From Porphyridium purpureum (Eukaryota; Rhodophyta; Bangiophyceae; Porphyridiales; Porphyridiaceae), in contig VRMN01000011.1 in the NCBI GenBank assembly GCA_008690995.1, forward strand, positions 186,001 to 250,000: a DNA stretch of 64,000 nucleotides. Direction: 5' to 3'. Within the stretch, counting starts at the first letter, position 1. Every line of letters begins with the position of its first letter. The position numbers and the translations under genes are program-made. Under the pieces are notes generated by a model, which did no database searches, was not told the DNA's origin, and saw nothing but the letters and a program-made list of their open reading frames with translations. Below are positions 1 through 64,000 of this stretch, one piece after another.

Positions 1-1368
1 ACAGTCCTGGAAGCCGCACAAAAGCTCGAGATGATTCGGAACAAGAAGGCGCACGTGCAGCCGGGAGAGTACGTCGATTATGATGTGTATGGTCGTGGTG
101 ATCCGCGCATCTTTGGCGAGGGAGCGCACATCGAGAGCAAACGCCAGTGTGCCGAAGTGTCACTGGCCAAACAGGAGGAAGCGTCCAAGAAGCCAGCGAA
201 GAGCAAGATTAAGTTCCCAGTGGGCGCAGATAATTACTATCGCGATTACGAGAAGGAAAAGGCATCGATGTTGCGCTCGGTCAGCCAGAAGGTCACACCG
301 CTCAAGGCAAACGTGTATGACGCGGCCGACACGGCAGCAGATGAACTCGTCATGGCTACCATGGAGGATATCTTGCTCAACACAGAGTTTGACCTCGAGA
401 AGCTCGCGGAAATGGATGCCGAAGCGGCTGAGAAAGAGGCAGAGATGGTAAAGGCCACGGGTGTACCGGCCGACGGAACAGCAGTCACACCCACAACCAT
501 CATGGAGGGTGATGCGGCTGCAGCTGCCGTGGCAGAACCGGCTCCTGCAGTCGCAGCCGACCTTGTGCCCGTAGCACCAGAAAAGCGCGCGGACTTCCAA
601 CAGTTGAAGTCGCGTGATTATGCTCTAGCAGATGAGTCGAACGCGGTGGTGGACGAGACGGCGAAAACAGACTTTAAGTCTAAGTTTTCGATGTTTGAGG
701 CGGACAAACCGGTCAAGAAGGAAGACCCGCAACCTGAGAATGTCGCTTCATCGTCAGCTGAAGCCGTTCCTGGACCTCTTGGTGAGTCTGCTGCGGATGC
801 AGCGGTCGAGTCAGAGCCAGTGGAGGCTGAAGAGCAGGCGATAGAGAAGACTTTTGTTCCAGCACCGGCAGTATTGGATGAGACCGAAGCCTCTCCTGAA
901 GCAGCGCAAGCGGCACCGGAAACCGCATCGGCAGCCGAGCCAGCAGCTGTACCAGAGCCTGCCGCGGAGGAAGATGGGGTCGCCGAAGAAGCCGTCGAGG
1001 ATGCACAACAGGAAGACAAGGAAGAGGAACCTGCCGCAGTTGTTGCGGCGGCGGCGGTAGCAGGGCCGCCAGGTCGTCCACCAAAGCCCCAAACGACTGC
1101 ATATGAGAATGTTCCGGCACCGCCGGAGCAGGTAGATTACACTGGCACGGGAGGAGTCCTTTCCAGCGGGGCCGAAAGTGAGGATGTGGAAGCTGTGGCT
1201 TCCGGCACCGGCGAACCGGTGAAGAAGAAGAAAAAGAAGAAGAAGGTGACGTCCGACAGCGAGGGTATGTCAGACGTCATGTCCGCAGACGGTACTGGGG
1301 CCGATGGCGAAGTCAAGAAGAAGAAGAAGAAGAAAAAGAAGCCGGTCGCTGAGGCAGTCCCCGCATAA
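1..1368 (+). CDS. C-terminal part of an unknown Ala/Glu-rich protein with poly-Lys tails
   Basis: The frame is already open at base 1, ten codons before the first ATG (position 31), so this is probably the 3' part of a gene that starts outside the window. The first 150 residues are mixed in composition (a YVDYDVYGRGDPRIFG stretch and a charged Asp/Glu/Lys helix). The middle is a long low-complexity region rich in Ala, Glu, Pro and Val, likely disordered. The end carries two separate runs of about 8-10 lysines, the last just before VAEAVPA and the stop. I do not recognise a family. The lysine runs could bind nucleic acid or acidic partners, or act as nuclear or nucleolar signals; that is only a guess. 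If ATG 31 is the true start, the protein is 445 residues. Confidence 0.7.
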   Translation, partial: TVLEAAQKLEMIRNKKAHVQPGEYVDYDVYGRGDPRIFGEGAHIESKRQCAEVSLAKQEEASKKPAKSKIKFPVGADNYYRDYEKEKASMLRSVSQKVTPLKANVYDAADTAADELVMATMEDILLNTEFDLEKLAEMDAEAAEKEAEMVKATGVPADGTAVTPTTIMEGDAAAAAVAEPAPAVAADLVPVAPEKRADFQQLKSRDYALADESNAVVDETAKTDFKSKFSMFEADKPVKKEDPQPENVASSSAEAVPGPLGESAADAAVESEPVEAEEQAIEKTFVPAPAVLDETEASPEAAQAAPETASAAEPAAVPEPAAEEDGVAEEAVEDAQQEDKEEEPAAVVAAAAVAGPPGRPPKPQTTAYENVPAPPEQVDYTGTGGVLSSGAESEDVEAVASGTGEPVKKKKKKKKVTSDSEGMSDVMSADGTGADGEVKKKKKKKKKPVAEAVPA

Positions 1369-2333
1369 ATGAAGGGTCCGATGAGTGCTTGATTCGCACC
1401 GTTCTGATTCCGTTTAGATAGGAGTGTGCTCTCGTCGTGAATCTTTGGTGCAGTCCTTTTTTTTCTGACTCGGATTTCTAGCCCTTGTCTTCTTTGACTG
1501 TATATTGGCTTTAATCTTCTTTGACTTGTAGGCGGTGTTTTTTCATAAGAGAACGTTGCTGTGTGTGGTGGTCAAACTCACTAGATGCGGGCTTGAAGCT
1601 CAATCCCAAGCATGCGAGTTTGACGGTTTCGCAACTGATTTGTTTTTCATGGTTGGAGGGGTCCGAATCAATTCTGTTTGCAGACAGGCGTTGAAGGGTT
1701 GCCTTGTTGGCAGGGCGGATCCTGTACACCGATTCGTGTTTGCTAGTCGCGGACGCGGGCTCGGTGGATATGTTGGTACGGAGTGATGCAGTGCCGTGCG
1801 GTACGGTGCGCCAATGTGGGGAATGAGCTCAGCGCTGATACCATGTCGTTTTCGGGCAGGTAGTAGATGTCTGGGCTTCTTGTCTCTTGTGTGCTCTAGC
1901 AGTTTCCGGTGGCCGGCGCAGTTGCAAGATAATTTTGGTGTCGTTGTGACCTGTAGTTTTCATCTTCGTAATGAACGAATGCAGCCTTGCGTCGTCGTGG
2001 GTTGATTGCCCCCCGCACCCAGCTAAGCGTGACTAACCCGGTTGGCCGAACCGCGCTGAATTATTTTTCGCCCAATAACGACTCTATAGTAAAATGGGGC
2101 GTTTTCATGGAGAGTGAAAATGGGACTACGAAAACGGAAAGAAACGGGCCGCTTTTTGGAGTGTGTGTGGGTTTGGTAATCCGATCTCGGCCGGTGCGAT
2201 TCCGTGTGCCGTCGCCTGCGCCTACTTGTAGCGGCGAAAGAGACCGAGTCTGGGTCTCCGAGGGTGGCGATCGGCTGCATTCCGTCGCATCTTTGAGGTT
2301 CTGTGCGTATTGCCGGCTTGCCTCGCACACCAG
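1369..2333. other. Intergenic region upstream of carB, no recognised gene
   Basis: About 965 bases between the poly-Lys gene and carB. Short open frames occur on both strands but none resembles a known protein or starts convincingly. A T-rich stretch near 1455-1475 may belong to the 3' end of the upstream gene. I see no repeat or RNA gene here. Confidence 0.5.
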
Positions 2334-5300
2334 ATGTACCTGTTCGTGGGAAGCGCGCCCGCGGCGCTGGCGCCATGTCGCAACCTGTCGGCGAGCGGCG
2401 CGCTCCAAGCGATCGCAGCGAGGCGCCGCGCCTTGGCCAACGGCGCGACGTGTCGCGCGCGGTGTGTGCGTGTGCGCATGGCCGCCGATCAGGATGATAC
2501 AGACGGCCTGCTGAATCGGAGCAAATTGGACCTGGATGCGCCAGACATGATCACAAGCGAGAACGCGTTCGAGCTCAAGGGCCAGGATATGCTCGATGCC
2601 TTGCAGAAAGACTGGGATTATGATGCAGTGCAGAAAAGGCATTTTGACGCCGACGGGAACTTTATTCCGCCGTGGGTGGCCTATGCCCCACCGGAGGTCA
2701 AAGCGCGGACCGATCTGAAGAAAATCCTGCTGATCGGCGCAGGTCCCATTGTGATTGGCCAGGCGTGCGAGTTTGACTATTCCGGCACACAAGCGTGCAA
2801 GGCACTGCGCGATCTCGGGTACGAGGTCGTGCTCGTCAATTCTAACCCAGCAACCATCATGACTGATCCGGAGACGGCCGAGCGGACGTACATTGAGCCG
2901 CTGAACGTTGAGGTTCTGGAGGCGATTATCGCCAAAGAGAGGCCCGATGCGTTGCTACCCACCATGGGCGGGCAAACCGCGCTGAATCTGTCGCGCCGTC
3001 TGGCTGTGGAAGGTATTCTTGACAAGTATGGCGTGGAGCTTATCGGAGCCAACCTCAAGGCAATTGAAAAGGGCGAAGATAGACTGCTGTTCCGCGACGC
3101 AATGGAGAAAATCGGTGTTCCTTGCTGTCCGTCCGGCATTGCCACTACGCTCGCCGAGGCGCGTGACGTAGGCAAGGTAATCGGCTCGTTCCCGTTGATT
3201 GTGCGTCCGGCCTACACGCTCGGCGGCACAGGTGGTGGTATCGCGTACAATCCAGAGGAGTTTGATGTGCTCGCCCAGGGTGGCATTGATGCAAGCCCAG
3301 TATCGCAGATCTTGGTGGAGAAGTCTCTGCTGGGCTGGAAAGAGTACGAACTGGAAGTGATGCGCGACGGTGCTGACAACGTGGTAATTGTCTGTGCGAT
3401 TGAAAATCTCGACCCCATGGGTGTGCACACGGGCGATTCCATCACGGTTGCTCCAACGCAAACTCTCACGGACCGCGAGTATCAGCGCTTGCGTGACATG
3501 TCCATCGCGATCATTCGGGAAATTGGAGTGGACACCGGGGGCTCGAACATTCAGTTTTCAGTCAACCCGGAAAACGGCGATGTGATTGTCATCGAAATGA
3601 ACCCGCGTGTTTCGCGCTCGTCTGCCTTGGCGTCCAAGGCGACTGGCTTTCCCATCGCAAAGCTGGCCGCCAAGCTCTCGGTGGGCCTGACGCTTCCGCA
3701 GCTCCGCAACGATATTACCAAGGAGACACCCGCGGCTTTTGAGCCGAGCTTGGACTATGTGGTGACCAAGGTGCCTCGTTTCGCGTTTGAAAAGTTCGTG
3801 GGTGCCAGCAACACGCTGACGACGCAAATGCGCTCGGTGGGAGAGGCCATGGCAATCGGGCGTACGTGGATCGAGTCGTTTCAGAAAGCTTTGCGGTCGC
3901 TCGAGACAGGTCGTGCCGGCTTTGGCTTCGACGGAAAAGATGCAGATGCTACGAAAATCGGACAAGAGAAGCTGGAGTCGATTCTGCGCATTCCGACACC
4001 GGAGCGAATCTTCTCCGTGCTCACCGCGTTCCGAAAGGGTATGAGTGTGAAGGACGTGTTTGAGCTTAGCAAGTATGATCCGTGGTTCCTTGGTAACTTG
4101 CATGAGGTGTACCTCGCGGCGACCAACCTGCAAGGCCGTGCCTTGGAGAGCCTTTCTGCTGGCGAGCTGCTCGCCATCAAGGCGCTTGGCTTCTCTGACA
4201 TCCAGCTGGCGTTTATTCTCGGTTGCACTGAGCGTGAGGTGCGGCTGTATCGCAAGTCAAAAGGCATTCGCCCGTGCTACAAGACAGTGGACACATGCTC
4301 GGCAGAGTTCGAGGCCTACACGCCATACTTGTACTCGACGTACGAGAGTGGTGCGGTGTGGGATGATGATGATACGGATGACATTGTGGGTATGATGGAG
4401 AGTGAAACACCACCGCCGACGGGCAAGCCCAAGATCATGATTCTTGGCGGCGGTCCGAACCGCATCGGTCAGGGCATTGAGTTTGATTACTGTTGCGTGC
4501 ATGCATGCTTTGCGCTTCGTGACGCCGGCTACGAAACCATCATGGTCAATTCTAATCCAGAGACGGTATCGACAGATTATGATACCGCCGACCGACTGTA
4601 CTTTGAGCCTCTGACCCTCGAAGACGTGATTGGTGTGCTTGAGGCGGAGAATCCAGACGGTGTGATCGTACAGTTCGGTGGGCAAACCCCGCTTCGGCTC
4701 GCGGTTCCGCTTGAGCGCTATTTGGCGTCGGACGAGGCCCAGGCCGCTGGTGTGACGACGAAGATTCTGGGAACATCGCCCGATAGCATTGATGCGGCGG
4801 AGGACCGCGATCGCTTCATCGAGATTTTAGAAGATCTGCAGATTCGTCAGCCGAAGAATGGCATCGCGACCTCGTATCAGCAGGCGCTAGAAATTGCGGA
4901 AAAGATTGGCTACCCATTGGTCGTGCGTCCCTCGTATGTTCTGGGTGGCCGCGGCATGGAGATTGTGTACGAAAACAGTGAGCTTCGTGAGTACATGGAT
5001 TCAGAGGTGGTGGTTGAGAGCGAACATCCTGTGCTGATCGACAGCTTCCTCAGCAATGCGATCGAGGTAGACGTGGATGCTATTGCGGACGCGCAGGGTA
5101 ATGTGGTGATTGGTGGTATTATGGAGCACATTGAGCAGGCCGGCATCCACTCTGGTGACTCGGCGTGCTCACTTCCGACGGTAACGATTCCGTATGAGGC
5201 CATGGTCACTATTCGGCAATGGACCGTTGCGTTGGCGCGCCGGCTCAAGGTCGTTGGACTCATGAATGTGCAGTGGGCAGTACAGGGCAGCACAGTCTAT

Positions 5301-6035
5301 ATTCTGGAGGCGAACCCGCGCGCCTCACGCACCGTACCCTTTGTCAGCAAAGCGATTGGGAAGCCGCTTGCCAAAATTGCGAGTCTCGTGATGGCCGGCA
5401 AGACGCTGACTGAGCTTGACTTTACCACCGAGGTGATTCCTTCGCACATCAGCGTGAAGGAGGCTGTTCTTCCCTTTGAAAAATTCCCCGGAGCGGATGT
5501 GCTGCTGAGTCCCGAGATGCGATCGACGGGCGAGGTCATGGGCATTGCGAGTTCGTTTGGAGCTGCTTTCTCAAAGGCGCAGCTGGCGGCCGGTCTGAAG
5601 CTGCCGACCCGCGGCAAGATCTTCTTGTCACTCCGTGACATTGACAAGGAAGCCGCGGTGCCTCTCGCGCGTGACTTCGTGGACCTGGGCTTCACGGTGG
5701 TCGCGACGCGCGGCACCTACTCGTACCTTGTGAGCCAAGGCCTGAACCCCCCTTGCGTGGAGCTCGCGCTGAAGATAAATGAGGGCCGACCTAACATCCT
5801 GGACATGATCAAGAGCCGGGAAATCTGCCTATTTATCTCGACGCCGGACCGCAAGAAGGAGCACAAGAGCGGCGTGGCGCTGCGCCGCGCAGTCATCACT
5901 GAGAAAGTTCCGCTCGTGACCACGGTAGCCGCGGCGCGCGCCGTCGCACAGGCGCTCCGCATTTCCACGTCGCAGGGGTACGACGTGCGCGCCATGCAAG
6001 ATTACCACCCGCAGTATGCGTCCACCCAGAAGTGA
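2334..6035 (+). CDS. carB: Carbamoyl-phosphate synthase large subunit, plastid-targeted
   Basis: Makes carbamoyl phosphate from bicarbonate, ATP and ammonia supplied by the glutaminase subunit CarA, for pyrimidine and arginine synthesis. The 1233-residue product has the full two-half architecture. The first ATP-grasp half begins near residue 130 ([27 protein letters not shown]). The oligomerisation segment lies near 530-660. The second half starts near 697 ([28 protein letters not shown]). An MGS-like allosteric domain ends the protein (RGTYSYL). The open frame extends upstream to a TTG at 2310, but the first ATG is at 2334 and gives [14 protein letters not shown] followed by an Ala/Arg-rich stretch of about 50 residues, a convincing transit peptide. 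In red algae carA is commonly plastid-encoded, so this is probably the nuclear half of a cross-genome enzyme. It is a bacterial-type separate subunit, not the animal/fungal CAD fusion. Confidence 0.95.
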
Positions 6036-6050
6036 ATCTGAACGCTGGTG

Positions 6051-6112
6051 CAGCGCAGAAGCAGCGCAGAAGCAGCGCAGAAGCAGCGCAGAAGCAGCGC
6101 GGAAGCAGCGAT
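6051..6112. repeat. 11-bp minisatellite
   Basis: Five head-to-tail copies of an 11-base unit (CAGCGCAGAAG) start 16 bases after the carB stop. The first four are identical, the fifth has one A-to-G change, and a partial sixth follows. It lies in the carB 3' flank and is probably just slippage sequence. Confidence 0.9.
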
Positions 6113-6173
6113 GTTCGCGCTGTGTGCCCGCGCGTCTGCTGCACCTTCGCGTGGCAATGGATAAGCACCTTCC

Positions 6174-6181
6174 CACTGTAC
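6174..6181. promoter_or_regulatory. GTACAGTG-type motif upstream of obg
   Basis: CACTGTAC, the reverse complement of GTACAGTG, lies 250 bases upstream of the obg ATG in the carB-obg spacer. It is one of about 17 such octamers in the window, none of them inside a coding region. The function is inferred from position only. Confidence 0.4.
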
Positions 6182-6340
6182 CTGCGTTTCTATTCGTAAA
6201 ACACGCTCTTTTTCGTAGGCATGTAGAGGTACTGTTCTTCTCTCACCGGCCGAAGGCGCGAGTCGAAATCTGGACGTCGACGCGGGCTCGCGTGCGCGTC
6301 GGCAGGCAAGCGCGGTTTGTGTTGACGGCTCGAATCATAG

Positions 6341-8554
<2,214 letters not shown>

Positions 8555-8701
8555 ACATGCGCGCAACGATATCGGACTGGAAGCAAATGCTGGCCCGTTG
8601 CTCGCACAGAAACGTAAGATTGCGTGTTGCGCATATAAAAGATCTACCAGATCGGCTTGCTTCTCCGCGTCATATTATTTTCACTTAATAAATGGTGCCA
8701 C

Positions 8702-9905
8702 TACAGTCCTGGCCAAGATGTTTGCAACACCTGCATTTTGGTCCAAAAAATTGGATCTTATAGTGAAATAGCCCATTTTAATAGAAAACTTATTTTTAAC
8801 TCTTTTTTTAACATTGTCAACATCGAGCATGACGGTGAACCAAGGCGCGGCGCGCGCGTTTTTGTTTTCCCCAGAACATCAGAAGGTGCTCAAAGGATCT
8901 TCGCTCGCTGATCCATCTCGTCGTGCGCAAGTGGAGAGTCTCCAGATCGAAATTGAGCGCGCAACGGCCGAACGATGGCGCCGTGGCTGTCGGAACACGA
9001 AAAAAGGCAGATCGACGCCCTTGCGGGCCAGGATCTGTCGGTGCGAGCCATTGCGAAGGCTCTGAAGCCTCGCCCAGATCGCTCGCGACCGTCCTATGCA
9101 ACTGTGAGCCGTTATCTGGCGTCAAGGGGCGCCGAATTGTCCGCAAGAAGCCAGGTCCGAAACGGCTTTTGAGTCGCAAATCGGAACGCCGCATCATTCG
9201 CGCCGTATCTGTTGATACACTGACGTCCGGACAGGTGGTTCACGAGCTGCACTTGCAGTGCTCGCCCAGGACAGTGCGTCGGACGCTTCAAGCAGCAGGC
9301 TTTCTTCGCTACAAGCGAGTCTCGCGGAAACCTTCGCTGTCGTCTGACAACATCAGGAAGCGATTGGCGTTTGCCACCGCATTCATTGGAAAACCAATGG
9401 CTTTCTGGCATCAAGTGATCTTTTCAGACGAGAAGATTTGGAGCTGCAACGGCCCATTCGGCTCCTCGCAGCGATGGGTCGACTGTCGCGCCAAGTCAAG
9501 TTCGTACGCCAGGCGCCAGCACTCTGGAGGTGGCAAGGTTCACATGTGGGCCGGTATGTCCCTGCGCAGCCTAACAATGGCCGTCTTCGTCGAGGGTGGC
9601 TTGAATGCCGTGAAGTATCAACAAGTCTTGCTGGAAGCCTTGCTTCCGCTTGGCCTGGAAATGTATGACTTCAATTTCACTTTCCAGCAAGACAATGCCC
9701 TGGCACATACGGCCAACTCAACCAAGGCGTGGCTCGACGCACTCGGCGTCACTGTGCTGCCGTGGCCTGCAAGGTCTCCGGACCTTAACCCAATTGAAAA
9801 CACCCGACGGCGCTCCTATGCTGAAAGCCTCCATCTCTCGCTCCCCAGTCTGCATTGTCGGCAAATGTCTCTGAAATCTGTCCTTGCCAAGACAGGGGTA
9901 TGGCC
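8702..9905 (+). mobile_element. Degraded Tc1/mariner-like DNA transposon
   Basis: A TA followed by CAGTCCTGGCCAAGATG at 8704 looks like a Tc1-type terminal repeat next to its TA target. A helix-turn-helix segment (8975-9172, LSEHEKRQIDALAGQDLSVRAIAKAL) is followed in a different frame by the catalytic region (about 9133-9800). This has the triad in FSDEKIW, FQQDNALAHTA and SPDLNPIEN, with 34 residues between the second Asp and the Glu, so DD34E. The two parts are frame-shifted against each other near 9120-9135, and homology stops right after PIEN, so the C-terminal part seems lost. A weak inverted match to the left end (CTTGCCAAGACAGGGGTA) lies at about 9886-9903 and may be the right end. An extra open frame at 8814-9065 overlaps the start and is unexplained. 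The copy is probably inactive. Confidence 0.8.
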
Positions 9906-10318
9906 AACTCCGAAATGACGGTAAAGATAGCATCTGAAATCTTGTCAGAACTAATTTCTTTCTCAGTGGGTTTGTGAGGCGAGGCCATGAAGCCGCAAGT
10001 CTTGGCTCGCGGTTGCTGCATCTTTTTCGAACATATATAAACCTGCAGATGGGCTCGTGATCATGAGCGATTCTACCTGCTGACTGTAGCCATGCATCAT
10101 GTTCCGATTCGCAAGTGGCATGTGCCGCGCCAGGATCGAAGCCACGAGAAGTCTTCCACAGCTTCTTCTCTTTTTTACACGCACCCACTTTGATGCGCAA
10201 TCGAATGAGCTGCTGAGCCACATAGGATCTGCGTCATCCTTAACGCCGACGCTGCTTGTATCCACGTGCGCCATCGAGAGTGGGTCAACAAAGAAATTCT
10301 TGCACGCGCAGTGCGCTG
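9906..10318. other. Spacer between the transposon and the next gene, nothing recognised
   Basis: About 410 bases with only short open frames on both strands. Nothing matches a known family, and no structured RNA is apparent. Confidence 0.4.
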
Positions 10319-11356
10319 CTATTGAAGACTTCTGATGTACTCGAGCGCACTTGTGTCGACGATGCCCTGATACTCGGCAAGTATTTTGCAGGCGACGGAC
10401 ACGTCTTCATGTTCAGACCCGGAAGTACCTAGCTGTTGCTTCTGTCCTGCTTCTGCCTGCAAAGCTGCGCGATTTTGCTCGTATCGCTGAATAATGCCCA
10501 CCGAATCCCACAAATTCTTCTCAGATACCCGCGGGATTCGAATTTTGTTGGTGAACAAGTGGCTCAGTTTCACGAGCTTGTCGACAAGCACTTCAGCTTT
10601 CCGGTCCGGAAAGAGACTGAGGCACTCGAACAGTTCCAGCACCACACCCACTGCGCTTAAAAGCATGTACCCAAGTTTCTTTCGATCAATCGATGCGGTG
10701 ATGTGCACGAGCCACTGCACTTCGGCATCTGACGCGATTCCGAATGAGCGTCGCTTCTGCTCTGCATCTGCTGATTTTCCCAGAGATGAAGTGGAACGCA
10801 CAACAAGGAGCTTACGGATTGTTTCCCACAATTCTGATGCGACTTGTTCAGCAGCGCGTGAACCGCCATCCTTCCTTACCAGCGCAAGCTTGATGGCCAT
10901 TTCCCAATCTCCGCGGAGGACGCAGGCTGAAATGGCCGTGCTCTGGTATGCCCGCGGGACTATAGCACGCTCGAGCACGGAAAGCGGCACTATGCTGGAG
11001 TGACTCACCGAACGCAATTGCTTGCAATGATAATGGAGCTCATCGTCTGACACGTCCGTGAACGTTTGATACTTTGTGAGTATGGCGATTGTGCGCTCTT
11101 GTTCAAGCGGCCCCATTTCTAGACCGTTTGCGACCAGCGCTTTCTGCAATCTCCGCATCAGTGCAAAGTCCTGCCTTGCAGATTGATCACTAGGCACCGC
11201 GCGGATTAGAACGCTGCTCCCGCGTTTCGTGGATCGTGACTCACACGAAGCGCGTAAGCGGCGCCACCTCGAGCATATACTGCCCTCACAAGAACCGCGG
11301 AACGCGGATGGAAGGCGCGTCGCGGCACATACATGAAAAGAAAGAGCGTGCGCCAT
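10319..11356 (-). CDS. Hypothetical protein with organelle-type N-terminus
   Basis: Intact 345-residue frame with an ATG start at 11356. The first 55 residues (MAHALSFHVCAATRLPSAF onward) are rich in Arg, Ser, Ala and Cys with almost no acidic residues, like a transit peptide. The rest is largely helical and soluble, with a leucine-rich segment near 250-275 (LSAVGVVLELFECLSLFP) and a Gln/Ala-rich stretch near the end. There are no obvious catalytic motifs or membrane spans. I do not recognise a family; a plastid or mitochondrial protein specific to algae is the simplest reading. Its upstream neighbour on the same strand is petC, 366 bases away, so the two are separate transcription units. Confidence 0.65.
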   Translation of the reverse strand: MAHALSFHVCAATRLPSAFRGSCEGSICSRWRRLRASCESRSTKRGSSVLIRAVPSDQSARQDFALMRRLQKALVANGLEMGPLEQERTIAILTKYQTFTDVSDDELHYHCKQLRSVSHSSIVPLSVLERAIVPRAYQSTAISACVLRGDWEMAIKLALVRKDGGSRAAEQVASELWETIRKLLVVRSTSSLGKSADAEQKRRSFGIASDAEVQWLVHITASIDRKKLGYMLLSAVGVVLELFECLSLFPDRKAEVLVDKLVKLSHLFTNKIRIPRVSEKNLWDSVGIIQRYEQNRAALQAEAGQKQQLGTSGSEHEDVSVACKILAEYQGIVDTSALEYIRSLQ

Positions 11357-11722
11357 CGCCTAGTTACCCAGTCACGAAGGCTTGAACACGGAGGATGGTG
11401 ACAAAAATGCCTCGCTGTTCTCCCAACATGGCATTTGGATACAACCCGCTACGGATACTTCAGTGACGCCGGGAGGAGTGATGAATGTCGTTCAGGAGGA
11501 GTGCTGCGTGTCGTGTCCGGAATTAATGTACTTTTTATGAGCTAGCCAGGTGCGCTCGGAAAGATACACAGCTACAGCAGCACGGGCGGAGCGGGGCGCA
11601 CTGGCTGGATACATCCATGGACGCAAGGTTATGACACAGAAGGTCGAATCAAAATGAATCACTCGGTATCTTTGATTAGCTTCCCGTACTTGCCCATTCG
11701 TACGAGAACACGGACGCCTCGC
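11357..11722. other. Spacer between petC and the hypothetical gene
   Basis: 366 bases holding the petC 3' flank and the upstream region of the minus-strand hypothetical gene. I see no GTACAGT(G/T) octamer, repeat or open frame of interest. Confidence 0.4.
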
Positions 11723-12349
11723 CTACTTCCACCACGGGTTGGTGTTGGTTCGGAAATCAGTCTCGGTCCATGGCTTCAGCAGCACATTGTCGCTCGAGTC
11801 GACCTCTGTGTGCGCGAGCGCCAGAGAGAGCGGCGCTGGACCACGGATAACCTTCCCTTCCTTGTTGTACTGCGACCCGTGGCACGGGCACATGTACTTG
11901 TTCTCGGCACGGTTCCACGGCACGATGCATCCCAAGTGGGTGCAGGTGGCGTTGATGGCGTAGTACTCGATGCCCTTCTCTTCGCCCACAATCAGCCAGT
12001 ACGCGTCACCCTTGAGGCCCTGCACGAGCTCGCGGTCGCCCTTGTTCTTGTTGTTTGTGAACGCGGCCTTCTTGACGTCGTTTCCGAGCGCGTCCTTGGC
12101 CACCACGCCGCCGCTGCCGCCGCCGACCTTTGGCGGCACGAAGAAGCCCGCGTACAGTCCGAGGCCGATCGTGGCCGGCGTGGCCACGGCGCCGAACAGC
12201 AGCAAGTTCATGGTGTTACGCTTGGCCATGTCCGGCACCATGCCGTCCGCGGCCGCGGCCATCGTCAGGCTGGCGGGCTTGACGCTCACCGCCGCCGCCT
12301 TCTTCTGCGGGGCGACTGCCGCCCCGTGGAATCCACTGACAAACGCCAT
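11723..12349 (-). CDS. petC: Cytochrome b6f complex Rieske iron-sulfur subunit
   Basis: Carries the [2Fe-2S] centre that passes electrons from plastoquinol to cytochrome f in the thylakoid b6f complex. The 208-residue precursor starts MAFVSGF. A transmembrane anchor follows (about residues 46-70, [20 protein letters not shown]), then a glycine-rich hinge (VGGGSGG). The two cluster-binding boxes are CTHLGC (136-141) and CPCHGSQY (154-161), with both Cys and both His present, followed by the GPAPLSL loop. The C-terminus NPWWK is typical of chloroplast Rieske proteins. The first 40 residues act as the plastid transit peptide, with the uncleaved anchor serving as the thylakoid signal. PetA, PetB and PetD are plastid-encoded in red algae. 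It is divergently arranged with the Mpv17-family gene across a 1.3 kb spacer rich in the GTACAGT motif. Confidence 0.97.
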
Positions 12350-12762
12350 GTCTCAGTTCTATCTGTACACGTGTCCCTGACCTTCAGCCTCCTCCGCAAC
12401 CCCCACACTCCCCTCTCCGCGCACCCACTCCCCCCCTTCTTATACAAATCTCCTCTCCCTTCCGCCCTGCCACCTGACCGCGAAACCAAACCAAACTTCC
12501 CTTGTTACACCTCGCTCCGCGCCCGCTACGCCTTCCGCACACACACGCGCTCCGCAGCCCCGGCCTATCTCCAAAAACACGCCCAATCTACCACGAGCGC
12601 GCAATCACGCCGCATCACAAATTCCACCCGGTTCTGCGATTCTGGCGCGCGTGGCGTGCGTGATGCGCTGAACCGCGCACACGTGTGTTGTGAATGAGAC
12701 ACGTGCTGCTGTGTAGACGCAACGCTACATTTCGACTCGTTCTACGACGACGACGACTACAA

Positions 12763-13215
12763 CTGTACGCGGCGTCCGTGTGAAGCACCAGGCCGTGGCT
12801 CGTTTCCGTACTCCGTCGCCCCAAACGCAACGTGCAGGAAACTTACCTCTTCTATACAGATGCAAACAAAACGTGCGAGCTTTTACTTTTCGCTTTTTGG
12901 CTTTTGGTTTGTTCGGCGTGTCTATCAAAGTGCCGGCGTTTTCTGTTTATCATAAACTGCGCGGCGCGCACGACTCCGCACGCGGGTCTCGAGCTCACCC
13001 CGTCACAGCACGAGCTCCGGCGCCGTGTCCACGGCAGGTCCTTTTTCTCAAGGCACGTCAGGGCGTGCGTGCGCGAAGCTGCACTGTACCTCTCCTGCTT
13101 TCTACGCTGGCGCGCCGTGGAAAATGGTGCGTGGGCGTGGGGGTGTGCAATGCGGCATGCGATGGCCATCTTGCACATCACGGGAGGGCCCGAAGTACAG
13201 TTGCAGGGTGTACAG
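12763..13215. promoter_or_regulatory. GTACAGT motif cluster in the petC/Mpv17 divergent spacer
   Basis: The spacer from 12350 to 13642 holds no supported gene. It contains CTGTAC-type sites at 12763 (AACTGTAC) and 13082 (CACTGTAC), and a direct pair at 13195 (GTACAGTT) and 13210 (GTACAGCG) set 15 bases apart. Another CTGTAC lies in the petC leader at 12363. The two flanking genes are transcribed away from each other, so the sites may serve either or both. Confidence 0.45.
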
Positions 13216-13642
13216 CGCCGGGGACGACCGTTACGCGTCGCTTCGCGCGGGCAGCGCGCGCGAGCAGCTGCGGGAGCGCGGAGGTGCGTTTGGCGCGCGT
13301 CGGCTCGCGAGCGCCCGAACGGAAAGCAAACAAGCCGCAAGGCACACGAGAAAAATCTGCGCGTGCGCACGCGAAATGCGCGCGTGGCAGGCGCAGAGAA
13401 GCGACGCGCGTTAGATACGCACGGCTCAGCCGTTCATCTTGCGCACAGGGAGAGAGATACACCGGCACTACGAGAGGCATAAACGCTGCTCTGGGGGTAA
13501 GTGGGGTGTGGCCTGGAATACAAGGAGCGGGATTCAGCGTGCGTTAGAGCGGGGAGGGGTGTTTGCGGTGCGGACTGTGGGGAGGACGGAGCAAGGAGGC
13601 TGGGCGTGGGTGTGAGCAAAGCGCTGCACTTGAGAGGTGGGA

Positions 13643-14530
13643 ATGGCGGTGGGATTTGTGGGCGCGGCGGGCGCGGCGCTGCACAAGCAGCACGCGCCGC
13701 AGGTGGGCCATGGCACGCCGGTTCGGCGCCCGGCGGCAGCGGCATTGAGCATGAAGGTCGGTGGAGGCAAGCCCCGATTCTCGTTCGGCTTCTTGCACCG
13801 TAAGTCTGGGAACGGGCGAAATGGTTCCGGGCGTGATGGAAACATGGGCGGCGGCTTTGGCGGTGCGGGATCGGGCGCGGGGTCGGGCTCCGGCTCGGGC
13901 TCGGGCTCGGGCTCCGGCTCGGGCTCCGACTGGGCGCGCGGCGCGGGCGGCGCGGGAGACGGCGCGTCGTCCAACCCGCTCTTGACCTTCTGGAAGGCGT
14001 ACAACTCGGCTCTGGAAGCACAGCCGCTGCTGATCAAAGCGATGACGTCCTTTGTTGGATTCAGTCTGGGCGACATCCTGGCGCAAAAGTTCCTGGGCCC
14101 CAAGAACGCAGCGCTGGACATGAACCGGCTCGGTCGCATGGCCGCATTTGGCTTTCTGATCCACGGACCCACGGGCCACTACTTTTACGGTGCGCTTGAC
14201 CGCGCGATTCCTGGCACGGAGGCTTGGAAGGTGGCCTCCAAGGTCGCGATCGACCAGATTCTTTGGGCTCCAATTTTCACAGTCATGTTCTTCGCCTTCA
14301 TCGGCGCCATGGAGGGTCGCAGTGTGGACGATATTAAGCAGAAGGTGAAGCGTGACACCTGGACTGGCGTCACGGGTTCCTGGAAGGTATGGCCGCTTGT
14401 GCACACCATCAATTTCAGATTCATCCCGTCTAGCCAACGCCTGCTGTACATTAACACGATTCAGATCGCGTACAACATGTTCTTGTCTCTTATTGCGAAC
14501 AAGGATGATGTCAAGGCTGTGGCAAAGTAG
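13643..14530 (+). CDS. Mpv17/PMP22-family membrane protein, probably plastid
   Basis: The 295-residue product has an N-terminal extension starting MAVGFVGAAGAAL and a Gly/Arg-rich and Gly-Ser repeat linker (about residues 65-100). A canonical Mpv17 domain follows (FWKAYNSALEAQPLLIKAMTSF, DILAQ, RMAAFGFLIHGPTGHYFYGALD, KVAIDQILWAP, WKVWPLVHTINFRFIP), about four membrane spans. Family members are small inner-membrane proteins of mitochondria, peroxisomes or plastids whose transported substrate is mostly unknown. The N-terminal pattern, shared with plastid proteins in this window, suggests a plastid envelope location; that is inference. A GTG six bases upstream (13637) extends the frame but is not a plausible start. 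The Gly-Ser codons form a short GGCTCG tandem repeat (about 13878-13928). Confidence 0.88.
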   Translation: MAVGFVGAAGAALHKQHAPQVGHGTPVRRPAAAALSMKVGGGKPRFSFGFLHRKSGNGRNGSGRDGNMGGGFGGAGSGAGSGSGSGSGSGSGSGSDWARGAGGAGDGASSNPLLTFWKAYNSALEAQPLLIKAMTSFVGFSLGDILAQKFLGPKNAALDMNRLGRMAAFGFLIHGPTGHYFYGALDRAIPGTEAWKVASKVAIDQILWAPIFTVMFFAFIGAMEGRSVDDIKQKVKRDTWTGVTGSWKVWPLVHTINFRFIPSSQRLLYINTIQIAYNMFLSLIANKDDVKAVAK

Positions 14531-14979
14531 CTGGTAATTTTACCATTCAAGATGATGCATCGCTCAACTGCGCACATGGCCAATGGTGCAACCTCCACGT
14601 CAGTCTTGTGGAAGTATCGCGAAGAGGAAGAAATGGCGGCACACCTGGCAGGAGAGCATATTCGAAGAAAGACGACAGGCGTTCGAATGATACTTCAACA
14701 AAAGTAAAGACAGAGTACAAATAGTTTTTTAAGGAAAATTATCTCGCACACTCGCAACCTGTCTCTCTCTCTCTCTCTATCTGTCGTTCCTTCGCAATGC
14801 ATTTCATCACGGGAGAAACGAGAAGTGCCGGGAGAGCATGCGGTGCGGCGGTCGGTCTGCGACGCCAAGAATTACGAAATCATCGGACAGAGCTGATACG
14901 CAACGTACAAGCCCGTCTGCCACCCACCATCACTATTTGTCTGTCGCGTTGAATGCGGCGATTTGCAAAGGTCCTATTC
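14531..14979. other. Convergent spacer with a TC microsatellite
   Basis: About 450 bases between two convergent stop codons. It contains a CT/TC dinucleotide run at about 14761-14779 and otherwise no recognisable gene. It probably holds both 3' UTRs. Confidence 0.6.
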
Positions 14980-16434
14980 CTATGAGACAGATGTTTCCAC
15001 ACTCTTGTCTTGCTTTTCGCACTTGGCCAAGGCGGCGATTGAAAAGCTCGTATCCCCTGTGACTTCAGATTCCACCTGCACAAACGGCGGAATCCAGAGC
15101 AAGGACTCGCCACGGAGACCTTCGGCGCCTTCGCGATCGAGCTGTGTGCGCAGCAAAATGATCCCAGAGTCCTGCAAAGTGTCCATCACAAAGACTTGCT
15201 TACCCACCACGAAGCAACAGCGCTCGAGGGTCAGCGGCTTGCTCGAGGAGTCTTCAAACGCGAGCAGCGTGTTGTACTCGCGGTGCGTGAGCTGTCGCTT
15301 GAGCTCGACACGCGTCCCGCCCGGTCCCGGCCGCCGCACTGTATGCGAATAGTGGTGCACGCCATCGGCGCTTCGCCTCCGCACCCACTCCTCGACGTTC
15401 GCTTCGATCTCATTCGTAATTCCTTCATGCGCGCTCTTGCGCATGAGCACTGTTTGCACGACTTCAAAGAACTGCACCTCCTCCAGCTCTTCAAGCGCTT
15501 GGCGGTCCACCAGCCGAACCAGATACTTTTTGCGCAGCGTCTGACTGCCTGGCGTTGGTAAGCCCACCGCTTCAGCGACGAATTTGTACGCGCGATTGAT
15601 CTTTTCTTCAAAGCCAGTTGAGTTGTCCACAACATACTGTCGCCGATGCCCCACCCAGCAGCGCCGCAGCTTTGTGTCCAGGGCAATCGCCTCTTCGGGT
15701 GGCTCCGTGCGTGTCATGTTATTCAACAACGAGTAGAATTCGGGCTTGCCATCCGCTGCCGTCACGAGATGAATCACTGCCTCGTACCGATCGTCGCGCA
15801 AGTTGGCCTGTGTCCAGCCATTCATCTTGAGCATGGTGTCCCACATGGATGGACTCATGTACGCAGCGCCATCCATTGTGCCGCGATCGCACAAAATCAC
15901 CGAGGGTCGCTGAGACACGCGCGCAACGTTCACGAAAGCGTCTTCCAGCGTCATCTGAGTCTTGAGTAGGCTTGCCTGGAACTCGATCACTTTGAGCTCA
16001 GTATTAAGCAGCCTAAAGTTGGCGCCACCAGTGAATAACAGCGTGGCTGCTTCTGCCACCATGTAAACTTCAAAGCCTCGAGATCGTAGCCGCTCTGCCA
16101 CTACTGCCATACCGGTCGACTTGCCGGCGCATGGACCTCCGGTCATCACGATTCGGAACACGGGCGTACCATCTTTGAGCTTCTCGCTCTGTCGAAGGGC
16201 GATCTCTGCTGCCTCACCACACTGCTCACTGTCTTCGGCTTCGTCGCTCCCATCCAGCACACTTTGCCACACCCCCTTGAAGTGCTGCGTTAAGCTCGAT
16301 ATTGCTGGCTGCTCCGTCAGTTCTGACGGCTTCTTCGGAACTGATATTGGGGCACTGGACGGCCCGGGCGACGCAGATTGTTGCGTCTCGGATCCATCGC
16401 TGCGACCCACTTCTACTGGGTCCGCCGTGTCCAT
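14980..16434 (-). CDS. Ttd14-like P-loop ATPase/GTPase with C-terminal CYTH-like domain
   Basis: A 484-residue protein. A disordered, Ser/Pro/Glu-rich N-terminus of about 90 residues precedes a P-loop domain with Walker A GGPCAGKST near residue 99. ILCDRGTMDGAAYMSP follows downstream, as in the AAA_28/NadR-like NTPases. The second half has the alternating charged beta pattern of a CYTH-like fold (EIEANVEEWVRRRSADGVHHY, ELKRQLTHREYNTLL). This domain order matches Drosophila TRPL translocation defect protein 14, which binds GTP and phosphoinositide. Homologues are widespread in protists and algae, mostly uncharacterised. There is no targeting signal, so it is probably cytosolic. It is divergent to GPN3, with only 158 bases between start codons. 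The exact substrate is unknown. Confidence 0.8.
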   Translation of the reverse strand: MDTADPVEVGRSDGSETQQSASPGPSSAPISVPKKPSELTEQPAISSLTQHFKGVWQSVLDGSDEAEDSEQCGEAAEIALRQSEKLKDGTPVFRIVMTGGPCAGKSTGMAVVAERLRSRGFEVYMVAEAATLLFTGGANFRLLNTELKVIEFQASLLKTQMTLEDAFVNVARVSQRPSVILCDRGTMDGAAYMSPSMWDTMLKMNGWTQANLRDDRYEAVIHLVTAADGKPEFYSLLNNMTRTEPPEEAIALDTKLRRCWVGHRRQYVVDNSTGFEEKINRAYKFVAEAVGLPTPGSQTLRKKYLVRLVDRQALEELEEVQFFEVVQTVLMRKSAHEGITNEIEANVEEWVRRRSADGVHHYSHTVRRPGPGGTRVELKRQLTHREYNTLLAFEDSSSKPLTLERCCFVVGKQVFVMDTLQDSGIILLRTQLDREGAEGLRGESLLWIPPFVQVESEVTGDTSFSIAALAKCEKQDKSVETSVS

Positions 16435-16592
16435 CGCTGCGCAGGATAATATCGACGACGAGACTTCACGTCGTCCACCTCTCCCTTAAATTTTGAGTTT
16501 CTTGTGCTTCACGAGCAAGATGCACGCTGACAAGCTTACTGTGCGTGACCAGCTGCACTAGCCACTAGTGTGTTTTGCTGGGTAAAGTGAGG

Positions 16593-17558
16593 ATGGTCGT
16601 GTTCGGACAGATTGTGCTGGGCCCCGCAGGGTGCGGGAAAAGCACGTACTGCGCTGCGCTCCAGGCGCATTGCGCATCGTCGCACGGCATGGCGCGGCGG
16701 GTAATGCATGTCATCAATCTGGACCCTGCGGCCGAATCGTTTGCGTACGAGCCCCTGGCCGACGTCAGGGAGCTCGTGAATGTGGACGAAGTGGCGGAGG
16801 AGGTTGAACTAGGCCCCAATGGCGCACTTGTCTGGGCCATGGAGTATTTAGTGGATAATCTGGACTGGCTTACCGATATCATTCAGGAGCAACTCGTAGA
16901 AGGCGACTATGTCCTTTTTGATTGTCCCGGCCAAATCGAGCTCTACACCCATTACAACATTATGCGGCGGATCACAAATGCGCTGGTCGAGCTGGGGATG
17001 AGGCTCTGCTCAGTCTTTCTTATAGACTCGTCGTACGCGCTGGAGGCCTCAAAGTTCATGGGTGGATCATTGTCCGCGATGTCGGCCATGGTTCAGTTGG
17101 AGCTGCCTCACGTGAGCGTACTGTCTAAAATGGACCTTTTGCTGCGCAGACCAGAGCTGAGTGATTCTCAAACACACGCAGACGCAGGTCATGTAGAGAC
17201 AAAGGTCGCGGATGACTCGTATCGGCTGGCGCGTTTGTTTCTTCATATGATGTCGAGCGACGTAGAACTCGACGAGCCCGAGATGAAGCTCGAGCTTGAG
17301 CTTGCTTTGCGTCCCGCTCTCGCAGTTTATCAAGGGAAAGAAAGTACCGAGGAACAGTCTGGGTTTGAAAAATTACACTGCGCTATTTCAGATTTGCTCT
17401 CAGAGACCAGCATCGTGCAGTTTTACCCTCTCGACTTGAAGCAAGACGAAGTGATTCAAGATCTCATTGTGCAGATCGACCTCATCGTGCAGTACGATGA
17501 GGTTGCTGAGCTTCGCATCGGCGATGTGGAAGAGAAAGATCCAGATGAAGATGTTTGA
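16593..17558 (+). CDS. GPN3: GPN-loop GTPase 3
   Basis: Small GTPase needed for assembly and nuclear import of RNA polymerase II. The 321-residue product starts at ATG 16593; a TTG 18 bases earlier keeps the frame open but is ignored. Visible motifs are the P-loop GPAGCGKST, NLDPAAESFAYEP, the family-defining LGPNGAL insertion, the G3 motif DCPGQIELYTH and the G4 motif SKMDLL. The wording around DPAAE, RELV and DCPGQIELYTH is closest to GPN3 rather than GPN1 (no long C-terminal tail) or GPN2. It ends with an acidic tail (EEKDPDEDV). A 17-residue insertion rich in His, Asp and Thr after LLLRRPELSD is unusual compared with animal GPN3. It is convergent with sufD. Confidence 0.92.
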   Translation: MVVFGQIVLGPAGCGKSTYCAALQAHCASSHGMARRVMHVINLDPAAESFAYEPLADVRELVNVDEVAEEVELGPNGALVWAMEYLVDNLDWLTDIIQEQLVEGDYVLFDCPGQIELYTHYNIMRRITNALVELGMRLCSVFLIDSSYALEASKFMGGSLSAMSAMVQLELPHVSVLSKMDLLLRRPELSDSQTHADAGHVETKVADDSYRLARLFLHMMSSDVELDEPEMKLELELALRPALAVYQGKESTEEQSGFEKLHCAISDLLSETSIVQFYPLDLKQDEVIQDLIVQIDLIVQYDEVAELRIGDVEEKDPDEDV

Positions 17559-17729
17559 GGTGAGTGGGATAAGTCCGACGTACGTCGCTCGGTCTTTTGC
17601 TGGTTTTCTTTCTCATGCTCGACGTCGCAACAGCTGCCAAGGAGCGAAGCAAGGCAAGCTTTACTGATACAGATGCAAGCGCTACTGACACGCGGCATAC
17701 CGCGACACTACGATACGAGGATTGCTGCA

Positions 17730-19460
17730 CTAGATCGAGCTGAATGTTGCCTCGCCCCGTTTTCGCGACTTAATGCGATCCACAACCCCAGCAAACTTGC
17801 GCTCCAAGCGCTCCTGTACTCCTTTCAAGGGAATGCGCTGTACAATCTCACCGGTGAATCCTTTCAAGAGCAAGAGGCGCGAATCTTCTGGAGAGAGTCC
17901 GCGCGACTGCAGGTAAAACAACTCCTCGTCGCTAAGGTCTGACACCGTGGCGCCGTGCGTCGCTTTCACGTCTTCATTGTAGATAATCAGCGATGGCATG
18001 ATATCCACTCGGGCATTCGAGCTCAGCAGGAGAGAGCGACACATTTGCTCAGAATCGGTTTGAGAGGCATGCGGAGCCACGTAGATCATCCCGCGAAAAA
18101 CAGACTTGGCCTTATCTAGCGCAACATTCTTTTGCAACTGCTCGCTCTTGCAATGTGGTACATTGTGGTTGATCTCGGAGTGCAGGTCCATGACAGCAGT
18201 TTGTTCTGCAAAACAAAGCCCGTGAACTTCGCCATATGCTTCTTTCTCATCCAAGTCTACCGTCACGTCCCAACGCGAAAGGCTGCCGCCCGCATTGATT
18301 GTTGTACACACATACTGTGCGCCTTGGGCAAGCTTCGCCGCGCACACGCCCAGGTGTGCGCCCTTTCCCTCCGGTAGCTCGCTCACCAATGCATGGGTTA
18401 GCGAGGCATTCGATGCAAGTGCGGCGACACACAGGCTGTTGACAAACACAGAGGACGAGTCGTTGCTATCATCACCGTCCAGAAGAAGATGCGACTCGGT
18501 CACAACCAGTGACGCATCTTGCTCCAGGCAAACTACAATCGATGGTGAGCACATGCTGGCTGCAGAGCTCTGGCTGCTTGCTGCACACAAAATATGGACC
18601 GCGTTGGGAACCTGCACCCTGTTCGGTACGTGGAGCACGAGCGCGTCCGGAGACGACACGGCCTGCAGCCATTCGAATGCAGACACTTTAGAGCTTTGCT
18701 TCCTTTGCAAAAGCAGTTCGACCGCGCGCTCTTTGATAGCCTTCGGCGCATCAGAGATGGACCCAAAGTAGACGCCTTTTGCGAGCAGATCAAGCCCCGT
18801 CGACAAGTTGCTCACAAATCGTCCGTCGACCACGACCAGGTTCACGTCTGCGTCTTGGAAGCGCTCTGCGTCTGATGCGCTGAGGCTTGGTCCAGCAGAA
18901 TTCGTTTCAGGCCGCATTGCCAAGAGCGCGCGCATGTCAGTGTATCGCCACATCTCCTCCTTGCGGCCTGGGAACATGGAGTCGATCATTTTCCCTCGTG
19001 CCGAGTGGACATATGGCACCAGTACGGAATCGGTGGCGAGATCATCTGCATTCTTCTGTGCTGCGCGAACCGCAGACTCCCACCAGAGCTCACGCTCATT
19101 CTTGGGCACATCGAAATCCGGCAGGCCCGCTACGCCCTCCGCGCCGCCAGTGAGCCCACCACCCCTCAACGCACGCTCCTCTTCCAACGCCAAGTTGCTG
19201 ACCTTGACCGCATTCTCCGACGACGACCCCTCCGAGCCTTCCGCGGCCAGCGGTCCCAGCGCTGCGCGACGACGACTGTCACGCGTTACAGCGCACAGTC
19301 GTCCCGCTGCCGCGGCGTGCGGCCGTGCAGGCGCCGGCACCGCAGGCACCGATACCCGGCGAACATAAGCCGGCGCCGGAGCCGCAGTCGCCAACGCGGT
19401 CACGGCGACGGCCGCAGCAGTTGTCGGTGCGGACGTCGCTCCCACAAATCCCAATCCCAT
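17730..19460 (-). CDS. sufD: Fe-S cluster assembly protein SufD, plastid
   Basis: Subunit of the SufBC2D scaffold that builds iron-sulfur clusters in the plastid. The 576-residue precursor begins MGLGFVGATSAP with an Ala/Pro/Arg-rich transit region of about 75 residues. The typical SufB/D beta-helix core follows (VPNRVQVPNAVHILCAAS, EINHNVPHCKSEQLQKNVALDKAKSVF). The conserved C-terminal segment is present (ATHGATVSDLSDEELFYLQSRGLSPEDSRLLLLKGF). The frame stays open to a GTG at 19607, but the first ATGs are at 19475 and 19460; the latter gives the phenylalanine-containing start shared with other plastid precursors here. In red algae sufB and sufC are usually plastid-encoded, so the complex draws on both genomes. 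The upstream spacer carries an AACTGTAC motif at 19612-19619. Confidence 0.95.
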   Translation of the reverse strand: MGLGFVGATSAPTTAAAVAVTALATAAPAPAYVRRVSVPAVPAPARPHAAAAGRLCAVTRDSRRRAALGPLAAEGSEGSSSENAVKVSNLALEEERALRGGGLTGGAEGVAGLPDFDVPKNERELWWESAVRAAQKNADDLATDSVLVPYVHSARGKMIDSMFPGRKEEMWRYTDMRALLAMRPETNSAGPSLSASDAERFQDADVNLVVVDGRFVSNLSTGLDLLAKGVYFGSISDAPKAIKERAVELLLQRKQSSKVSAFEWLQAVSSPDALVLHVPNRVQVPNAVHILCAASSQSSAASMCSPSIVVCLEQDASLVVTESHLLLDGDDSNDSSSVFVNSLCVAALASNASLTHALVSELPEGKGAHLGVCAAKLAQGAQYVCTTINAGGSLSRWDVTVDLDEKEAYGEVHGLCFAEQTAVMDLHSEINHNVPHCKSEQLQKNVALDKAKSVFRGMIYVAPHASQTDSEQMCRSLLLSSNARVDIMPSLIIYNEDVKATHGATVSDLSDEELFYLQSRGLSPEDSRLLLLKGFTGEIVQRIPLKGVQERLERKFAGVVDRIKSRKRGEATFSSI

Positions 19461-20457
19461 CCTGCTCACACACATCAACACACCCTCTACGTGTCTGCTT
19501 CCCTCACACAAGCAACACCATCCATCGCTGGATCTCCCGCCGCCGCAACCACCGGCTTGTGCCAGTGACACACTGTCAGTGAGCACTGCCGCATTACATA
19601 GGTACACTTACAACTGTACTTGCGATTCCGCGCGTCGCAGCGGCGCGCAGCACAGCACGCCGCGAGTCGCACGCGCTGTGCGTGACGGTGGCGCGGGAGA
19701 GTTGAGCGGCGGTGCGCTGTGTTTCGACCGCGGCAACCGGCGTGCCGTCGCGCTCAGGCCGCGGCCCAAGTGCGCAGACTGGCTGGAAGTCGAGTGGCAA
19801 GGTAGAAGGCACGAAAGACGGACAGAGTGCGCGTGGCGAACGTGAAGGCTGAGCAGTGAGCACGGGAAGATGGACAGCAGCATCGGCGTGAATGCTTGGC
19901 GTGAATGAAACATTCTTCACCATTTTTCCACGAAAAGCTGTCAACGCAAGCGGGTTCGATGCTTTCAGAGTTTGAGTCCTTGGGTTTGTGGTAAAAGAAA
20001 ACGCCAGCATGCTCAAATTAAGAGGGCCCTGGATGAGATGAACCACATGCGTCGTATCGCAGCTGCACTTGCAGCCCACCTCGGCCAACAGGAGACTGGA
20101 AGGGCAACGGCGCGGAAGGACATTTGTACTCGATGGCGCTACGCGCCGCTGCGGTTATAGGTCGATATTGTCGTCCATTGCTAATCTGGTTGCTCGCGGA
20201 GAAGCCAGCAAACCAGTTTTGGCTCGCAAAACCTTTGCAACTTGAAGCCGCTTGCTCAAGCCAGTGGACCAGCGACGATGCAACAAGGTCCGTTTAGAGC
20301 TCGCGCGAATCGCTCGCGCTCCACCAACAAAGTCGGCATTTGTATTGCAACACCTTCGGTCACGCTGACGGAGAGGATGCCAGCCAAGTCCTCAGCGTGG
20401 GAGCAACCCAGAGATAGCACACGTACCACAAACAGAGCGCCTTCTTCACGCCGTTAA
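19461..20457. promoter_or_regulatory. sufD upstream region with paired GTAC motifs; no gene further out
   Basis: GGTACACTTA (19601) followed by AACTGTAC (19612) forms an imperfect inverted pair about 150 bases upstream of the sufD ATG. The same GGTACACTTA decamer occurs in the BSD/PSF3 promoter at 37656. The remaining sequence up to 20457 has only short unconvincing frames. Confidence 0.4.
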
Positions 20458-20790
20458 ATGTTTTGGACAGCAGAGGAGGATGATCGGCTCTTTTTGCTTG
20501 TGGAAATGCTCGGTGCCACCAAGTCGAAAAAGATTGCTTCGGAGATGGGGTCGAAGAACGGCAAACATTGCTCCGAGCGCTTTCATTAATCGCGTAAATA
20601 CGGAGATGAGAAAAGCCAACTGGACTCCACGAGCAGAGTACCTCATCCTGATACTGTGCGAGTAGCTGGGCAAGAACTGGAGAAAGGTCGGCCCATGCCT
20701 GCTCTGTCGGTCGCAAAACGCGGTAAAGGAACCGATATTATGCAACGTTTTTGCAGCTATGAGCAAGATGTACAATCAATTAAAAGAGGA
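20458..20790 (+). pseudogene. Decayed two-repeat Myb DNA-binding domain
   Basis: Conceptual translation from 20458 reads FWTAEEDDRLFLLVEMLG, then KIASEMGSKNGKHCSERFH. That is the W-(x)-EED and KHCSERFHN signature of a Myb R2 repeat. It continues, after a one-base frame shift near 20588, with a NRVNTEMRKANWTP linker and an R3-like repeat: a stop codon in its middle, then LGKNWRKVGP and a degenerate SQNAVK recognition helix. A TAA lies immediately before the ATG, so there is no intact N-terminal extension. Spacing matches R2R3-Myb proteins well. With one frame shift and one internal stop this is most likely a dead host transcription-factor gene. A splicing explanation is unlikely because the shift is a single base. 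Confidence 0.75.
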
Positions 20791-21110
20791 CTCAGAAGGC
20801 CATTTCAATGCGCTCGTGAAAAGATTGCGTCGCCCATGCCGATTATTTTTAAAGCATTCTTCTTTTATTAAAAAGCTTGCCGGGAGAACGCGAAGCACAG
20901 CAGCAAGGTCAAGACTACGACATAATGCTCCCAAGGCAACACGTTCTCACTCCTTACAGACATATGCTGGGATGCGGTATGCGTCACAACTTCATGCCAT
21001 TTTTCAATACTTGTCCGAAGAATTCTCTTTCACGTTAATGGCCGATCGTACTCGGAACTCGCGCATATCCCTCGAGCACAGCACAAGCCGATGACGCACA
21101 GTCAGCACCA
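20791..21110. other. Unassigned AT-richer stretch after the Myb relic
   Basis: The open frame of the Myb relic continues here in another phase (20759-21094) with a basic Arg/Ser-rich translation of no recognised family. It may be the decayed tail of the Myb gene. Confidence 0.35.
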
Positions 21111-21560
21111 TCACTGCTCTTTCTTTCTCGGCTCTGCTGTCCGCTTTCTCTTACCCACTGCACGCGTCTCCGATGTTCGCACCGGCTTCACGAGTGGCTG
21201 TTGGCTCTCCCGCAGCAAGTGCCGCATGAGCGCCCCTTGCGCACGCGCTTGAATGACACTTCGACTTCGTCTGGAAGGAACGGGAGACGCAACTCGGTCG
21301 CTACCCACAACCTGACTTTCCAGGAGAACCCCGGGACGCAGCTTACCTACGGCATCAGACTCGCAGTGCTCTTCCTGTTCGCGTAGGGCCACGGTCCCTG
21401 CCATATTCGTGCCCGAACTGGGTTGCAAGGCACTGGTGCGATTCTGCAGCACCTCCTGCTCCTTTTCTCGCGGCCCGTACGGTCCTTGTATGCCTCTTTG
21501 AGGTTTCCGCGGCTTGTGCGCGCCGGACTGCTCTGTCGTGTCACTCGAACTCAACCCCAT
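21111..21560 (-). CDS. Small hypothetical basic protein
   Basis: 149 residues from an ATG at 21560, hydrophilic and likely disordered, with basic patches (KPRKPQRG, KRKRTAEPRKKEQ at the C-terminus) and a Ser/Arg stretch (VPSRRSRSVIQAR). No domain is recognised. The basic tail could be a nuclear localisation signal. The case for a real gene is the intact frame together with a GTACAGTG octamer at 21739, about 180 bases upstream in the right orientation to be its promoter, like the arrangement at confident genes in this window. Confidence 0.45.
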   Translation of the reverse strand: MGLSSSDTTEQSGAHKPRKPQRGIQGPYGPREKEQEVLQNRTSALQPSSGTNMAGTVALREQEEHCESDAVGKLRPGVLLESQVVGSDRVASPVPSRRSRSVIQARAQGALMRHLLRESQQPLVKPVRTSETRAVGKRKRTAEPRKKEQ

Positions 21561-22065
21561 GACGCGGCCCCTCCGACCGACTCGGCAGCCCGCCGTTCGC
21601 CTTTACGGCCAGCGCGGCCATCTTGAAACGCGGCCGGGTGCCCCTTCGTCCAAATGTCGCGCGGTGTGCCCCTTCGACATGTCGGCGCCCTTTGCACAAA
21701 GCATGCGCTTGAGCGTTTGCGCTCGCCACGCGCAAGAAGTACAGTGGACGACTCGGGTGTGTGATTTGCCAAAAAGCTCGCGCGTTTGTTCACGGTCTCG
21801 GCACGCAGAGCATCGGGCCCACGCCAATTGCGCCATGGTGGTGAACTTGGAATGCAAAACGGACAGACAGCGTGGCAGCAAACTTTTCTTTACCTCTGCT
21901 CTCAAATCTTAGTCCGCTTCGGACCTTTCGTCACTTATATTGTAAGGAAGCATCGCCCGGTGCATTTCGCCCAACACTTGAAGTACAGGTGGTATTATGT
22001 TTTCGTTTCGGAAGCGAGACAGGCCTCACCGTGATATCGGCAAGGCACGGCTGTGTGCGGCGAGA
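21561..22065. promoter_or_regulatory. Spacer with GTACAGTG motif (21739-21746)
   Basis: About 500 bases between the hypothetical gene and the psbU stop codon. GTACAGTG at 21739 and a bare GTACAG at 21983 are the only features I can point to. Open frames here look like chance. Confidence 0.35.
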
Positions 22066-22518
22066 TTAGCGGTACAGGCCGTTGTTGAGCTTGTCAATGA
22101 CGTATTCTGGTCGAGACGGCAGCGCAATGAGGTTGTTCTTGTACTTCTCCACCACGGACTTCTGCGTCGCAGTGAGGGTTTCAATCTTCAGCACATCATC
22201 CACAGATTCGAACGGTCCGTTCTTCACGATCTCACGCGCAATGTTCGGGTACATGCCGGGGTACTTTGTGTACGCGCGGATGTTCGCATTGTTCACGTCA
22301 ATCTTGTCTGATCCGCCCAAATACATGACTCCCTCGTACTCCATTTCTGCATTCGCCCCGCGCGCGACGCCGAACGCGGCCACGGCGGCCGCGGCCACGC
22401 TGAGCATCTGGCGGCGCGAGACCTGCGCGTCGTCCGCGTTCATGCTCATGCGCACGCCGCAGGTCGACTGGGAGCGGCGCGTCTGCGCGCCCATCACACT
22501 TGCCCCAACAAACGCCAT
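22066..22518 (-). CDS. psbU: Photosystem II 12 kDa extrinsic protein PsbU
   Basis: Lumenal protein that stabilises the oxygen-evolving cluster of photosystem II in cyanobacteria and red algae; green plants lack it. The 150-residue precursor starts MAFVGASVMG. A bipartite signal is visible: a plastid transit part to about residue 30, then a twin-arginine thylakoid signal (SRRQMLSVAAAAVAAFGVARGANA) with likely cleavage after Ala 57. The mature chain, about 93 residues, has the helix-hairpin-helix core (KIDVNNANIRAYTKYPGMYPNIAREIV, FESVDDVLKI, LTATQKSVVEKY). The frame remains open 39 codons upstream, but the MAFV methionine at 22518 fits the other plastid precursors. Its promoter carries an inverted GTACAG pair at 22906/22926. 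PsbU is a strong marker for the red algal identity of this DNA. Confidence 0.97.
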   Translation of the reverse strand: MAFVGASVMGAQTRRSQSTCGVRMSMNADDAQVSRRQMLSVAAAAVAAFGVARGANAEMEYEGVMYLGGSDKIDVNNANIRAYTKYPGMYPNIAREIVKNGPFESVDDVLKIETLTATQKSVVEKYKNNLIALPSRPEYVIDKLNNGLYR

Positions 22519-22905
22519 CTTCTTCGGCTTGCGTCGCTCCTTCCCTCCTGCGTACCAGCTCGCGTCCTCACGGCTTGAACCTATCTCCCTTCCTTGCTTC
22601 CCCCTTCTCCTTCTCCTTCCCTGCCCGTCATGCACGTGTCGGTCGCTATTAGTACGAAGCCCCCCCTCGCTCCCCAGATCGCTTCGAATAGCCGCCTCGG
22701 AAACAGCGTATCAAACCGGCGTTCTGTGCTATGGGCCTCCCGCGCAAATCTCATCGCGCGCCTCGCGTCTATCAAAGCACGCGCGTTTGCCTACGGCGCG
22801 CGAGCTGCGGAGAGAGAGAGAGCCCGAGCGCAGGAGGTTCAGCGCCATGCGAGCGACCAGCGCTGTGCATGCCACGCGCACGCATTCGTTTGTCATCTGT
22901 GATGA

Positions 22906-22933
22906 CTGTACCCCAGCGCGCGCGGGTACAGTG
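22906..22933. promoter_or_regulatory. Inverted CTGTACC...GGTACAGTG pair upstream of psbU
   Basis: CTGTACC at 22906 and GGTACAGTG at 22925 face each other about 390-415 bases upstream of the psbU ATG, separated by a GC alternation (AGCGCGCGC). The rest of 22519-23497 has no supported gene; a short GA run lies near 22809-22822. Confidence 0.45.
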
Positions 22934-23497
22934 GTCGTGTCGTGCCTGACAGAGGGGTGGTGGCTTGGCATGCACGCGGGGCACGGGCAATGCATGGCAG
23001 TGCGCGGGGCGGCCCAGACGCGACAGTGCAGCTGCATTGCAGCAGAAATCTTGCGTGGTGACATCGGCCCTGCTTCCATTTCCAGCGTTATCGGTGCATC
23101 ATGAAGGAAGCGCGTCGTTTTCGTGTTTCAGCGCGCATCGGCTCTTCCGCAGCCAAGAAGGCCGTGCTTCTCCCCGCTCGGCGTTGACGCTGTGCGGGCA
23201 GATTGCCGACTCGGTGAATGCGTGCGAATACAAAGTTGAAAAAACATTTTGTCTAGCCGGAATGCTTCACCGTGATTCAGGGTGCGTGCGTGCGTGAATA
23301 TGACCTGATATTGACCACTCCAGCTCCGAAGACGAATGGCTGTGCAAAGACACTTTCTTTCAGGTGCGCATCTAGGCATACCTCCAAAAGAGCTGCTTGG
23401 ATAGCGCAACAACCATTGTGACAGGCTTCAAAGCCCCGCTGGGTGGTGTAAAGGCCCAATGCTTTAGTGCAGGGCTATTTACAGGCAGCTCAGGTTT

Positions 23498-24086
23498 TCC
23501 GACGAGCCATACCCAAAACCGGACTGCTTCTCGGCGTTTACCACAGTTCTGCTCAAGGACGGCACCACCAAGACCATGAACAAGCTCCAAATCGCCGATC
23601 GCGTGCAGATCTGTGCATCACAATTCTCGCCGATCATGTTTTGCGGTGACAGAATGGCCGACGCGACCTCTTCAAATTATGTCCACATCATGCTCGCATC
23701 AGGTCGCCAACTGGTGCTGAGCGCACGGCATCTTGCGCACGTTAAATGGTGAGCTCGCTGCCGCAGACTCCATCCGTGTTGGAGATCGGATGCGCGACGC
23801 CGTGTTGGGTCAGTCCGCGGCAGTCGTATCCGTTGAGCAAAATGTGACGGCAAAAGGCCTGTACAGCCCTCACACTGCACGCGGTGATATTGTTGTAGAC
23901 GGCGTGCTTGTTTCCTGCTACAGCGTGCTCGCCCGGCAATTCACACACGCGCTCCTCGTGGTTGAGCGTCTTCTGCGCTCATTCGGGCTCAGTTCTATGA
24001 GCACACTGTTGGAAGGCGAAACCCTATGGCGGTTGCGTGCGCTTTTACCTACCAATGGTGTATCCATCTTGCGCGCTGCAAATTAG
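23498..24086 (+). pseudogene. Decayed Hedgehog-type (Hog) Hint domain
   Basis: Translation gives the Hint start (PYPKPDCFSAFTTVLLKDG, then MNKLQIADRVQI) with the nucleophilic Cys. The block with the catalytic His follows (LVLSARHLAHV). In another frame come NGELAAADSIRVGDRM, VVSVEQNVTAKGLYSPHTARG and DIVVDGVLVSCYSVLA, which are the late Hint strands. Hint domains self-cleave their host protein; Hog-type versions occur in metazoan Hedgehog proteins and in various protists, including red algae. The reading frame is broken at about one point midway and no N-terminal secreted part is apparent upstream, so this looks like a host-gene relic. Text before 23498 in the same frame contains a stop. It could instead be an orphaned segment of a larger decayed gene. 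Confidence 0.72.
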
Positions 24087-24294
24087 ATGAGAGCTTTTAC
24101 GAGAATTCCTCTCATTTCTCCGCATATCAGATGGACCACACGAGCGGGGAGCCGGACCTCAGAGCTCGAGCATAACGTTTTGAGTCCCCCGCTGCTGCCG
24201 CTGCGTGAAGCATGCCAAGCTCGAGGCAAAGGATGCCCACAGAGCCCAAGTCTCCGGGTCGATTACACCAACCCATAGATTGCACAACAAGATC

Positions 24295-25566
24295 TTAGGG
24301 TTTGCGAGCAGAAAGTGTAGTAAAGGCCATGAGGTCCAGTTGGAAAGCCTCAATCATGTGACGCATAGCAAGTGCTGACCGCACGGCGTCTGGGCCAACA
24401 CGCATGAGCTCTTCAACGCCCTTTTTGGAGAACGCCGACTTGACCACATCATCCCAGAACGGCTCCACGTTCTTCGTCCAGTTATCTCGAGACAGTGCGC
24501 GGAAGCCGCAACGCAGAGCCTGGTTCTCTAGTTCACTTCCGCTGCACATGTATGAAATACAGTACTTTTCGTAAATGCTTAGCAATACGTACTGTTCGTT
24601 CACAGTGAGAGCCGGCGGACACTCACGGTGGCACCAAGCCGCGACAAGTAGCCGCCCGCCTGGCTTTAAGACGCGAAAGGCTTCTCGGAAGAACTGCATT
24701 TTGTCTGGATAATGCTCGACTGACTCAAGACTCCACACCAAGTCAAACGACTTATCCGCAAAAGGCAAACGCATCGCATCTCCGATCTGGAGCTTGCATC
24801 TTGTGCCTAGCATGGAAGCCTCATTGAGCGCATTCCCGCGCTCCACTTGCACTGGGCTCAACGTCACGCCTGTCACCGTCGCCTGCGGCAAGCGCCGAGC
24901 AAGATATCTAGTCGCGCCGCCGATTCCGCATCCGACATCGAGCACACTTTTCGGTGCGTCCGGTGAGCCTGGGACGGCCCATTTTTCGCCTCCGCCAAAC
25001 TGGATGAGGCGATCCATCATATCGATCTGTGCCTGCTTGGGGTCTACGCCTTTCGACTGCTTCCCAGAGGGGTAAAAGCCGTGGTGCATGTGCTCGCCCC
25101 ACACATTCTCCCACATCTCGCTGCGAAGGTCGTAAAACTTGGCAATCTTGGGATTGATCTCATCCGCGTCAGCACGCTGCTGTGCGCGGCGCTTTACGTA
25201 CTGCGAGCGGCGGCGCACCTTCACAATCATCGAAGCATATAAAACGGAAAACACGACGAAGAAAGCCTGCAGTCCTACATCAATCCACCCCTGCTGCTTC
25301 GGCGCGAGATCCAAGCGCGACGCCGCCTGCGCCGCGACCGCGACGGTCGATCTCGTCGCTGTCCTGTCCTTTCCCTTGGCCACCACGGCCTCCTTTCCGA
25401 CACGCATCTGATGCTTGGCGCCAGGCAGCACAACACGAATCATACGCTTCCGCGTCGGATGCTGCTGCGGCTGCTGCATGCGATCGCCTTCCATCCAAAC
25501 TGCCACGCTGGCTGGCGCACGCACGCGCGACGAAGCAGGCAAAACATGGAGTCCTATAAACGCCAT
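24295..25566 (-). CDS. Tocopherol-type SAM methyltransferase, plastid
   Basis: A 423-residue SAM-dependent methyltransferase. The precursor starts MAFIGLHVLPASS and has a basic transit region of about 90 residues. A single hydrophobic segment follows (about 98-115, QAFFVVFSVLYASMIV) that could anchor it in the envelope or thylakoid. The catalytic domain shows WGEHMHHGFY and the SAM loop VLDVGCGIGGATRYLA (208-223), then FDLVWSLESVEHYPDK and KPGGRLLVAAWC. The WGEHMHHG block and overall layout match gamma-tocopherol methyltransferase (VTE4). Related MPBQ/MSBQ or sterol methyltransferases are possible, so I leave the symbol empty. It is divergent to ftsH across a spacer holding four GTACAG motifs. 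Confidence 0.85.
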   Translation of the reverse strand: MAFIGLHVLPASSRVRAPASVAVWMEGDRMQQPQQHPTRKRMIRVVLPGAKHQMRVGKEAVVAKGKDRTATRSTVAVAAQAASRLDLAPKQQGWIDVGLQAFFVVFSVLYASMIVKVRRRSQYVKRRAQQRADADEINPKIAKFYDLRSEMWENVWGEHMHHGFYPSGKQSKGVDPKQAQIDMMDRLIQFGGGEKWAVPGSPDAPKSVLDVGCGIGGATRYLARRLPQATVTGVTLSPVQVERGNALNEASMLGTRCKLQIGDAMRLPFADKSFDLVWSLESVEHYPDKMQFFREAFRVLKPGGRLLVAAWCHRECPPALTVNEQYVLLSIYEKYCISYMCSGSELENQALRCGFRALSRDNWTKNVEPFWDDVVKSAFSKKGVEELMRVGPDAVRSALAMRHMIEAFQLDLMAFTTLSARKP

Positions 25567-26529
25567 TCTGCGACTCTTGAACCCAGCCCAACCCCTCCAC
25601 CCTTCTCACGCGCACAGCCCACACCAGCGCCTCATTCCTGCACCCCTGCGCACCTTCTAATCAAATCGACCCAAAAATAAGAGACTCGGTTGCTTCCAAT
25701 CACGCACCTTCAAACGGTGCGCCAGTGCAGAGCTTGTGCCTGTGAGCGGGGCTTTTTCTCGCGCTCGCTGCTTTCGTGCTGCTCCGGGTTCTTCTACCCC
25801 GCGGTGCGGTCAGAGCCCATCACAGCCGCCACGAGCGCAGCTGTCGCCCGCCCACTTCCACCGGCTCTGAATGCGTCCAGAGCGCCTGTCGAGGAGGAGG
25901 GCGGGGCCCGCAGAGACGGTCACGCACTCCGCAACCGTGCGCGCCTGCCCACCCGCGCCGCCCCCGAAGCTCGCAGTGCCGTTCCCTGCTTACACTGCAC
26001 ACCCCGCTCGAGCGCGCGTGCACTGTACCTCCCAGCACACTGCGCTGCGGGTGTTCACCAAATTTGCTCTGCTGTGTCCAGTGGGCAGACCATGCCAAAT
26101 CCCGCATTTGGTTCCACGCTCATGAGGAGCCTGCGCCGCTTGCCAGTGCCGCAGCCGTCCACTCATCGCCTTACAACCACCATGTGCCAACTGTACATAG
26201 AGGTACAGCCACGCCGCCCAACGAGAGCGGTACCTGATGCATTGCGATAGTGTACAGTTGAGCGTGATAACAGGGGGGGTGGTTTTCAGTACGAACTGGT
26301 GGTTCGTGGTGACGAGCGCAGTGCGGAGTGATTTTGGCGCTGCGCGGTGTGACTGGATGAAAAAGGTGGAATGTGGGTAGGCGTGCGTGTAGCCCAGAGC
26401 TTCTTAGCAGTTTTTGTATATGAGGGAGATCGGGCGTAGTGGTAGAGGGACAGATGGGAAAGTTGGCGGGGGCGGAAAAGTAAGAAGACGCGCGGAGAGG
26501 CTGAGTGGCGGCGTGCAGAGAGGGACAGG
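25567..26529. promoter_or_regulatory. Divergent promoter region with four GTACAG motifs
   Basis: Between the tocopherol-type methyltransferase and ftsH. CACTGTAC lies at 26021. An inverted pair AACTGTAC (26189) and GGTACAG (26202) is separated by about six bases. GTACAGTT lies at 26252. The nearest is about 280 bases upstream of the ftsH ATG. No coding gene is supported in this spacer. Confidence 0.45.
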
Positions 26530-28845
26530 ATGGCGTTTGTGGTGGGAGCGGCGGTGCGAGGGAATGGCGCGGCAGCGCGTCGCGCAGCGCGCGCCGCGGG
26601 ACGCTCCGCGCAGCCGGTGGTCGCGCGCGCCGGCGCGGTGAGGCGGTTGAGCATGAAGGTGGAGCACGAGCACGGCGACGAAAAGGTCTTGAACATGGTG
26701 GAGATTGTGCAGGCGCTGGTGCACGCGAATATGACCACGGGACATATGGACACGCAGCGCACATACGAGCAGATCCGCGCGCTGCTCGGCAGCGAGATGA
26801 GGCGCTCGAGGGAGTACGTGGCCGGCGCCGCGGCGTTGATGAAGGACGTCACACTCCCGCTTGCCACCAGGCAGGCGGCGGCCGCATTGTTCTCGGCGAT
26901 CGTGGTCGGTGGCGCGCTTCTCAGCGGACCAGCCCAAGGCTTGGCGGCGCCGGCGCCCGCCGCCGTGATGTCTGCTCGTATTGCAGACGCGCAAACGTCC
27001 ACGCCAGAAGCACCCGCCGCGCCGATGGAGGCTGCTCCCCGCGCCACAGGCGTCGGGCAGGTGCAGAACTGGAGATACTCAGAGTTCATTCAAGCTGTGC
27101 GTGAGAACAAGGTCGAGAAGGTCACCTTCTCTTCCGATTCTTCGCGCGTGTTGGCTGTCGACACGGACGGGGCTAGATTTAAGCTGGATGCGGTGCCGAA
27201 CGACCCGGAGCTTCTGAAGGAGCTGACTGAGCACAAAGTGGACGTGACCGTGCTCCCAACACAAGAGGACGGCGGCGTGGCGGCATTCCTTCAGTCGCTC
27301 ATTTTCCCGGCCTTGCTGTTCGGAGGCCTGTTTCTCCTATCGCGCGGTGCCGGCGGCGGCGCTGGCGGCGGCATGGGACCAATGGGCCGCGGTGGGCCCA
27401 TGGATCTGGCCAAGTCCGGCGCGCGCATGCAGATGGTTCCCGAGACAGGTGTCACTTTCAACGAGGTGGCTGGGTGTGACCAGGCAAAGATCGAATTAGC
27501 CGAGGTCGTCCAATTTCTGAAGGAGGCGGAGCGGTTCACCGAAATCGGCGCCAAAATCCCGCGTGGTGTGATTCTGGAAGGTCCTCCAGGAACGGGTAAG
27601 ACCCTGCTTGCGCGCGCCGTGGCCGGTGAGGCCGGCGTCCCCTTCTTCTCGATTGCAGGCTCCGAGTTTGTGGAGATGTTTGTGGGTGTGGGCGCTTCGC
27701 GTGTGCGTGATCTTTTCTCGAACGCAAAGAAAAACGCACCTTGCATCATTTTCATTGACGAAATCGACGCGGTCGGACGCCAGCGCGGAGCCGGTATCGC
27801 CGGTGGAAATGACGAACGTGAGCAGACGCTGAATCAAATGCTCGTGGAGATGGACGGGTTTGAGGCGAACAGCGGAATCATCGTCATCGCGGCAACGAAC
27901 CGCTCCGATGTGCTGGACCGCGCGTTGCTGCGCCCAGGTCGATTTGATCGCCGAATTATCGTGGACTTGCCTGACTTCAAGGGCCGCAGCGAGATTCTCA
28001 AGGTGCACTGCCGTGGCAAGCCGTTGGCCCCCGATGTCGATGTTGAAGGAATTTCGCGTCGCACGCCGGGCTACTCGGGTGCTCAGCTGCAAAACTTGAT
28101 GAACGAGGCCGCAATCTTTGCGGCGCGTCGCGAGAAGAAGCAGATTGGCATGGAGGAGATCGAGGCGGCGCTCGAGCGCGTCATGCTGGGTCCAGAGAAG
28201 AAGGACTCGACCATGACGCAAAAGCGCAAGGAGCTTGTCGCGTATCATGAAGCTGGTCATGCGATTGTGGGCGCTATGACGGCCGAATACGACCAGGTTG
28301 CGAAGATCACTATCGTACCTCGCGGGGGTGCAGGTGGGCTCACGTTCTTCGCGCCGTCAGAGACGCGTGTCGACTCTGGCCTGTACTCGCGCCAGTTCTT
28401 GGAGGCACAGCTGGCCGTGGCTCTCGGTGGCCGGTTGGCGGAGGAGCTGATTTACGGTGAGGATGAGTTGACCACCGGCGCGTCTAATGATTTCCAGCAG
28501 GTTTCTCGTACCGCGCGTATGATGGTTACCCGATTTGGCTTCTCGGAAAAGATCGGCCAGATTGCGCTCGAGCAGGACAACAGCAGTCCGTTCATGGGCC
28601 GTCAAATGGGAGGCGGGGGCGGACCACCAACAAGCAAATTGGTCAAGGATATGGTCGAGGAAGAGGTGTCGCGTCTCGTAGACGGTGCGTATAAGCGTGG
28701 AAAGAAAGTGCTCCAGGAGAACATGGATCTTTTGCACGAACTTGCCGCGAAGCTCATTGAGCAGGAGACCGTGTCGGCGGAAGAATTCCAGCGAATGATT
28801 GCGGAACGAAATGTGAGGATGGTACCTTACGCTGTTCTGAACTAG
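26530..28845 (+). CDS. ftsH: FtsH ATP-dependent zinc metalloprotease, plastid
   Basis: Membrane-bound AAA protease; thylakoid members degrade damaged photosystem II D1 protein. The 771-residue precursor starts [11 protein letters not shown]. The first 160 residues are unusual: a transit part, a charged helical stretch ([20 protein letters not shown]) and a hydrophobic segment (about 120-140, [24 protein letters not shown]). A stromal or lumenal domain follows and then one clear membrane span (about 256-273). The AAA domain has Walker A GPPGTGKT (near 351), Walker [12 protein letters not shown] and the second region [20 protein letters not shown]. The zinc site HEAGH is near 573, and the conserved [22 protein letters not shown] follows, so it should be an active protease. 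Red algal plastid genomes usually carry their own ftsH, making this an additional nuclear paralogue. Confidence 0.95.
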
Positions 28846-29081
28846 TCTAGACTACATGTTCATGTTACCCTTGACTGCGTAAAGATTTTCATGTGTGTTC
28901 ACCGTTCCAAGTCGCGCTCGCGAGTAAAGAAAACAGTGGTCTGCGGACCGTGGTCTTTTCGGATGTTTCCAAGTCTTTAAACATGTGACTGAACCGCACA
29001 TGCCCTTCCACCCACTTGAAATGTCTCGCGGTCAAGCTCAGGACAGGTGTGGACGCGTGGACGCGCGAAGCAATTCTCGAG

Positions 29082-30263
29082 ATGGCATTTGTTCTTCCGT
29101 GGAATGGGCTCTCTGCGGCTCAACGGCGCTCCATTCATGACGACTCGAGCGAGCGAGGATGGGCCTGGGCTCGTGGTCGCCATTCCGTATCGTGCATGCG
29201 TCGCGCGGCGCACCTTTATCCTCTCCGCATGATGAGTACCAGGGCGGTGGCGGATTCGGCTGCAGCCGTTCCGTGGAAATGTCCCAACTGTGGGACGCGT
29301 GTGGTGACCGCGATCCACGACCAAGACACAGCTCTGCCGCAACGTGGAGAGTGCGTTTCCTGCCCTGAATGTTACGCGCCGGTAGCTCGACGAACGGGCC
29401 GCGGGCGAGAATACGTGTATGATGTTGCTGCGACACCGAACAGCCTTTCCGTCGAGTCCCTCTTCAGATTGGATGATGTGCAGTCGCAGATGCAAGCATT
29501 GCTTGAAACCGAGCTCCAGCTTCTTCCACTGGCACGTGCCGCGCCGAGAGGCAAGAGCATGTTTCAGAGCGCGTTGGTATCATTTGCGTACGAGCGAGGC
29601 TGGCGCGCTCAGTTTGAGGATGCTGGCTTTCTGGGACCACAGAGAGAATATGAACGCATGATGCAGTTTCTTGGAGTTGCAGGCGGGCTCGGCAGGAGCA
29701 GTGAGATCAAATTTGGGCAGGACAAGAAGCCTCTTGATGTTGCTCTCGATCTAAGCTGCGGCAGTGGTTTCATGGCTCGAATGCTGAGCGCGGGCGGCTA
29801 CTTCTCCCACGTCGTCGGGGTCGATTCCAGCGAGGCAATGCTCCGAGAAAGTGTCGCTCGCTGCACAAAGCCTGCACTGCAACGCGGCATCACATGGATT
29901 CGGGCAGATGCGCAAAGGCTTCCCCTCACTGACAACAGTGTAGACTTGATTCATGCCGGCGCGGCACTGCACTGCTGGCAGCAGATTCCAGATGTGCTTG
30001 CAGAAGTACACCGCACACTCAAGCCCGACGGAGGCAAGTTTTTCGCGACGACGTTTGCTGAGCCAAACGTAGGGCCCGCCATGCGTCTTCGTAACTTCCC
30101 TGTGATTTCGCAGATGGCGAGCGCGGCGTGGAGTTCAACCTTTCGCGCATTTGCTAATGGGGATGAGCTTATTTACATGTGCCGGAATGCCGGGTTTGCG
30201 AAGAACATGATCCAGGTCGAGCGCATCCAGTCGTGTCTCATCCTCACGGCCACGAAAACATGA
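29082..30263 (+). CDS. Plastid methyltransferase of the At1g78140/At2g41040 type
   Basis: A 393-residue protein starting MAFVLPWNGLSAAQ; the open frame begins upstream at a TTG (29016), but ATG 29082 gives the plastid-type start. A small zinc-ribbon-like module comes first: CPNC (67-70) and CVSCPEC (91-97). Next is the family block SMFQSALVSFAYERGWRAQF (159-178) followed by GFLGPQREYE. The SAM-binding domain has LDLSCGSGFMARML (222-235), VVGVDSSEAML, LPLTDNSVDLIHAGAALHCW and LKPDGGKFFATTF. The same order occurs in plant plastoglobule methyltransferases of unknown substrate, sometimes suggested to act in quinone or chlorophyll metabolism. It follows ftsH on the same strand by 236 bases, with its own promoter presumably in between. 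Confidence 0.87.
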   Translation: MAFVLPWNGLSAAQRRSIHDDSSERGWAWARGRHSVSCMRRAAHLYPLRMMSTRAVADSAAAVPWKCPNCGTRVVTAIHDQDTALPQRGECVSCPECYAPVARRTGRGREYVYDVAATPNSLSVESLFRLDDVQSQMQALLETELQLLPLARAAPRGKSMFQSALVSFAYERGWRAQFEDAGFLGPQREYERMMQFLGVAGGLGRSSEIKFGQDKKPLDVALDLSCGSGFMARMLSAGGYFSHVVGVDSSEAMLRESVARCTKPALQRGITWIRADAQRLPLTDNSVDLIHAGAALHCWQQIPDVLAEVHRTLKPDGGKFFATTFAEPNVGPAMRLRNFPVISQMASAAWSSTFRAFANGDELIYMCRNAGFAKNMIQVERIQSCLILTATKT

Positions 30264-30303
30264 ACGTGGCGATTCGACACGAATGGGCGCCTCCGCTGGT
30301 CCG

Positions 30304-31769
30304 CTAAAGAGCAGAGCAACTTATTTTTTGCATGGCAAAGAAATAAGTGCTGGTCCCCGAACCGATGAGCTTCGGACTGCACGCACACATCAAGAAGTCG
30401 ACGAGGTCGTCGGGAATCGGTCGCGGTCGGTCACGGTTGAGTATAGCGATGCGCTCAGAGAGGTCGCGACGAGTCCACACTGTGCGAGTGCGTGGTTGTA
30501 TCTCTCTTAATATGTTTGTCTGGAGCTCCTCTACGGTTGCGTCCGTCGCCAAGTAAATTGCGGGCATGAGTACTTTGCCTGGTATCTCGCTTGAGTTAGA
30601 CTTGGAAGCAAAGGCTTGCCGAAAGGAGTCGAGTGATCTTACAATCGCCGCCATCGTGTGACTTCTACTTGCCATCACGTTGGTGTCCATGCTTTCACTC
30701 CCGCCCCACCGCAAATGCAGGCATGCATCGTAGGGCATTTCCTGTTGAGTGTCATGGACCCATGCACGGAGCTCTGATTGAAACACGAAAGAGGGCAAAC
30801 TGCCCGATTCAGGCGCAGAACTCCGCAATTGCGCTCGGCCATCCTTTAGATAGTGGAGGTTTCGCTTTGGTATCGGATTAAATCCACAACAGAACCCGCT
30901 GGTCGCCAGAACCTTCACCACTTCCTTTTTGGGGTCGTCCCTCATGGACGTCAGGTTGTACGCCGGAAGGATCCTCTGCACGCTTGCCGCCTGCGCACAA
31001 GTACGCATGAAGTCTCTGAAGCGGACCCACTCCACCACAACCAGATCATCATCGACACCCGCGTGAATGTGCAGGAGATCAGTCCAGAATGGCCTAGCGC
31101 TCAAGGCAGCATGGTCAAGGCAAGCGTACTGCAATGTTGGATCCGACTCAATAAGAGCTGGTTCGACCTGCTCTGGCACAGAGACTGCACCAACGCTCCA
31201 GCAACGGGAGAAATGTTCAGTGATGGGTGGCAACACCAGCGTGCGGTTTACAAGCATGGCCACCTGCAGCGCGATGCTGAGAAATTTGAACTGGTTGCCG
31301 AATCCCCAGCGCGTGTGGAAGGTCATAAAGTGCGCCTGGTGCATTTTGGACGAGCATCTACTCTTCTCATCGACCACTCCGGCCGTCACATACGCAGGAT
31401 ACTCATTCAACCCTGCTTGCCAGTCGTACGGTGCCGCTTTGTCGAGCTTGGCGTAACGCCCAGCTGGTTGCCGCCTTCGCTAATCTGCAGCACCTGCAGC
31501 GCGATGCTGAGAAATTTGAACTGGTTGCCGAATCCCCAGCGCGTGTGGAAGGTCATAAAGTGCGCCTGGTGCATTTTGGACGAGCATCTACTCTTCTCAT
31601 CGACCACTCCGGCCGTCACATACGCAGGATACTCATTCAACCCTGCTTGCCAGTCGTACGGTGCCGCTTTGTCGAGCTTGGCGTAACGCCCAGGGTTGCC
31701 GCCTTCGCTAATCTGCAGCATCGCACCGAACGCTGCCGCGAGGAACACGGCGTGCGGAACGATCCTCAT
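30304..31769 (-). CDS. O-fucosyltransferase-like glycosyltransferase, two exons proposed
   Basis: Proposed exons 31494-31769 and 30304-31263 (minus strand), 411 residues, joined across a 230-base intron that is itself one copy of a tandem duplication. The product begins with a secretory signal peptide (MRIVPHAVFLAAAFGAML). It carries GDP-fucose O-fucosyltransferase family hallmarks: HTRWGFGNQFKFLSIALQ, CLHLRWGG, IYLATDATVEELQTNI, and a terminal GSGTSTYFFAMQ. It would act in the ER or Golgi on glycoproteins or polysaccharide. Without splicing the frame breaks at the junction (first open part 31407-31769; second part from about 31410 down), since 230 is not a multiple of three. The ATG at 31769 is chosen over a TTG at 31805. 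Start codons of this gene and of SDHAF1 are only 12 bases apart. Confidence 0.78.
31261..31720. repeat. 230-bp tandem duplication within the fucosyltransferase-like gene
   Basis: Copy 1 is 31261-31490 (230 bases) and copy 2 is 31491-31718 (228 bases), with CA shared at the edges. The two are identical by eye apart from a 2-base difference (CAGCTGG against CAGGG). The duplicated segment contains exactly one ACCT (AGGT on the gene strand), and it lies at the repeat edge. The near identity means a very recent event or an assembly artefact. Confidence 0.9.
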
Positions 31770-31781
31770 CCGCCGGCCACG

Positions 31782-32024
31782 ATGATGCGAAAGACCGGGC
31801 TGCAAACGCGCGTGCTCTCACTCTACCGCGCCTTTTTGCGCGAAGCGCGCCGGCTCGACGGTGGTGCGCGGGAGCGATACGAACAGCACGTCCGCTCACA
31901 ATTTCGAAGCGACGCACAGCGCATGGCCAAATCGAGCGTGGACCGAATCGAGTACGTGCTCCGCGTCGGATACAAGAAGCTCGAGCTTGTCAAGACGCCT
32001 GGGTTTCGCGGATTGGGTGAATGA
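31782..32024 (+). CDS. SDHAF1: Succinate dehydrogenase assembly factor 1 (LYR protein)
   Basis: An 80-residue LYR-motif protein. It has LQTRVLSLYRAFLREAR (the LYR tripeptide), VRSQFR, SVDRIEYVLRVGYKKLELVKTPGFRGLG and a C-terminal Glu. The R-I-E-Y and R-x-G-x-K/R-x-L pattern is that of SDHAF1, which escorts iron-sulfur delivery to the Sdh2 subunit of complex II in the mitochondrial matrix. Two ATGs in tandem (31782, 31785) are both usable. The length matches the family (80-115 residues). It is divergent to the fucosyltransferase-like gene with a 12-base gap and convergent with COX20, another mitochondrial assembly factor. Confidence 0.88.
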   Translation: MMRKTGLQTRVLSLYRAFLREARRLDGGARERYEQHVRSQFRSDAQRMAKSSVDRIEYVLRVGYKKLELVKTPGFRGLGE

Positions 32025-32127
32025 GCGTTCGTGATGGTAGAAAGCTAGCAAATGAGTTTTCTTGGCTAAAATCGGAACCTGCATGCAGGCGAGGGTGTCA
32101 AGGGAGCCGGCGTCTGAAGTTGCGTCG

Positions 32128-32881
32128 CTAATCTTCGGATGGCGTGCTTGAATTGTCTTGCGCTTTAGCTTGTTCCTGAGCCTCTCTCTGTAACATGAGG
32201 CGAGAAAGCAAGAATCGCTGTCGCTCTTCGAACGCCGTCTGGATTTGGTTCCGTCGTTCGCGGTACGAAAATCTGCAGATAAACCTGCGGGGAGGATGAC
32301 ATGTAAAGCTCTGTCAGTAACTGGCGCATGGCGAGCTGTCCTTCCTAAGACACAAAAAAAGAACGGCGACAAACCAAAAAGTAGCAAAGCCACCTACCAT
32401 CCACTCAAGGTGAACACCGTAAACGACTTGACGGCGAGATCGGCCGCCCGTAAGGGATCGCCTGACGGCCGGTTCGACAAGAAGAGTTATATGACAATTA
32501 AACATGTCGCTGTGTTAGTTTTCTATGCCACTGAACAGAGACCATGTGCGCACACAGACCACCCATATGGTGCACGAGGAAGTTGAATTGTTCGCGACTG
32601 TGGTTCCAGCAATCCAAGCAAAGCATGAACGTACGAAGGCGGTAGAGGCGAAAGGCGGCGAGCACGGCCGCGGATGGCATGGCGTACAGCATGGTATCCC
32701 GAAAGCACGGCACCTGTGTGAGATTGAACAGAAAACCGAGGTCTTCATTTTCGAGGTTCCGCGGCACTTCGTCAAAGCCTTCATGAGGATTGACAGATCC
32801 CAAGCCGGCGTCCAAGTCTCGATTGAGCGTGGCGTCGCTTTGACCTTTCTTTTCAGTCACATCCGCTCCTCCGTTCTCCAT
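32128..32881 (-). CDS. COX20: Cytochrome c oxidase assembly protein COX20, three exons
   Basis: No single frame encodes the protein, but three exons do: 32635-32881, 32398-32461 and 32128-32284 (minus strand), 155 residues. Intron 1 (173 bases) runs from GTACGT to GTCAG; intron 2 (113 bases) from GTAGGT to CGCAG. The phases join exactly. The product has an acidic N-terminus, then the COX20 signature VPCFRDTMLYAMPSAAVLAAF as first membrane span. The second span begins AADLAVKSFTVFTLSGWFIC. A basic RFSYRERRNQIQTAFEERQ tail follows. In other eukaryotes COX20 is an inner-membrane chaperone for Cox2. Reading through intron 1 gives an unrelated C-terminus. Splicing is inferred from homology and consensus sites only. 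Confidence 0.85.
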
Positions 32882-33828
32882 TCTGCACCGCGTCAGTAGG
32901 CGACGGTGGAAGTCCAGAAAACGAAAGACCTGTTCCCCGCAACCCACAGCGAATGAAGTTTAATTTCTCTTCCCATCCTCTCTCGTCCTCTGTAACTTTA
33001 CATGATGAGTGGTCTTGATACGTGCTTGAGGTGCACATGACCTGATACTCTCCATACACTACAAGATAGACCCTGCGTTAGTGATTCTCTCCGGCCAACT
33101 AGCCTCCGAGCAAGGTGGTTGACCACTGTGTGTCGGTCCAAGTAGCCTTGAAAGTGACATTACAGCCTCTCGCAAAAGCCGCTGCTGGGACCGCAGAGAA
33201 GTCTGCGCGATTGGCATGAGGACCCGAACACGGGTTCTCGACGCGCGCGTGATCACAAGAAAAGCCTGTCGAAGGTCAAGGAAAGTTCAGTGGTGCACTC
33301 TCTTGTGAACGATTCCGCGTAGATGCTTTTGCAACGTGATATTCGTTCCCGCGAGCACAGAAAACTTCCCGAAAGCACTTCCAGCTACTGAGCTTTCACA
33401 TATGGCTGTATTCTGTGGTGAGCATGAGCCACTTCATGCCCTGCACTCGAGCCAGCGCACACTGCGCCACGGCCCGAGGCATTCAACGGAGCTCTCACCT
33501 GAAATCATCGCACAACCACCCGCTGCAGTTCTCTGGACACTGAGAAAGGCCCGGGACCAGGTATCTTGCGACAGTCATCACTCTCAGCGACCTGCGGGCG
33601 CGGCCGCAGTGTCTCCCAGACAATTTTTCATGATCGCGCACATCCGAGATATCCTTTGATCAACTGGAACGGTGTATGCGATTTGCGCAAAGTGTAATTG
33701 AAGCACATTGCTAATTTTTAGCTCCAGTTCGTCGTCGCCCTTAAGAATAATTTCTTCTCCGATCCGTGTGAAACGTGAGATCTTGTTCGTGGTTCACCTG
33801 TTTCATCCTGACAACACGGCGAGCCCCA
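32882..33828. other. Intergenic region, no recognised gene
   Basis: About 950 bases. Open frames on both strands (for example 33336-33659 plus, opening at a GTG) show no recognisable family. No GTACAGT(G/T) octamer is present. I see nothing else in it. Confidence 0.45.
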
Positions 33829-35019
33829 TCAGGAAGCACGCCCATCCTTCGTGCTGTCGTAACCCAGCAGAGAAAAGTCCTGTGCAAACTTCTGCTGCCA
33901 TATTTGAGTCAGAGCCGGGGTGAAGTATGTTGAGCTCGCTTTCGATGCACCCGTCGAGAGAAAGTTGATTTCTTCTGGCGTCGGCAACGAAAGACCCATC
34001 TGCCCGAGCGTCTGGAGTATGAAGCTTGAGTCCTCCTTCATCCTTTCAAAATGACCAATATAATCGTATGGTATCACATCCATCCCGCATAAAAAGGTTT
34101 GCGGCGCCCAATGCTCATTCATCTCGTAAGCAGTCTGCATCTCGACGCGACGCGCAAACTCGCCAAATGTGATCCTGCCGTACTTGGCTGGCGTCGTATC
34201 TGCGCGCTTAAAAAAGCGCTCGCCAAACAAGTGCTTCATGTACAAATCATACTCTTGACTGTCGACCTCTTTCTGCACAAACTTGTTGAGGAACGCACTC
34301 ACTGCGCGCGGTAGAGGGTCGCGTACAAATACAACTTTCATGATGGAGTCGTCCTCCAACATATCCGCAGCCTCGTCGACGGGGAAATCGACAAGATACG
34401 TGAGTCCACTTTTCGAGCGGTCATTCACAATCTGGATGTCGGCCTTATCATCCATGCCGTCAATCTTGCGGATCATGTACTTCCATGCCGAATTCGCTAC
34501 CTTCGGGATCGGGCAGAAAATCATGCGCGTTCGCGAGCTGTATATGAGTCGCTTCAGGATGCCCCGTTTCGAAGCTTGACTGACTTGCGCGCCAGCCAAA
34601 TTATTCCCGTGTGCCTTTCTAAACTCAATGCGCTCGTCTGCTGACATTTCCTTCCATGTCCGTCTCTTTGTTTCCGGACGTGCCGCAGCCTCGCCAGTTG
34701 TGTTCTCCGTGCTTTCCTTCTGGTCTGACGTAATCCCCTGCAGCAACAGTCCGCGCTTGGCCCCACTGAGCGGGCGCGCCAGCTTAACGCCACGATCTTC
34801 CTGGAGGCTCCCGAATGCCGAAGGCGACAACAACGACAAGGTGCTGAACGGCAACTGCGCAATACAGGAAAGAGCAACCAGCACGGCCAAAAGTAAAACA
34901 GCGAGCAGTGGCTGTTTCATCATTTGGCCTGTCTTCATGCGTGCCGAGTTGGCGATCGCGGGGAGGGGCACGGGTTTAGAAAGCTTGTCGTACGGCAACT
35001 CTGCTTCCGATCTTTGCAT
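33829..35019 (-). CDS. Golgi carbohydrate sulfotransferase (sulfotransferase family 2)
   Basis: Type II membrane protein of 396 residues that should transfer sulfate from PAPS to a sugar chain. It has a short cytosolic N-terminus, one membrane anchor (about 37-56, PLLAVLLLAVLVALSCIAQL) and a stem. The 5'-phosphosulfate loop FCPIPKVANSAWK (168-180) and the 3'-phosphate motif KVVFVRDPLPRAVSAFLNKF (about 228-247) follow. The C-terminal HWAPQTFLCGMDVIPYDYIGHFE block is typical of the HNK-1/chondroitin 4-O family. The frame extends to a GTG at 35196, but the first ATG is at 35019 and gives a normal type II topology. Porphyridium-like algae secrete sulfated polysaccharide, so a cell-wall role is plausible; the acceptor cannot be told from sequence. 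Confidence 0.88.
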   Translation of the reverse strand: MQRSEAELPYDKLSKPVPLPAIANSARMKTGQMMKQPLLAVLLLAVLVALSCIAQLPFSTLSLLSPSAFGSLQEDRGVKLARPLSGAKRGLLLQGITSDQKESTENTTGEAAARPETKRRTWKEMSADERIEFRKAHGNNLAGAQVSQASKRGILKRLIYSSRTRMIFCPIPKVANSAWKYMIRKIDGMDDKADIQIVNDRSKSGLTYLVDFPVDEAADMLEDDSIMKVVFVRDPLPRAVSAFLNKFVQKEVDSQEYDLYMKHLFGERFFKRADTTPAKYGRITFGEFARRVEMQTAYEMNEHWAPQTFLCGMDVIPYDYIGHFERMKEDSSFILQTLGQMGLSLPTPEEINFLSTGASKASSTYFTPALTQIWQQKFAQDFSLLGYDSTKDGRAS

Positions 35020-35348
35020 CGTCAGGTGTAGTTCCGATTCTGTCCCGGGCAAAGTCACAAGCGGTTTCTGCGCATGGCGGTAAGCGCGGATGGCGGTCCC
35101 GTGTTTCGCGCGGATGCCCGCCGGGTCAAAGCTTGCGACGCGAACCGACGAACGCCGCAAGTAGACCCAGTCCTGGTTGCGGTGCGTCAACCGCACAGCT
35201 CCAATACACGAGCGCGACGCCGGAAAGGATTAGCGAACACTCCAGCGCAGCGAATTGCGCTAGGGTTCCAAAACAGAGAGATTTTAGGGTTTCCCCTCAC
35301 ATGGAGGGTATGATTGTTTGACATTGTTTTACCATGATACACTTCATA

Positions 35349-35892
35349 TCAAGCTGCTTTTCTGGCATAAGAAAAACGGAAACGGTGTATTGTTGAACCG
35401 ATAGTGAGTCGATAACGACGCGGGTCACTGGCGCGGCGCATCTGTTGGACGGCAGTCGTGGCCATCCGCCTGGCGTGAACAGGAGCGTTGCACAAGTGGC
35501 TCCGATGCTCCGTACAACATACGAGCTCATCCAGGTACGCGCCAATGTAGCGCTTGATCCTGGCGCGCATCGGCACCCTTCTGTAGAGGCCAGGCCACGT
35601 GCCTTCGACGGTTTGTGTATGCACGCCGCTTTCGGGGTCCACGTAGTTCCTCGTGTTGCACTTGGTGGCACGAACAATGTTGCGTGAGGTGATTTCCACA
35701 TAAATTGACTCCGCAAGCGTTTCTGCAGTTCGTCTAGGCATGTGGATCAGAAACGTGAGATACCTCGCGCTCGATTAGCACGTGAAATTTGTCGCAGCCA
35801 GTTTTCGTGGGTCCGCGAATCTGCAGGGGTTTCTGCAGTTGCCAAAAGTCCGATTCACACAATTCGTTGCATTTTGCGATGAGTGGCGAGGC
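35349..35892 (-). mobile_element. Remnant of a Merlin (IS1016/ISXO2-like) transposase
   Basis: The minus-strand frame 35349-35741 contains NYVDPESGVHTQTVEGTW and RIKRYIGAYLDEL, which match the C-terminal end of Merlin-type DDE transposases (FVDP-TG-HT--IE-W then YL-EF). Upstream, in another frame, is CNELCESDFWQLQKPLQIRGP, resembling the segment before the first catalytic residue of that family (IGGPG-VEIDES). The middle of the transposase is missing and at least one frame change is present, so it is dead. Ends and target duplications were not found. The opposite-strand frame at 35782-36081 overlaps it and is probably chance. Confidence 0.65.
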
Positions 35893-36246
35893 GTGGAGCA
35901 TGCGTCAACAAGGCACTTCCACTCAGACTACATTGAGCAGGTCCAGGAGCGCGGCGAAGAGTGGCTCATGCACTTGCTAATCGCCAGGTTATTTACACAG
36001 AGCACTGTTGCCCTTGATGATGACGAAATGGCACTCTTCATTTGCGGTCTGAGATGTGAGAGGACCACGTCACAGCAATAGCAGTGCACCGGATCACTTT
36101 TCAACGGCGCAAACTCTGTTTTCTTGCGCCATTATGGAGCGCTGGGTATTTCGCTGTCCAGCATCGGGGCCAAACCCCCTTCCCAGCAGTGGCTTTCGGT
36201 TGCACGAAACATCGACAGCGTTGAAGTTTGAAGTGGGCTTAAAGGT
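35893..36246. other. Spacer between Merlin remnant and BSD gene
   Basis: About 350 bases. A plus-strand open frame of 99 codons (35782-36081, GTG start) covers part of it, with no recognised domain and no ATG near its beginning. It may be remnant transposon sequence. Confidence 0.3.
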
Positions 36247-37563
36247 TTATTCCCAGTCATCATCACTGTCAACTACCTTTTCCTCAGTTTCCGCCGGCAC
36301 CTGCATCGTATCTGCCGGGAAATTCGCCTTTCCGACTACATTGGGGTTTGGTTCAACGGGTTCGGTAATAGAAACCTTGGCAGGCGTACTTACGGGGGCT
36401 TGTGTTCTAGAACCGGCCTTGCCATCGTCATTGATCATGTCGGATGCCGTCCTATTCTCTTCAATCACATCTGATGTATTCGCAGAGTCCGCTTGCTTTG
36501 CGGAATCTGTTCGCGCAGGCAGACTGCCGTCACCGCCGTCACCGCAGCCACCAACTTGGTCTCCGGCTCCGTCCTCGTCTTCGTCATCACTCCAGCCAAT
36601 GTCCTCCTCATTGTCAGCCACATTTTCCGCCGCGGCTTGTAAGAGGGCAAGCCGTCGCTGCTCCCCTTTTTCAAGGTTGAGCTTAGCGTAAAAGTAGCGC
36701 ATCCAAAATAGCTCGTCGTCAACAATATCAGGTACCATGCTGTCGTGCATTTTCGCAATCGCCGGGTACTGTTCTAAAATTCGCATGGACTCCTCTGTTT
36801 GTGCATCGCCAAGCGCAAATCCATCTGCCCACTCCTGGAATTCCGGTGTGTCTTCAACTGGGTCCGCATACACGTCCGGCTTCCCGCGCAGCGCCTCAAT
36901 CTTTTGCTGAAAACGCGTTCGTGCGACCGCATTTTCGCCCGCATCGTGCGAAGCCGGCGCGCCACTTGCTGTCAATTGTGCACTGCTAGAGTGCGCCAAG
37001 GCGGTCGCCTTTTCGGCCTCCTCTCCCAATTGCTGTACTGCTGCGGACGCCTGCGTCTTCACTGAGTTCCAAAAGGTACCAATGTTATTCCATGCGCCCG
37101 CCACGTCTGGTACATGAATAACCGCGGATGCAGATTGTGTGCACTCTGCGCCTCCTCCCTCTACATCTTGAGAATGTCCACTACCCTCGGCCGAAGAACC
37201 ATTCTGATCAAGACCGGCAACTGCAGAGCCGCTGCGGTCGCTCTGACCTGCACCAGCGTCATTCGCGGCGTCGCCCCCTCCAGCGCGTATTTTCGTGAAG
37301 CGCTGGAAAAACTCGATTGGGGTGGTAGGCGCCTGCAAGCTCAAACCTGCCATCTGCACGTCCAGAGCTGGCGCTCGGCTGTACGCCGCATTGACCCAGC
37401 TGCTCAGATTCTCCGCGGCGCGCTCCAGCACCACATCCAGGTCCTCGTCATCCGCAGTCCCACGGTAGTCCGTCGCGCCGCCCCGCTCTCCATCCTCTTC
37501 TCCGTCGCCGCGCGCACCGTCCGACGGCGCTTCCGTCGCGTACTCGAACACATTCAGATCCAT
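36247..37563 (-). CDS. BSD-domain protein (BSDC1-like)
   Basis: 438 residues. A largely disordered acidic N-terminus precedes a segment WNNIGTFWNSVKTQ and a coiled stretch. The BSD domain follows (FQEWADGFALGDAQTEESMRILEQYPAIAKMHDSMVPDIVDDELFWMRYFYAKLNLE), with the conserved FW and RYFY. A long acidic tail ends VVDSDDDWE, and a short acidic DDWE-type C-terminus is typical of BSDC1-like proteins. BSD domains also occur in TFIIH p62 and synapse-associated proteins; the cytosolic BSDC1 type has no firm function. Frames run upstream to ATG 37617, which would add 18 residues. I prefer ATG 37563 (MDLNVFEYA), without strong evidence. It is divergent to PSF3. Confidence 0.8.
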   Translation of the reverse strand: MDLNVFEYATEAPSDGARGDGEEDGERGGATDYRGTADDEDLDVVLERAAENLSSWVNAAYSRAPALDVQMAGLSLQAPTTPIEFFQRFTKIRAGGGDAANDAGAGQSDRSGSAVAGLDQNGSSAEGSGHSQDVEGGGAECTQSASAVIHVPDVAGAWNNIGTFWNSVKTQASAAVQQLGEEAEKATALAHSSSAQLTASGAPASHDAGENAVARTRFQQKIEALRGKPDVYADPVEDTPEFQEWADGFALGDAQTEESMRILEQYPAIAKMHDSMVPDIVDDELFWMRYFYAKLNLEKGEQRRLALLQAAAENVADNEEDIGWSDDEDEDGAGDQVGGCGDGGDGSLPARTDSAKQADSANTSDVIEENRTASDMINDDGKAGSRTQAPVSTPAKVSITEPVEPNPNVVGKANFPADTMQVPAETEEKVVDSDDDWE

Positions 37564-38031
37564 ATCGGCCGCACTTCGCTGCGTCTCTCTCGCGCAGACA
37601 GCCGCGCACTCGCACATCGCGCGCACGTTTCAAGCACGCGCACGGTCCTGCCGAAGGTACACTTAAGCAGTACCCTCGTCATCAACAGTGTACAGTTAGA
37701 CGTTCTGCTCGATTTCGCGAGCGCGCGAGAAGCGGCGCGAAACGCGCGCGGAAACAGAAACGCAACGCTGGTCCTACACGCGGGGGCGCCAGTCCAAGCC
37801 GAAAGCGCGCGAGCGGACAGCGGCAGCGGCTGGGCGCCTGCTGCGACGCGGGTGAGGCGTGTACAGGAAGATGGTGGTGCGAGGTGTGGAAACGCACGGC
37901 GAGAGGAAGGGCGCGCGCACGAGACAGAGAGCATCGCGTGCAGACCCACTCCGGTTGGTTCTTCTTTTCGCGTTCGTGCTGTGATTGATTGCCATCCGCG
38001 CGCGCGTCTGGTCGACAGGGATAGATCGACG
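37564..38031. promoter_or_regulatory. Divergent BSD/PSF3 promoter with GTAC motifs
   Basis: GGTACACTTAAGCAGTACC at 37656 is an imperfect inverted repeat, followed by GTACAGTT at 37690 and GTACAG at 37861. An open frame runs through this spacer into PSF3, but its translation is low-complexity and it overlaps the BSD gene on the other strand, so it is not coding. Confidence 0.45.
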
Positions 38032-38970
38032 ATGGCAGCCGCGGGGTGGTACGAGGACTACTATGACCTGGAGCGGCTGGCGCTCGCGGAGCAGCCGGTC
38101 AAGGTGCAGTTTGAAGTGGCGGCCTCCAAGTTGGGATACCTTGACCCATCTGGCCTGGCGCATCTCACCTCTGAAAAGGGGAATACCGTTTTGTCCGAGG
38201 AAGAAGACAGTGACTTCGAGGATAGCGATGAGGCCGAATCCTCTGACAACGAAGACGCCTACCGGTCAGACCACTCGCTCGATGCACCGAATGACGCCGA
38301 CGGCAAGTCGCCAGTGTCGCGATCAAAGTTTCACATTCCCGGTGAGCCACGACCAAGCCAACGGCGTTCGAACACGCAGCAAAGAAGGAGGCGCGACGTG
38401 GAAAAGCATCATGCGCATATCCCAGACTTACCCAAGGGTGCATCCATTGAAGTGCCTTTCTGGATGGGTTCAACTTTGGCGCGCCGAGGCTTCGCGTCAG
38501 CGCAGACCCCCGCCATCTTTGGCGAGCGGGTGCGAAATGAACTTACTGCGGATCCGCGTGCGGGAAAGCTGGCGCCTTGGAACGGACACTTCTTCTTACT
38601 TGGACATGCAGTCGCGAGCTTGGAGGGCGACCGCATGCTGCAAGCCGTCCTCATCCAGGCCTACAGTGCGAGGAGTTGGAATCTTGTAGACGCAGCAAAT
38701 AACAATTTGTCTGGCGGAGGTGCCCACACGCACCTAGTCAAGACCATGGACTCGCTCGAGGCCACAGTATACCTCTGCTCGCTTCGCAACGCGCGCGCCT
38801 TTCAACAGTGGCAAGAGCGGTCCGCTCAGACGATCCGTATGAGCCGCCTTGCGGCTCGTGTCGCTGGCTCCAAACGCGTCCGAGCAGACAGGCTTCTTCA
38901 GCCTTTCGGATCCGTTGCAGCGAACGCCAATGCCTCTGCTCGTGCGCCGACAAAGCGCGCCGCACTCTAG
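38032..38970 (+). CDS. PSF3: GINS complex subunit PSF3
   Basis: Subunit of the GINS tetramer, which joins MCM2-7 and Cdc45 in the replicative helicase. The 312-residue product starts MAAAGWYEDYYDLERLALAEQPV, the usual PSF3 opening (YYDLD-ILA). A family-atypical acidic insertion of about 90 residues (EEEDSDFEDSDEAESSDNEDAY, then a basic RRRR patch) follows. The A-domain motif EVPFWMGSTLARRGFA and a helical GHFFLLGHAVASLEGDRM segment come next. The insertion between the B and A parts makes it longer than the about 200 residues usual in animals and fungi. A nuclear location is expected. The long open frame upstream to 37114 is rejected. Confidence 0.85.
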   Translation: MAAAGWYEDYYDLERLALAEQPVKVQFEVAASKLGYLDPSGLAHLTSEKGNTVLSEEEDSDFEDSDEAESSDNEDAYRSDHSLDAPNDADGKSPVSRSKFHIPGEPRPSQRRSNTQQRRRRDVEKHHAHIPDLPKGASIEVPFWMGSTLARRGFASAQTPAIFGERVRNELTADPRAGKLAPWNGHFFLLGHAVASLEGDRMLQAVLIQAYSARSWNLVDAANNNLSGGGAHTHLVKTMDSLEATVYLCSLRNARAFQQWQERSAQTIRMSRLAARVAGSKRVRADRLLQPFGSVAANANASARAPTKRAAL

Positions 38971-39582
38971 GACTTTGGCGCTTGCAGACAACCTCACCAC
39001 ACTGCATGGTTTTGAGTTCCTCACGTTTCAATATTTTGAAGCTGCTGTGCGAGATTTCGCTTGAAGATGACGCTTGGCGCGTCAGTGCGGCACGCACGAT
39101 GAAACTAGTGGAATTTCGCTGCCTAAAAGGAAAACTTTCTCCATGCTTTGTATTCCTTCGCATCGCCACTACTTCCCTTTAACGAGACAGAAACCGAAAA
39201 ATGACTGTCTTTAGAGCGATCCTCTCCCTTTCCCAGGTGTCGTCGTCAAGGACTAACTCGCACAATAGACATGTGCCTGCTCCCATTCGGGCCGAAGCTG
39301 GCAAGGACTGTAATTGTTGATCTGGAATGATTTTCGCACGCACGTCGACGAGCGGCAACCTTGCTGGTCCCAGACCCGCCCACATTGAGCGAATGCGTAT
39401 TTCCACCGAAAGCACCGAGGAATATATTCACTGTCTAATGGAAACAATACCTGCAGGCGAGCTAAATTTGGCGGCAGCACAAGCTTCTCGTTTGTTTCTG
39501 ACTTAGACATTTATAAATCACGCAGCGAGCGCACTCCCATCAGGCCCGCATAAAATTTCTGCAGTACTTTCCCAGAAAGGTG
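38971..39582. other. Spacer; possible small spliced gene on the minus strand
   Basis: A minus-strand ATG at 39510 starts MSKSETNEKLVLPPNLARLQ followed directly by a GTATTG that could be a splice donor. Other frames downstream (39179-39415, 39246-39431) also look partly protein-like. I could not assemble a recognisable product, so no gene is called. Confidence 0.25.
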
Positions 39583-40914
39583 CTACCAGCGAGCGGCCAT
39601 AGCTTGCTCAAGAGCACTGATTATGTTCTGCATTCGATGATCATGTAGCTTGTACAAGCTTGGAACCACATTGAGCAACGCCCTAGCTGGCAGATCACAA
39701 AGGAAAAACATATCTTCGGAGCAAAAATGTCGCAGATAGAAAATTCGACCTCCAACATACAGTTCAATATGTTCTGTTTCCTCACTCAACGTTCTTTCCA
39801 GATTGGTGCGCAAAGCCGTGGTGCTCGCGCGCTCTTCTGCACCCAAAGAAGTCGTTCTTCTAACCGCCTCGAAATTATTGCCCATATACCTCTGCCAAAG
39901 CGCGAGCGCTAAGCCGGCCAAGGCCTCCCGCTGAACCGGCGAGAAATAGTTTGCAAGGGTTCCTGCAAAAGTATTCGCTGCATCATTCTCCCAGTTCACT
40001 TGGGCAAGTTCGTGTAAAACGCGCTCCAGGGAGGTCGCGCTTAGTCGAGGAACCACGTCGTAGCCCAGCACCAGAGTTGTTGTAAATGGTTTGAAGCAAT
40101 CAATTAAATTTTCGGACACACACGGAGCGGGTGCAATTGCCACACATGTAGTGCGTGCACGCGTGAAGATGTCCGCATTCCGCGCTTTTGTTCGTAACAG
40201 AATCGCCAGCAACATGGCCACAGCACCACCTAAAGAATGTCCCGTAATAACGAGCTCGTCTGCTTGACCTTGAGCAGACAGGATATGAACAAGCCTGTCC
40301 TCCCAGTGCTGCTGCAGAGCAAGCGCGGCCTTCAGAAATCCTTTATGTACTTGTCCGCCCAATAGCGGAGCAGTAGCGAACGTTAGGTCTGCACAAAAGT
40401 CCCGCCACTCTTTGGACCCACGGATCGACATGACGCATCGTCTAGCCGACACTTCAACCACGACGAAGTGCGCAGGCATCAAGCCCCGGCACGTCGCTTG
40501 GTATGCCTGCACTTCCAGCTCTTCCGCAGCGTTGCATGCATGGACGGCGTTTTCCACACTCTCGACCAACTTGTACGCCGCATCCGCAAAATATGCGTAT
40601 CTTGCCACGCGCGCAAGCGTTTCGGCGTCATTTTCGAGAATGCGAAGGTGATGTTCAATCCAACTGATTTCGTTCCGGCGTTCTGCGTTTTCAGTTGCAT
40701 CGATCAAAGTGCGCAGCTCCGCTCCGCGTGTCTGCTCTCTTTCATCGTGACGTAAGGCTGTAAAATACAGCGCTCCAGACAAATGCGATACGCTCAACTC
40801 GTGTTCAGACCTCAAATTCAGCGCTTGGGCTGTCGTCATGAGCAAGTGCGCCAGCTCCACGTGTCCTGTCCAACCAGCTTCGCTCTCTGCACTTGGCTCA
40901 CCGTGCGTGTCCAT
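39583..40914 (-). CDS. Class 3 (alpha/beta-hydrolase) lipase
   Basis: A 443-residue lipase related to sn1-specific diacylglycerol lipases. The nucleophile elbow is GHSLGG (225-230). The oxyanion region is VMSIRGSKEWRDFCADL. The likely acid is Asp in VLGYDVVPRLS, and the likely catalytic His lies in YKLHDHRMQN near the end. The N-terminal 90 residues are helical and charged, with no signal peptide or membrane span, so a cytosolic or peripheral membrane enzyme is likely. Start is the first ATG (40914); a GTG six bases earlier is ignored. It is divergent to MED15, with four GTACAG motifs in between. The substrate (di- or triacylglycerol, galactolipid) is not decided by sequence. Confidence 0.88.
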   Translation of the reverse strand: MDTHGEPSAESEAGWTGHVELAHLLMTTAQALNLRSEHELSVSHLSGALYFTALRHDEREQTRGAELRTLIDATENAERRNEISWIEHHLRILENDAETLARVARYAYFADAAYKLVESVENAVHACNAAEELEVQAYQATCRGLMPAHFVVVEVSARRCVMSIRGSKEWRDFCADLTFATAPLLGGQVHKGFLKAALALQQHWEDRLVHILSAQGQADELVITGHSLGGAVAMLLAILLRTKARNADIFTRARTTCVAIAPAPCVSENLIDCFKPFTTTLVLGYDVVPRLSATSLERVLHELAQVNWENDAANTFAGTLANYFSPVQREALAGLALALWQRYMGNNFEAVRRTTSLGAEERASTTALRTNLERTLSEETEHIELYVGGRIFYLRHFCSEDMFFLCDLPARALLNVVPSLYKLHDHRMQNIISALEQAMAARW

Positions 40915-41553
40915 GGCCACAGCGAAGACGTAGACAACTTCTGACCTGGTTCATGAAGCGCATCGTCTCCTTCCCTCCGTTGAGAGAGGCACCCGCCCCT
41001 CTTTATAGCACGCGCACGCACCAAGACACGTCACAGGGCGCTCGCGATTCCGACCGAAAGACCTGCAAAGCGCCAGCCAAGTTTGCGGTACAGCGTGTAC
41101 AGTTTCCAGTTAATTTACCGTGAAGCGCGTCGCTCGAGTCTCTCTCTCCCTGTCTCCTGCTGTATCATCCAGCTTTGCCGCGGCAGACGTTCCTAGTGTG
41201 GTCGAAGACTGCAAGTGTGCGCACACGGCCGCACCACTCACTTTCCTCGGCGCGACGCGAGTGCCGCCTTTCCAGGTCCCACGCACACGCCAACACGCAG
41301 GCAGCGGGCGAGAGCGGCTCGAGTCCGGACTTGCACTGTACCGCCGTGGCCCGTGTGAAAGTCGCTGGGTGTACAGCCGATTCCGACACGGGGTGTTCGG
41401 TTGCTCAGCGTGCAAGACGCCCTGCACGCGCGCGTTTCGTATGAAAGCGATTCACTTTACTAGGAAAACACGAATAGGTGGGGTGGGGAGCGGCTCATGC
41501 TCGCGCGGGAAGGCGCGCGGACAGCGAAGACATGACCGCGCGGCGGCAATGAG
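40915..41553. promoter_or_regulatory. Divergent lipase/MED15 promoter with GTACAG cluster
   Basis: A direct pair GTACAGCG (41088) and GTACAGTT (41097) sits nine bases apart, about 175 bases upstream of the lipase ATG. CACTGTAC (41334) and GTACAGCC (41371) lie 180-220 bases upstream of MED15. No coding gene is supported in the spacer. Confidence 0.5.
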
Positions 41554-44274
41554 ATGAATGCCGACGCGGTCGCGGGGTCTGGCGGTCCGGGCGGCGGAAA
41601 GGGGCGGACAGGCGGCAGTGACGGCAACGCCGGGGACGAGGTGCAGCCGGCTGAGCGCGCCAAGGCGCAACAGCACATCATGGCCAAGCTGTCTGCCACG
41701 TTTCCACACCTCTCGCATGATTCGCTGCGCGAATACACAATCATGTTCGAGGGAAAAGCGTTCGAGGGGTCCAGCTCTCGCCTCGATTACCTCCATCGTA
41801 TTGCAGAGGGACTTTCGTCCACGATGCGCCGAAAACAGCAACAAGAGGAGCAGCAGCAACAGGTCGAGCAGCAGCAGCAGCAGCAATGGCAACAGCAAAA
41901 CCCTCAACAGCAACCACTACGGCAACAGCAGCAGCAACCTCAGCAGATTCAGCCTCAACAACAACAGCAGCCTCTAGACCCACAAAAGCAGCAGGGTTGG
42001 CAGCATCAAGAACCTCGTCCTCTGCGGCAGACACAACAAGGGTCCCCTCGTTCCTCGTCGGCAGAACAAGCGGTCGCTGGCTCTGAAAATACAGCGAACT
42101 TGGAACAAAGGCCTTCTGACGCTTCCGACGCATCGCTGCCACTTTTTAAAGACCCGAGCATCTGGAATGAAACTGTAGCAGGACACGCGCATGTAGCGCC
42201 CCTGCATCATGTAGAACGTAAGGAGAATCAGCAGCAAGGACAGCCATTTCATCAAATATCCAAGATTTCGATGAACACAACCAATGAGGACGTGGGCAGG
42301 GTCGCACATGGAATGATTCCGGCAGAGCAAACGGAAATAGCACAGATGCGGGCTCTGGCAAGTGCTGTTGCGGATGCTATGAATGCCAAGTCTGCTCCGT
42401 TCCTGACCTCTCGCGGATCAAATGAAGTTGAATCCGTGGGCGGTGCGGCGCAAGATCATGTTTTTGAAATCCAACAGCAACCACAACCAAAGGCGGTGCC
42501 CAATCGGTCATTCAATCTGAGAAAGCGGACGCCGCAGCATGTCAAAGACGCCATATCTAGAAGACAAATTCAAGTTCAAGCCCGTGGTGGGTCGACAGGT
42601 GCAGCCGCCCCACAGCGCTTTCAAAACGGATTGCACGAGCAAGCGTTCGCCACGTATTCCAGCACAGCGAATGACAGCGCAGCCGTATCTTCAAAACACA
42701 CTTTTAGAGCTTCAGCACGAAATGGAAGCTTGATGGATAGCGACGTAGGTGCTGCTGCTCGCTCTCTAGGTGGAGATCTTGATAATGCACCAGATGCTCG
42801 GCGGGAGCGCGAGCAAAATCATTGGGCAAAATTGCGCAGCATGCACGAAAAGTACTACGAGCCTCTTGCGAAGCTGCAGCCGCTGCTGAAGTCGTTTCAC
42901 GATCGCTACGGCGCTCAGAAGTCGCAGCATCTTCAGAGTTGCTTGCGGGACTGTTTTCAGATATTGGAGCTTCAAAAACTAGATTCCTTGCCGCCCACGC
43001 TCACTGACGCAATGCTTGATCGCGCAAGTTTTTTCATGGAACAGCTTGCCGGTGTTTATTCCAGTGTGGTTGCATCGAACGAAGAATCAACGAATGTTGC
43101 AGGACAGGGTTTGGGCGATACGCATGATGAAGGTTTGACAAAGTCGCCAGATAGCGTCACGAACATGGGTGTCAACCACGCCCGGACTGGGCAAGCCCAA
43201 ACTTCGTCACTGGCCGTCCAAAGCGAGGACATTCTTCCGGCGCAAAGTGTCGCAGGGCCTGGTACGCCTCTGATATCTGGGTCAAATTCTGACAGCAGCT
43301 GGGGTTTGAATTCTCATGATCGAAAGTCTGCGCAAGTGCGACTCAAACAACCACCTATCTCACTCCCCGATCCGGCGTCGGGCATGGCTGGCATGTCTGC
43401 GACTCCATTGCAAGTGCAGGCGAACCGACCGATTGAAAATGTCCCGTCTCAGGAGTCTGAAGAGCCTTTCTCATTCGCTGCACTTTTTCAGAGAATGGTT
43501 TATGACGAAAGCGCAGCAAAGTCGCTCACGGACAATTTACTTGCGAGAATGGATGTGGAACTGCGGCGCATCTTCACGGAGCGCGTCGACGAAGCCTGCT
43601 CAGTGCTGCGTCGAAATGACCGTCCCTTGAATCGGGGCGATTTGGAGCTGATTGACTATTCGACGATAGCCGAGCAATCTACACGTGCGGGTGAGGGAGC
43701 AGCGTACGGAAGGGGGATGGCGAGAGCAAGTGCTCGGCAAATGCCATTTACGGTCAAGGCAGACGTGATGTTTAAATGCAGTGTGACAAGGGGCACGCAG
43801 CTTTTCTCGCCTGGAAATGCGCGAGGGCATATCCAGGGTGACATGCGTTCTCGATTGCAGGTGATCCTGGACGAGGCCCGTGCAGCCTTGGGAAATTCGA
43901 AGGAGGAGTTCGCGAGTTGGCAGCTCCAGATGGGCCATTTGTGCGACCTCCTGGCGTTGAAAGTGTCTTCTCGAAGTCACGTACTATTCCGCGTGCCGTC
44001 TATCATTTTTGTTTTCCCTCCGCGATATCGCGTCGAGTCCGTGCTGCACTGTCTGCTTGAAACGCCAGAATTTGGCTTTAGTGAGCTGCACTCTGAGCTG
44101 CTAACTCAATTTGCCGAGCGTGAGCGTTTGCTTCCGTCCGACGTGCAGCGCTCACTCGGGGCTACGCTACATCTTTGGGTTGGTTTGGTGAACGACTTCC
44201 ACCGCAGGCTCGAAAGAGAGTTTGCGCTGGATCTAGAAGCCTGCCTGCGTAATTCTCGCGACGCGCAGTCCTAG
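41554..44274 (+). CDS. MED15: Mediator subunit 15-like protein with KIX domain
   Basis: A 906-residue protein. After a short Gly-rich start comes a KIX-like three-helix domain (about residues 28-90: RAKAQQHIMAKLSATFP, LREYTIMFEGKAFEG, LDYLHRIAEGLSSTMRRK), closely patterned on the plant/fungal MED15 N-terminus. A Gln-rich tract follows (about 92-155, CAG/CAA codons 41836-42000), then a long disordered middle. The conserved helical C-terminal third includes HYR-like charged helices near 420-500 and a folded end (VLFRVPSIIFVFPPRYRVESVLHCLLETPEF). The KIX of MED15 binds transcription activators in the Mediator tail. Identity rests on KIX plus polyQ; other KIX coactivators are possible but less fitting. 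Nuclear. Confidence 0.75.
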   Translation: MNADAVAGSGGPGGGKGRTGGSDGNAGDEVQPAERAKAQQHIMAKLSATFPHLSHDSLREYTIMFEGKAFEGSSSRLDYLHRIAEGLSSTMRRKQQQEEQQQQVEQQQQQQWQQQNPQQQPLRQQQQQPQQIQPQQQQQPLDPQKQQGWQHQEPRPLRQTQQGSPRSSSAEQAVAGSENTANLEQRPSDASDASLPLFKDPSIWNETVAGHAHVAPLHHVERKENQQQGQPFHQISKISMNTTNEDVGRVAHGMIPAEQTEIAQMRALASAVADAMNAKSAPFLTSRGSNEVESVGGAAQDHVFEIQQQPQPKAVPNRSFNLRKRTPQHVKDAISRRQIQVQARGGSTGAAAPQRFQNGLHEQAFATYSSTANDSAAVSSKHTFRASARNGSLMDSDVGAAARSLGGDLDNAPDARREREQNHWAKLRSMHEKYYEPLAKLQPLLKSFHDRYGAQKSQHLQSCLRDCFQILELQKLDSLPPTLTDAMLDRASFFMEQLAGVYSSVVASNEESTNVAGQGLGDTHDEGLTKSPDSVTNMGVNHARTGQAQTSSLAVQSEDILPAQSVAGPGTPLISGSNSDSSWGLNSHDRKSAQVRLKQPPISLPDPASGMAGMSATPLQVQANRPIENVPSQESEEPFSFAALFQRMVYDESAAKSLTDNLLARMDVELRRIFTERVDEACSVLRRNDRPLNRGDLELIDYSTIAEQSTRAGEGAAYGRGMARASARQMPFTVKADVMFKCSVTRGTQLFSPGNARGHIQGDMRSRLQVILDEARAALGNSKEEFASWQLQMGHLCDLLALKVSSRSHVLFRVPSIIFVFPPRYRVESVLHCLLETPEFGFSELHSELLTQFAERERLLPSDVQRSLGATLHLWVGLVNDFHRRLEREFALDLEACLRNSRDAQS

Positions 44275-44367
44275 GTGAGAGACTTTGCGACATCCATCAC
44301 CTTTTGCTGATCCGGGCATGACTAATTTCTTGTTTCCATGTTCCTTGCCCACTTGAGCCATGTTTCG

Positions 44368-45957
44368 TCAGGATATGTGTCGAAAGCCGGAGCCGAGGAT
44401 CAAGTGGCGCGTGCTCTTTTCTACGCGTCGATACGATCGGACGTGTTGAAGTGCGAGCATGAGAGTTCCGGCACCGGCACTGACAATGAAAATTGAATCG
44501 AACCAGCGCTTGAAGAAGGAAAACTTGACGTCCCCCAGCGCGTCCGCAATGACCAGTCTGTACCCGCGAGGTAAGACGTTTCGTATGAGCACAATTGAGG
44601 AAATAGCGTAGAGTCCGATAAGCTCAGACAACATGATAGCGCTCGGGTATGCCAGTGAACTGTTGGACAATGACACGAAGAGAAAAAGACGCAGAACGCG
44701 AGTAAGGGCACCGCGTACGTTCACGACAATGAGAAAAAATGTAAATATGAAGCTGGCATACTGCGCCAGCACGATAGCGTTGATTTCCAGGCCCACAACT
44801 CGCGACGCCGTATGCAGGCCTTGACTGAGGTTGTCGGTTAAGTTGCCGTTCCTGCGATGAAACTCAACAAACACATTTGCAATGGCCCCGCCCACTCGCA
44901 CAATACATGCTACAAGCATCACCCAGCCAAATGCGGCCAACAGGCGACCCGAAAAGGATCGGCTCCTTAAATGCCGACTCCACAGTTCCAGCGCCTCGTT
45001 ATAATTCTCGAACAAATGGTTCACTTCATCGACCGCAAACTCCAGCTCTTCACGGCTTGGCTTCACTGAAAAAGAGCGCGTCATGGTTCGCGCTGAAGAT
45101 TGTCGTTCAAAGAGAGGGTCAGGCACTGGCACGTGTTCTGCATTTTCTGCAAGCGCGGTGTGACCCCTGTCTCGTACCGACAGATTAGCACTTCCTAAGA
45201 CCTCAGCCGAGAACGCAGGATGAGCTTCGTCATTGGAAACTGCGGACGGGCTCACTCCGTTGCCGGTGTTTAACTTTTGATCGGCCAGCTTCATGCGGTA
45301 CACGCGTTGCACTGCGTCCGACAGGCGCAGCTCCATAGCCTCGACCTGGGCGGCCGACACTCTACGCAAGAAAAAGCTGATGTGGTCGAATGGGATGTTC
45401 ACGGCAGCAAACCCGGAGATTGTCGCCAGCAGCGTCGTGCCGATGATCAAAACTCGGCTGAGTACGTGCTCGTACGTGAAAAACTGGAGCAACGCTTGCA
45501 ACGCAGACAACGTGCGTGCATGCGGATCCACAAAAAATGGGTCACCAATCTTGTACAACATGTATAGCAGCAGAAGCTGAGCAAGCAGTGTCGCGAGAGC
45601 CGCGCGCCACTTGGTCAACCTGTAGTTGGCTAGCATCGTAAACCAGAACGCCGACGGCTGCATGAGTATGAGCAACACGAGCAGAACGTTCAAATTGATC
45701 TGCCATATCAGCTTGCGCGAAGAAGCGTGAAGAAAGCCCACGATTTCAGACAACAGCAGCAAGTACAGCGCAAACGAGGCTGCGAATGTCACCGCGAACA
45801 GGCGCGATGTCGCTGCACCGTGTTGGCTCGGGTCGGTCGCGTAGCCGCTCAAAAAGCGTTCATAGAAGTATCTGCCGGCCCGGAACAGCAGCATGTACAT
45901 GCCCACCGTCAAAACCGCGTCCAGGACGGCAGCAAGTCCATCGTCGCCGCCATGCAT
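44368..45957 (-). CDS. Golgi pH regulator (GPHR/GTG family) membrane protein
   Basis: 529 residues with about nine hydrophobic spans in the GPHR arrangement: five N-terminal spans, a hydrophilic loop and four C-terminal spans. The diagnostic block is KIGDPFFVDP, then LSRVLIIGTTLLATISGFAAVNIPFDHISFFLRRVS with the loop helix AQVEAMELRLSDAVQRVY; animal and plant homologues have VGVTLMAILSGFGAVN-P at this place. C-terminal DALGDVKFSFFKRWFDSIFIVSAG also fits. GPHR is described as a Golgi anion channel in mammals and as GTG1/2 in plants. Start is the first ATG (45957); a GTG at 46011 is ignored. The loop is Ser-rich and longer than in animals. Confidence 0.88.
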   Translation of the reverse strand: MHGGDDGLAAVLDAVLTVGMYMLLFRAGRYFYERFLSGYATDPSQHGAATSRLFAVTFAASFALYLLLLSEIVGFLHASSRKLIWQINLNVLLVLLILMQPSAFWFTMLANYRLTKWRAALATLLAQLLLLYMLYKIGDPFFVDPHARTLSALQALLQFFTYEHVLSRVLIIGTTLLATISGFAAVNIPFDHISFFLRRVSAAQVEAMELRLSDAVQRVYRMKLADQKLNTGNGVSPSAVSNDEAHPAFSAEVLGSANLSVRDRGHTALAENAEHVPVPDPLFERQSSARTMTRSFSVKPSREELEFAVDEVNHLFENYNEALELWSRHLRSRSFSGRLLAAFGWVMLVACIVRVGGAIANVFVEFHRRNGNLTDNLSQGLHTASRVVGLEINAIVLAQYASFIFTFFLIVVNVRGALTRVLRLFLFVSLSNSSLAYPSAIMLSELIGLYAISSIVLIRNVLPRGYRLVIADALGDVKFSFFKRWFDSIFIVSAGAGTLMLALQHVRSYRRVEKSTRHLILGSGFRHIS

Positions 45958-46421
45958 CACGGCAGCGACCTTTGTTCTGATCGTCCTGCGCTGGCGCACG
46001 TCGACTTGCACAGCGCGGTTTCCGGTTTAAGCGGTCCATTCACACAAAGTCAATTTGAACCGAACTGTCCCGGTCTACATTCCACGAGCAAGAAGACGTT
46101 GCGTCGGTCGGGCTGGCGCGCGCCGTCGCGTGCTGTCGCAGAGTTGCCCACCGTCTCGCTGGACATCCACGAAGAACAGCACGCTAGCATACGCGCGTCA
46201 TGGTGGCGCGCAGGCTTGCCGAGCTTTCTTTTCCTCGGATAAGTGGTCATTGGTGTGCTGGGGCACGATCAACCCGTGCAACGCGCGCGGCACAAGTCTC
46301 GGATCACGAAGGCGGTTGGAGGGGGGCCGCGTGTCCGCCTAACAGTCAAGTGCGGCGTCTGGGTATCAGTCGGCCTACGCACCAGGAAACACAGCATCTG
46401 GTACGACAGCGAGGCGGAGAA
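45958..46421. other. Divergent spacer between GPHR and PhyH genes
   Basis: About 460 bases with no GTACAGT octamer. The PhyH frame stays open back to ATG 46200 through an Arg/Gly-rich translation, which could be an N-terminal targeting extension or simply leader sequence. Confidence 0.4.
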
Positions 46422-47369
46422 ATGGGATCGCTAGGGGCCGGGCTGTCGACCGAGCAGCGGTACCTGTTTGACGTGCGTGGATACGTGATATTAAGGCACG
46501 TTCTGTCCCCCGAGGAATGCAAGGAACTGCATGATGCCATTGACGCAAACGCAGACGCATTTCACGAGAGAACAGGGAATTTGATGAACTCGACGCAGCC
46601 GCCGTTCGTGACTGACTCGCTGAAGGGTCGTCTAGACTGCGGTACTATGCTGCATTGGTCCAAGCCTTACTGTGATGTCTTCAGGAGGCTGTTGACGCAT
46701 CCTAACGTGGTTCCTGCACTCGTGGACGTGTGCGGACCAGGTTTTCGCCTCGACCATCTTCCCCTATGTGTGCAGCAAAGACGTGGCGTGGAGGGATTTG
46801 ATCTGCACGGCGGAAACCTCGACGCAAGCGGGAACTACAACGAACACCTGGCGTACACGTTTAAGTACGGTCAAATGAAATGCCGTCTCGTTAATTGCAC
46901 GTTTCAGCTGACTCGCGTCGACGCGGGGGACGGTGGATTTGCAATCATTCCCGGCAGCCACAAGGCGAATTACCCCCTTCCTCCGGGCATTGCGAATGGG
47001 TCATTCACAAACGGCGGCGAGCCGTTGTTGGAGCAGCCCGTAGTAGAGCAGGGTGATGTGATATTATTCAGTGAAGGCACTTCACACGGTGCGCTGCCGT
47101 GGCGCGGTGCCGCGGATGTGCGCCGCGTCGTCTTTTACCGCTATGCGCCAGGCGGCGTTGCGTACGGGCGAGGCTACCTGGACCGTTTTTTGGACGAGGC
47201 CTTCCTCTCGGAGCTGACACCGCAGCAGCGCGCCGTGCTGGCACCGCCATATCACTCCCGCCTAGAGCGCCCTCTGCTTGGCAAGGACGCACAGACTCTG
47301 ACCGAGGTTCCGCGACCGGCGCACAAAAAGGCATTCGACGAGAAGCTTTTCGGCTATCCATATTTTTAG
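46422..47369 (+). CDS. Phytanoyl-CoA dioxygenase (PhyH) family protein
   Basis: Fe(II)/2-oxoglutarate oxygenase fold, 315 residues from ATG 46422 (MGSLGAGLSTEQRYLFDVRGYVILRHVL). Metal ligands are suggested by the H-x-G of FDLHGGNLD and by a downstream His in GTSHGALPWRG, with the 2-oxoglutarate-binding Arg likely in the following VRRVVFYRYAP. The core strand GGFAIIPGSHKANYP is a PhyH hallmark. An upstream in-frame ATG at 46200 would add 74 Arg-rich residues that could target an organelle; this is undecided. The substrate is unknown, as PhyH proteins in algae and bacteria act on varied compounds. The stop codon is only 64 bases from that of the convergent helicase gene, so the 3' UTRs probably overlap. 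Confidence 0.87.
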   Translation: MGSLGAGLSTEQRYLFDVRGYVILRHVLSPEECKELHDAIDANADAFHERTGNLMNSTQPPFVTDSLKGRLDCGTMLHWSKPYCDVFRRLLTHPNVVPALVDVCGPGFRLDHLPLCVQQRRGVEGFDLHGGNLDASGNYNEHLAYTFKYGQMKCRLVNCTFQLTRVDAGDGGFAIIPGSHKANYPLPPGIANGSFTNGGEPLLEQPVVEQGDVILFSEGTSHGALPWRGAADVRRVVFYRYAPGGVAYGRGYLDRFLDEAFLSELTPQQRAVLAPPYHSRLERPLLGKDAQTLTEVPRPAHKKAFDEKLFGYPYF

Positions 47370-47433
47370 ACGCGCATTTTAGACTTTCGGGCACACAATC
47401 TTATTCAGAGAAACTAAATTAAGCCTCGATCGC

Positions 47434-50091
47434 TTATTCCTCTCCAGTTTTGCTTTTCGTGTCCCGATTCCCCACCCACCCTTGCACCGGGCTTCTGTTC
47501 CTTACTTCGCGTCGCACAGCTCTTTTCTTGTCTATTGAATTGCTTCCCTTCCGTGATTTTGGGAACGCGGTCCTCGACTCCGGAGAGTCTCGAGCTGGCG
47601 TTCGGCGGCTTCCCGCCTCTGAAGATCCGGATTCTCCCGGTCGACTTGCGCTGCTGGGTCTCGCAGATTTTGGTGTCGAAGGCGCCGGCCTAGATATGGC
47701 CGAACTAGCACCCCTAGGCCTGCCATGCGCGCGCGTGCTGAATAGTCTTTCGTACTCCTCTTCGGAACCAAAAGAGGAAGATGACGAAGGCCTAGTTGAA
47801 TCTCCAAATAACGACTCCGCATCGCTCTCCGCCGTAACGCGTCCATCATTTTTCTGTCCGACAGAATAGACGTCATCATCTTCGTCGAACTCGCCGCGAG
47901 CTTTGGCATCTGCCATGCGCTTGAGCAAGACTTCTTTTAACGCAGCCGGCGATTCATCCTTAGGTTTGTAATCCGGCACGAGCGGAGGCACTGCATCGTC
48001 TGCAATCGCATCTTCGGTTTCTCCACCACCTTGGCTGCCAGAGCTCCATTTGTTTTTGAACACAGAATTCTGTCGCAACGGCACTTGAAGCCCCGAAGGC
48101 ACATCAGACCTTTGGTCGTCCTTCCGTTTGCCTTCCTTCTTAGAGAGCAAATCAGGCTTGCCCTTATTCTTCACGATGGAAGCCCGTGTTTGCTTCTTCC
48201 GCTGGTTATTCGCTCCCTTTGAGCTCTCATCCTGATCACTGTCATAAACGGTTTTGTCATGCTCGACCTTATCAAAAGGCACAATTTTTCCTTGTTGAAT
48301 GCTTACGGACGTGATCTCGATGCCCAGACTTTTCGCAAATTTACCCAGCACAAATTGCGTCTTTCCATCTGCTACACTGATTACCCTGCCGGGCTTGCCT
48401 GCCCTTCCGCACCGACCCGCGCGGTGCAGGTAGTGGTCGGCATCAGTGGGCAGGTCGAGACTGACGACCATTTCCACGTCGGGACAATCCAGCCCACGGG
48501 CAGCCACTTCCGTTGCAATGAGCAACGTAAAGTCCCCTTTCTTGAACGCACGCAGCACGTTAGCGCGCTCCACTTTATCCGCCGTGCCGCGCAGAGGCAC
48601 GGCCGCGATGTTGAATTCAAGGCACCGTTCGTACACAATTTCGAGGCGCTTGGCGTCGTTCACAAAGCACATGGCGGATTTGGGAATAGGTGCAGTAAAG
48701 AGAATCCGACGCAGAGTGTCAATGTGCAGGCGCTTCGGAATCACTGTGAAGGCGTGTGTCACGTTTGGTGGTAACCGGTTGGTCTCACTGCGTAGCCTCA
48801 CAAGCAACGGACCGCTATAATTCCGTTCCCCTCCCGATGTCATCCACTTGGCCGCAAATTGCTTGACTATCTGACTGTCCGCAGTGGCCGATGAAAAGAT
48901 GGTTTGGCGCGACTTTGGACAACGCTTCAACACTGCCTCCAGGTCCTCCGCTGAAGTCTCGTCCTGCAGGCAATGATCAATCTCATCCACGACAACAAAT
49001 TTGACATTCCCGAGCGGGAGCAGCGACTTACGCGCTCCTCCCGTGCTAACCTCGTTCAGCCTCCCTGGCGTACCTACGATGATGTGTGGTTTGTTCTTCT
49101 TGACTTTTTCAGCCTGACGTGCGTAGTTCGCGCCGCCAATCAGCGCCATCACGCGAATATCCGTGTCGTCCGTGAGTTTGCGTAGATCTTCACTAATTTG
49201 TACGGCCAATTCTCTCGTCGGAGCGACAATCACTGCTTGCACGCCGGCCACGGATGACCCCGGTTTCTCTTCAGCCTCTAGCGCTGCAATTAGGTCTTCA
49301 AGAATGGGCAGCGAAAAGGCAAGAGTCTTGCCAGACCCGGTGTGAGACTGGAACACCATAGAGTGACCGTCCAGGATGCGAGGGATAACAATGGACTGGA
49401 TAAGACTTGCGTAGTGGTGATTCATATCGATCTTGAGGTTGCGGATAAGTTCCGGAGTGAGCAAAAGCGCTTCAAACGGAACCGACGACAAAAAGGTCGA
49501 TGGCGAGGCTTCCGCGCTAGATCCTGCCGGCTCTTGCGCAAACATTGTTCTCCCATCCGGAATGCAAACGTCGACAATCTCCGACCAGATGTCATCTCGT
49601 GACCTTGCCCGCGCAGTCACGTCCCCTAAATTCAATACCGGTGGAATTGAAGCGATGTCCGTCAATACCCCTGCCTGCTCCTGCTGAACCTTGTTTCTTT
49701 CTGCCACGGCGCTCAAGATTGCAATGCCTTCGTCTGGAGACGAACCGCTTTCCTTGGGGCTTTCTGGAAAATCCGCAGTGTCCACTTCCGCCATCCATAA
49801 TGCGCCACAATCCCTTTTCGCTCCATGGGCGAACACGCTAGGTGCTCTCCTTGAATGATGTACCAGCTGGCTTCGCCCATGCAATCCTAGCACCAAATGC
49901 CATGCCAATGCTGCTCCATTCAGCTCGGCGAAGCATCGCACGATCCCAGCTCGGTCCCTACGCTCGGCGTCGCGACACGTGCGATGGTTGGCACGGCAGC
50001 CATGGTCCTGAAGCAGTCGCTGGTGGAGACCAAGCCCACTGCTCAGAGATATGCGTCCGGAGTTCGGCGCGGCGACGACAAAACAAGCCAT
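47434..50091 (-). CDS. DEAD-box-type RNA helicase with DEID motif, probably plastid
   Basis: 885 residues. The N-terminus MACFVVAAPNSGRISLSSGLG is transit-like, with Phe at position 4. Helicase motifs in order are SHTGSGKT (I), PTRELAVQ (Ia), GTPGR (Ib), VVDEIDHC (II, DEID instead of DEAD), SSATADS (III), then in the second domain GTADKVERANVL, IATEVAARGLDCPDV (V) and HRAGRCGRAGKPG (VI). The C-terminal third is a long basic and Ser-rich tail ending RSPVQGWVGNRDTKSKTGEE. The fold and the RecA2 motifs match DEAD helicases used in rRNA maturation. The DEID variant keeps both acidic residues, so ATP hydrolysis should be possible. GTACAGTG lies 90 bases upstream (50180). Confidence 0.88.
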   Translation of the reverse strand: MACFVVAAPNSGRISLSSGLGLHQRLLQDHGCRANHRTCRDAERRDRAGIVRCFAELNGAALAWHLVLGLHGRSQLVHHSRRAPSVFAHGAKRDCGALWMAEVDTADFPESPKESGSSPDEGIAILSAVAERNKVQQEQAGVLTDIASIPPVLNLGDVTARARSRDDIWSEIVDVCIPDGRTMFAQEPAGSSAEASPSTFLSSVPFEALLLTPELIRNLKIDMNHHYASLIQSIVIPRILDGHSMVFQSHTGSGKTLAFSLPILEDLIAALEAEEKPGSSVAGVQAVIVAPTRELAVQISEDLRKLTDDTDIRVMALIGGANYARQAEKVKKNKPHIIVGTPGRLNEVSTGGARKSLLPLGNVKFVVVDEIDHCLQDETSAEDLEAVLKRCPKSRQTIFSSATADSQIVKQFAAKWMTSGGERNYSGPLLVRLRSETNRLPPNVTHAFTVIPKRLHIDTLRRILFTAPIPKSAMCFVNDAKRLEIVYERCLEFNIAAVPLRGTADKVERANVLRAFKKGDFTLLIATEVAARGLDCPDVEMVVSLDLPTDADHYLHRAGRCGRAGKPGRVISVADGKTQFVLGKFAKSLGIEITSVSIQQGKIVPFDKVEHDKTVYDSDQDESSKGANNQRKKQTRASIVKNKGKPDLLSKKEGKRKDDQRSDVPSGLQVPLRQNSVFKNKWSSGSQGGGETEDAIADDAVPPLVPDYKPKDESPAALKEVLLKRMADAKARGEFDEDDDVYSVGQKNDGRVTAESDAESLFGDSTRPSSSSSFGSEEEYERLFSTRAHGRPRGASSAISRPAPSTPKSARPSSASRPGESGSSEAGSRRTPARDSPESRTAFPKSRKGSNSIDKKRAVRREVRNRSPVQGWVGNRDTKSKTGEE

Positions 50092-50271
50092 GTCGTTGTC
50101 CCGCGTGCTCGCACCGCGCCACCGAAGCGGCCGACGGAGTGACGGGAATCGCGCGGCGTTTTAGCGTGGGTCTTCAAAGGTACAGTGAGGTACATCTTTA
50201 TGGGCGAGCGATTGTGTCATTTTTTCCGTTTTACGGTGTGGCCTACGAGGGATTTGAGAAGCGCCGGTCCA
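50092..50271. promoter_or_regulatory. Helicase promoter with GTACAGTG/GGTACA direct repeat
   Basis: GGTACAGTGAGGTACA at 50179-50194 holds one full octamer and a second half site, about 90-100 bases upstream of the helicase ATG and between it and the hflX stop codon. Confidence 0.5.
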
Positions 50272-51942
50272 TTAAAGCACGGGTCTCTTCTTCGCGAGCT
50301 GTTTCCAGTAGCGCTCGTCCTCAACGACGTCGCCGACATCGTGTGCGCCAGGTGCATCCTCATCCTCGTCTTCTCCTTCAACATAGTCCAGTCGATATGC
50401 CTTCAAACGGAAAGCAAGATCCGCAGGCACCGAACACTCTAGGAAGGTTCCTGCGCTCCTGTGCTCCATTTTTTCTACAATGCCTCGCTCATGCACTTCT
50501 GTGACCAGTTGCCCCTGATCAAAGGGAATCAGGAAGTCCACGGGCATCATGAGATCCCGGAGCGCCTGCTCAAGCGCAAAAAAGCAGTCTTCCAGACCGC
50601 TGTGCGTCTTTGCCGACACAAGCACCTGCTGTGTGTCCCCTTGTTTTTTCACAAATTGCGCACGCACAACGCGCTGGTCCTCAACGGACAGCAGATCAGC
50701 CTTGTTGTATACCAGTACCTGCGGCTTCTGCTCGCCGTCCAGAATTTCAGCCAAAATCCGGTCCACGGTCTTGCGCTGCAGCTCACGACATGGATTGGAA
50801 GCGTCGATGACGTGCACAAGAACGTCGGCCTCTGCGACCTCCTCTAGCGTGGAACGAAACGCAGCGACTAGATTTGTGGGCAGCTTTGAAATAAAGCCCA
50901 CCGTATCTGTCAGCAAGATGTTGGGCTGCAAGCGCAAACTACCCGGTAGCTCTGCAATGCTAGTTTTGGTGTCGAGTGTGGCGAAAAGCATGTCTTCAGC
51001 CATCACGTGCGCGCTACTCAGGGCGTTGAAAATACTTGACTTGCCCGCGTTTGTGTACCCAACGATTGCGACAAGCGGCACCCCCAGCCGCTTACGCGCG
51101 GAGCGCTGCCGTGTGCGATGCGTCTTGATAGCGTCGATCTGCCGCTTCAGATACGTCAGCTTCTTCTCAATAAGACGGCGGTCAACTTCGAGCTGCGTTT
51201 CGCCCGGACCGCGGAGCCCTACACCACCCGCGCCCGACTGGCGCTCAAGATGCTTCCACATGCGTGTGAGACGGGGGAGGCGGTAATTGTAGATTGCGAG
51301 CTCCACCTGCAGCTTTCCTTCCCTCGTCATGGCGTGCTGCGCAAAGATATCGAGAATCAGCGCGGTTCGGTCAATGACCTTGATTCCCTTTGCTTCACCC
51401 CCGAAGCAGCGTTCCAGATTTCGCTGCTGTGCCGGCGATAACTCGTCATCGAAGATAACTGTCTTGGCCCCAGTGCCTTGCAGAACCGAGAGAATTTCAC
51501 TGACCTTGCCGCTACCGATGTAGGTCGACGCGATAGGCGCATCGAGCGCCTGCATGACTGTGCCGACAAGCTGCATGCCTGCAGTTTCAGCAAGCGCCGC
51601 GAGCTCATCCAGCGACTGCGCGCACGTGAAGCTCTCCTGCTTTCCTCGCGACTTGAGCTGCACCCCGACGGTGACACACTTTTCGCGGCCTTTCAGGGCT
51701 GTCTGGCTCAGGCGAACCTGCGTGCCGTAGTGAATGCGCTCGCTGCGATCAAGCTCCATACCCTGTGGCAGATATGCGTCTGCGGCCATTGCGCACGGTC
51801 GAACGTTTCCACCCGCGCCCGCGGACGGTCTGCCAAACGGCGCGGCGCTGGAGCACGTGTGCGCAGCCACAGCACGTGGCGCTCCGTCCCAACCATGCGG
51901 GTGGCGGCGGAACCATGCCGGCGACGAAGCATGAAACGCCAT
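50272..51942 (-). CDS. hflX: HflX-type GTPase, plastid
   Basis: Ribosome-binding GTPase; bacterial HflX splits stalled ribosomes. The 556-residue precursor starts MAFHASSPAWF (ATG 51942; the frame opens earlier at a GTG). After about 60 transit residues comes the HflX N-terminal domain (TYIGSGKVSEI, FDDELSPAQQRNLE, VIDRTALILDIFAQHA). Next is the glycine-rich linker GAGGVGLRGPGETQLEVDRR, then the G domain: G1 GYTNAGKSS, G2 FATLDT, G3 DTVGF, G4 NKAD, G5 SAK. The C-terminal domain follows (DFLIPFDQGQLVTEVHERG) with an acidic tail. All catalytic motifs are present. Together with Obg it makes two nuclear plastid-ribosome GTPases in this window. Convergence with plastid rather than mitochondrial HflX is judged from the N-terminus only. 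Confidence 0.94.
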   Translation of the reverse strand: MAFHASSPAWFRRHPHGWDGAPRAVAAHTCSSAAPFGRPSAGAGGNVRPCAMAADAYLPQGMELDRSERIHYGTQVRLSQTALKGREKCVTVGVQLKSRGKQESFTCAQSLDELAALAETAGMQLVGTVMQALDAPIASTYIGSGKVSEILSVLQGTGAKTVIFDDELSPAQQRNLERCFGGEAKGIKVIDRTALILDIFAQHAMTREGKLQVELAIYNYRLPRLTRMWKHLERQSGAGGVGLRGPGETQLEVDRRLIEKKLTYLKRQIDAIKTHRTRQRSARKRLGVPLVAIVGYTNAGKSSIFNALSSAHVMAEDMLFATLDTKTSIAELPGSLRLQPNILLTDTVGFISKLPTNLVAAFRSTLEEVAEADVLVHVIDASNPCRELQRKTVDRILAEILDGEQKPQVLVYNKADLLSVEDQRVVRAQFVKKQGDTQQVLVSAKTHSGLEDCFFALEQALRDLMMPVDFLIPFDQGQLVTEVHERGIVEKMEHRSAGTFLECSVPADLAFRLKAYRLDYVEGEDEDEDAPGAHDVGDVVEDERYWKQLAKKRPVL

Positions 51943-52610
51943 GTCTCTCCCTTGTTCACGAAACGCTGTGCGTGCGCGCACCAGCCGCGTCCACCCTGCC
52001 CTCAGAACACAGCCGCCTCCACGCCAACTCGGCACGCGTGCGCAACCGCGCCAGCGCACGCGGTGAACCGTTTACGCGCGAAAGGTGTGCGCGGTTCCGC
52101 GCTTATCGGTCCGGCGTGGCGTCCAGTTGGCGCAGGTGCACAGCTCGCGCGCGCGTGTCCAGTCGGCACAACTTACACCGCGCGGTGCCTGGTGCGTTTT
52201 CTGTGGAATTTTGTGTGCTCGTGCGGGTGGCTCCCGTGCTCGTTGAATCGTCGCTGCAGCGTGCTGATTGTGACCTGATGATGCGGCACTTCTGACCGTG
52301 CGTGTGGCGCCGCCACATGGAAGGTTCTTTCCATCGATGGCATGTGTGCGCGTCTACCTTGCGCGCGCTGGGTGGTTCATGGCGCAGCTCGAGACGCTCC
52401 GTGCCGCGATATAACAGAGTTGGTCAGCAGCGGGCGTGCGAGAGAAGCGGGCTCGCCCGCATGGCACGCAAGTGGAGACGCACGCGACAGGCAGTGACGA
52501 AGTGGAATGTGGTTCGTGGTGCAGACACACGCAGACACACGCAGACAAACGCAGACACGCACAGATAGCAACTGAAGCCGCTGACGTGCGCCGAGGCTCT
52601 TCCTCGCACA
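51943..52610. other. Divergent hflX/RING spacer with a 10-bp tandem repeat
   Basis: About 670 bases. A GCAGACACAC unit is repeated four times with small changes at 52521-52560, just upstream of the RING gene. No GTACAGT octamer and no supported gene. Confidence 0.6.
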
Positions 52611-53579
52611 ATGTTGTTTTTCATCGATAGACATACGAGGCCGCTGCTTCTGCTCTTTTCAGGGATCACGCTGCTCTCGCTCATTCTGTCTGTGCTCGGA
52701 TGGGCAAGATTTGCCGGCACGAATGAGAGCCCCACGCAGTGGCTCGAGACCACGTGTGTCTACGTATCTGGCGAGGCAGAATATTCGGACGTGAGAGGCT
52801 TCTACCGATCAGCCTTCGTGGTGAGCCTTGCGAATGATGAATTGCAGGCGCTCAGGTACGTCTCGGGGGTCTTCAATGTGACGCGGGATGAGGCGCTACA
52901 GTACAATGACAACTTCCCACCGAATACGACACATGCTTGTTTCGTATCAGACAAGTCGGAAGTCTTCAGCACGGAACCAGTCGCACCACCCCCGTCTTCC
53001 AGTAGCGACCTCGTGGTCGCAATCCTGTTTACAGTTTTATTTGCTGTCGCTGGCGTATGCCTTCTGCTTGTCTTCGTGCGCCATGAGAAGAAGCTGCTGC
53101 AAGCTCAAACGCAAGCCGTATTTTCTCGTGTCGGCTCAGCCGGTGGACAAGGTGTCTCCATCTCGGTGTCCGGAGGGACTGACGCCGAGCGCGATCTCGA
53201 AGCCGGCATGCCGGTCCGCACTGGTAGCAAAAAACGTCGGGTGAAGCTGAGTGCGCACGAAATTTCAGAACTGCTGGACTCGTATGCCGTGGACCTGCCT
53301 ATTGAACAAGATGACACCCAAGGTGATGACTTTTTATGTGTCGTGTGCATTGAAGGCATCGAACATGAACACAAGCGGCTTGTCCGACTGGAATGCGGTC
53401 ACATGTATCATCGAAACTGCCTTCGCGGTTGGATGAAGCGAGGGGCCATGAACTGCTGCGTCTGCAACCGCAACTACTTGCGCAGCCATGCGGCGGCAGC
53501 CGTCCATTCGGAAGAGTCAGTGCCCTCGGAAAACGGGGAGGCAAACCAGCGGGAGCACGCGGTCACTGACACCGTGTAG
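52611..53579 (+). CDS. Transmembrane RING-H2 protein, putative E3 ubiquitin ligase
   Basis: 322 residues. It has a hydrophobic N-terminal segment (about 9-30, signal anchor), an extracytosolic domain of about 90 residues with several Cys, and a second membrane span (about 127-150, LVVAILFTVLFAVAGVCLLLVFV). A basic cytosolic linker follows, then a RING-H2 finger at about 243-288: C-V-V-C, C-G-H-M-Y-H, then C near RNC and C-C-V-C, giving the C3H2C3 order. Such proteins ubiquitinate membrane or secretory substrates, but the target is unknown. There is no protease-associated domain and no long Pro-rich tail. Start is the first ATG after the CAG-rich repeat upstream. Confidence 0.82.
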   Translation: MLFFIDRHTRPLLLLFSGITLLSLILSVLGWARFAGTNESPTQWLETTCVYVSGEAEYSDVRGFYRSAFVVSLANDELQALRYVSGVFNVTRDEALQYNDNFPPNTTHACFVSDKSEVFSTEPVAPPPSSSSDLVVAILFTVLFAVAGVCLLLVFVRHEKKLLQAQTQAVFSRVGSAGGQGVSISVSGGTDAERDLEAGMPVRTGSKKRRVKLSAHEISELLDSYAVDLPIEQDDTQGDDFLCVVCIEGIEHEHKRLVRLECGHMYHRNCLRGWMKRGAMNCCVCNRNYLRSHAAAAVHSEESVPSENGEANQREHAVTDTV

Positions 53580-54348
53580 GCGATGGAATATTTATACGTG
53601 TAGATCTAAGAGAAGCATAAAATGGCCTCCTGACTTTTTGGCGTTCAGGTTCCCGTTCGTCATGGGCCATGTATAACTTACCGCGTGCCTGCAGGCTTGC
53701 ACAGCTCGAGACGGCCCGCGTCGATGGCTGTGCAGACGAGCATGCTCGCGCTTTCCACACGGGACACGCATCGCTCAGGAACTCAACTGGTATCCGACGT
53801 GACACAGGAAAAGCAGACACACGTGGGGATTTTGACACGGTCAGAAGCTGAGTCGAGCGATTCGATGCAAGATGAAGACAAAATAAAATGCTCATACGAT
53901 GTTGTGCCGCGTCGCGTCGTATTGTTCAGAATGAGTAGGAAGTTTGGTTATCTCCGTCATGCAAGTGCATCGGAATCTAAACTCGGATCATCATGTTCGA
54001 CGGGTGCGATGGTGCAACAGCCACACAGTCCAAATCACATACCTAGTATTCGTAGGCAGACGCAGGATCCGCCCAACAGGGCGTCGCACGCCGTCAACCC
54101 CCTTGCTCTTCCATTCCCTTGCCCGGCTCCAATCTCGCACCGCCCACGACGACGCGTGCGAGCGGTGACACCGGCGGCATCCGGGGCACTGAGGTACAGT
54201 GTGCCGCTTACACTGGACGTCTGCGGTGCGTTTCGCGTGTCTGCGTTGCGCGCGCAGGGTGGAAGAGCGCGCAAGAGGGGAGAGAAGCCACCAGCGAGTG
54301 CCTGGGATTTGTGCCCGCGCAGGAGCAACTGCTGGAAGGAACTGCGAC
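53580..54348. promoter_or_regulatory. Intergenic region with GTACAGTG motif (54194)
   Basis: About 770 bases, without a supported gene; a minus-strand frame (53563-53895) looks like chance. GGTACAGTGTGCCGCTTACAC begins at 54193, about 155 bases upstream of the DUF1295 ATG. Confidence 0.4.
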
Positions 54349-55356
54349 ATGAGGTTCAAGATCTTCAAGTATGTTCGGCTCGGAACGAGGGCGCGCGATG
54401 CGCTGACGATGGCGCTCCAGGACAAGCCGCTTTCCGTGGCCATGCTGGCTCCGTTCGAGCAAGTGGCCGCGTACATGCGCAATGAAGCCGTGGCTGTCAC
54501 AGGCGGCTTGCCGATGCTGCTTGGCGCCTTGTGGAATCCTTGGTTTGCTTGTGTTGTGCTCATGGCCGCGCTCGCTACAATCGCATTCGTCCTGTCGGAG
54601 TGGTACCGCGAATACAGCATGGTGGATCGCTACTGGTCGATTCAGCCAGTCGCCATGGTGCTCTTGGTCGCGGCCGCCGCGCCAGCCTTCCACCCGCGTT
54701 TGCTGGTCATGGCTGTGCTCGTGACCATGTGGGGCTCGCGTCTGACCTACAATTACGCGATCAAGGGAGGGTACGTGCTGTATAAGGGCGAAGACTATCG
54801 CTGGGAGTATGTTCGTGCCATGATTGCGCCCAACAGCGAGCCGCTGTGGACTTTCTTCAATCTCACGTTTGTGTGTATTGTGCAGACCGTGTTGCTGGGC
54901 ATGATTTCTGCCCTCCCGGCGTACGAGGCGCTCTTGCATCTCGATACACCATTTGGGTGGAAGGATGTGCTCGTTTCAATCGCGTGGTTGATGCTGTTCA
55001 CGGGCGAGGTCGTGGCCGACTGGCAGATGTGGCACTTTCAGCGAGCCAAACGAGCACTCAGCAAGAAAGAGGCCAGAAAGACGAAGGGATTTTACGATCA
55101 GGGCCTTTACCGCTTTTCGCGCCATCCAAACTACTTTTGCGAGGTGGGCATGTGGGTCGTGTTTAGCTTGTTCGGGCTCGTAGCAAGTGGAGAATGGTGG
55201 AGTTCCTCGTGCCTTGGCTGCGTGCTTCTCGCTTTGCTTTTCAATCGCTCGACTGATCTCACAGAGCGCATTTCAGCGAGCAAGTATCCGGCTTACGCCG
55301 AGTACCAAAGGACGACAAATATGTTCTTTCCGTGGTTCCCCAAAGACTACAAGTAA
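54349..55356 (+). CDS. DUF1295 / steroid 5-alpha-reductase-like membrane protein
   Basis: 335 residues with about seven membrane spans. The DUF1295 hallmarks are YSMVDRYWSIQP near the N-terminal third, WGSRLTYNYAIKGGY, EDYRWEYVR, and the C-terminal FYDQGLYRFSRHPNYFCEVGMW, followed by YAEYQRTTNMFFPWFP. The RHPNYFCE box is the cofactor-binding motif shared with isoprenylcysteine methyltransferase and sterol reductases, so a lipid-modifying NADPH- or SAM-dependent reaction is likely but unspecified. The N-terminus MRFKIFKYVRLG is basic and may be cytosolic; the protein is probably in the ER. Start is ATG 54349, the open frame reaching further up being promoter sequence. Confidence 0.85.
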   Translation: MRFKIFKYVRLGTRARDALTMALQDKPLSVAMLAPFEQVAAYMRNEAVAVTGGLPMLLGALWNPWFACVVLMAALATIAFVLSEWYREYSMVDRYWSIQPVAMVLLVAAAAPAFHPRLLVMAVLVTMWGSRLTYNYAIKGGYVLYKGEDYRWEYVRAMIAPNSEPLWTFFNLTFVCIVQTVLLGMISALPAYEALLHLDTPFGWKDVLVSIAWLMLFTGEVVADWQMWHFQRAKRALSKKEARKTKGFYDQGLYRFSRHPNYFCEVGMWVVFSLFGLVASGEWWSSSCLGCVLLALLFNRSTDLTERISASKYPAYAEYQRTTNMFFPWFPKDYK

Positions 55357-55488
55357 ATGCGCCCCCGTGTGAGATAGATTTTGCCGTCTGCTTTTGGTGG
55401 CGAACGCTCCTTCCGGCGGGGCTTAGTCAGCGCATCATCTCGATCATTTACTAGTTCGTTCTTCGGGCGGCACGTCGAATGCGCTTCT

Positions 55489-56586
55489 CTAGTGCTTGGC
55501 GGCAGTGACACTGCTGCTCGTGTAATCACCTTCAAACGTTCCAAAGACCCAGTCGAAAAGTGGATGAGAAATGCCAAAGTTGACTCCAGGTTTGTGGTAG
55601 TGATGGTACACGTGTCGCTTTTTGTGCCACTGCACATAGCCGCTCTTGGGCACGCGCTGATGAATCCAAAAATGTGTCATATCATAGTTCAAATAGCCAA
55701 TGAGGAACCCCAGCAAAAAGGCATATCCACGCTCGTAACCCAACAGCGACAGCGCGCCAACCCAAATGGGTGACGCAAAGAGCAGGGCAGGTATTGGCGG
55801 GAACACGACACGGTTGTTGTCCATGGGCGTGATATGATGGTGACCATGAATCAAAAAATGTATGATGTTGCCCCAGTACGACGTCGAGTTCATGTGAAAG
55901 ACCCAGCGGTGCAGAGTATATTCGAACAGCAGCCAAAACACAACGCCCGCCGCACACCACGATACGAATGTAGGAATATGCACCGTGACGGTCATGAAGT
56001 ACTGAGTCAAAATCAGAATGGCCACGGGGATCCAGAACACGAGCGGCAAGTACCAGGGACACTTGGTCAGGAACTCCAGCACATCATTCTGAAACATCTT
56101 GACCGTGTGATCTGTTGTTGGAAAGCTATGGACCCACGCGTCGTACTGGACGCCCATATTTCCTACTTGCGGCAGAAGCGGTTTGGTCCAATCCACCAGG
56201 CGGTCGAGCTCCTCTTGCGTGTCCGAGGTCACGTTGCTCGACGCCGTCTTGTCCGCGTCCGTGCGCTCAGTCGGCGCGAGCGTACCAATTTGGTAGGCGC
56301 GCAACTGTTTGTACGCGGCCGCGCTGTGGCGATGGGGCTTGTCTGCGGCCATAATTTCCGACACGTCGGTGCCCAGGTGCTTCTCAAGAATCTTCTTCCC
56401 TCCCGGATGGCGGTCCAGAAAGAGCGTCACATCGTACACGTCGTTGTTCAAGACCACCCAAGCGTCATGAGCCGAGCTGTGGAACGACACGAGGCGCCGT
56501 GTGAGCGAGTACCCGTCGTCCCGCGCGGGCGTCGGTGCCACAGTTGTCACGGAGTCCACGCCCGCACCCTCTCTGCTCGGCGGCAT
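55489..56586 (-). CDS. FA2H: Fatty acid 2-hydroxylase with cytochrome b5 domain
   Basis: 365 residues. An N-terminal cytochrome b5 domain carries the haem ligands in LDRHPGGKKIL and KPHRHSAA (about residues 55-95). The membrane-bound hydroxylase follows, with the His boxes HRWVFH, HGHHH, HQRVPK and a HVYHHYH block, which hold the di-iron centre. It hydroxylates the acyl chain of ceramides in the ER (Scs7/FA2H family). Stop is close to the convergent DUF1295 gene (132 bases). The first ATG is 56586; the upstream frame opens at TTG. All ligands appear intact. Confidence 0.92.
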   Translation of the reverse strand: MPPSREGAGVDSVTTVAPTPARDDGYSLTRRLVSFHSSAHDAWVVLNNDVYDVTLFLDRHPGGKKILEKHLGTDVSEIMAADKPHRHSAAAYKQLRAYQIGTLAPTERTDADKTASSNVTSDTQEELDRLVDWTKPLLPQVGNMGVQYDAWVHSFPTTDHTVKMFQNDVLEFLTKCPWYLPLVFWIPVAILILTQYFMTVTVHIPTFVSWCAAGVVFWLLFEYTLHRWVFHMNSTSYWGNIIHFLIHGHHHITPMDNNRVVFPPIPALLFASPIWVGALSLLGYERGYAFLLGFLIGYLNYDMTHFWIHQRVPKSGYVQWHKKRHVYHHYHKPGVNFGISHPLFDWVFGTFEGDYTSSSVTAAKH

Positions 56587-56848
56587 TTTCACCCGCCACT
56601 TCCAGGCCACGCCCCTTCCTTTCGCTTCTCTGCGCGAGCGTGCGCTGCTCGCTCCCACTTCTCTCCGCCGCCCTGCACCGCCACGCTTCCTCCCCGCCGC
56701 TTCTCCCTTCTCCCGCGGTGACAATCTTCGTTGCCAACCAACTTTCCACCGCTTGTTTGTCTTCAGCGCCTGCGTCCGCTGCCGGCTCTGTTCGGCTCAT
56801 TTCCGGCTCCGAGCCCAAATATTTGAACGGTTGAAACCGTCAACCGCA

Positions 56849-56864
56849 GTACAGTGCGCTGTAC
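56849..56864. promoter_or_regulatory. Perfect GTACAG inverted repeat upstream of FA2H
   Basis: GTACAGTGCGCTGTAC: two octamer-like sites facing each other with a 4-base centre, about 265 bases upstream of the FA2H ATG. The rest of 56587-57433 has no supported gene. Confidence 0.55.
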
Positions 56865-57433
56865 CGCGTCGTGCACATGTTGAGTGCGCGGCCAGGCACG
56901 CTCACGTTCGGGCGCGTCGGTGCAACAGCACGTGGTGTCGGAACGGCTGGTTTTCACGCGAGAGGAGATGCGGACGGCGTGGCGGCCGCAGAACGCCACT
57001 GCTTGTCGCGCCGCGCTTCGGTCACTTGATTTGTGCTCCAGTCAGAAGGCAGCAACGCGTTCTGGGAGACCGTGCATTTGGAGACAAGGCGCGAACGTGG
57101 GTCGCTCCAACGTCACCGTGAGCTGCAGCTTGTAGACACCGCACTGTTTTGGTGGGTGTCGTGCGTGCAGAAATCTTGCAACATGAAGGAAGTTCACGTC
57201 CTTAGGGCCCTTCGGCGAGAATCGTCTTTCCGAGGGAAACGTGGAAATGGTTGAAGTGCCTGTTGAGAACGCGAATATAATGGCGTCGCGAACACATGCG
57301 TGGCGCTGGCACGAGTCGCTGAGGCACAAGAAGAGAGGGAGACAGAGAAGGAAAGAAAGGACGTGTCGTTTGCTCGTGTCGCAGAACAAGAGGACGTTGA
57401 AGGCTCTGCGAGACGCACGAGTGCAAGAGCGCA

Positions 57434-57754
57434 ATGGCGAGAGTTGAGCGCACAAACATGGCGAAAGAGCTCGCTTGTCTATTGCAGACAGCTGTTTGTA
57501 TGAAGATTCGCTTCACAAATGCTTCACCCTACCCAGTCTGGGTGCGCTGCGAGCGTAAGTGCATGGGCAGCCCAGACTTGTACGAAGTCCCCGCGCATGA
57601 AGGCGAAATTTGGGTTCGGGAGTGGTTTCAGGATTTTGAGTTCTCTGTTTATTCAAATGGGTCTGGCAGCTCGGACTCTCTTGTAGCCCGCTCGCGAGCT
57701 GAACTTCGTGACGCTGATTTGTTTCTGAGCTGGGACGGAGAATCCTTGAAGTAG
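57434..57754 (+). CDS. Small hypothetical protein
   Basis: 106 residues from ATG 57434 (MARVERTNMAKELACLLQ). A predicted short N-terminal helix is followed by a beta-rich chain with several aromatic residues (YPVWVRCERKCMG, EIWVREWFQDFEFSVYSNGS, DLFLSWDGESLK). The even, protein-like composition and good hydrophobic alternation suggest real coding sequence. No family is recognised; there is a slight resemblance to small beta-sandwich proteins. A later ATG at 57458 is an alternative start. No GTACAGT motif is nearby. Confidence 0.5.
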   Translation: MARVERTNMAKELACLLQTAVCMKIRFTNASPYPVWVRCERKCMGSPDLYEVPAHEGEIWVREWFQDFEFSVYSNGSGSSDSLVARSRAELRDADLFLSWDGESLK

Positions 57755-58021
57755 TCCACAGGGTACCAAAAAGGGAGAAGCTGTGACGTGCGGTTTCAGA
57801 GGAGGGAGGCAATGGTTGGAGTCGCTTACATCTCAACTCACTTTGCTCTACGGTTCCATTCCAGTAGCAAACGAACGAGCCTCACGCGCTTGCACGCATT
57901 CAGCACGATGCAAAATTGAGTAAAGATTGTCCCCGCGTCTAGGGTTTCAGTTTTTCTGATCCAGAAAGTTAGTGGTTGAGGGAAGCGTTGTGGCTGGGGT
58001 CGGGCGGAAGCTCGACGCGCA

Positions 58022-59110
58022 ATGGATGGCGGCCTTCACGCACCGAAGCGCTCGCACTTGCTGGGCGTGTGCATGGTTCTTGCAGTAGCCCTGATCTGGG
58101 TGGCGTCTTCAGTCGTGACGCAGCGCATCTTTGGTGCCCAGCACTATGACAAGCCGTTGTTTCTGACCTATTTCAGCACGTCGCTCTTCAGCGTGTATTT
58201 ATTCGGTTTCGCTCTCATTCCGTCTTGGCGCACGTACGCAAGGGCACGTGCAAAGAGCAACCTAGATTTCGCAAAGAGCAGTGCCCTACCAAGCGATGAA
58301 AAAGCCGAGCACCTAGATATTGATCAGCGGCGCAGTTTGGGTGCAGTCCCAGTGGACCTTTCCTCGGAAGAGGAACCACAGATTCCGTTCCGGCTTCTCG
58401 TTAAGCTTGCGGCCGGCTTTGTACCGCTCTGGACAGTTGCAAATCTACTATTTAACATTGGACTTCGCTCAACGTCGGTGGCGTCCGCCTCGATAATATC
58501 AACGCTTTCGTCGCTTTTTACGCTTCTCCTGGGCAGCGCAGTCCGCACTGAGCGCTTCTCGATCGTCAAGCTAGCAGCGATTGGACTGAACTCAGTCGGT
58601 GTTGCGATCGTGGCCTTGCAAGACTATTCTCGCGGGAGCAGTAGCTCCTGGAAGGGAGACGTTTTCTGCGTGTTGGCCGCGCTCGGTTACGCGGTCTACG
58701 TAACATACCTCAAGTTTTTCATGGAAAGCGACGACAATGTTTTTTCGATGCCCATGTTTTTCGGTTTCGTCGGATTGGTCAGCACTTTTTTGGACGGGAT
58801 TCTGGTGGTGATTGCTCACTTAACAGGCGTGGAACGCTTCGAGTGGCCCAACCGCAGCACGCTTGTTATGCTTCTTGCGAATGGCCTCGTTGGCTCCGTC
58901 CTCAGCGACTATTTGTGGGCGCGAGGAGCCCTGTTGACCACGCCCCTCATCGCCACCTTGGCTGTTGGGATGTCAATCCCATTGTCGCTTGTGTCAGATG
59001 TTGTACTGAATGGCTTGCATTTTAATGTCTGGTATACCGTTGGGCTCGCGATGGTGTTCGCTGGATTTGTAGCAGCAAATATGGACGAGGTTGAGGCGTC
59101 CGCCAGTTGA
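58022..59110 (+). CDS. DMT-superfamily transporter (SLC35F5/EamA-like)
   Basis: 362 residues with ten hydrophobic segments. It begins LLGVCMVLAVALIWVASSVVTQRIF, then KPLFLTYFSTSLFSVYLFGF. A hydrophilic loop holds acidic residues (about 75-125), and a second EamA half follows (ANLLFNIGLRSTSVASASIISTLSSLFTLLLGSAV, SDYLWARGALLTTPLIATLAVGMSIPLSLVSDVV). This arrangement fits the SLC35F family of vacuolar/Golgi membrane proteins. The substrate is unknown (SLC35F5 was proposed for thiamine or GABA-like cargo in other systems, not transferable here). Start is the first ATG at 58022, preceded by a leader without the GTACAGT motif. Confidence 0.84.
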   Translation: MDGGLHAPKRSHLLGVCMVLAVALIWVASSVVTQRIFGAQHYDKPLFLTYFSTSLFSVYLFGFALIPSWRTYARARAKSNLDFAKSSALPSDEKAEHLDIDQRRSLGAVPVDLSSEEEPQIPFRLLVKLAAGFVPLWTVANLLFNIGLRSTSVASASIISTLSSLFTLLLGSAVRTERFSIVKLAAIGLNSVGVAIVALQDYSRGSSSSWKGDVFCVLAALGYAVYVTYLKFFMESDDNVFSMPMFFGFVGLVSTFLDGILVVIAHLTGVERFEWPNRSTLVMLLANGLVGSVLSDYLWARGALLTTPLIATLAVGMSIPLSLVSDVVLNGLHFNVWYTVGLAMVFAGFVAANMDEVEASAS

Positions 59111-59940
59111 GTATTCCGATTGGAAGCCAGAATCTCGTTTCCATTCCTAGAAGGGCGCGATAAGGTGAGGAACAGGACCAGGAGAGGGCACTGCAACAAA
59201 ACTCGAGAAAATGGTGTACTTACCCGACCTCAAGTCCTGCTGTACAGGATGTTCCGGAACCAAGTTTCGACATACATGCAGATGGCTTTGAAAAAAACAC
59301 TGCCACTCGGCCGGAAAGCAGAATGATTGTGAGGCAATGCGCCGTGAAGACATTTTCGAGCACTTGATGTCTACATATATGAGCTTGGCTCTTGTGGTTC
59401 CTGTCCTCGCCGAGTCGTCAATGGGCTGAAAGAATACAGGAGCCTATAAGCAACGAAGCAATTAATTTGTCGACGGCGGTGAGGTCAGCATGTCTTTCTC
59501 TCAGAGATTTCGACGCCGATCTACAGTATCCCGTTTAGACAGATATTCCACGGAAAGGATGGGAATGTATTTGCATACAACAATCTGGTCGACTCCATAT
59601 GTGACGCGATTGTCTTGGAGCTTGAGCGGAGAAAATTTTTTGACCTGCCCGTCCCTGCATCATGGGCGTGATGCTGTGAACCAGCAGATCGATGTGCATG
59701 CCTTTGAGGTTATGAATTGACGGTTCGTACTTTCCCGTGCAATCTGGTAAACACCAGTTCCAGGCCGGGAAGGAGGAAAGGAAAAGCAGAGTCTGGCACC
59801 AGTCGTAAGCCAGCTGCCGCGGAGGCTCTTTGGGATACTCTCTTCAGTTCAAATTAGTTTCACTTGTCAGAGTTTGTGCCACTCACGTGGCACTACATCC
59901 AGAAGTCCCATTCGACACAATCCCCGTTCTGAGCTTCCTA
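59111..59940. other. Convergent spacer without a recognised gene
   Basis: About 830 bases. An open frame at 59490-59720 (plus) starts MSFSQRFRRRSTVSRL but matches no family. A palindromic CTGTACAG at 59240 is the only motif noted. I see no gene. Confidence 0.35.
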
Positions 59941-60714
59941 TCAGCGGATGTACTTGTCCAAGAATCGCTTGTGGAATTCTGTCTGCAGAGCATTATTAAC
60001 AAATGCGGGCGGCCTATTTCCTCGCGAAGGAATCGGGTCTTCCCGAAGCACGACGTCTTCTGTCCAACTTTGCCGCGACCGGATGTCCCGCGATATCGAC
60101 GGCGCGGTTGAATCCGCAAAGTCACGCAACTGAATCAAGGGATTTCCATTATATACGGAATTCTTCTGCTCTGTCATTGTCGCGCCGTACACTGAGCCCG
60201 CCCTCGATGGGACACACGTTTCGGACGCACCAGATGCAACGCCCCGCTCTCTGCGGATTTTCTCGAGCTGGGCAAGCAGCTCTGCTTCCTCGTCTTCGTC
60301 ATCATCCGATGAAGACTCTGAAGATGACGCTTGGGTGCGGCTCGTTCGCTGGACCTCTTGACCCGGCGAAGACGGTCTCCCAGACTGAGCTGCATCATCT
60401 CGCTCGCTCGCCTCTAGACGTTGGGGAGGCAAAGCTTGTTGCCGGGGTTGCGGGATTATCGGGTTTCCTTGGAGTTGGTCAAGCCGCTCTGTCCCATAGT
60501 CTAGCTGCGTGAACGGTGCTTCATCCTGGGGTCCGATACGGGTGCTGTCGGGCACACGCTGTGGCGTGACGCGTTGTGCCATTGGCTTGCGCGTCTTGAG
60601 CTGCCCATGCGCGGATTTGCTCTTCCCCGAGACGCGAGCGGACGCAACGCCCAGGCGCCATCTCCCTTGAACCTCTGCGCCGCGCGCCGACACGGTGTGG
60701 GCTTTATGCGACAT
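59941..60714 (-). CDS. CWC15: Spliceosome protein CWC15
   Basis: 257 residues. The N-terminus (MSHKAHTVSARGAE, then SGKSKSAHGQLKTR) loosely follows the family's short conserved start. The acidic middle is SSSDDDEDEEAELLAQLEKIRRERG. The C-terminal core is canonical: NGNPLIQL, RQSWTEDVVLRE, PAFVNNALQTEFHKRFLDKYIR. CWC15 belongs to the Prp19-related NTC complex in the active spliceosome, in the nucleus. The open frame continues to 61335 across the neighbouring gene, but the first plausible ATG is at 60714. Divergent with the histone-fold gene, with GTACAGTG at 60815 between them. Its presence matters because introns are rare here. Confidence 0.9.
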   Translation of the reverse strand: MSHKAHTVSARGAEVQGRWRLGVASARVSGKSKSAHGQLKTRKPMAQRVTPQRVPDSTRIGPQDEAPFTQLDYGTERLDQLQGNPIIPQPRQQALPPQRLEASERDDAAQSGRPSSPGQEVQRTSRTQASSSESSSDDDEDEEAELLAQLEKIRRERGVASGASETCVPSRAGSVYGATMTEQKNSVYNGNPLIQLRDFADSTAPSISRDIRSRQSWTEDVVLREDPIPSRGNRPPAFVNNALQTEFHKRFLDKYIR

Positions 60715-60794
60715 GACTCTGCCCGCGCCACCCAACGATGCCACCGCGACGCTCAACTGCCGCGCCGGGCCGAACAAATTCGGCCCTTGCGAGT

Positions 60795-60822
60795 GTACCT
60801 CGCATCTCAATAAGGTACAGTG
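60795..60822. promoter_or_regulatory. GTACAGTG motif in the CWC15/histone-fold divergent promoter
   Basis: GTGTACC at 60794 and GGTACAGTGCACC at 60814 lie in a spacer of 222 bases between the two start codons, about 100 bases upstream of each. Confidence 0.5.
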
Positions 60823-60936
60823 CACCGCACTTTTTGGCGCGAAACGTTTGCGGGGGTGCGATGGCGTGCAGTCGGTGTCGAGCTGTGCGCCACGCGGGCT
60901 GGCGGGGCAGTGTACCGAGGCGGCGGAGAAGGAGGC

Positions 60937-61452
60937 ATGGTGGAAGTCAAGGCCGATGGGGCACCGGCGCTGCCGCAGTCGCGCGTGCGCGACGTGATCC
61001 GCTTGGACGCAGACATGGAAGGCCTCAGTGTGCGCCGTGACGCGCTGCTCACGGTGTCCAAAGCCGCAGAGCTCTTCATCGAGCTCCTGGTGCAGGAAGC
61101 GATGAATGGCACTCAGGGCTCCGTCAAAAAAATCGAATACAAGCATATTGCGGAAGCTGTCCACGGAATCCCGGCATTCGCCTTCTTGCAAGAAATGGTG
61201 CCCCTGGACTCCTCCAGGGCCGTACACTTGGACGCGTTTGCTGGACTGGCGGAGGCTGCCACCGCTGAGGACGTGAACCCGACCACAGATCAGCATGATG
61301 GGACAAAGGACGAGACGCCCTCGAAGCCTGCTCATTCAATCTGCACACCTGCGGTCGCAGTCGACAACACTGAGACAGTGCAGAGCTCCGCTGGATCTGG
61401 ACATTTTGACGCTTTGGGTCCGGCAGAAGGAGGCATGGACATTGAAACTTAG
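60937..61452 (+). CDS. Histone-fold protein of the CHRAC/DPB3 (NF-YC-like) type
   Basis: 171 residues. The histone-fold domain is at about 10-95: LPQSRVRDVIRLDADM, then LLTVSKAAELFIELLVQEAM, KKIEYKHIAEAV and FLQEMVP. The LP-SRV---I--D opening and the SKA-ELFI helix are those of CBF/NF-Y/archaeal histone family members such as CHRAC15/17, DPB3/4 (POLE3/4) and Negative cofactor 2. The tail is acidic and disordered. Likely roles are chromatin remodelling or DNA polymerase epsilon; which one cannot be decided. Nuclear. First ATG 60937. Confidence 0.8.
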   Translation: MVEVKADGAPALPQSRVRDVIRLDADMEGLSVRRDALLTVSKAAELFIELLVQEAMNGTQGSVKKIEYKHIAEAVHGIPAFAFLQEMVPLDSSRAVHLDAFAGLAEAATAEDVNPTTDQHDGTKDETPSKPAHSICTPAVAVDNTETVQSSAGSGHFDALGPAEGGMDIET

Positions 61453-61730
61453 CTCAGCCACAAATGAAAGACGATGCTTCGTAGGATCCGCTCTCCAAAA
61501 TTTTGCGATTGACAGACCCAAAAAGCCCTGCTTGCCGAAATAATCAGATGCCGACCATGTGAAATTCACTCGCTCGGTGGCTCACTGCGAACATGCCCGA
61601 GCTTCATTAGTGTGACTCGATTCTTCCTCGCGTGCTCTTCCCCAAACATACGTAGAAGCTGGTTTTTCATCGCTCATCGGCGCTGCAATCTTGTATTTCG
61701 CTCACGGAAAGGAGTGACATTAATGGCACC

Positions 61731-63272
61731 ATGATTGCGTTTGTTCCGGTCGCGCACGCACAGCGAAGAGCGATCTTCTCGCGAGGATGCATCCCTCGCG
61801 ATGGCACAGCAAGATGCCGCAAGCGTGCTGGCTCGCTGACGACCATGTGCATGGCAGTGCGATACGACCTGGTCACTTTAGGGAATGTGTGCGTGGACCT
61901 TGTCGTCCCAGCCCGAGCCTTCCCGATTGAACCTGGGGTACATCAGGACATGGTGGCTCCGGCGTCTGTCACCTGTGGAGGAGCGGCAAATGCGCTCATC
62001 GTGGCGCGGCGGCTCGGTTTGAATGTTGCTGCGATTGGGCATGTTGGAAACGATACACTTGGACAGATACTGACGTCACAACTTCATGAGCATGGCATCA
62101 ATGCCAAGCATCTGGTCGTCTCGCCTACCCAGTCGACTGCGGCGTGCGCGATCATAACGGATGAGGATGGAAATCATACATTTATTGCTTCCAACGAGCG
62201 CCCGACCGCGATTTACTCGGATCTGACGGCAATCGATCCACGTACCCAAGAGCATCACGTACCTTCTGAGTTCAGAAGCGCCTTGCAGGCGGCCCGTGCG
62301 TTGCTGATCGATGGCTATGCACTTGATGATCTCACGTTTCCGTTGCTCGCAGGTTGCGTCCAAATCGCAAAGCAAAATGGTGCCCTGCTGATTTTCGATC
62401 CTCAGGCGACCACGCGCCATTTGGCACAGACCAACCGCCCTCTCTTGGACTACATGTGCTCTAATGCCAGCATTTTGTCCCTCACCATGGAAGAGGCAGA
62501 AGATCTGGTCCTCTACGCAGGCGAGGTGGTCTCACGAACACCGTCGGCACGCGCACCAACAATTGCGCGCGCACGTGATCTGTGCTCCCTTTTGTCAGGC
62601 AAGTTTCCATCGACGCAGTACATTCTCATCAAATGCGGCGCGGAAGGTTCTTGCGGACTGCAATGCTCAGCGAAGCCCGCGGCGGCTGAACACGCCGTTT
62701 TCGTGCACGGGATCGAGCTCGGTGACCGTTTCGTGGACTCGACCGGCGCAGGCGACAGCTTCGTAGCTGCATTCATAGCGGGCCTGCTCCACAACGGACT
62801 TGCACCTCTGGAAAATTTGCTGGCCCTCGCGAACGCTGCAGGTGCGGCGACATGTACGGCACGCGGCGCAGGGCCCAACTGCGCGACTTTCGAAGCAGTT
62901 GCGGCCTTTCTTCCGGAGAAACTCTCTGAGTCTTTAAACGCCCAGCCCAAAGACCAATACCAAAACCAACCTCACTGCGTGCTGCACGTGACTCTGGAGT
63001 GTCCGGACGCCGTGGAGTCTGCATTTCTCAAGTTGGCCAACGAGCTGGCCGTCCACTCGCGCAAAGAGGTCGGATGCATTTCGTACTCGTTCGCTCGAAG
63101 TTGCGACAACCCGCGCCACTTCATGGTCGTCGAGCGGTTTGCGAGCGTTGAGGCTCTCGACGTCCACTCGAATTCAGAACATTTCAAGCGCATTGTGCCG
63201 CGTTTTGAGGAGCTGGGTGTGCGCACGCTTTCGGCACAAAAAGGCGTCGTCGTCTTAGAAGCGGAAAAATAA
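61731..63272 (+). CDS. PfkB-family sugar kinase fused to an antibiotic-biosynthesis-monooxygenase (ABM) domain
   Basis: 513 residues. An N-terminal extension (MIAFVPVAHAQRRAIFSRG) is followed by a PfkB/ribokinase domain: VTLGNVCVDLVV, CGGAANALIVARRLGLNVAAIGHVGND, GYALDD, and signature 2 DSTGAGDSFVAAFIAG (near 336) with its catalytic Asp. The C-terminal 100 residues (HCVLHVTLECPDAVESAF, EVGCISYSFARSCDNPRHFMVVERFASVEALDVH) form an ABM-like ferredoxin fold. PfkB kinases phosphorylate sugars or nucleosides. ABM domains act as cofactor-free oxygenases or quinol-handling modules. The pairing is unusual to me and its reaction is unknown. The AFV near the N-terminus suggests plastid import. Confidence 0.85.
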   Translation: MIAFVPVAHAQRRAIFSRGCIPRDGTARCRKRAGSLTTMCMAVRYDLVTLGNVCVDLVVPARAFPIEPGVHQDMVAPASVTCGGAANALIVARRLGLNVAAIGHVGNDTLGQILTSQLHEHGINAKHLVVSPTQSTAACAIITDEDGNHTFIASNERPTAIYSDLTAIDPRTQEHHVPSEFRSALQAARALLIDGYALDDLTFPLLAGCVQIAKQNGALLIFDPQATTRHLAQTNRPLLDYMCSNASILSLTMEEAEDLVLYAGEVVSRTPSARAPTIARARDLCSLLSGKFPSTQYILIKCGAEGSCGLQCSAKPAAAEHAVFVHGIELGDRFVDSTGAGDSFVAAFIAGLLHNGLAPLENLLALANAAGAATCTARGAGPNCATFEAVAAFLPEKLSESLNAQPKDQYQNQPHCVLHVTLECPDAVESAFLKLANELAVHSRKEVGCISYSFARSCDNPRHFMVVERFASVEALDVHSNSEHFKRIVPRFEELGVRTLSAQKGVVVLEAEK

Positions 63273-63358
63273 ATGCAGGCAAGTTTTACATTGGGAGACG
63301 ATAGTTGGACAGTCAGTTCCGAAGTTCTCTGTGCGGGAGGGAGACACACAAAAGTAGC

Positions 63359-64000
63359 ATGGCTCCCACAGGGTTAGGATCGAACTCCGGAAGTACGGAG
63401 TCATTGTCTTTGGCGCACAGTCTCTTGGCACCCGAGGAGGGCTACGGCTCCGATTCCGGTTCTGCCTCTGGCTCTGGCTCCGGCTCCGGGGTTAAAGTCG
63501 CCCCAGGGGCTGCGGCAGTCGACGAAACCCCTTTGAACGTTCAAGCGTACCGTCGCATTCGAGTCGTACGAGTCGGTGCGCGCGCGGATGCGAACACGGC
63601 GAAATGGTGTCTATATTTATGCGAAGGGGGCGATCAGCTTTCGATTCTGGTGGCGAATCTGCCGATTGTAGTTTCGGAGGCAGCAATCAAGGTGGCACTC
63701 CAGCACTATGTGCCTGTTGCGTCGGTCTCTATTGTACCGGCCCGCGGTGAGGTCAATGAAGTTGCGACTACACAGTCGGCTCTGGTGCGATTTGACAGCA
63801 CCTCGGCGTGCAAAAAGTTGTTTACACTGGGCAACGTTGACCATCTGGCGCGCCTCCTGGATGACAACGAGCGTCTAGGTAGCGCTCGTTCTGGCAACCT
63901 TGATGACGATACAGGTGAAGAAAATAGAGAATCTGCCGCTGCAGCACAGGGCGTCGGAGTCTTGGCACCTTGGCTTCAAGTAAGTGCTCGTGGACCCGAG
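63359..64000 (+). CDS. Partial RRM-like protein, possibly Rrp7
   Basis: Open from ATG 63359 to the window edge, 214 residues so far. After a Gly-Ser repeat (about 30-42) comes a domain with LYLCEGGDQLSILVANLPIVVSEAAIKVALQHYVPVASVSIVP, then SALVRFDSTSACKKLFTL. That is the beta-alpha-beta pattern of an RRM with the NLP loop, as in the rRNA processing protein Rrp7. The following APWLQ could be the start of the Rrp7 W-containing linker. The gene continues past the window. A consensus splice donor (GTAAGT, 63980-63985) near the edge may end the first exon, in which case the last six codons would be intron. Other RRM proteins are possible. Confidence 0.5.
   Translation, partial: MAPTGLGSNSGSTESLSLAHSLLAPEEGYGSDSGSASGSGSGSGVKVAPGAAAVDETPLNVQAYRRIRVVRVGARADANTAKWCLYLCEGGDQLSILVANLPIVVSEAAIKVALQHYVPVASVSIVPARGEVNEVATTQSALVRFDSTSACKKLFTLGNVDHLARLLDDNERLGSARSGNLDDDTGEENRESAAAAQGVGVLAPWLQVSARGPE

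Follow-up and report, generated by a model that had tools for sequence, protein, structure and literature searches.

This locus raises the question of whether a near-perfect tandem repeat in a transferase-like gene of Porphyridium purpureum is an intron at its birth, a duplication retained in the mRNA or a copy that exists only in the assembly. The gene lies on the minus strand of the window (the whole 64,000-nt stretch of DNA that was analysed). A reading of the letters alone, called here the sequence-only reading, had proposed that the repeat is a newborn intron made by tandem duplication.

The tandem repeat and the gene that it interrupts

Positions 31720-31491 are directly repeated, head to tail on the minus strand, as positions 31490-31261. 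The upstream copy (31491..31720), which starts inside codon 17 of the transferase gene, comprises a unit of 228 nt plus a 2-nt overlap at the joint, while the downstream copy (31261..31490) is a unit of 230 nt containing two extra bases; 2 bp (TG) are common to both units at the joint. The extra bases, AG on the gene strand (CT on the plus strand) at 31464..31465, lie in the downstream copy 26-27 nt from the copy-copy joint and are the sole difference between the copies. The near-identical 230/228 repeat with one 2-bp indel is exactly as the sequence-only reading described it, and a count gave one AGGT for each of the two copies. For an exact tandem repeat of 203 nt, chance is excluded by a wide margin. 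The repeat is the only two-copy tandem of at least 100 nt found with Tandem Repeats Finder and with a scan for exact 20-mers in 344 kb, that is the 64-kb window and 280 kb elsewhere in the genome.

In the parent sequence the left edge of the unit runs from GCGA into TGCTGCAGATT, the right edge runs from GCTGCAGGTG into GCC, and the 7-mer GCTGCAG is found within 10 nt of both breakpoints. At least 2 bp were shared at the joint in 17.5% of 50,000 random breakpoint pairs placed 228 apart. A 7-mer common to the 10 nt around both breakpoints was found in 1.7% of these pairs, a measure picked post hoc with the sequence already seen. It was also observed that the 2-bp insertion at 31464-31465 changes CGGCAACC to CGGCAACCAG, and that CGGCAACCAG recurs 173 nt further along the repeat unit, at GNQ codons. 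The insertion looks as if it had been copied or confused from this second site.

The implied gene model consists of exon 1 (31494..31769, 92 codons, with a hydrophobic, signal peptide-like N-terminus), a putative 230-nt intron (31264..31493, CAG/GTGCTG ... GCTGCAG/GTG) and exon 2, which runs through the stop codon (30304..31263). Excision from 31493 to 31264 removes exactly 230 nt, GTGCTGCAGATT...ATCGCGCTGCAG, and the resulting frame of 411 aa is identical to the hypothetical protein FVE85_8326 of P. purpureum (P0001), the sole record matching the frame. The proposal that this excision restores the reading frame therefore held in full, the product being the deposited protein itself. Without the excision the frame meets a stop after 120 aa; with it the frame is open over 411 aa and no further lesion was seen. 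The FVE85_8326 protein is taken here as a gene model and not as a transcript, and, judging from the identity of the two proteins, the public model seems already to include the 230-nt intron.

The sequence-only reading had called the product an intact member of the O-fucosyltransferase family. The frame is intact, as stated, but the family assignment falls short, since the match to PF10250 (GDP-fucose protein O-fucosyltransferase) scores 21.8 bits against a gathering cut-off of 31.5 and covers residues 79-108 only. One source labels the record an O-fucosyltransferase family protein; the product is termed O-FucT-like here because its score is below the Pfam cut-off. This weak match crosses the joint of exons 1 and 2. 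The same match is present without interruption when the downstream copy is read unspliced, and it is therefore not evidence for splicing. A word-based search of 5.8 billion proteins, which requires shared 5-residue words and was followed up to E 10, returned only the protein's own record. No relatives were found in viral contigs and there was no clear paralogue in the alga's own genome, where the best match was a weak 26% stretch at E 0.067.

The coding potential of the gene was scored with a training set that excluded it. Codons 1-65 scored 8.2 in frame, where coding pieces average 6.1 (sd 4.4); none of the other five frames scored above -4.9. Codons 66-92 (81 nt) gave 1.6 in frame versus 3.0 on the opposite strand. 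For exon 2, four 195-nt pieces were scored, with results of 0.5, 6.0, 1.8 and 0.7; these values are positive and mostly low, and for each piece its own frame was the best of the six. By codon statistics the duplicated stretch is thus largely coding, with codons 66-92 undecided. Since the first 65 codons look coding, a retained duplication would truncate the protein at 120 residues.

Intron fit, splice signals and RNA reads

The sequence-only reading had counted the presence of AGGT, the restored frame and a length not divisible by three as support for an intron. The weight of this fit was assessed with 400 simulated 228/230-nt duplications placed in long reading frames of the P. purpureum genome, these being mechanical open frames of at least 900 nt that may include retrotransposon frames. 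A GT-AG excision that reopened the frame was available in 400/400 simulations, with a median of 79 such excisions apiece, and an exact AGGT excision was available in 193/400. In the observed repeat, 72 of 325 GT-AG pairs reopen the frame, as counted in a slightly different way from the simulation. AGGT occurs 675 times in 119 open frames of at least 900 nt; an initial set of 46 longer frames has 385 occurrences in 127,746 nt, and a fraction of 0.503 of random 228-nt stretches has at least one. Two thirds of lengths are expected by chance not to be divisible by three. An AGGT together with a frame-restoring excision is no commoner here than chance, and given the simulations the intron fit carries almost no weight. 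Nor does it follow, as the sequence-only reading suggested, that splicing is why the duplication was tolerated; a false assembly copy or a dispensable gene would leave the identical sequence.

The donor, CAG/GTGCTG, has six of the nine letters of the donor consensus, which is the general splice-site consensus and not that of P. purpureum itself. Of 675 AGGT sites in long frames, 422 (62.5%) are equal or better, and the donor is an average AGGT site. The acceptor tract is 67% pyrimidine from -20 to -3, which places it in the top 7.2% of 3350 AG/G sites in long frames. CTRAY, a branch-point-like motif, is absent from the last 73 nt of the putative intron, and looser branch-point-like strings are found at -66 (TTTAT) and -62 (TGAC). 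Two competing AGs lie ahead of the acceptor, their ends 13 and 27 nt from it, and use of the farther one would give an in-frame alternative with a 203-nt intron and a product of 420 aa. The GC content of the putative intron, 0.565, lies between those of the exons (0.58 and 0.54) and the segment is not distinctive.

A spliceosome exists in this alga, given that PF10598 (RRM_4), which we take to be a Prp8 domain, was found at E 3.7e-37. Searches with the Rfam models of U1 and U6 gave no match; prokaryote control genomes were likewise silent and the result is hence uninformative. In the 64-kb window there was no Rfam match at gathering score and no tRNA with the bacterial setting used. A splicing study of P. 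purpureum reportedly found that introns are retained at high rates and that variation at the 5' splice site is linked to the level of splicing. In the published accounts, Porphyridium is said to have a reduced set of 110 spliceosomal genes (PMC5880011), and 235 spliceosomal introns are given for P. purpureum, a figure cited from the 2013 genome paper (PMC10866757). The genome is thus reported to be very poor in introns.

A coding-potential scan of the 344 kb for further introns picked out 10 regions, with 54 donors and 131 joins between them, and none of the joins was convincing by eye. At least three of the joins fall in gag-pol-like retrotransposon frames, again judged by eye, and others resemble neighbouring genes. 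The scan is a weak one, with a mean coding score of 3.7 per 120 nt, and yields neither a consensus nor an intron density. An earlier scan with a simpler score, which gave 16 joins from six donors, was dropped.

RNA reads joining 31494 to 31263 had been put forward as a means of deciding the matter. The spliced joint, ...GCTGCAG/GTGGCC, is also found uninterrupted where the downstream copy ends. The 2-bp indel, which is all that distinguishes the copies, lies about 200 nt from this joint; short RNA reads alone are therefore indecisive. They cannot tell splicing from a single-copy gene, and such joining reads would look positive in every scenario. The other tests proposed, namely RT-PCR, long-read DNA and the comparison of strains, were judged sound.

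Nor does the deposited gene model separate the possibilities. As described in PMC6811547, the models drew on published RNA reads, ESTs and red algal proteins, among which, to judge from a reference number, was the 2013 genome set. The older Illumina library of genomic reads is described there as 150 x 150 bp. The RNA would show one copy in all scenarios but retention, and an earlier assembly from short reads may have merged two real copies into one. The gene model therefore cannot separate an intron from a false copy.

Origin of the second copy

The leading explanation is a false tandem copy generated by the hybrid assembly and bridged by annotation, to which we give a probability of roughly one half, a judgement and not a measurement. 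A real duplication that goes mostly unspliced is placed second, a newborn intron third, and all other explanations together come last and are improbable. For the false copy, we infer that an assembly fault made the joint and that annotation made the gene model upon it. The cell would have a single 228-nt stretch within the uninterrupted first coding part of the O-FucT-like gene, which would itself be single-copy. The MaSuRCA hybrid assembly would have laid end to end two ends that overlap by 228 nt, a 2-base error at one end having broken the overlap. Gene modelling would then have passed over the false copy by calling a GT-AG intron of 230 nt, the transcript or earlier protein model being one-copy and the AGGT being present by happenstance.

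The assembly, from strain CCMP1328, is described as a MaSuRCA hybrid of 1.0 Gbp of Nanopore reads with the older Illumina reads (PMC6811547), and this origin was counted in favour of a false copy. So was the position of the single difference, 26-27 nt from the joint, which is where an unmerged end carries error. The otherwise open gene with its 65 coding-like codons, the fact that any such copy can be bridged by a GT-AG excision and the reported scarcity of introns in the genome were counted on the same side. Against a false copy, there are no Ns at the joint or elsewhere in the 344 kb. Nanopore coverage is about 45-fold (1.0 Gbp / 22 Mbp) with a read N50 of 14.9 kbp, and reads of such depth and length should span the repeat easily. 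The absence of any further two-copy tandem of at least 100 nt in the 280 kb outside the window, a weak test covering 1.3% of the genome, indicates that the assembly is not littered with similar copies. The edges, with 2 bp shared and GCTGCAG at both, look biological and slippage-like. No alternative allele was found on another contig; the DNA of the locus has one place in the assembly.

If the duplication is real, the unspliced or mostly unspliced state seems more likely than an efficient intron because the donor is average and the genome intron-poor. A recent, real duplication that is spliced rarely or not at all, so that the mRNA retains both copies and translation stops at 120 aa, is a tentative second choice. 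The 228 nt would have been duplicated by slippage or by end joining at a 2-bp homology, and the gene would be damaged in strain CCMP1328 or the allele would be polymorphic. The short sequence shared by both edges fits such an event, and the average donor, the missing CTRAY and the two AGs ahead of the acceptor count in its favour. The gene may also be dispensable, having neither relatives in the protein collection nor a clear paralogue. This account is opposed by a transferase frame free of a second lesion and by the one-copy deposited protein which, if the model was based on RNA, would mean that retention does not predominate.

That the duplication is real and that the GT of the upstream AGGT and the AG of the downstream AGGT are used to remove the 230 nt, leaving the protein unchanged, is doubtful and rated somewhat below the unspliced state. 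The splicing would probably be partial, with some retention. The intron would have only just arisen, in a red alga with few introns and a reduced spliceosome, and its exonic and intronic copies would be one 2-base indel apart. The exact match of the 230-nt excision to the deposited protein favours it, as do the acceptor tract with the loose strings TTTAT and TGAC, and the 2-bp change is found in the copy that would be intronic. The machinery is present, to judge from PF10598 and the 110 reported spliceosomal genes (PMC5880011), and the route is established in other systems (PMC3443670). Against it stand the intron-poor genome, the average donor, the competing AGs, of which the farther gives the in-frame 203-nt intron, and an unremarkable GC content between those of the exons; it also presupposes that the duplication is real. 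A newborn intron is possible and unproven; its main support comes from features that chance supplies, and nothing in the letters shows splicing.

Very improbable is a real duplication that is harmless unspliced because translation starts at Met66 in the downstream copy (31344), the repeat being a doubled 5' region between divergent genes; the 15 bp between the start codons of the head-to-head gene pair and a downstream copy leading into an intact O-FucT-like frame of 391 codons from stop to stop would suit it, but the full coding score of codons 1-65 (8.2, other frames -4.9 or less) and their hydrophobic, signal-like start weaken any such promoter-only role.

Known systems, neighbouring genes and other repeats

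PMC3443670 treats the tandem duplication of exon sequence as an accepted way of gaining introns, so that the sequence-only reading was right to call the duplication of an AGGT site a known route. As assembled, the present repeat resembles such gains in being a head-to-tail duplication of an exon stretch with an AGGT in each copy, and a precise removal of 230 nt would give back the parental coding sequence. It differs from the established cases in that the splicing is putative and the duplication known from an assembly alone, and in that the copies are nearly identical and the genome very intron-poor. In the potato RdRp case described in PMC4974935 most of the signals came from a parental intron, unlike here. 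The false copy, our preferred explanation, has its likeness in the false assembly duplications described in PMC9516828 and PMC2864568, where an extra copy likewise led to a false gene structure. The copies treated there were haplotype-born and gave false gene gains, whereas the present one is a gapless 228-nt head-to-tail copy within one exon, and a candidate only.

Proven recently gained introns are described as few (PMC4974935), and the first recognition of a fresh duplication by the spliceosome has mostly been deduced from introns of greater age. Should the DNA contain both copies, the locus would be a live, easily tested case in an intron-poor lineage and, if spliced as well, a very young example of a known intron-gain route. 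If the copy is false, a public gene model may present an assembly copy as an intron, which short RNA reads alone would fail to reveal, and surveys of recent intron gain by duplication would need checks at the level of the reads.

The transferase gene stands head to head with a gene for an LYR-motif protein (Complex1_LYR, E 1.8e-12) at 31785..32024 on the plus strand, whose upstream region is the tandem repeat. As the start codons are 15 bp apart, the 5' untranslated region of each gene would fall in the coding region of the other. A search of the protein collection with the LYR-motif protein gave one candidate and none at E 0.001, which may reflect a deposited model of different length. Intact frames were also seen at 28989-30263 on the plus strand, for a methyltransferase-domain protein, and at 33829-35229 on the minus strand, for a Sulfotransfer_2 protein.

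Other repeats were observed in passing. The contig of the window (G000:C18) contains direct repeats at 290344-290670, 295316-295438, 306141-306939 and 335899-336695, and each recurs 4.6-5.0 kb further on. They are probably retrotransposon long terminal repeats; inspection by eye showed gag-like frames with a CCHC knuckle pattern between them. A second contig (G000:C2) carries a tandem array at 177930-178639 with a 156-nt unit in 4.6 copies and 92% matches.
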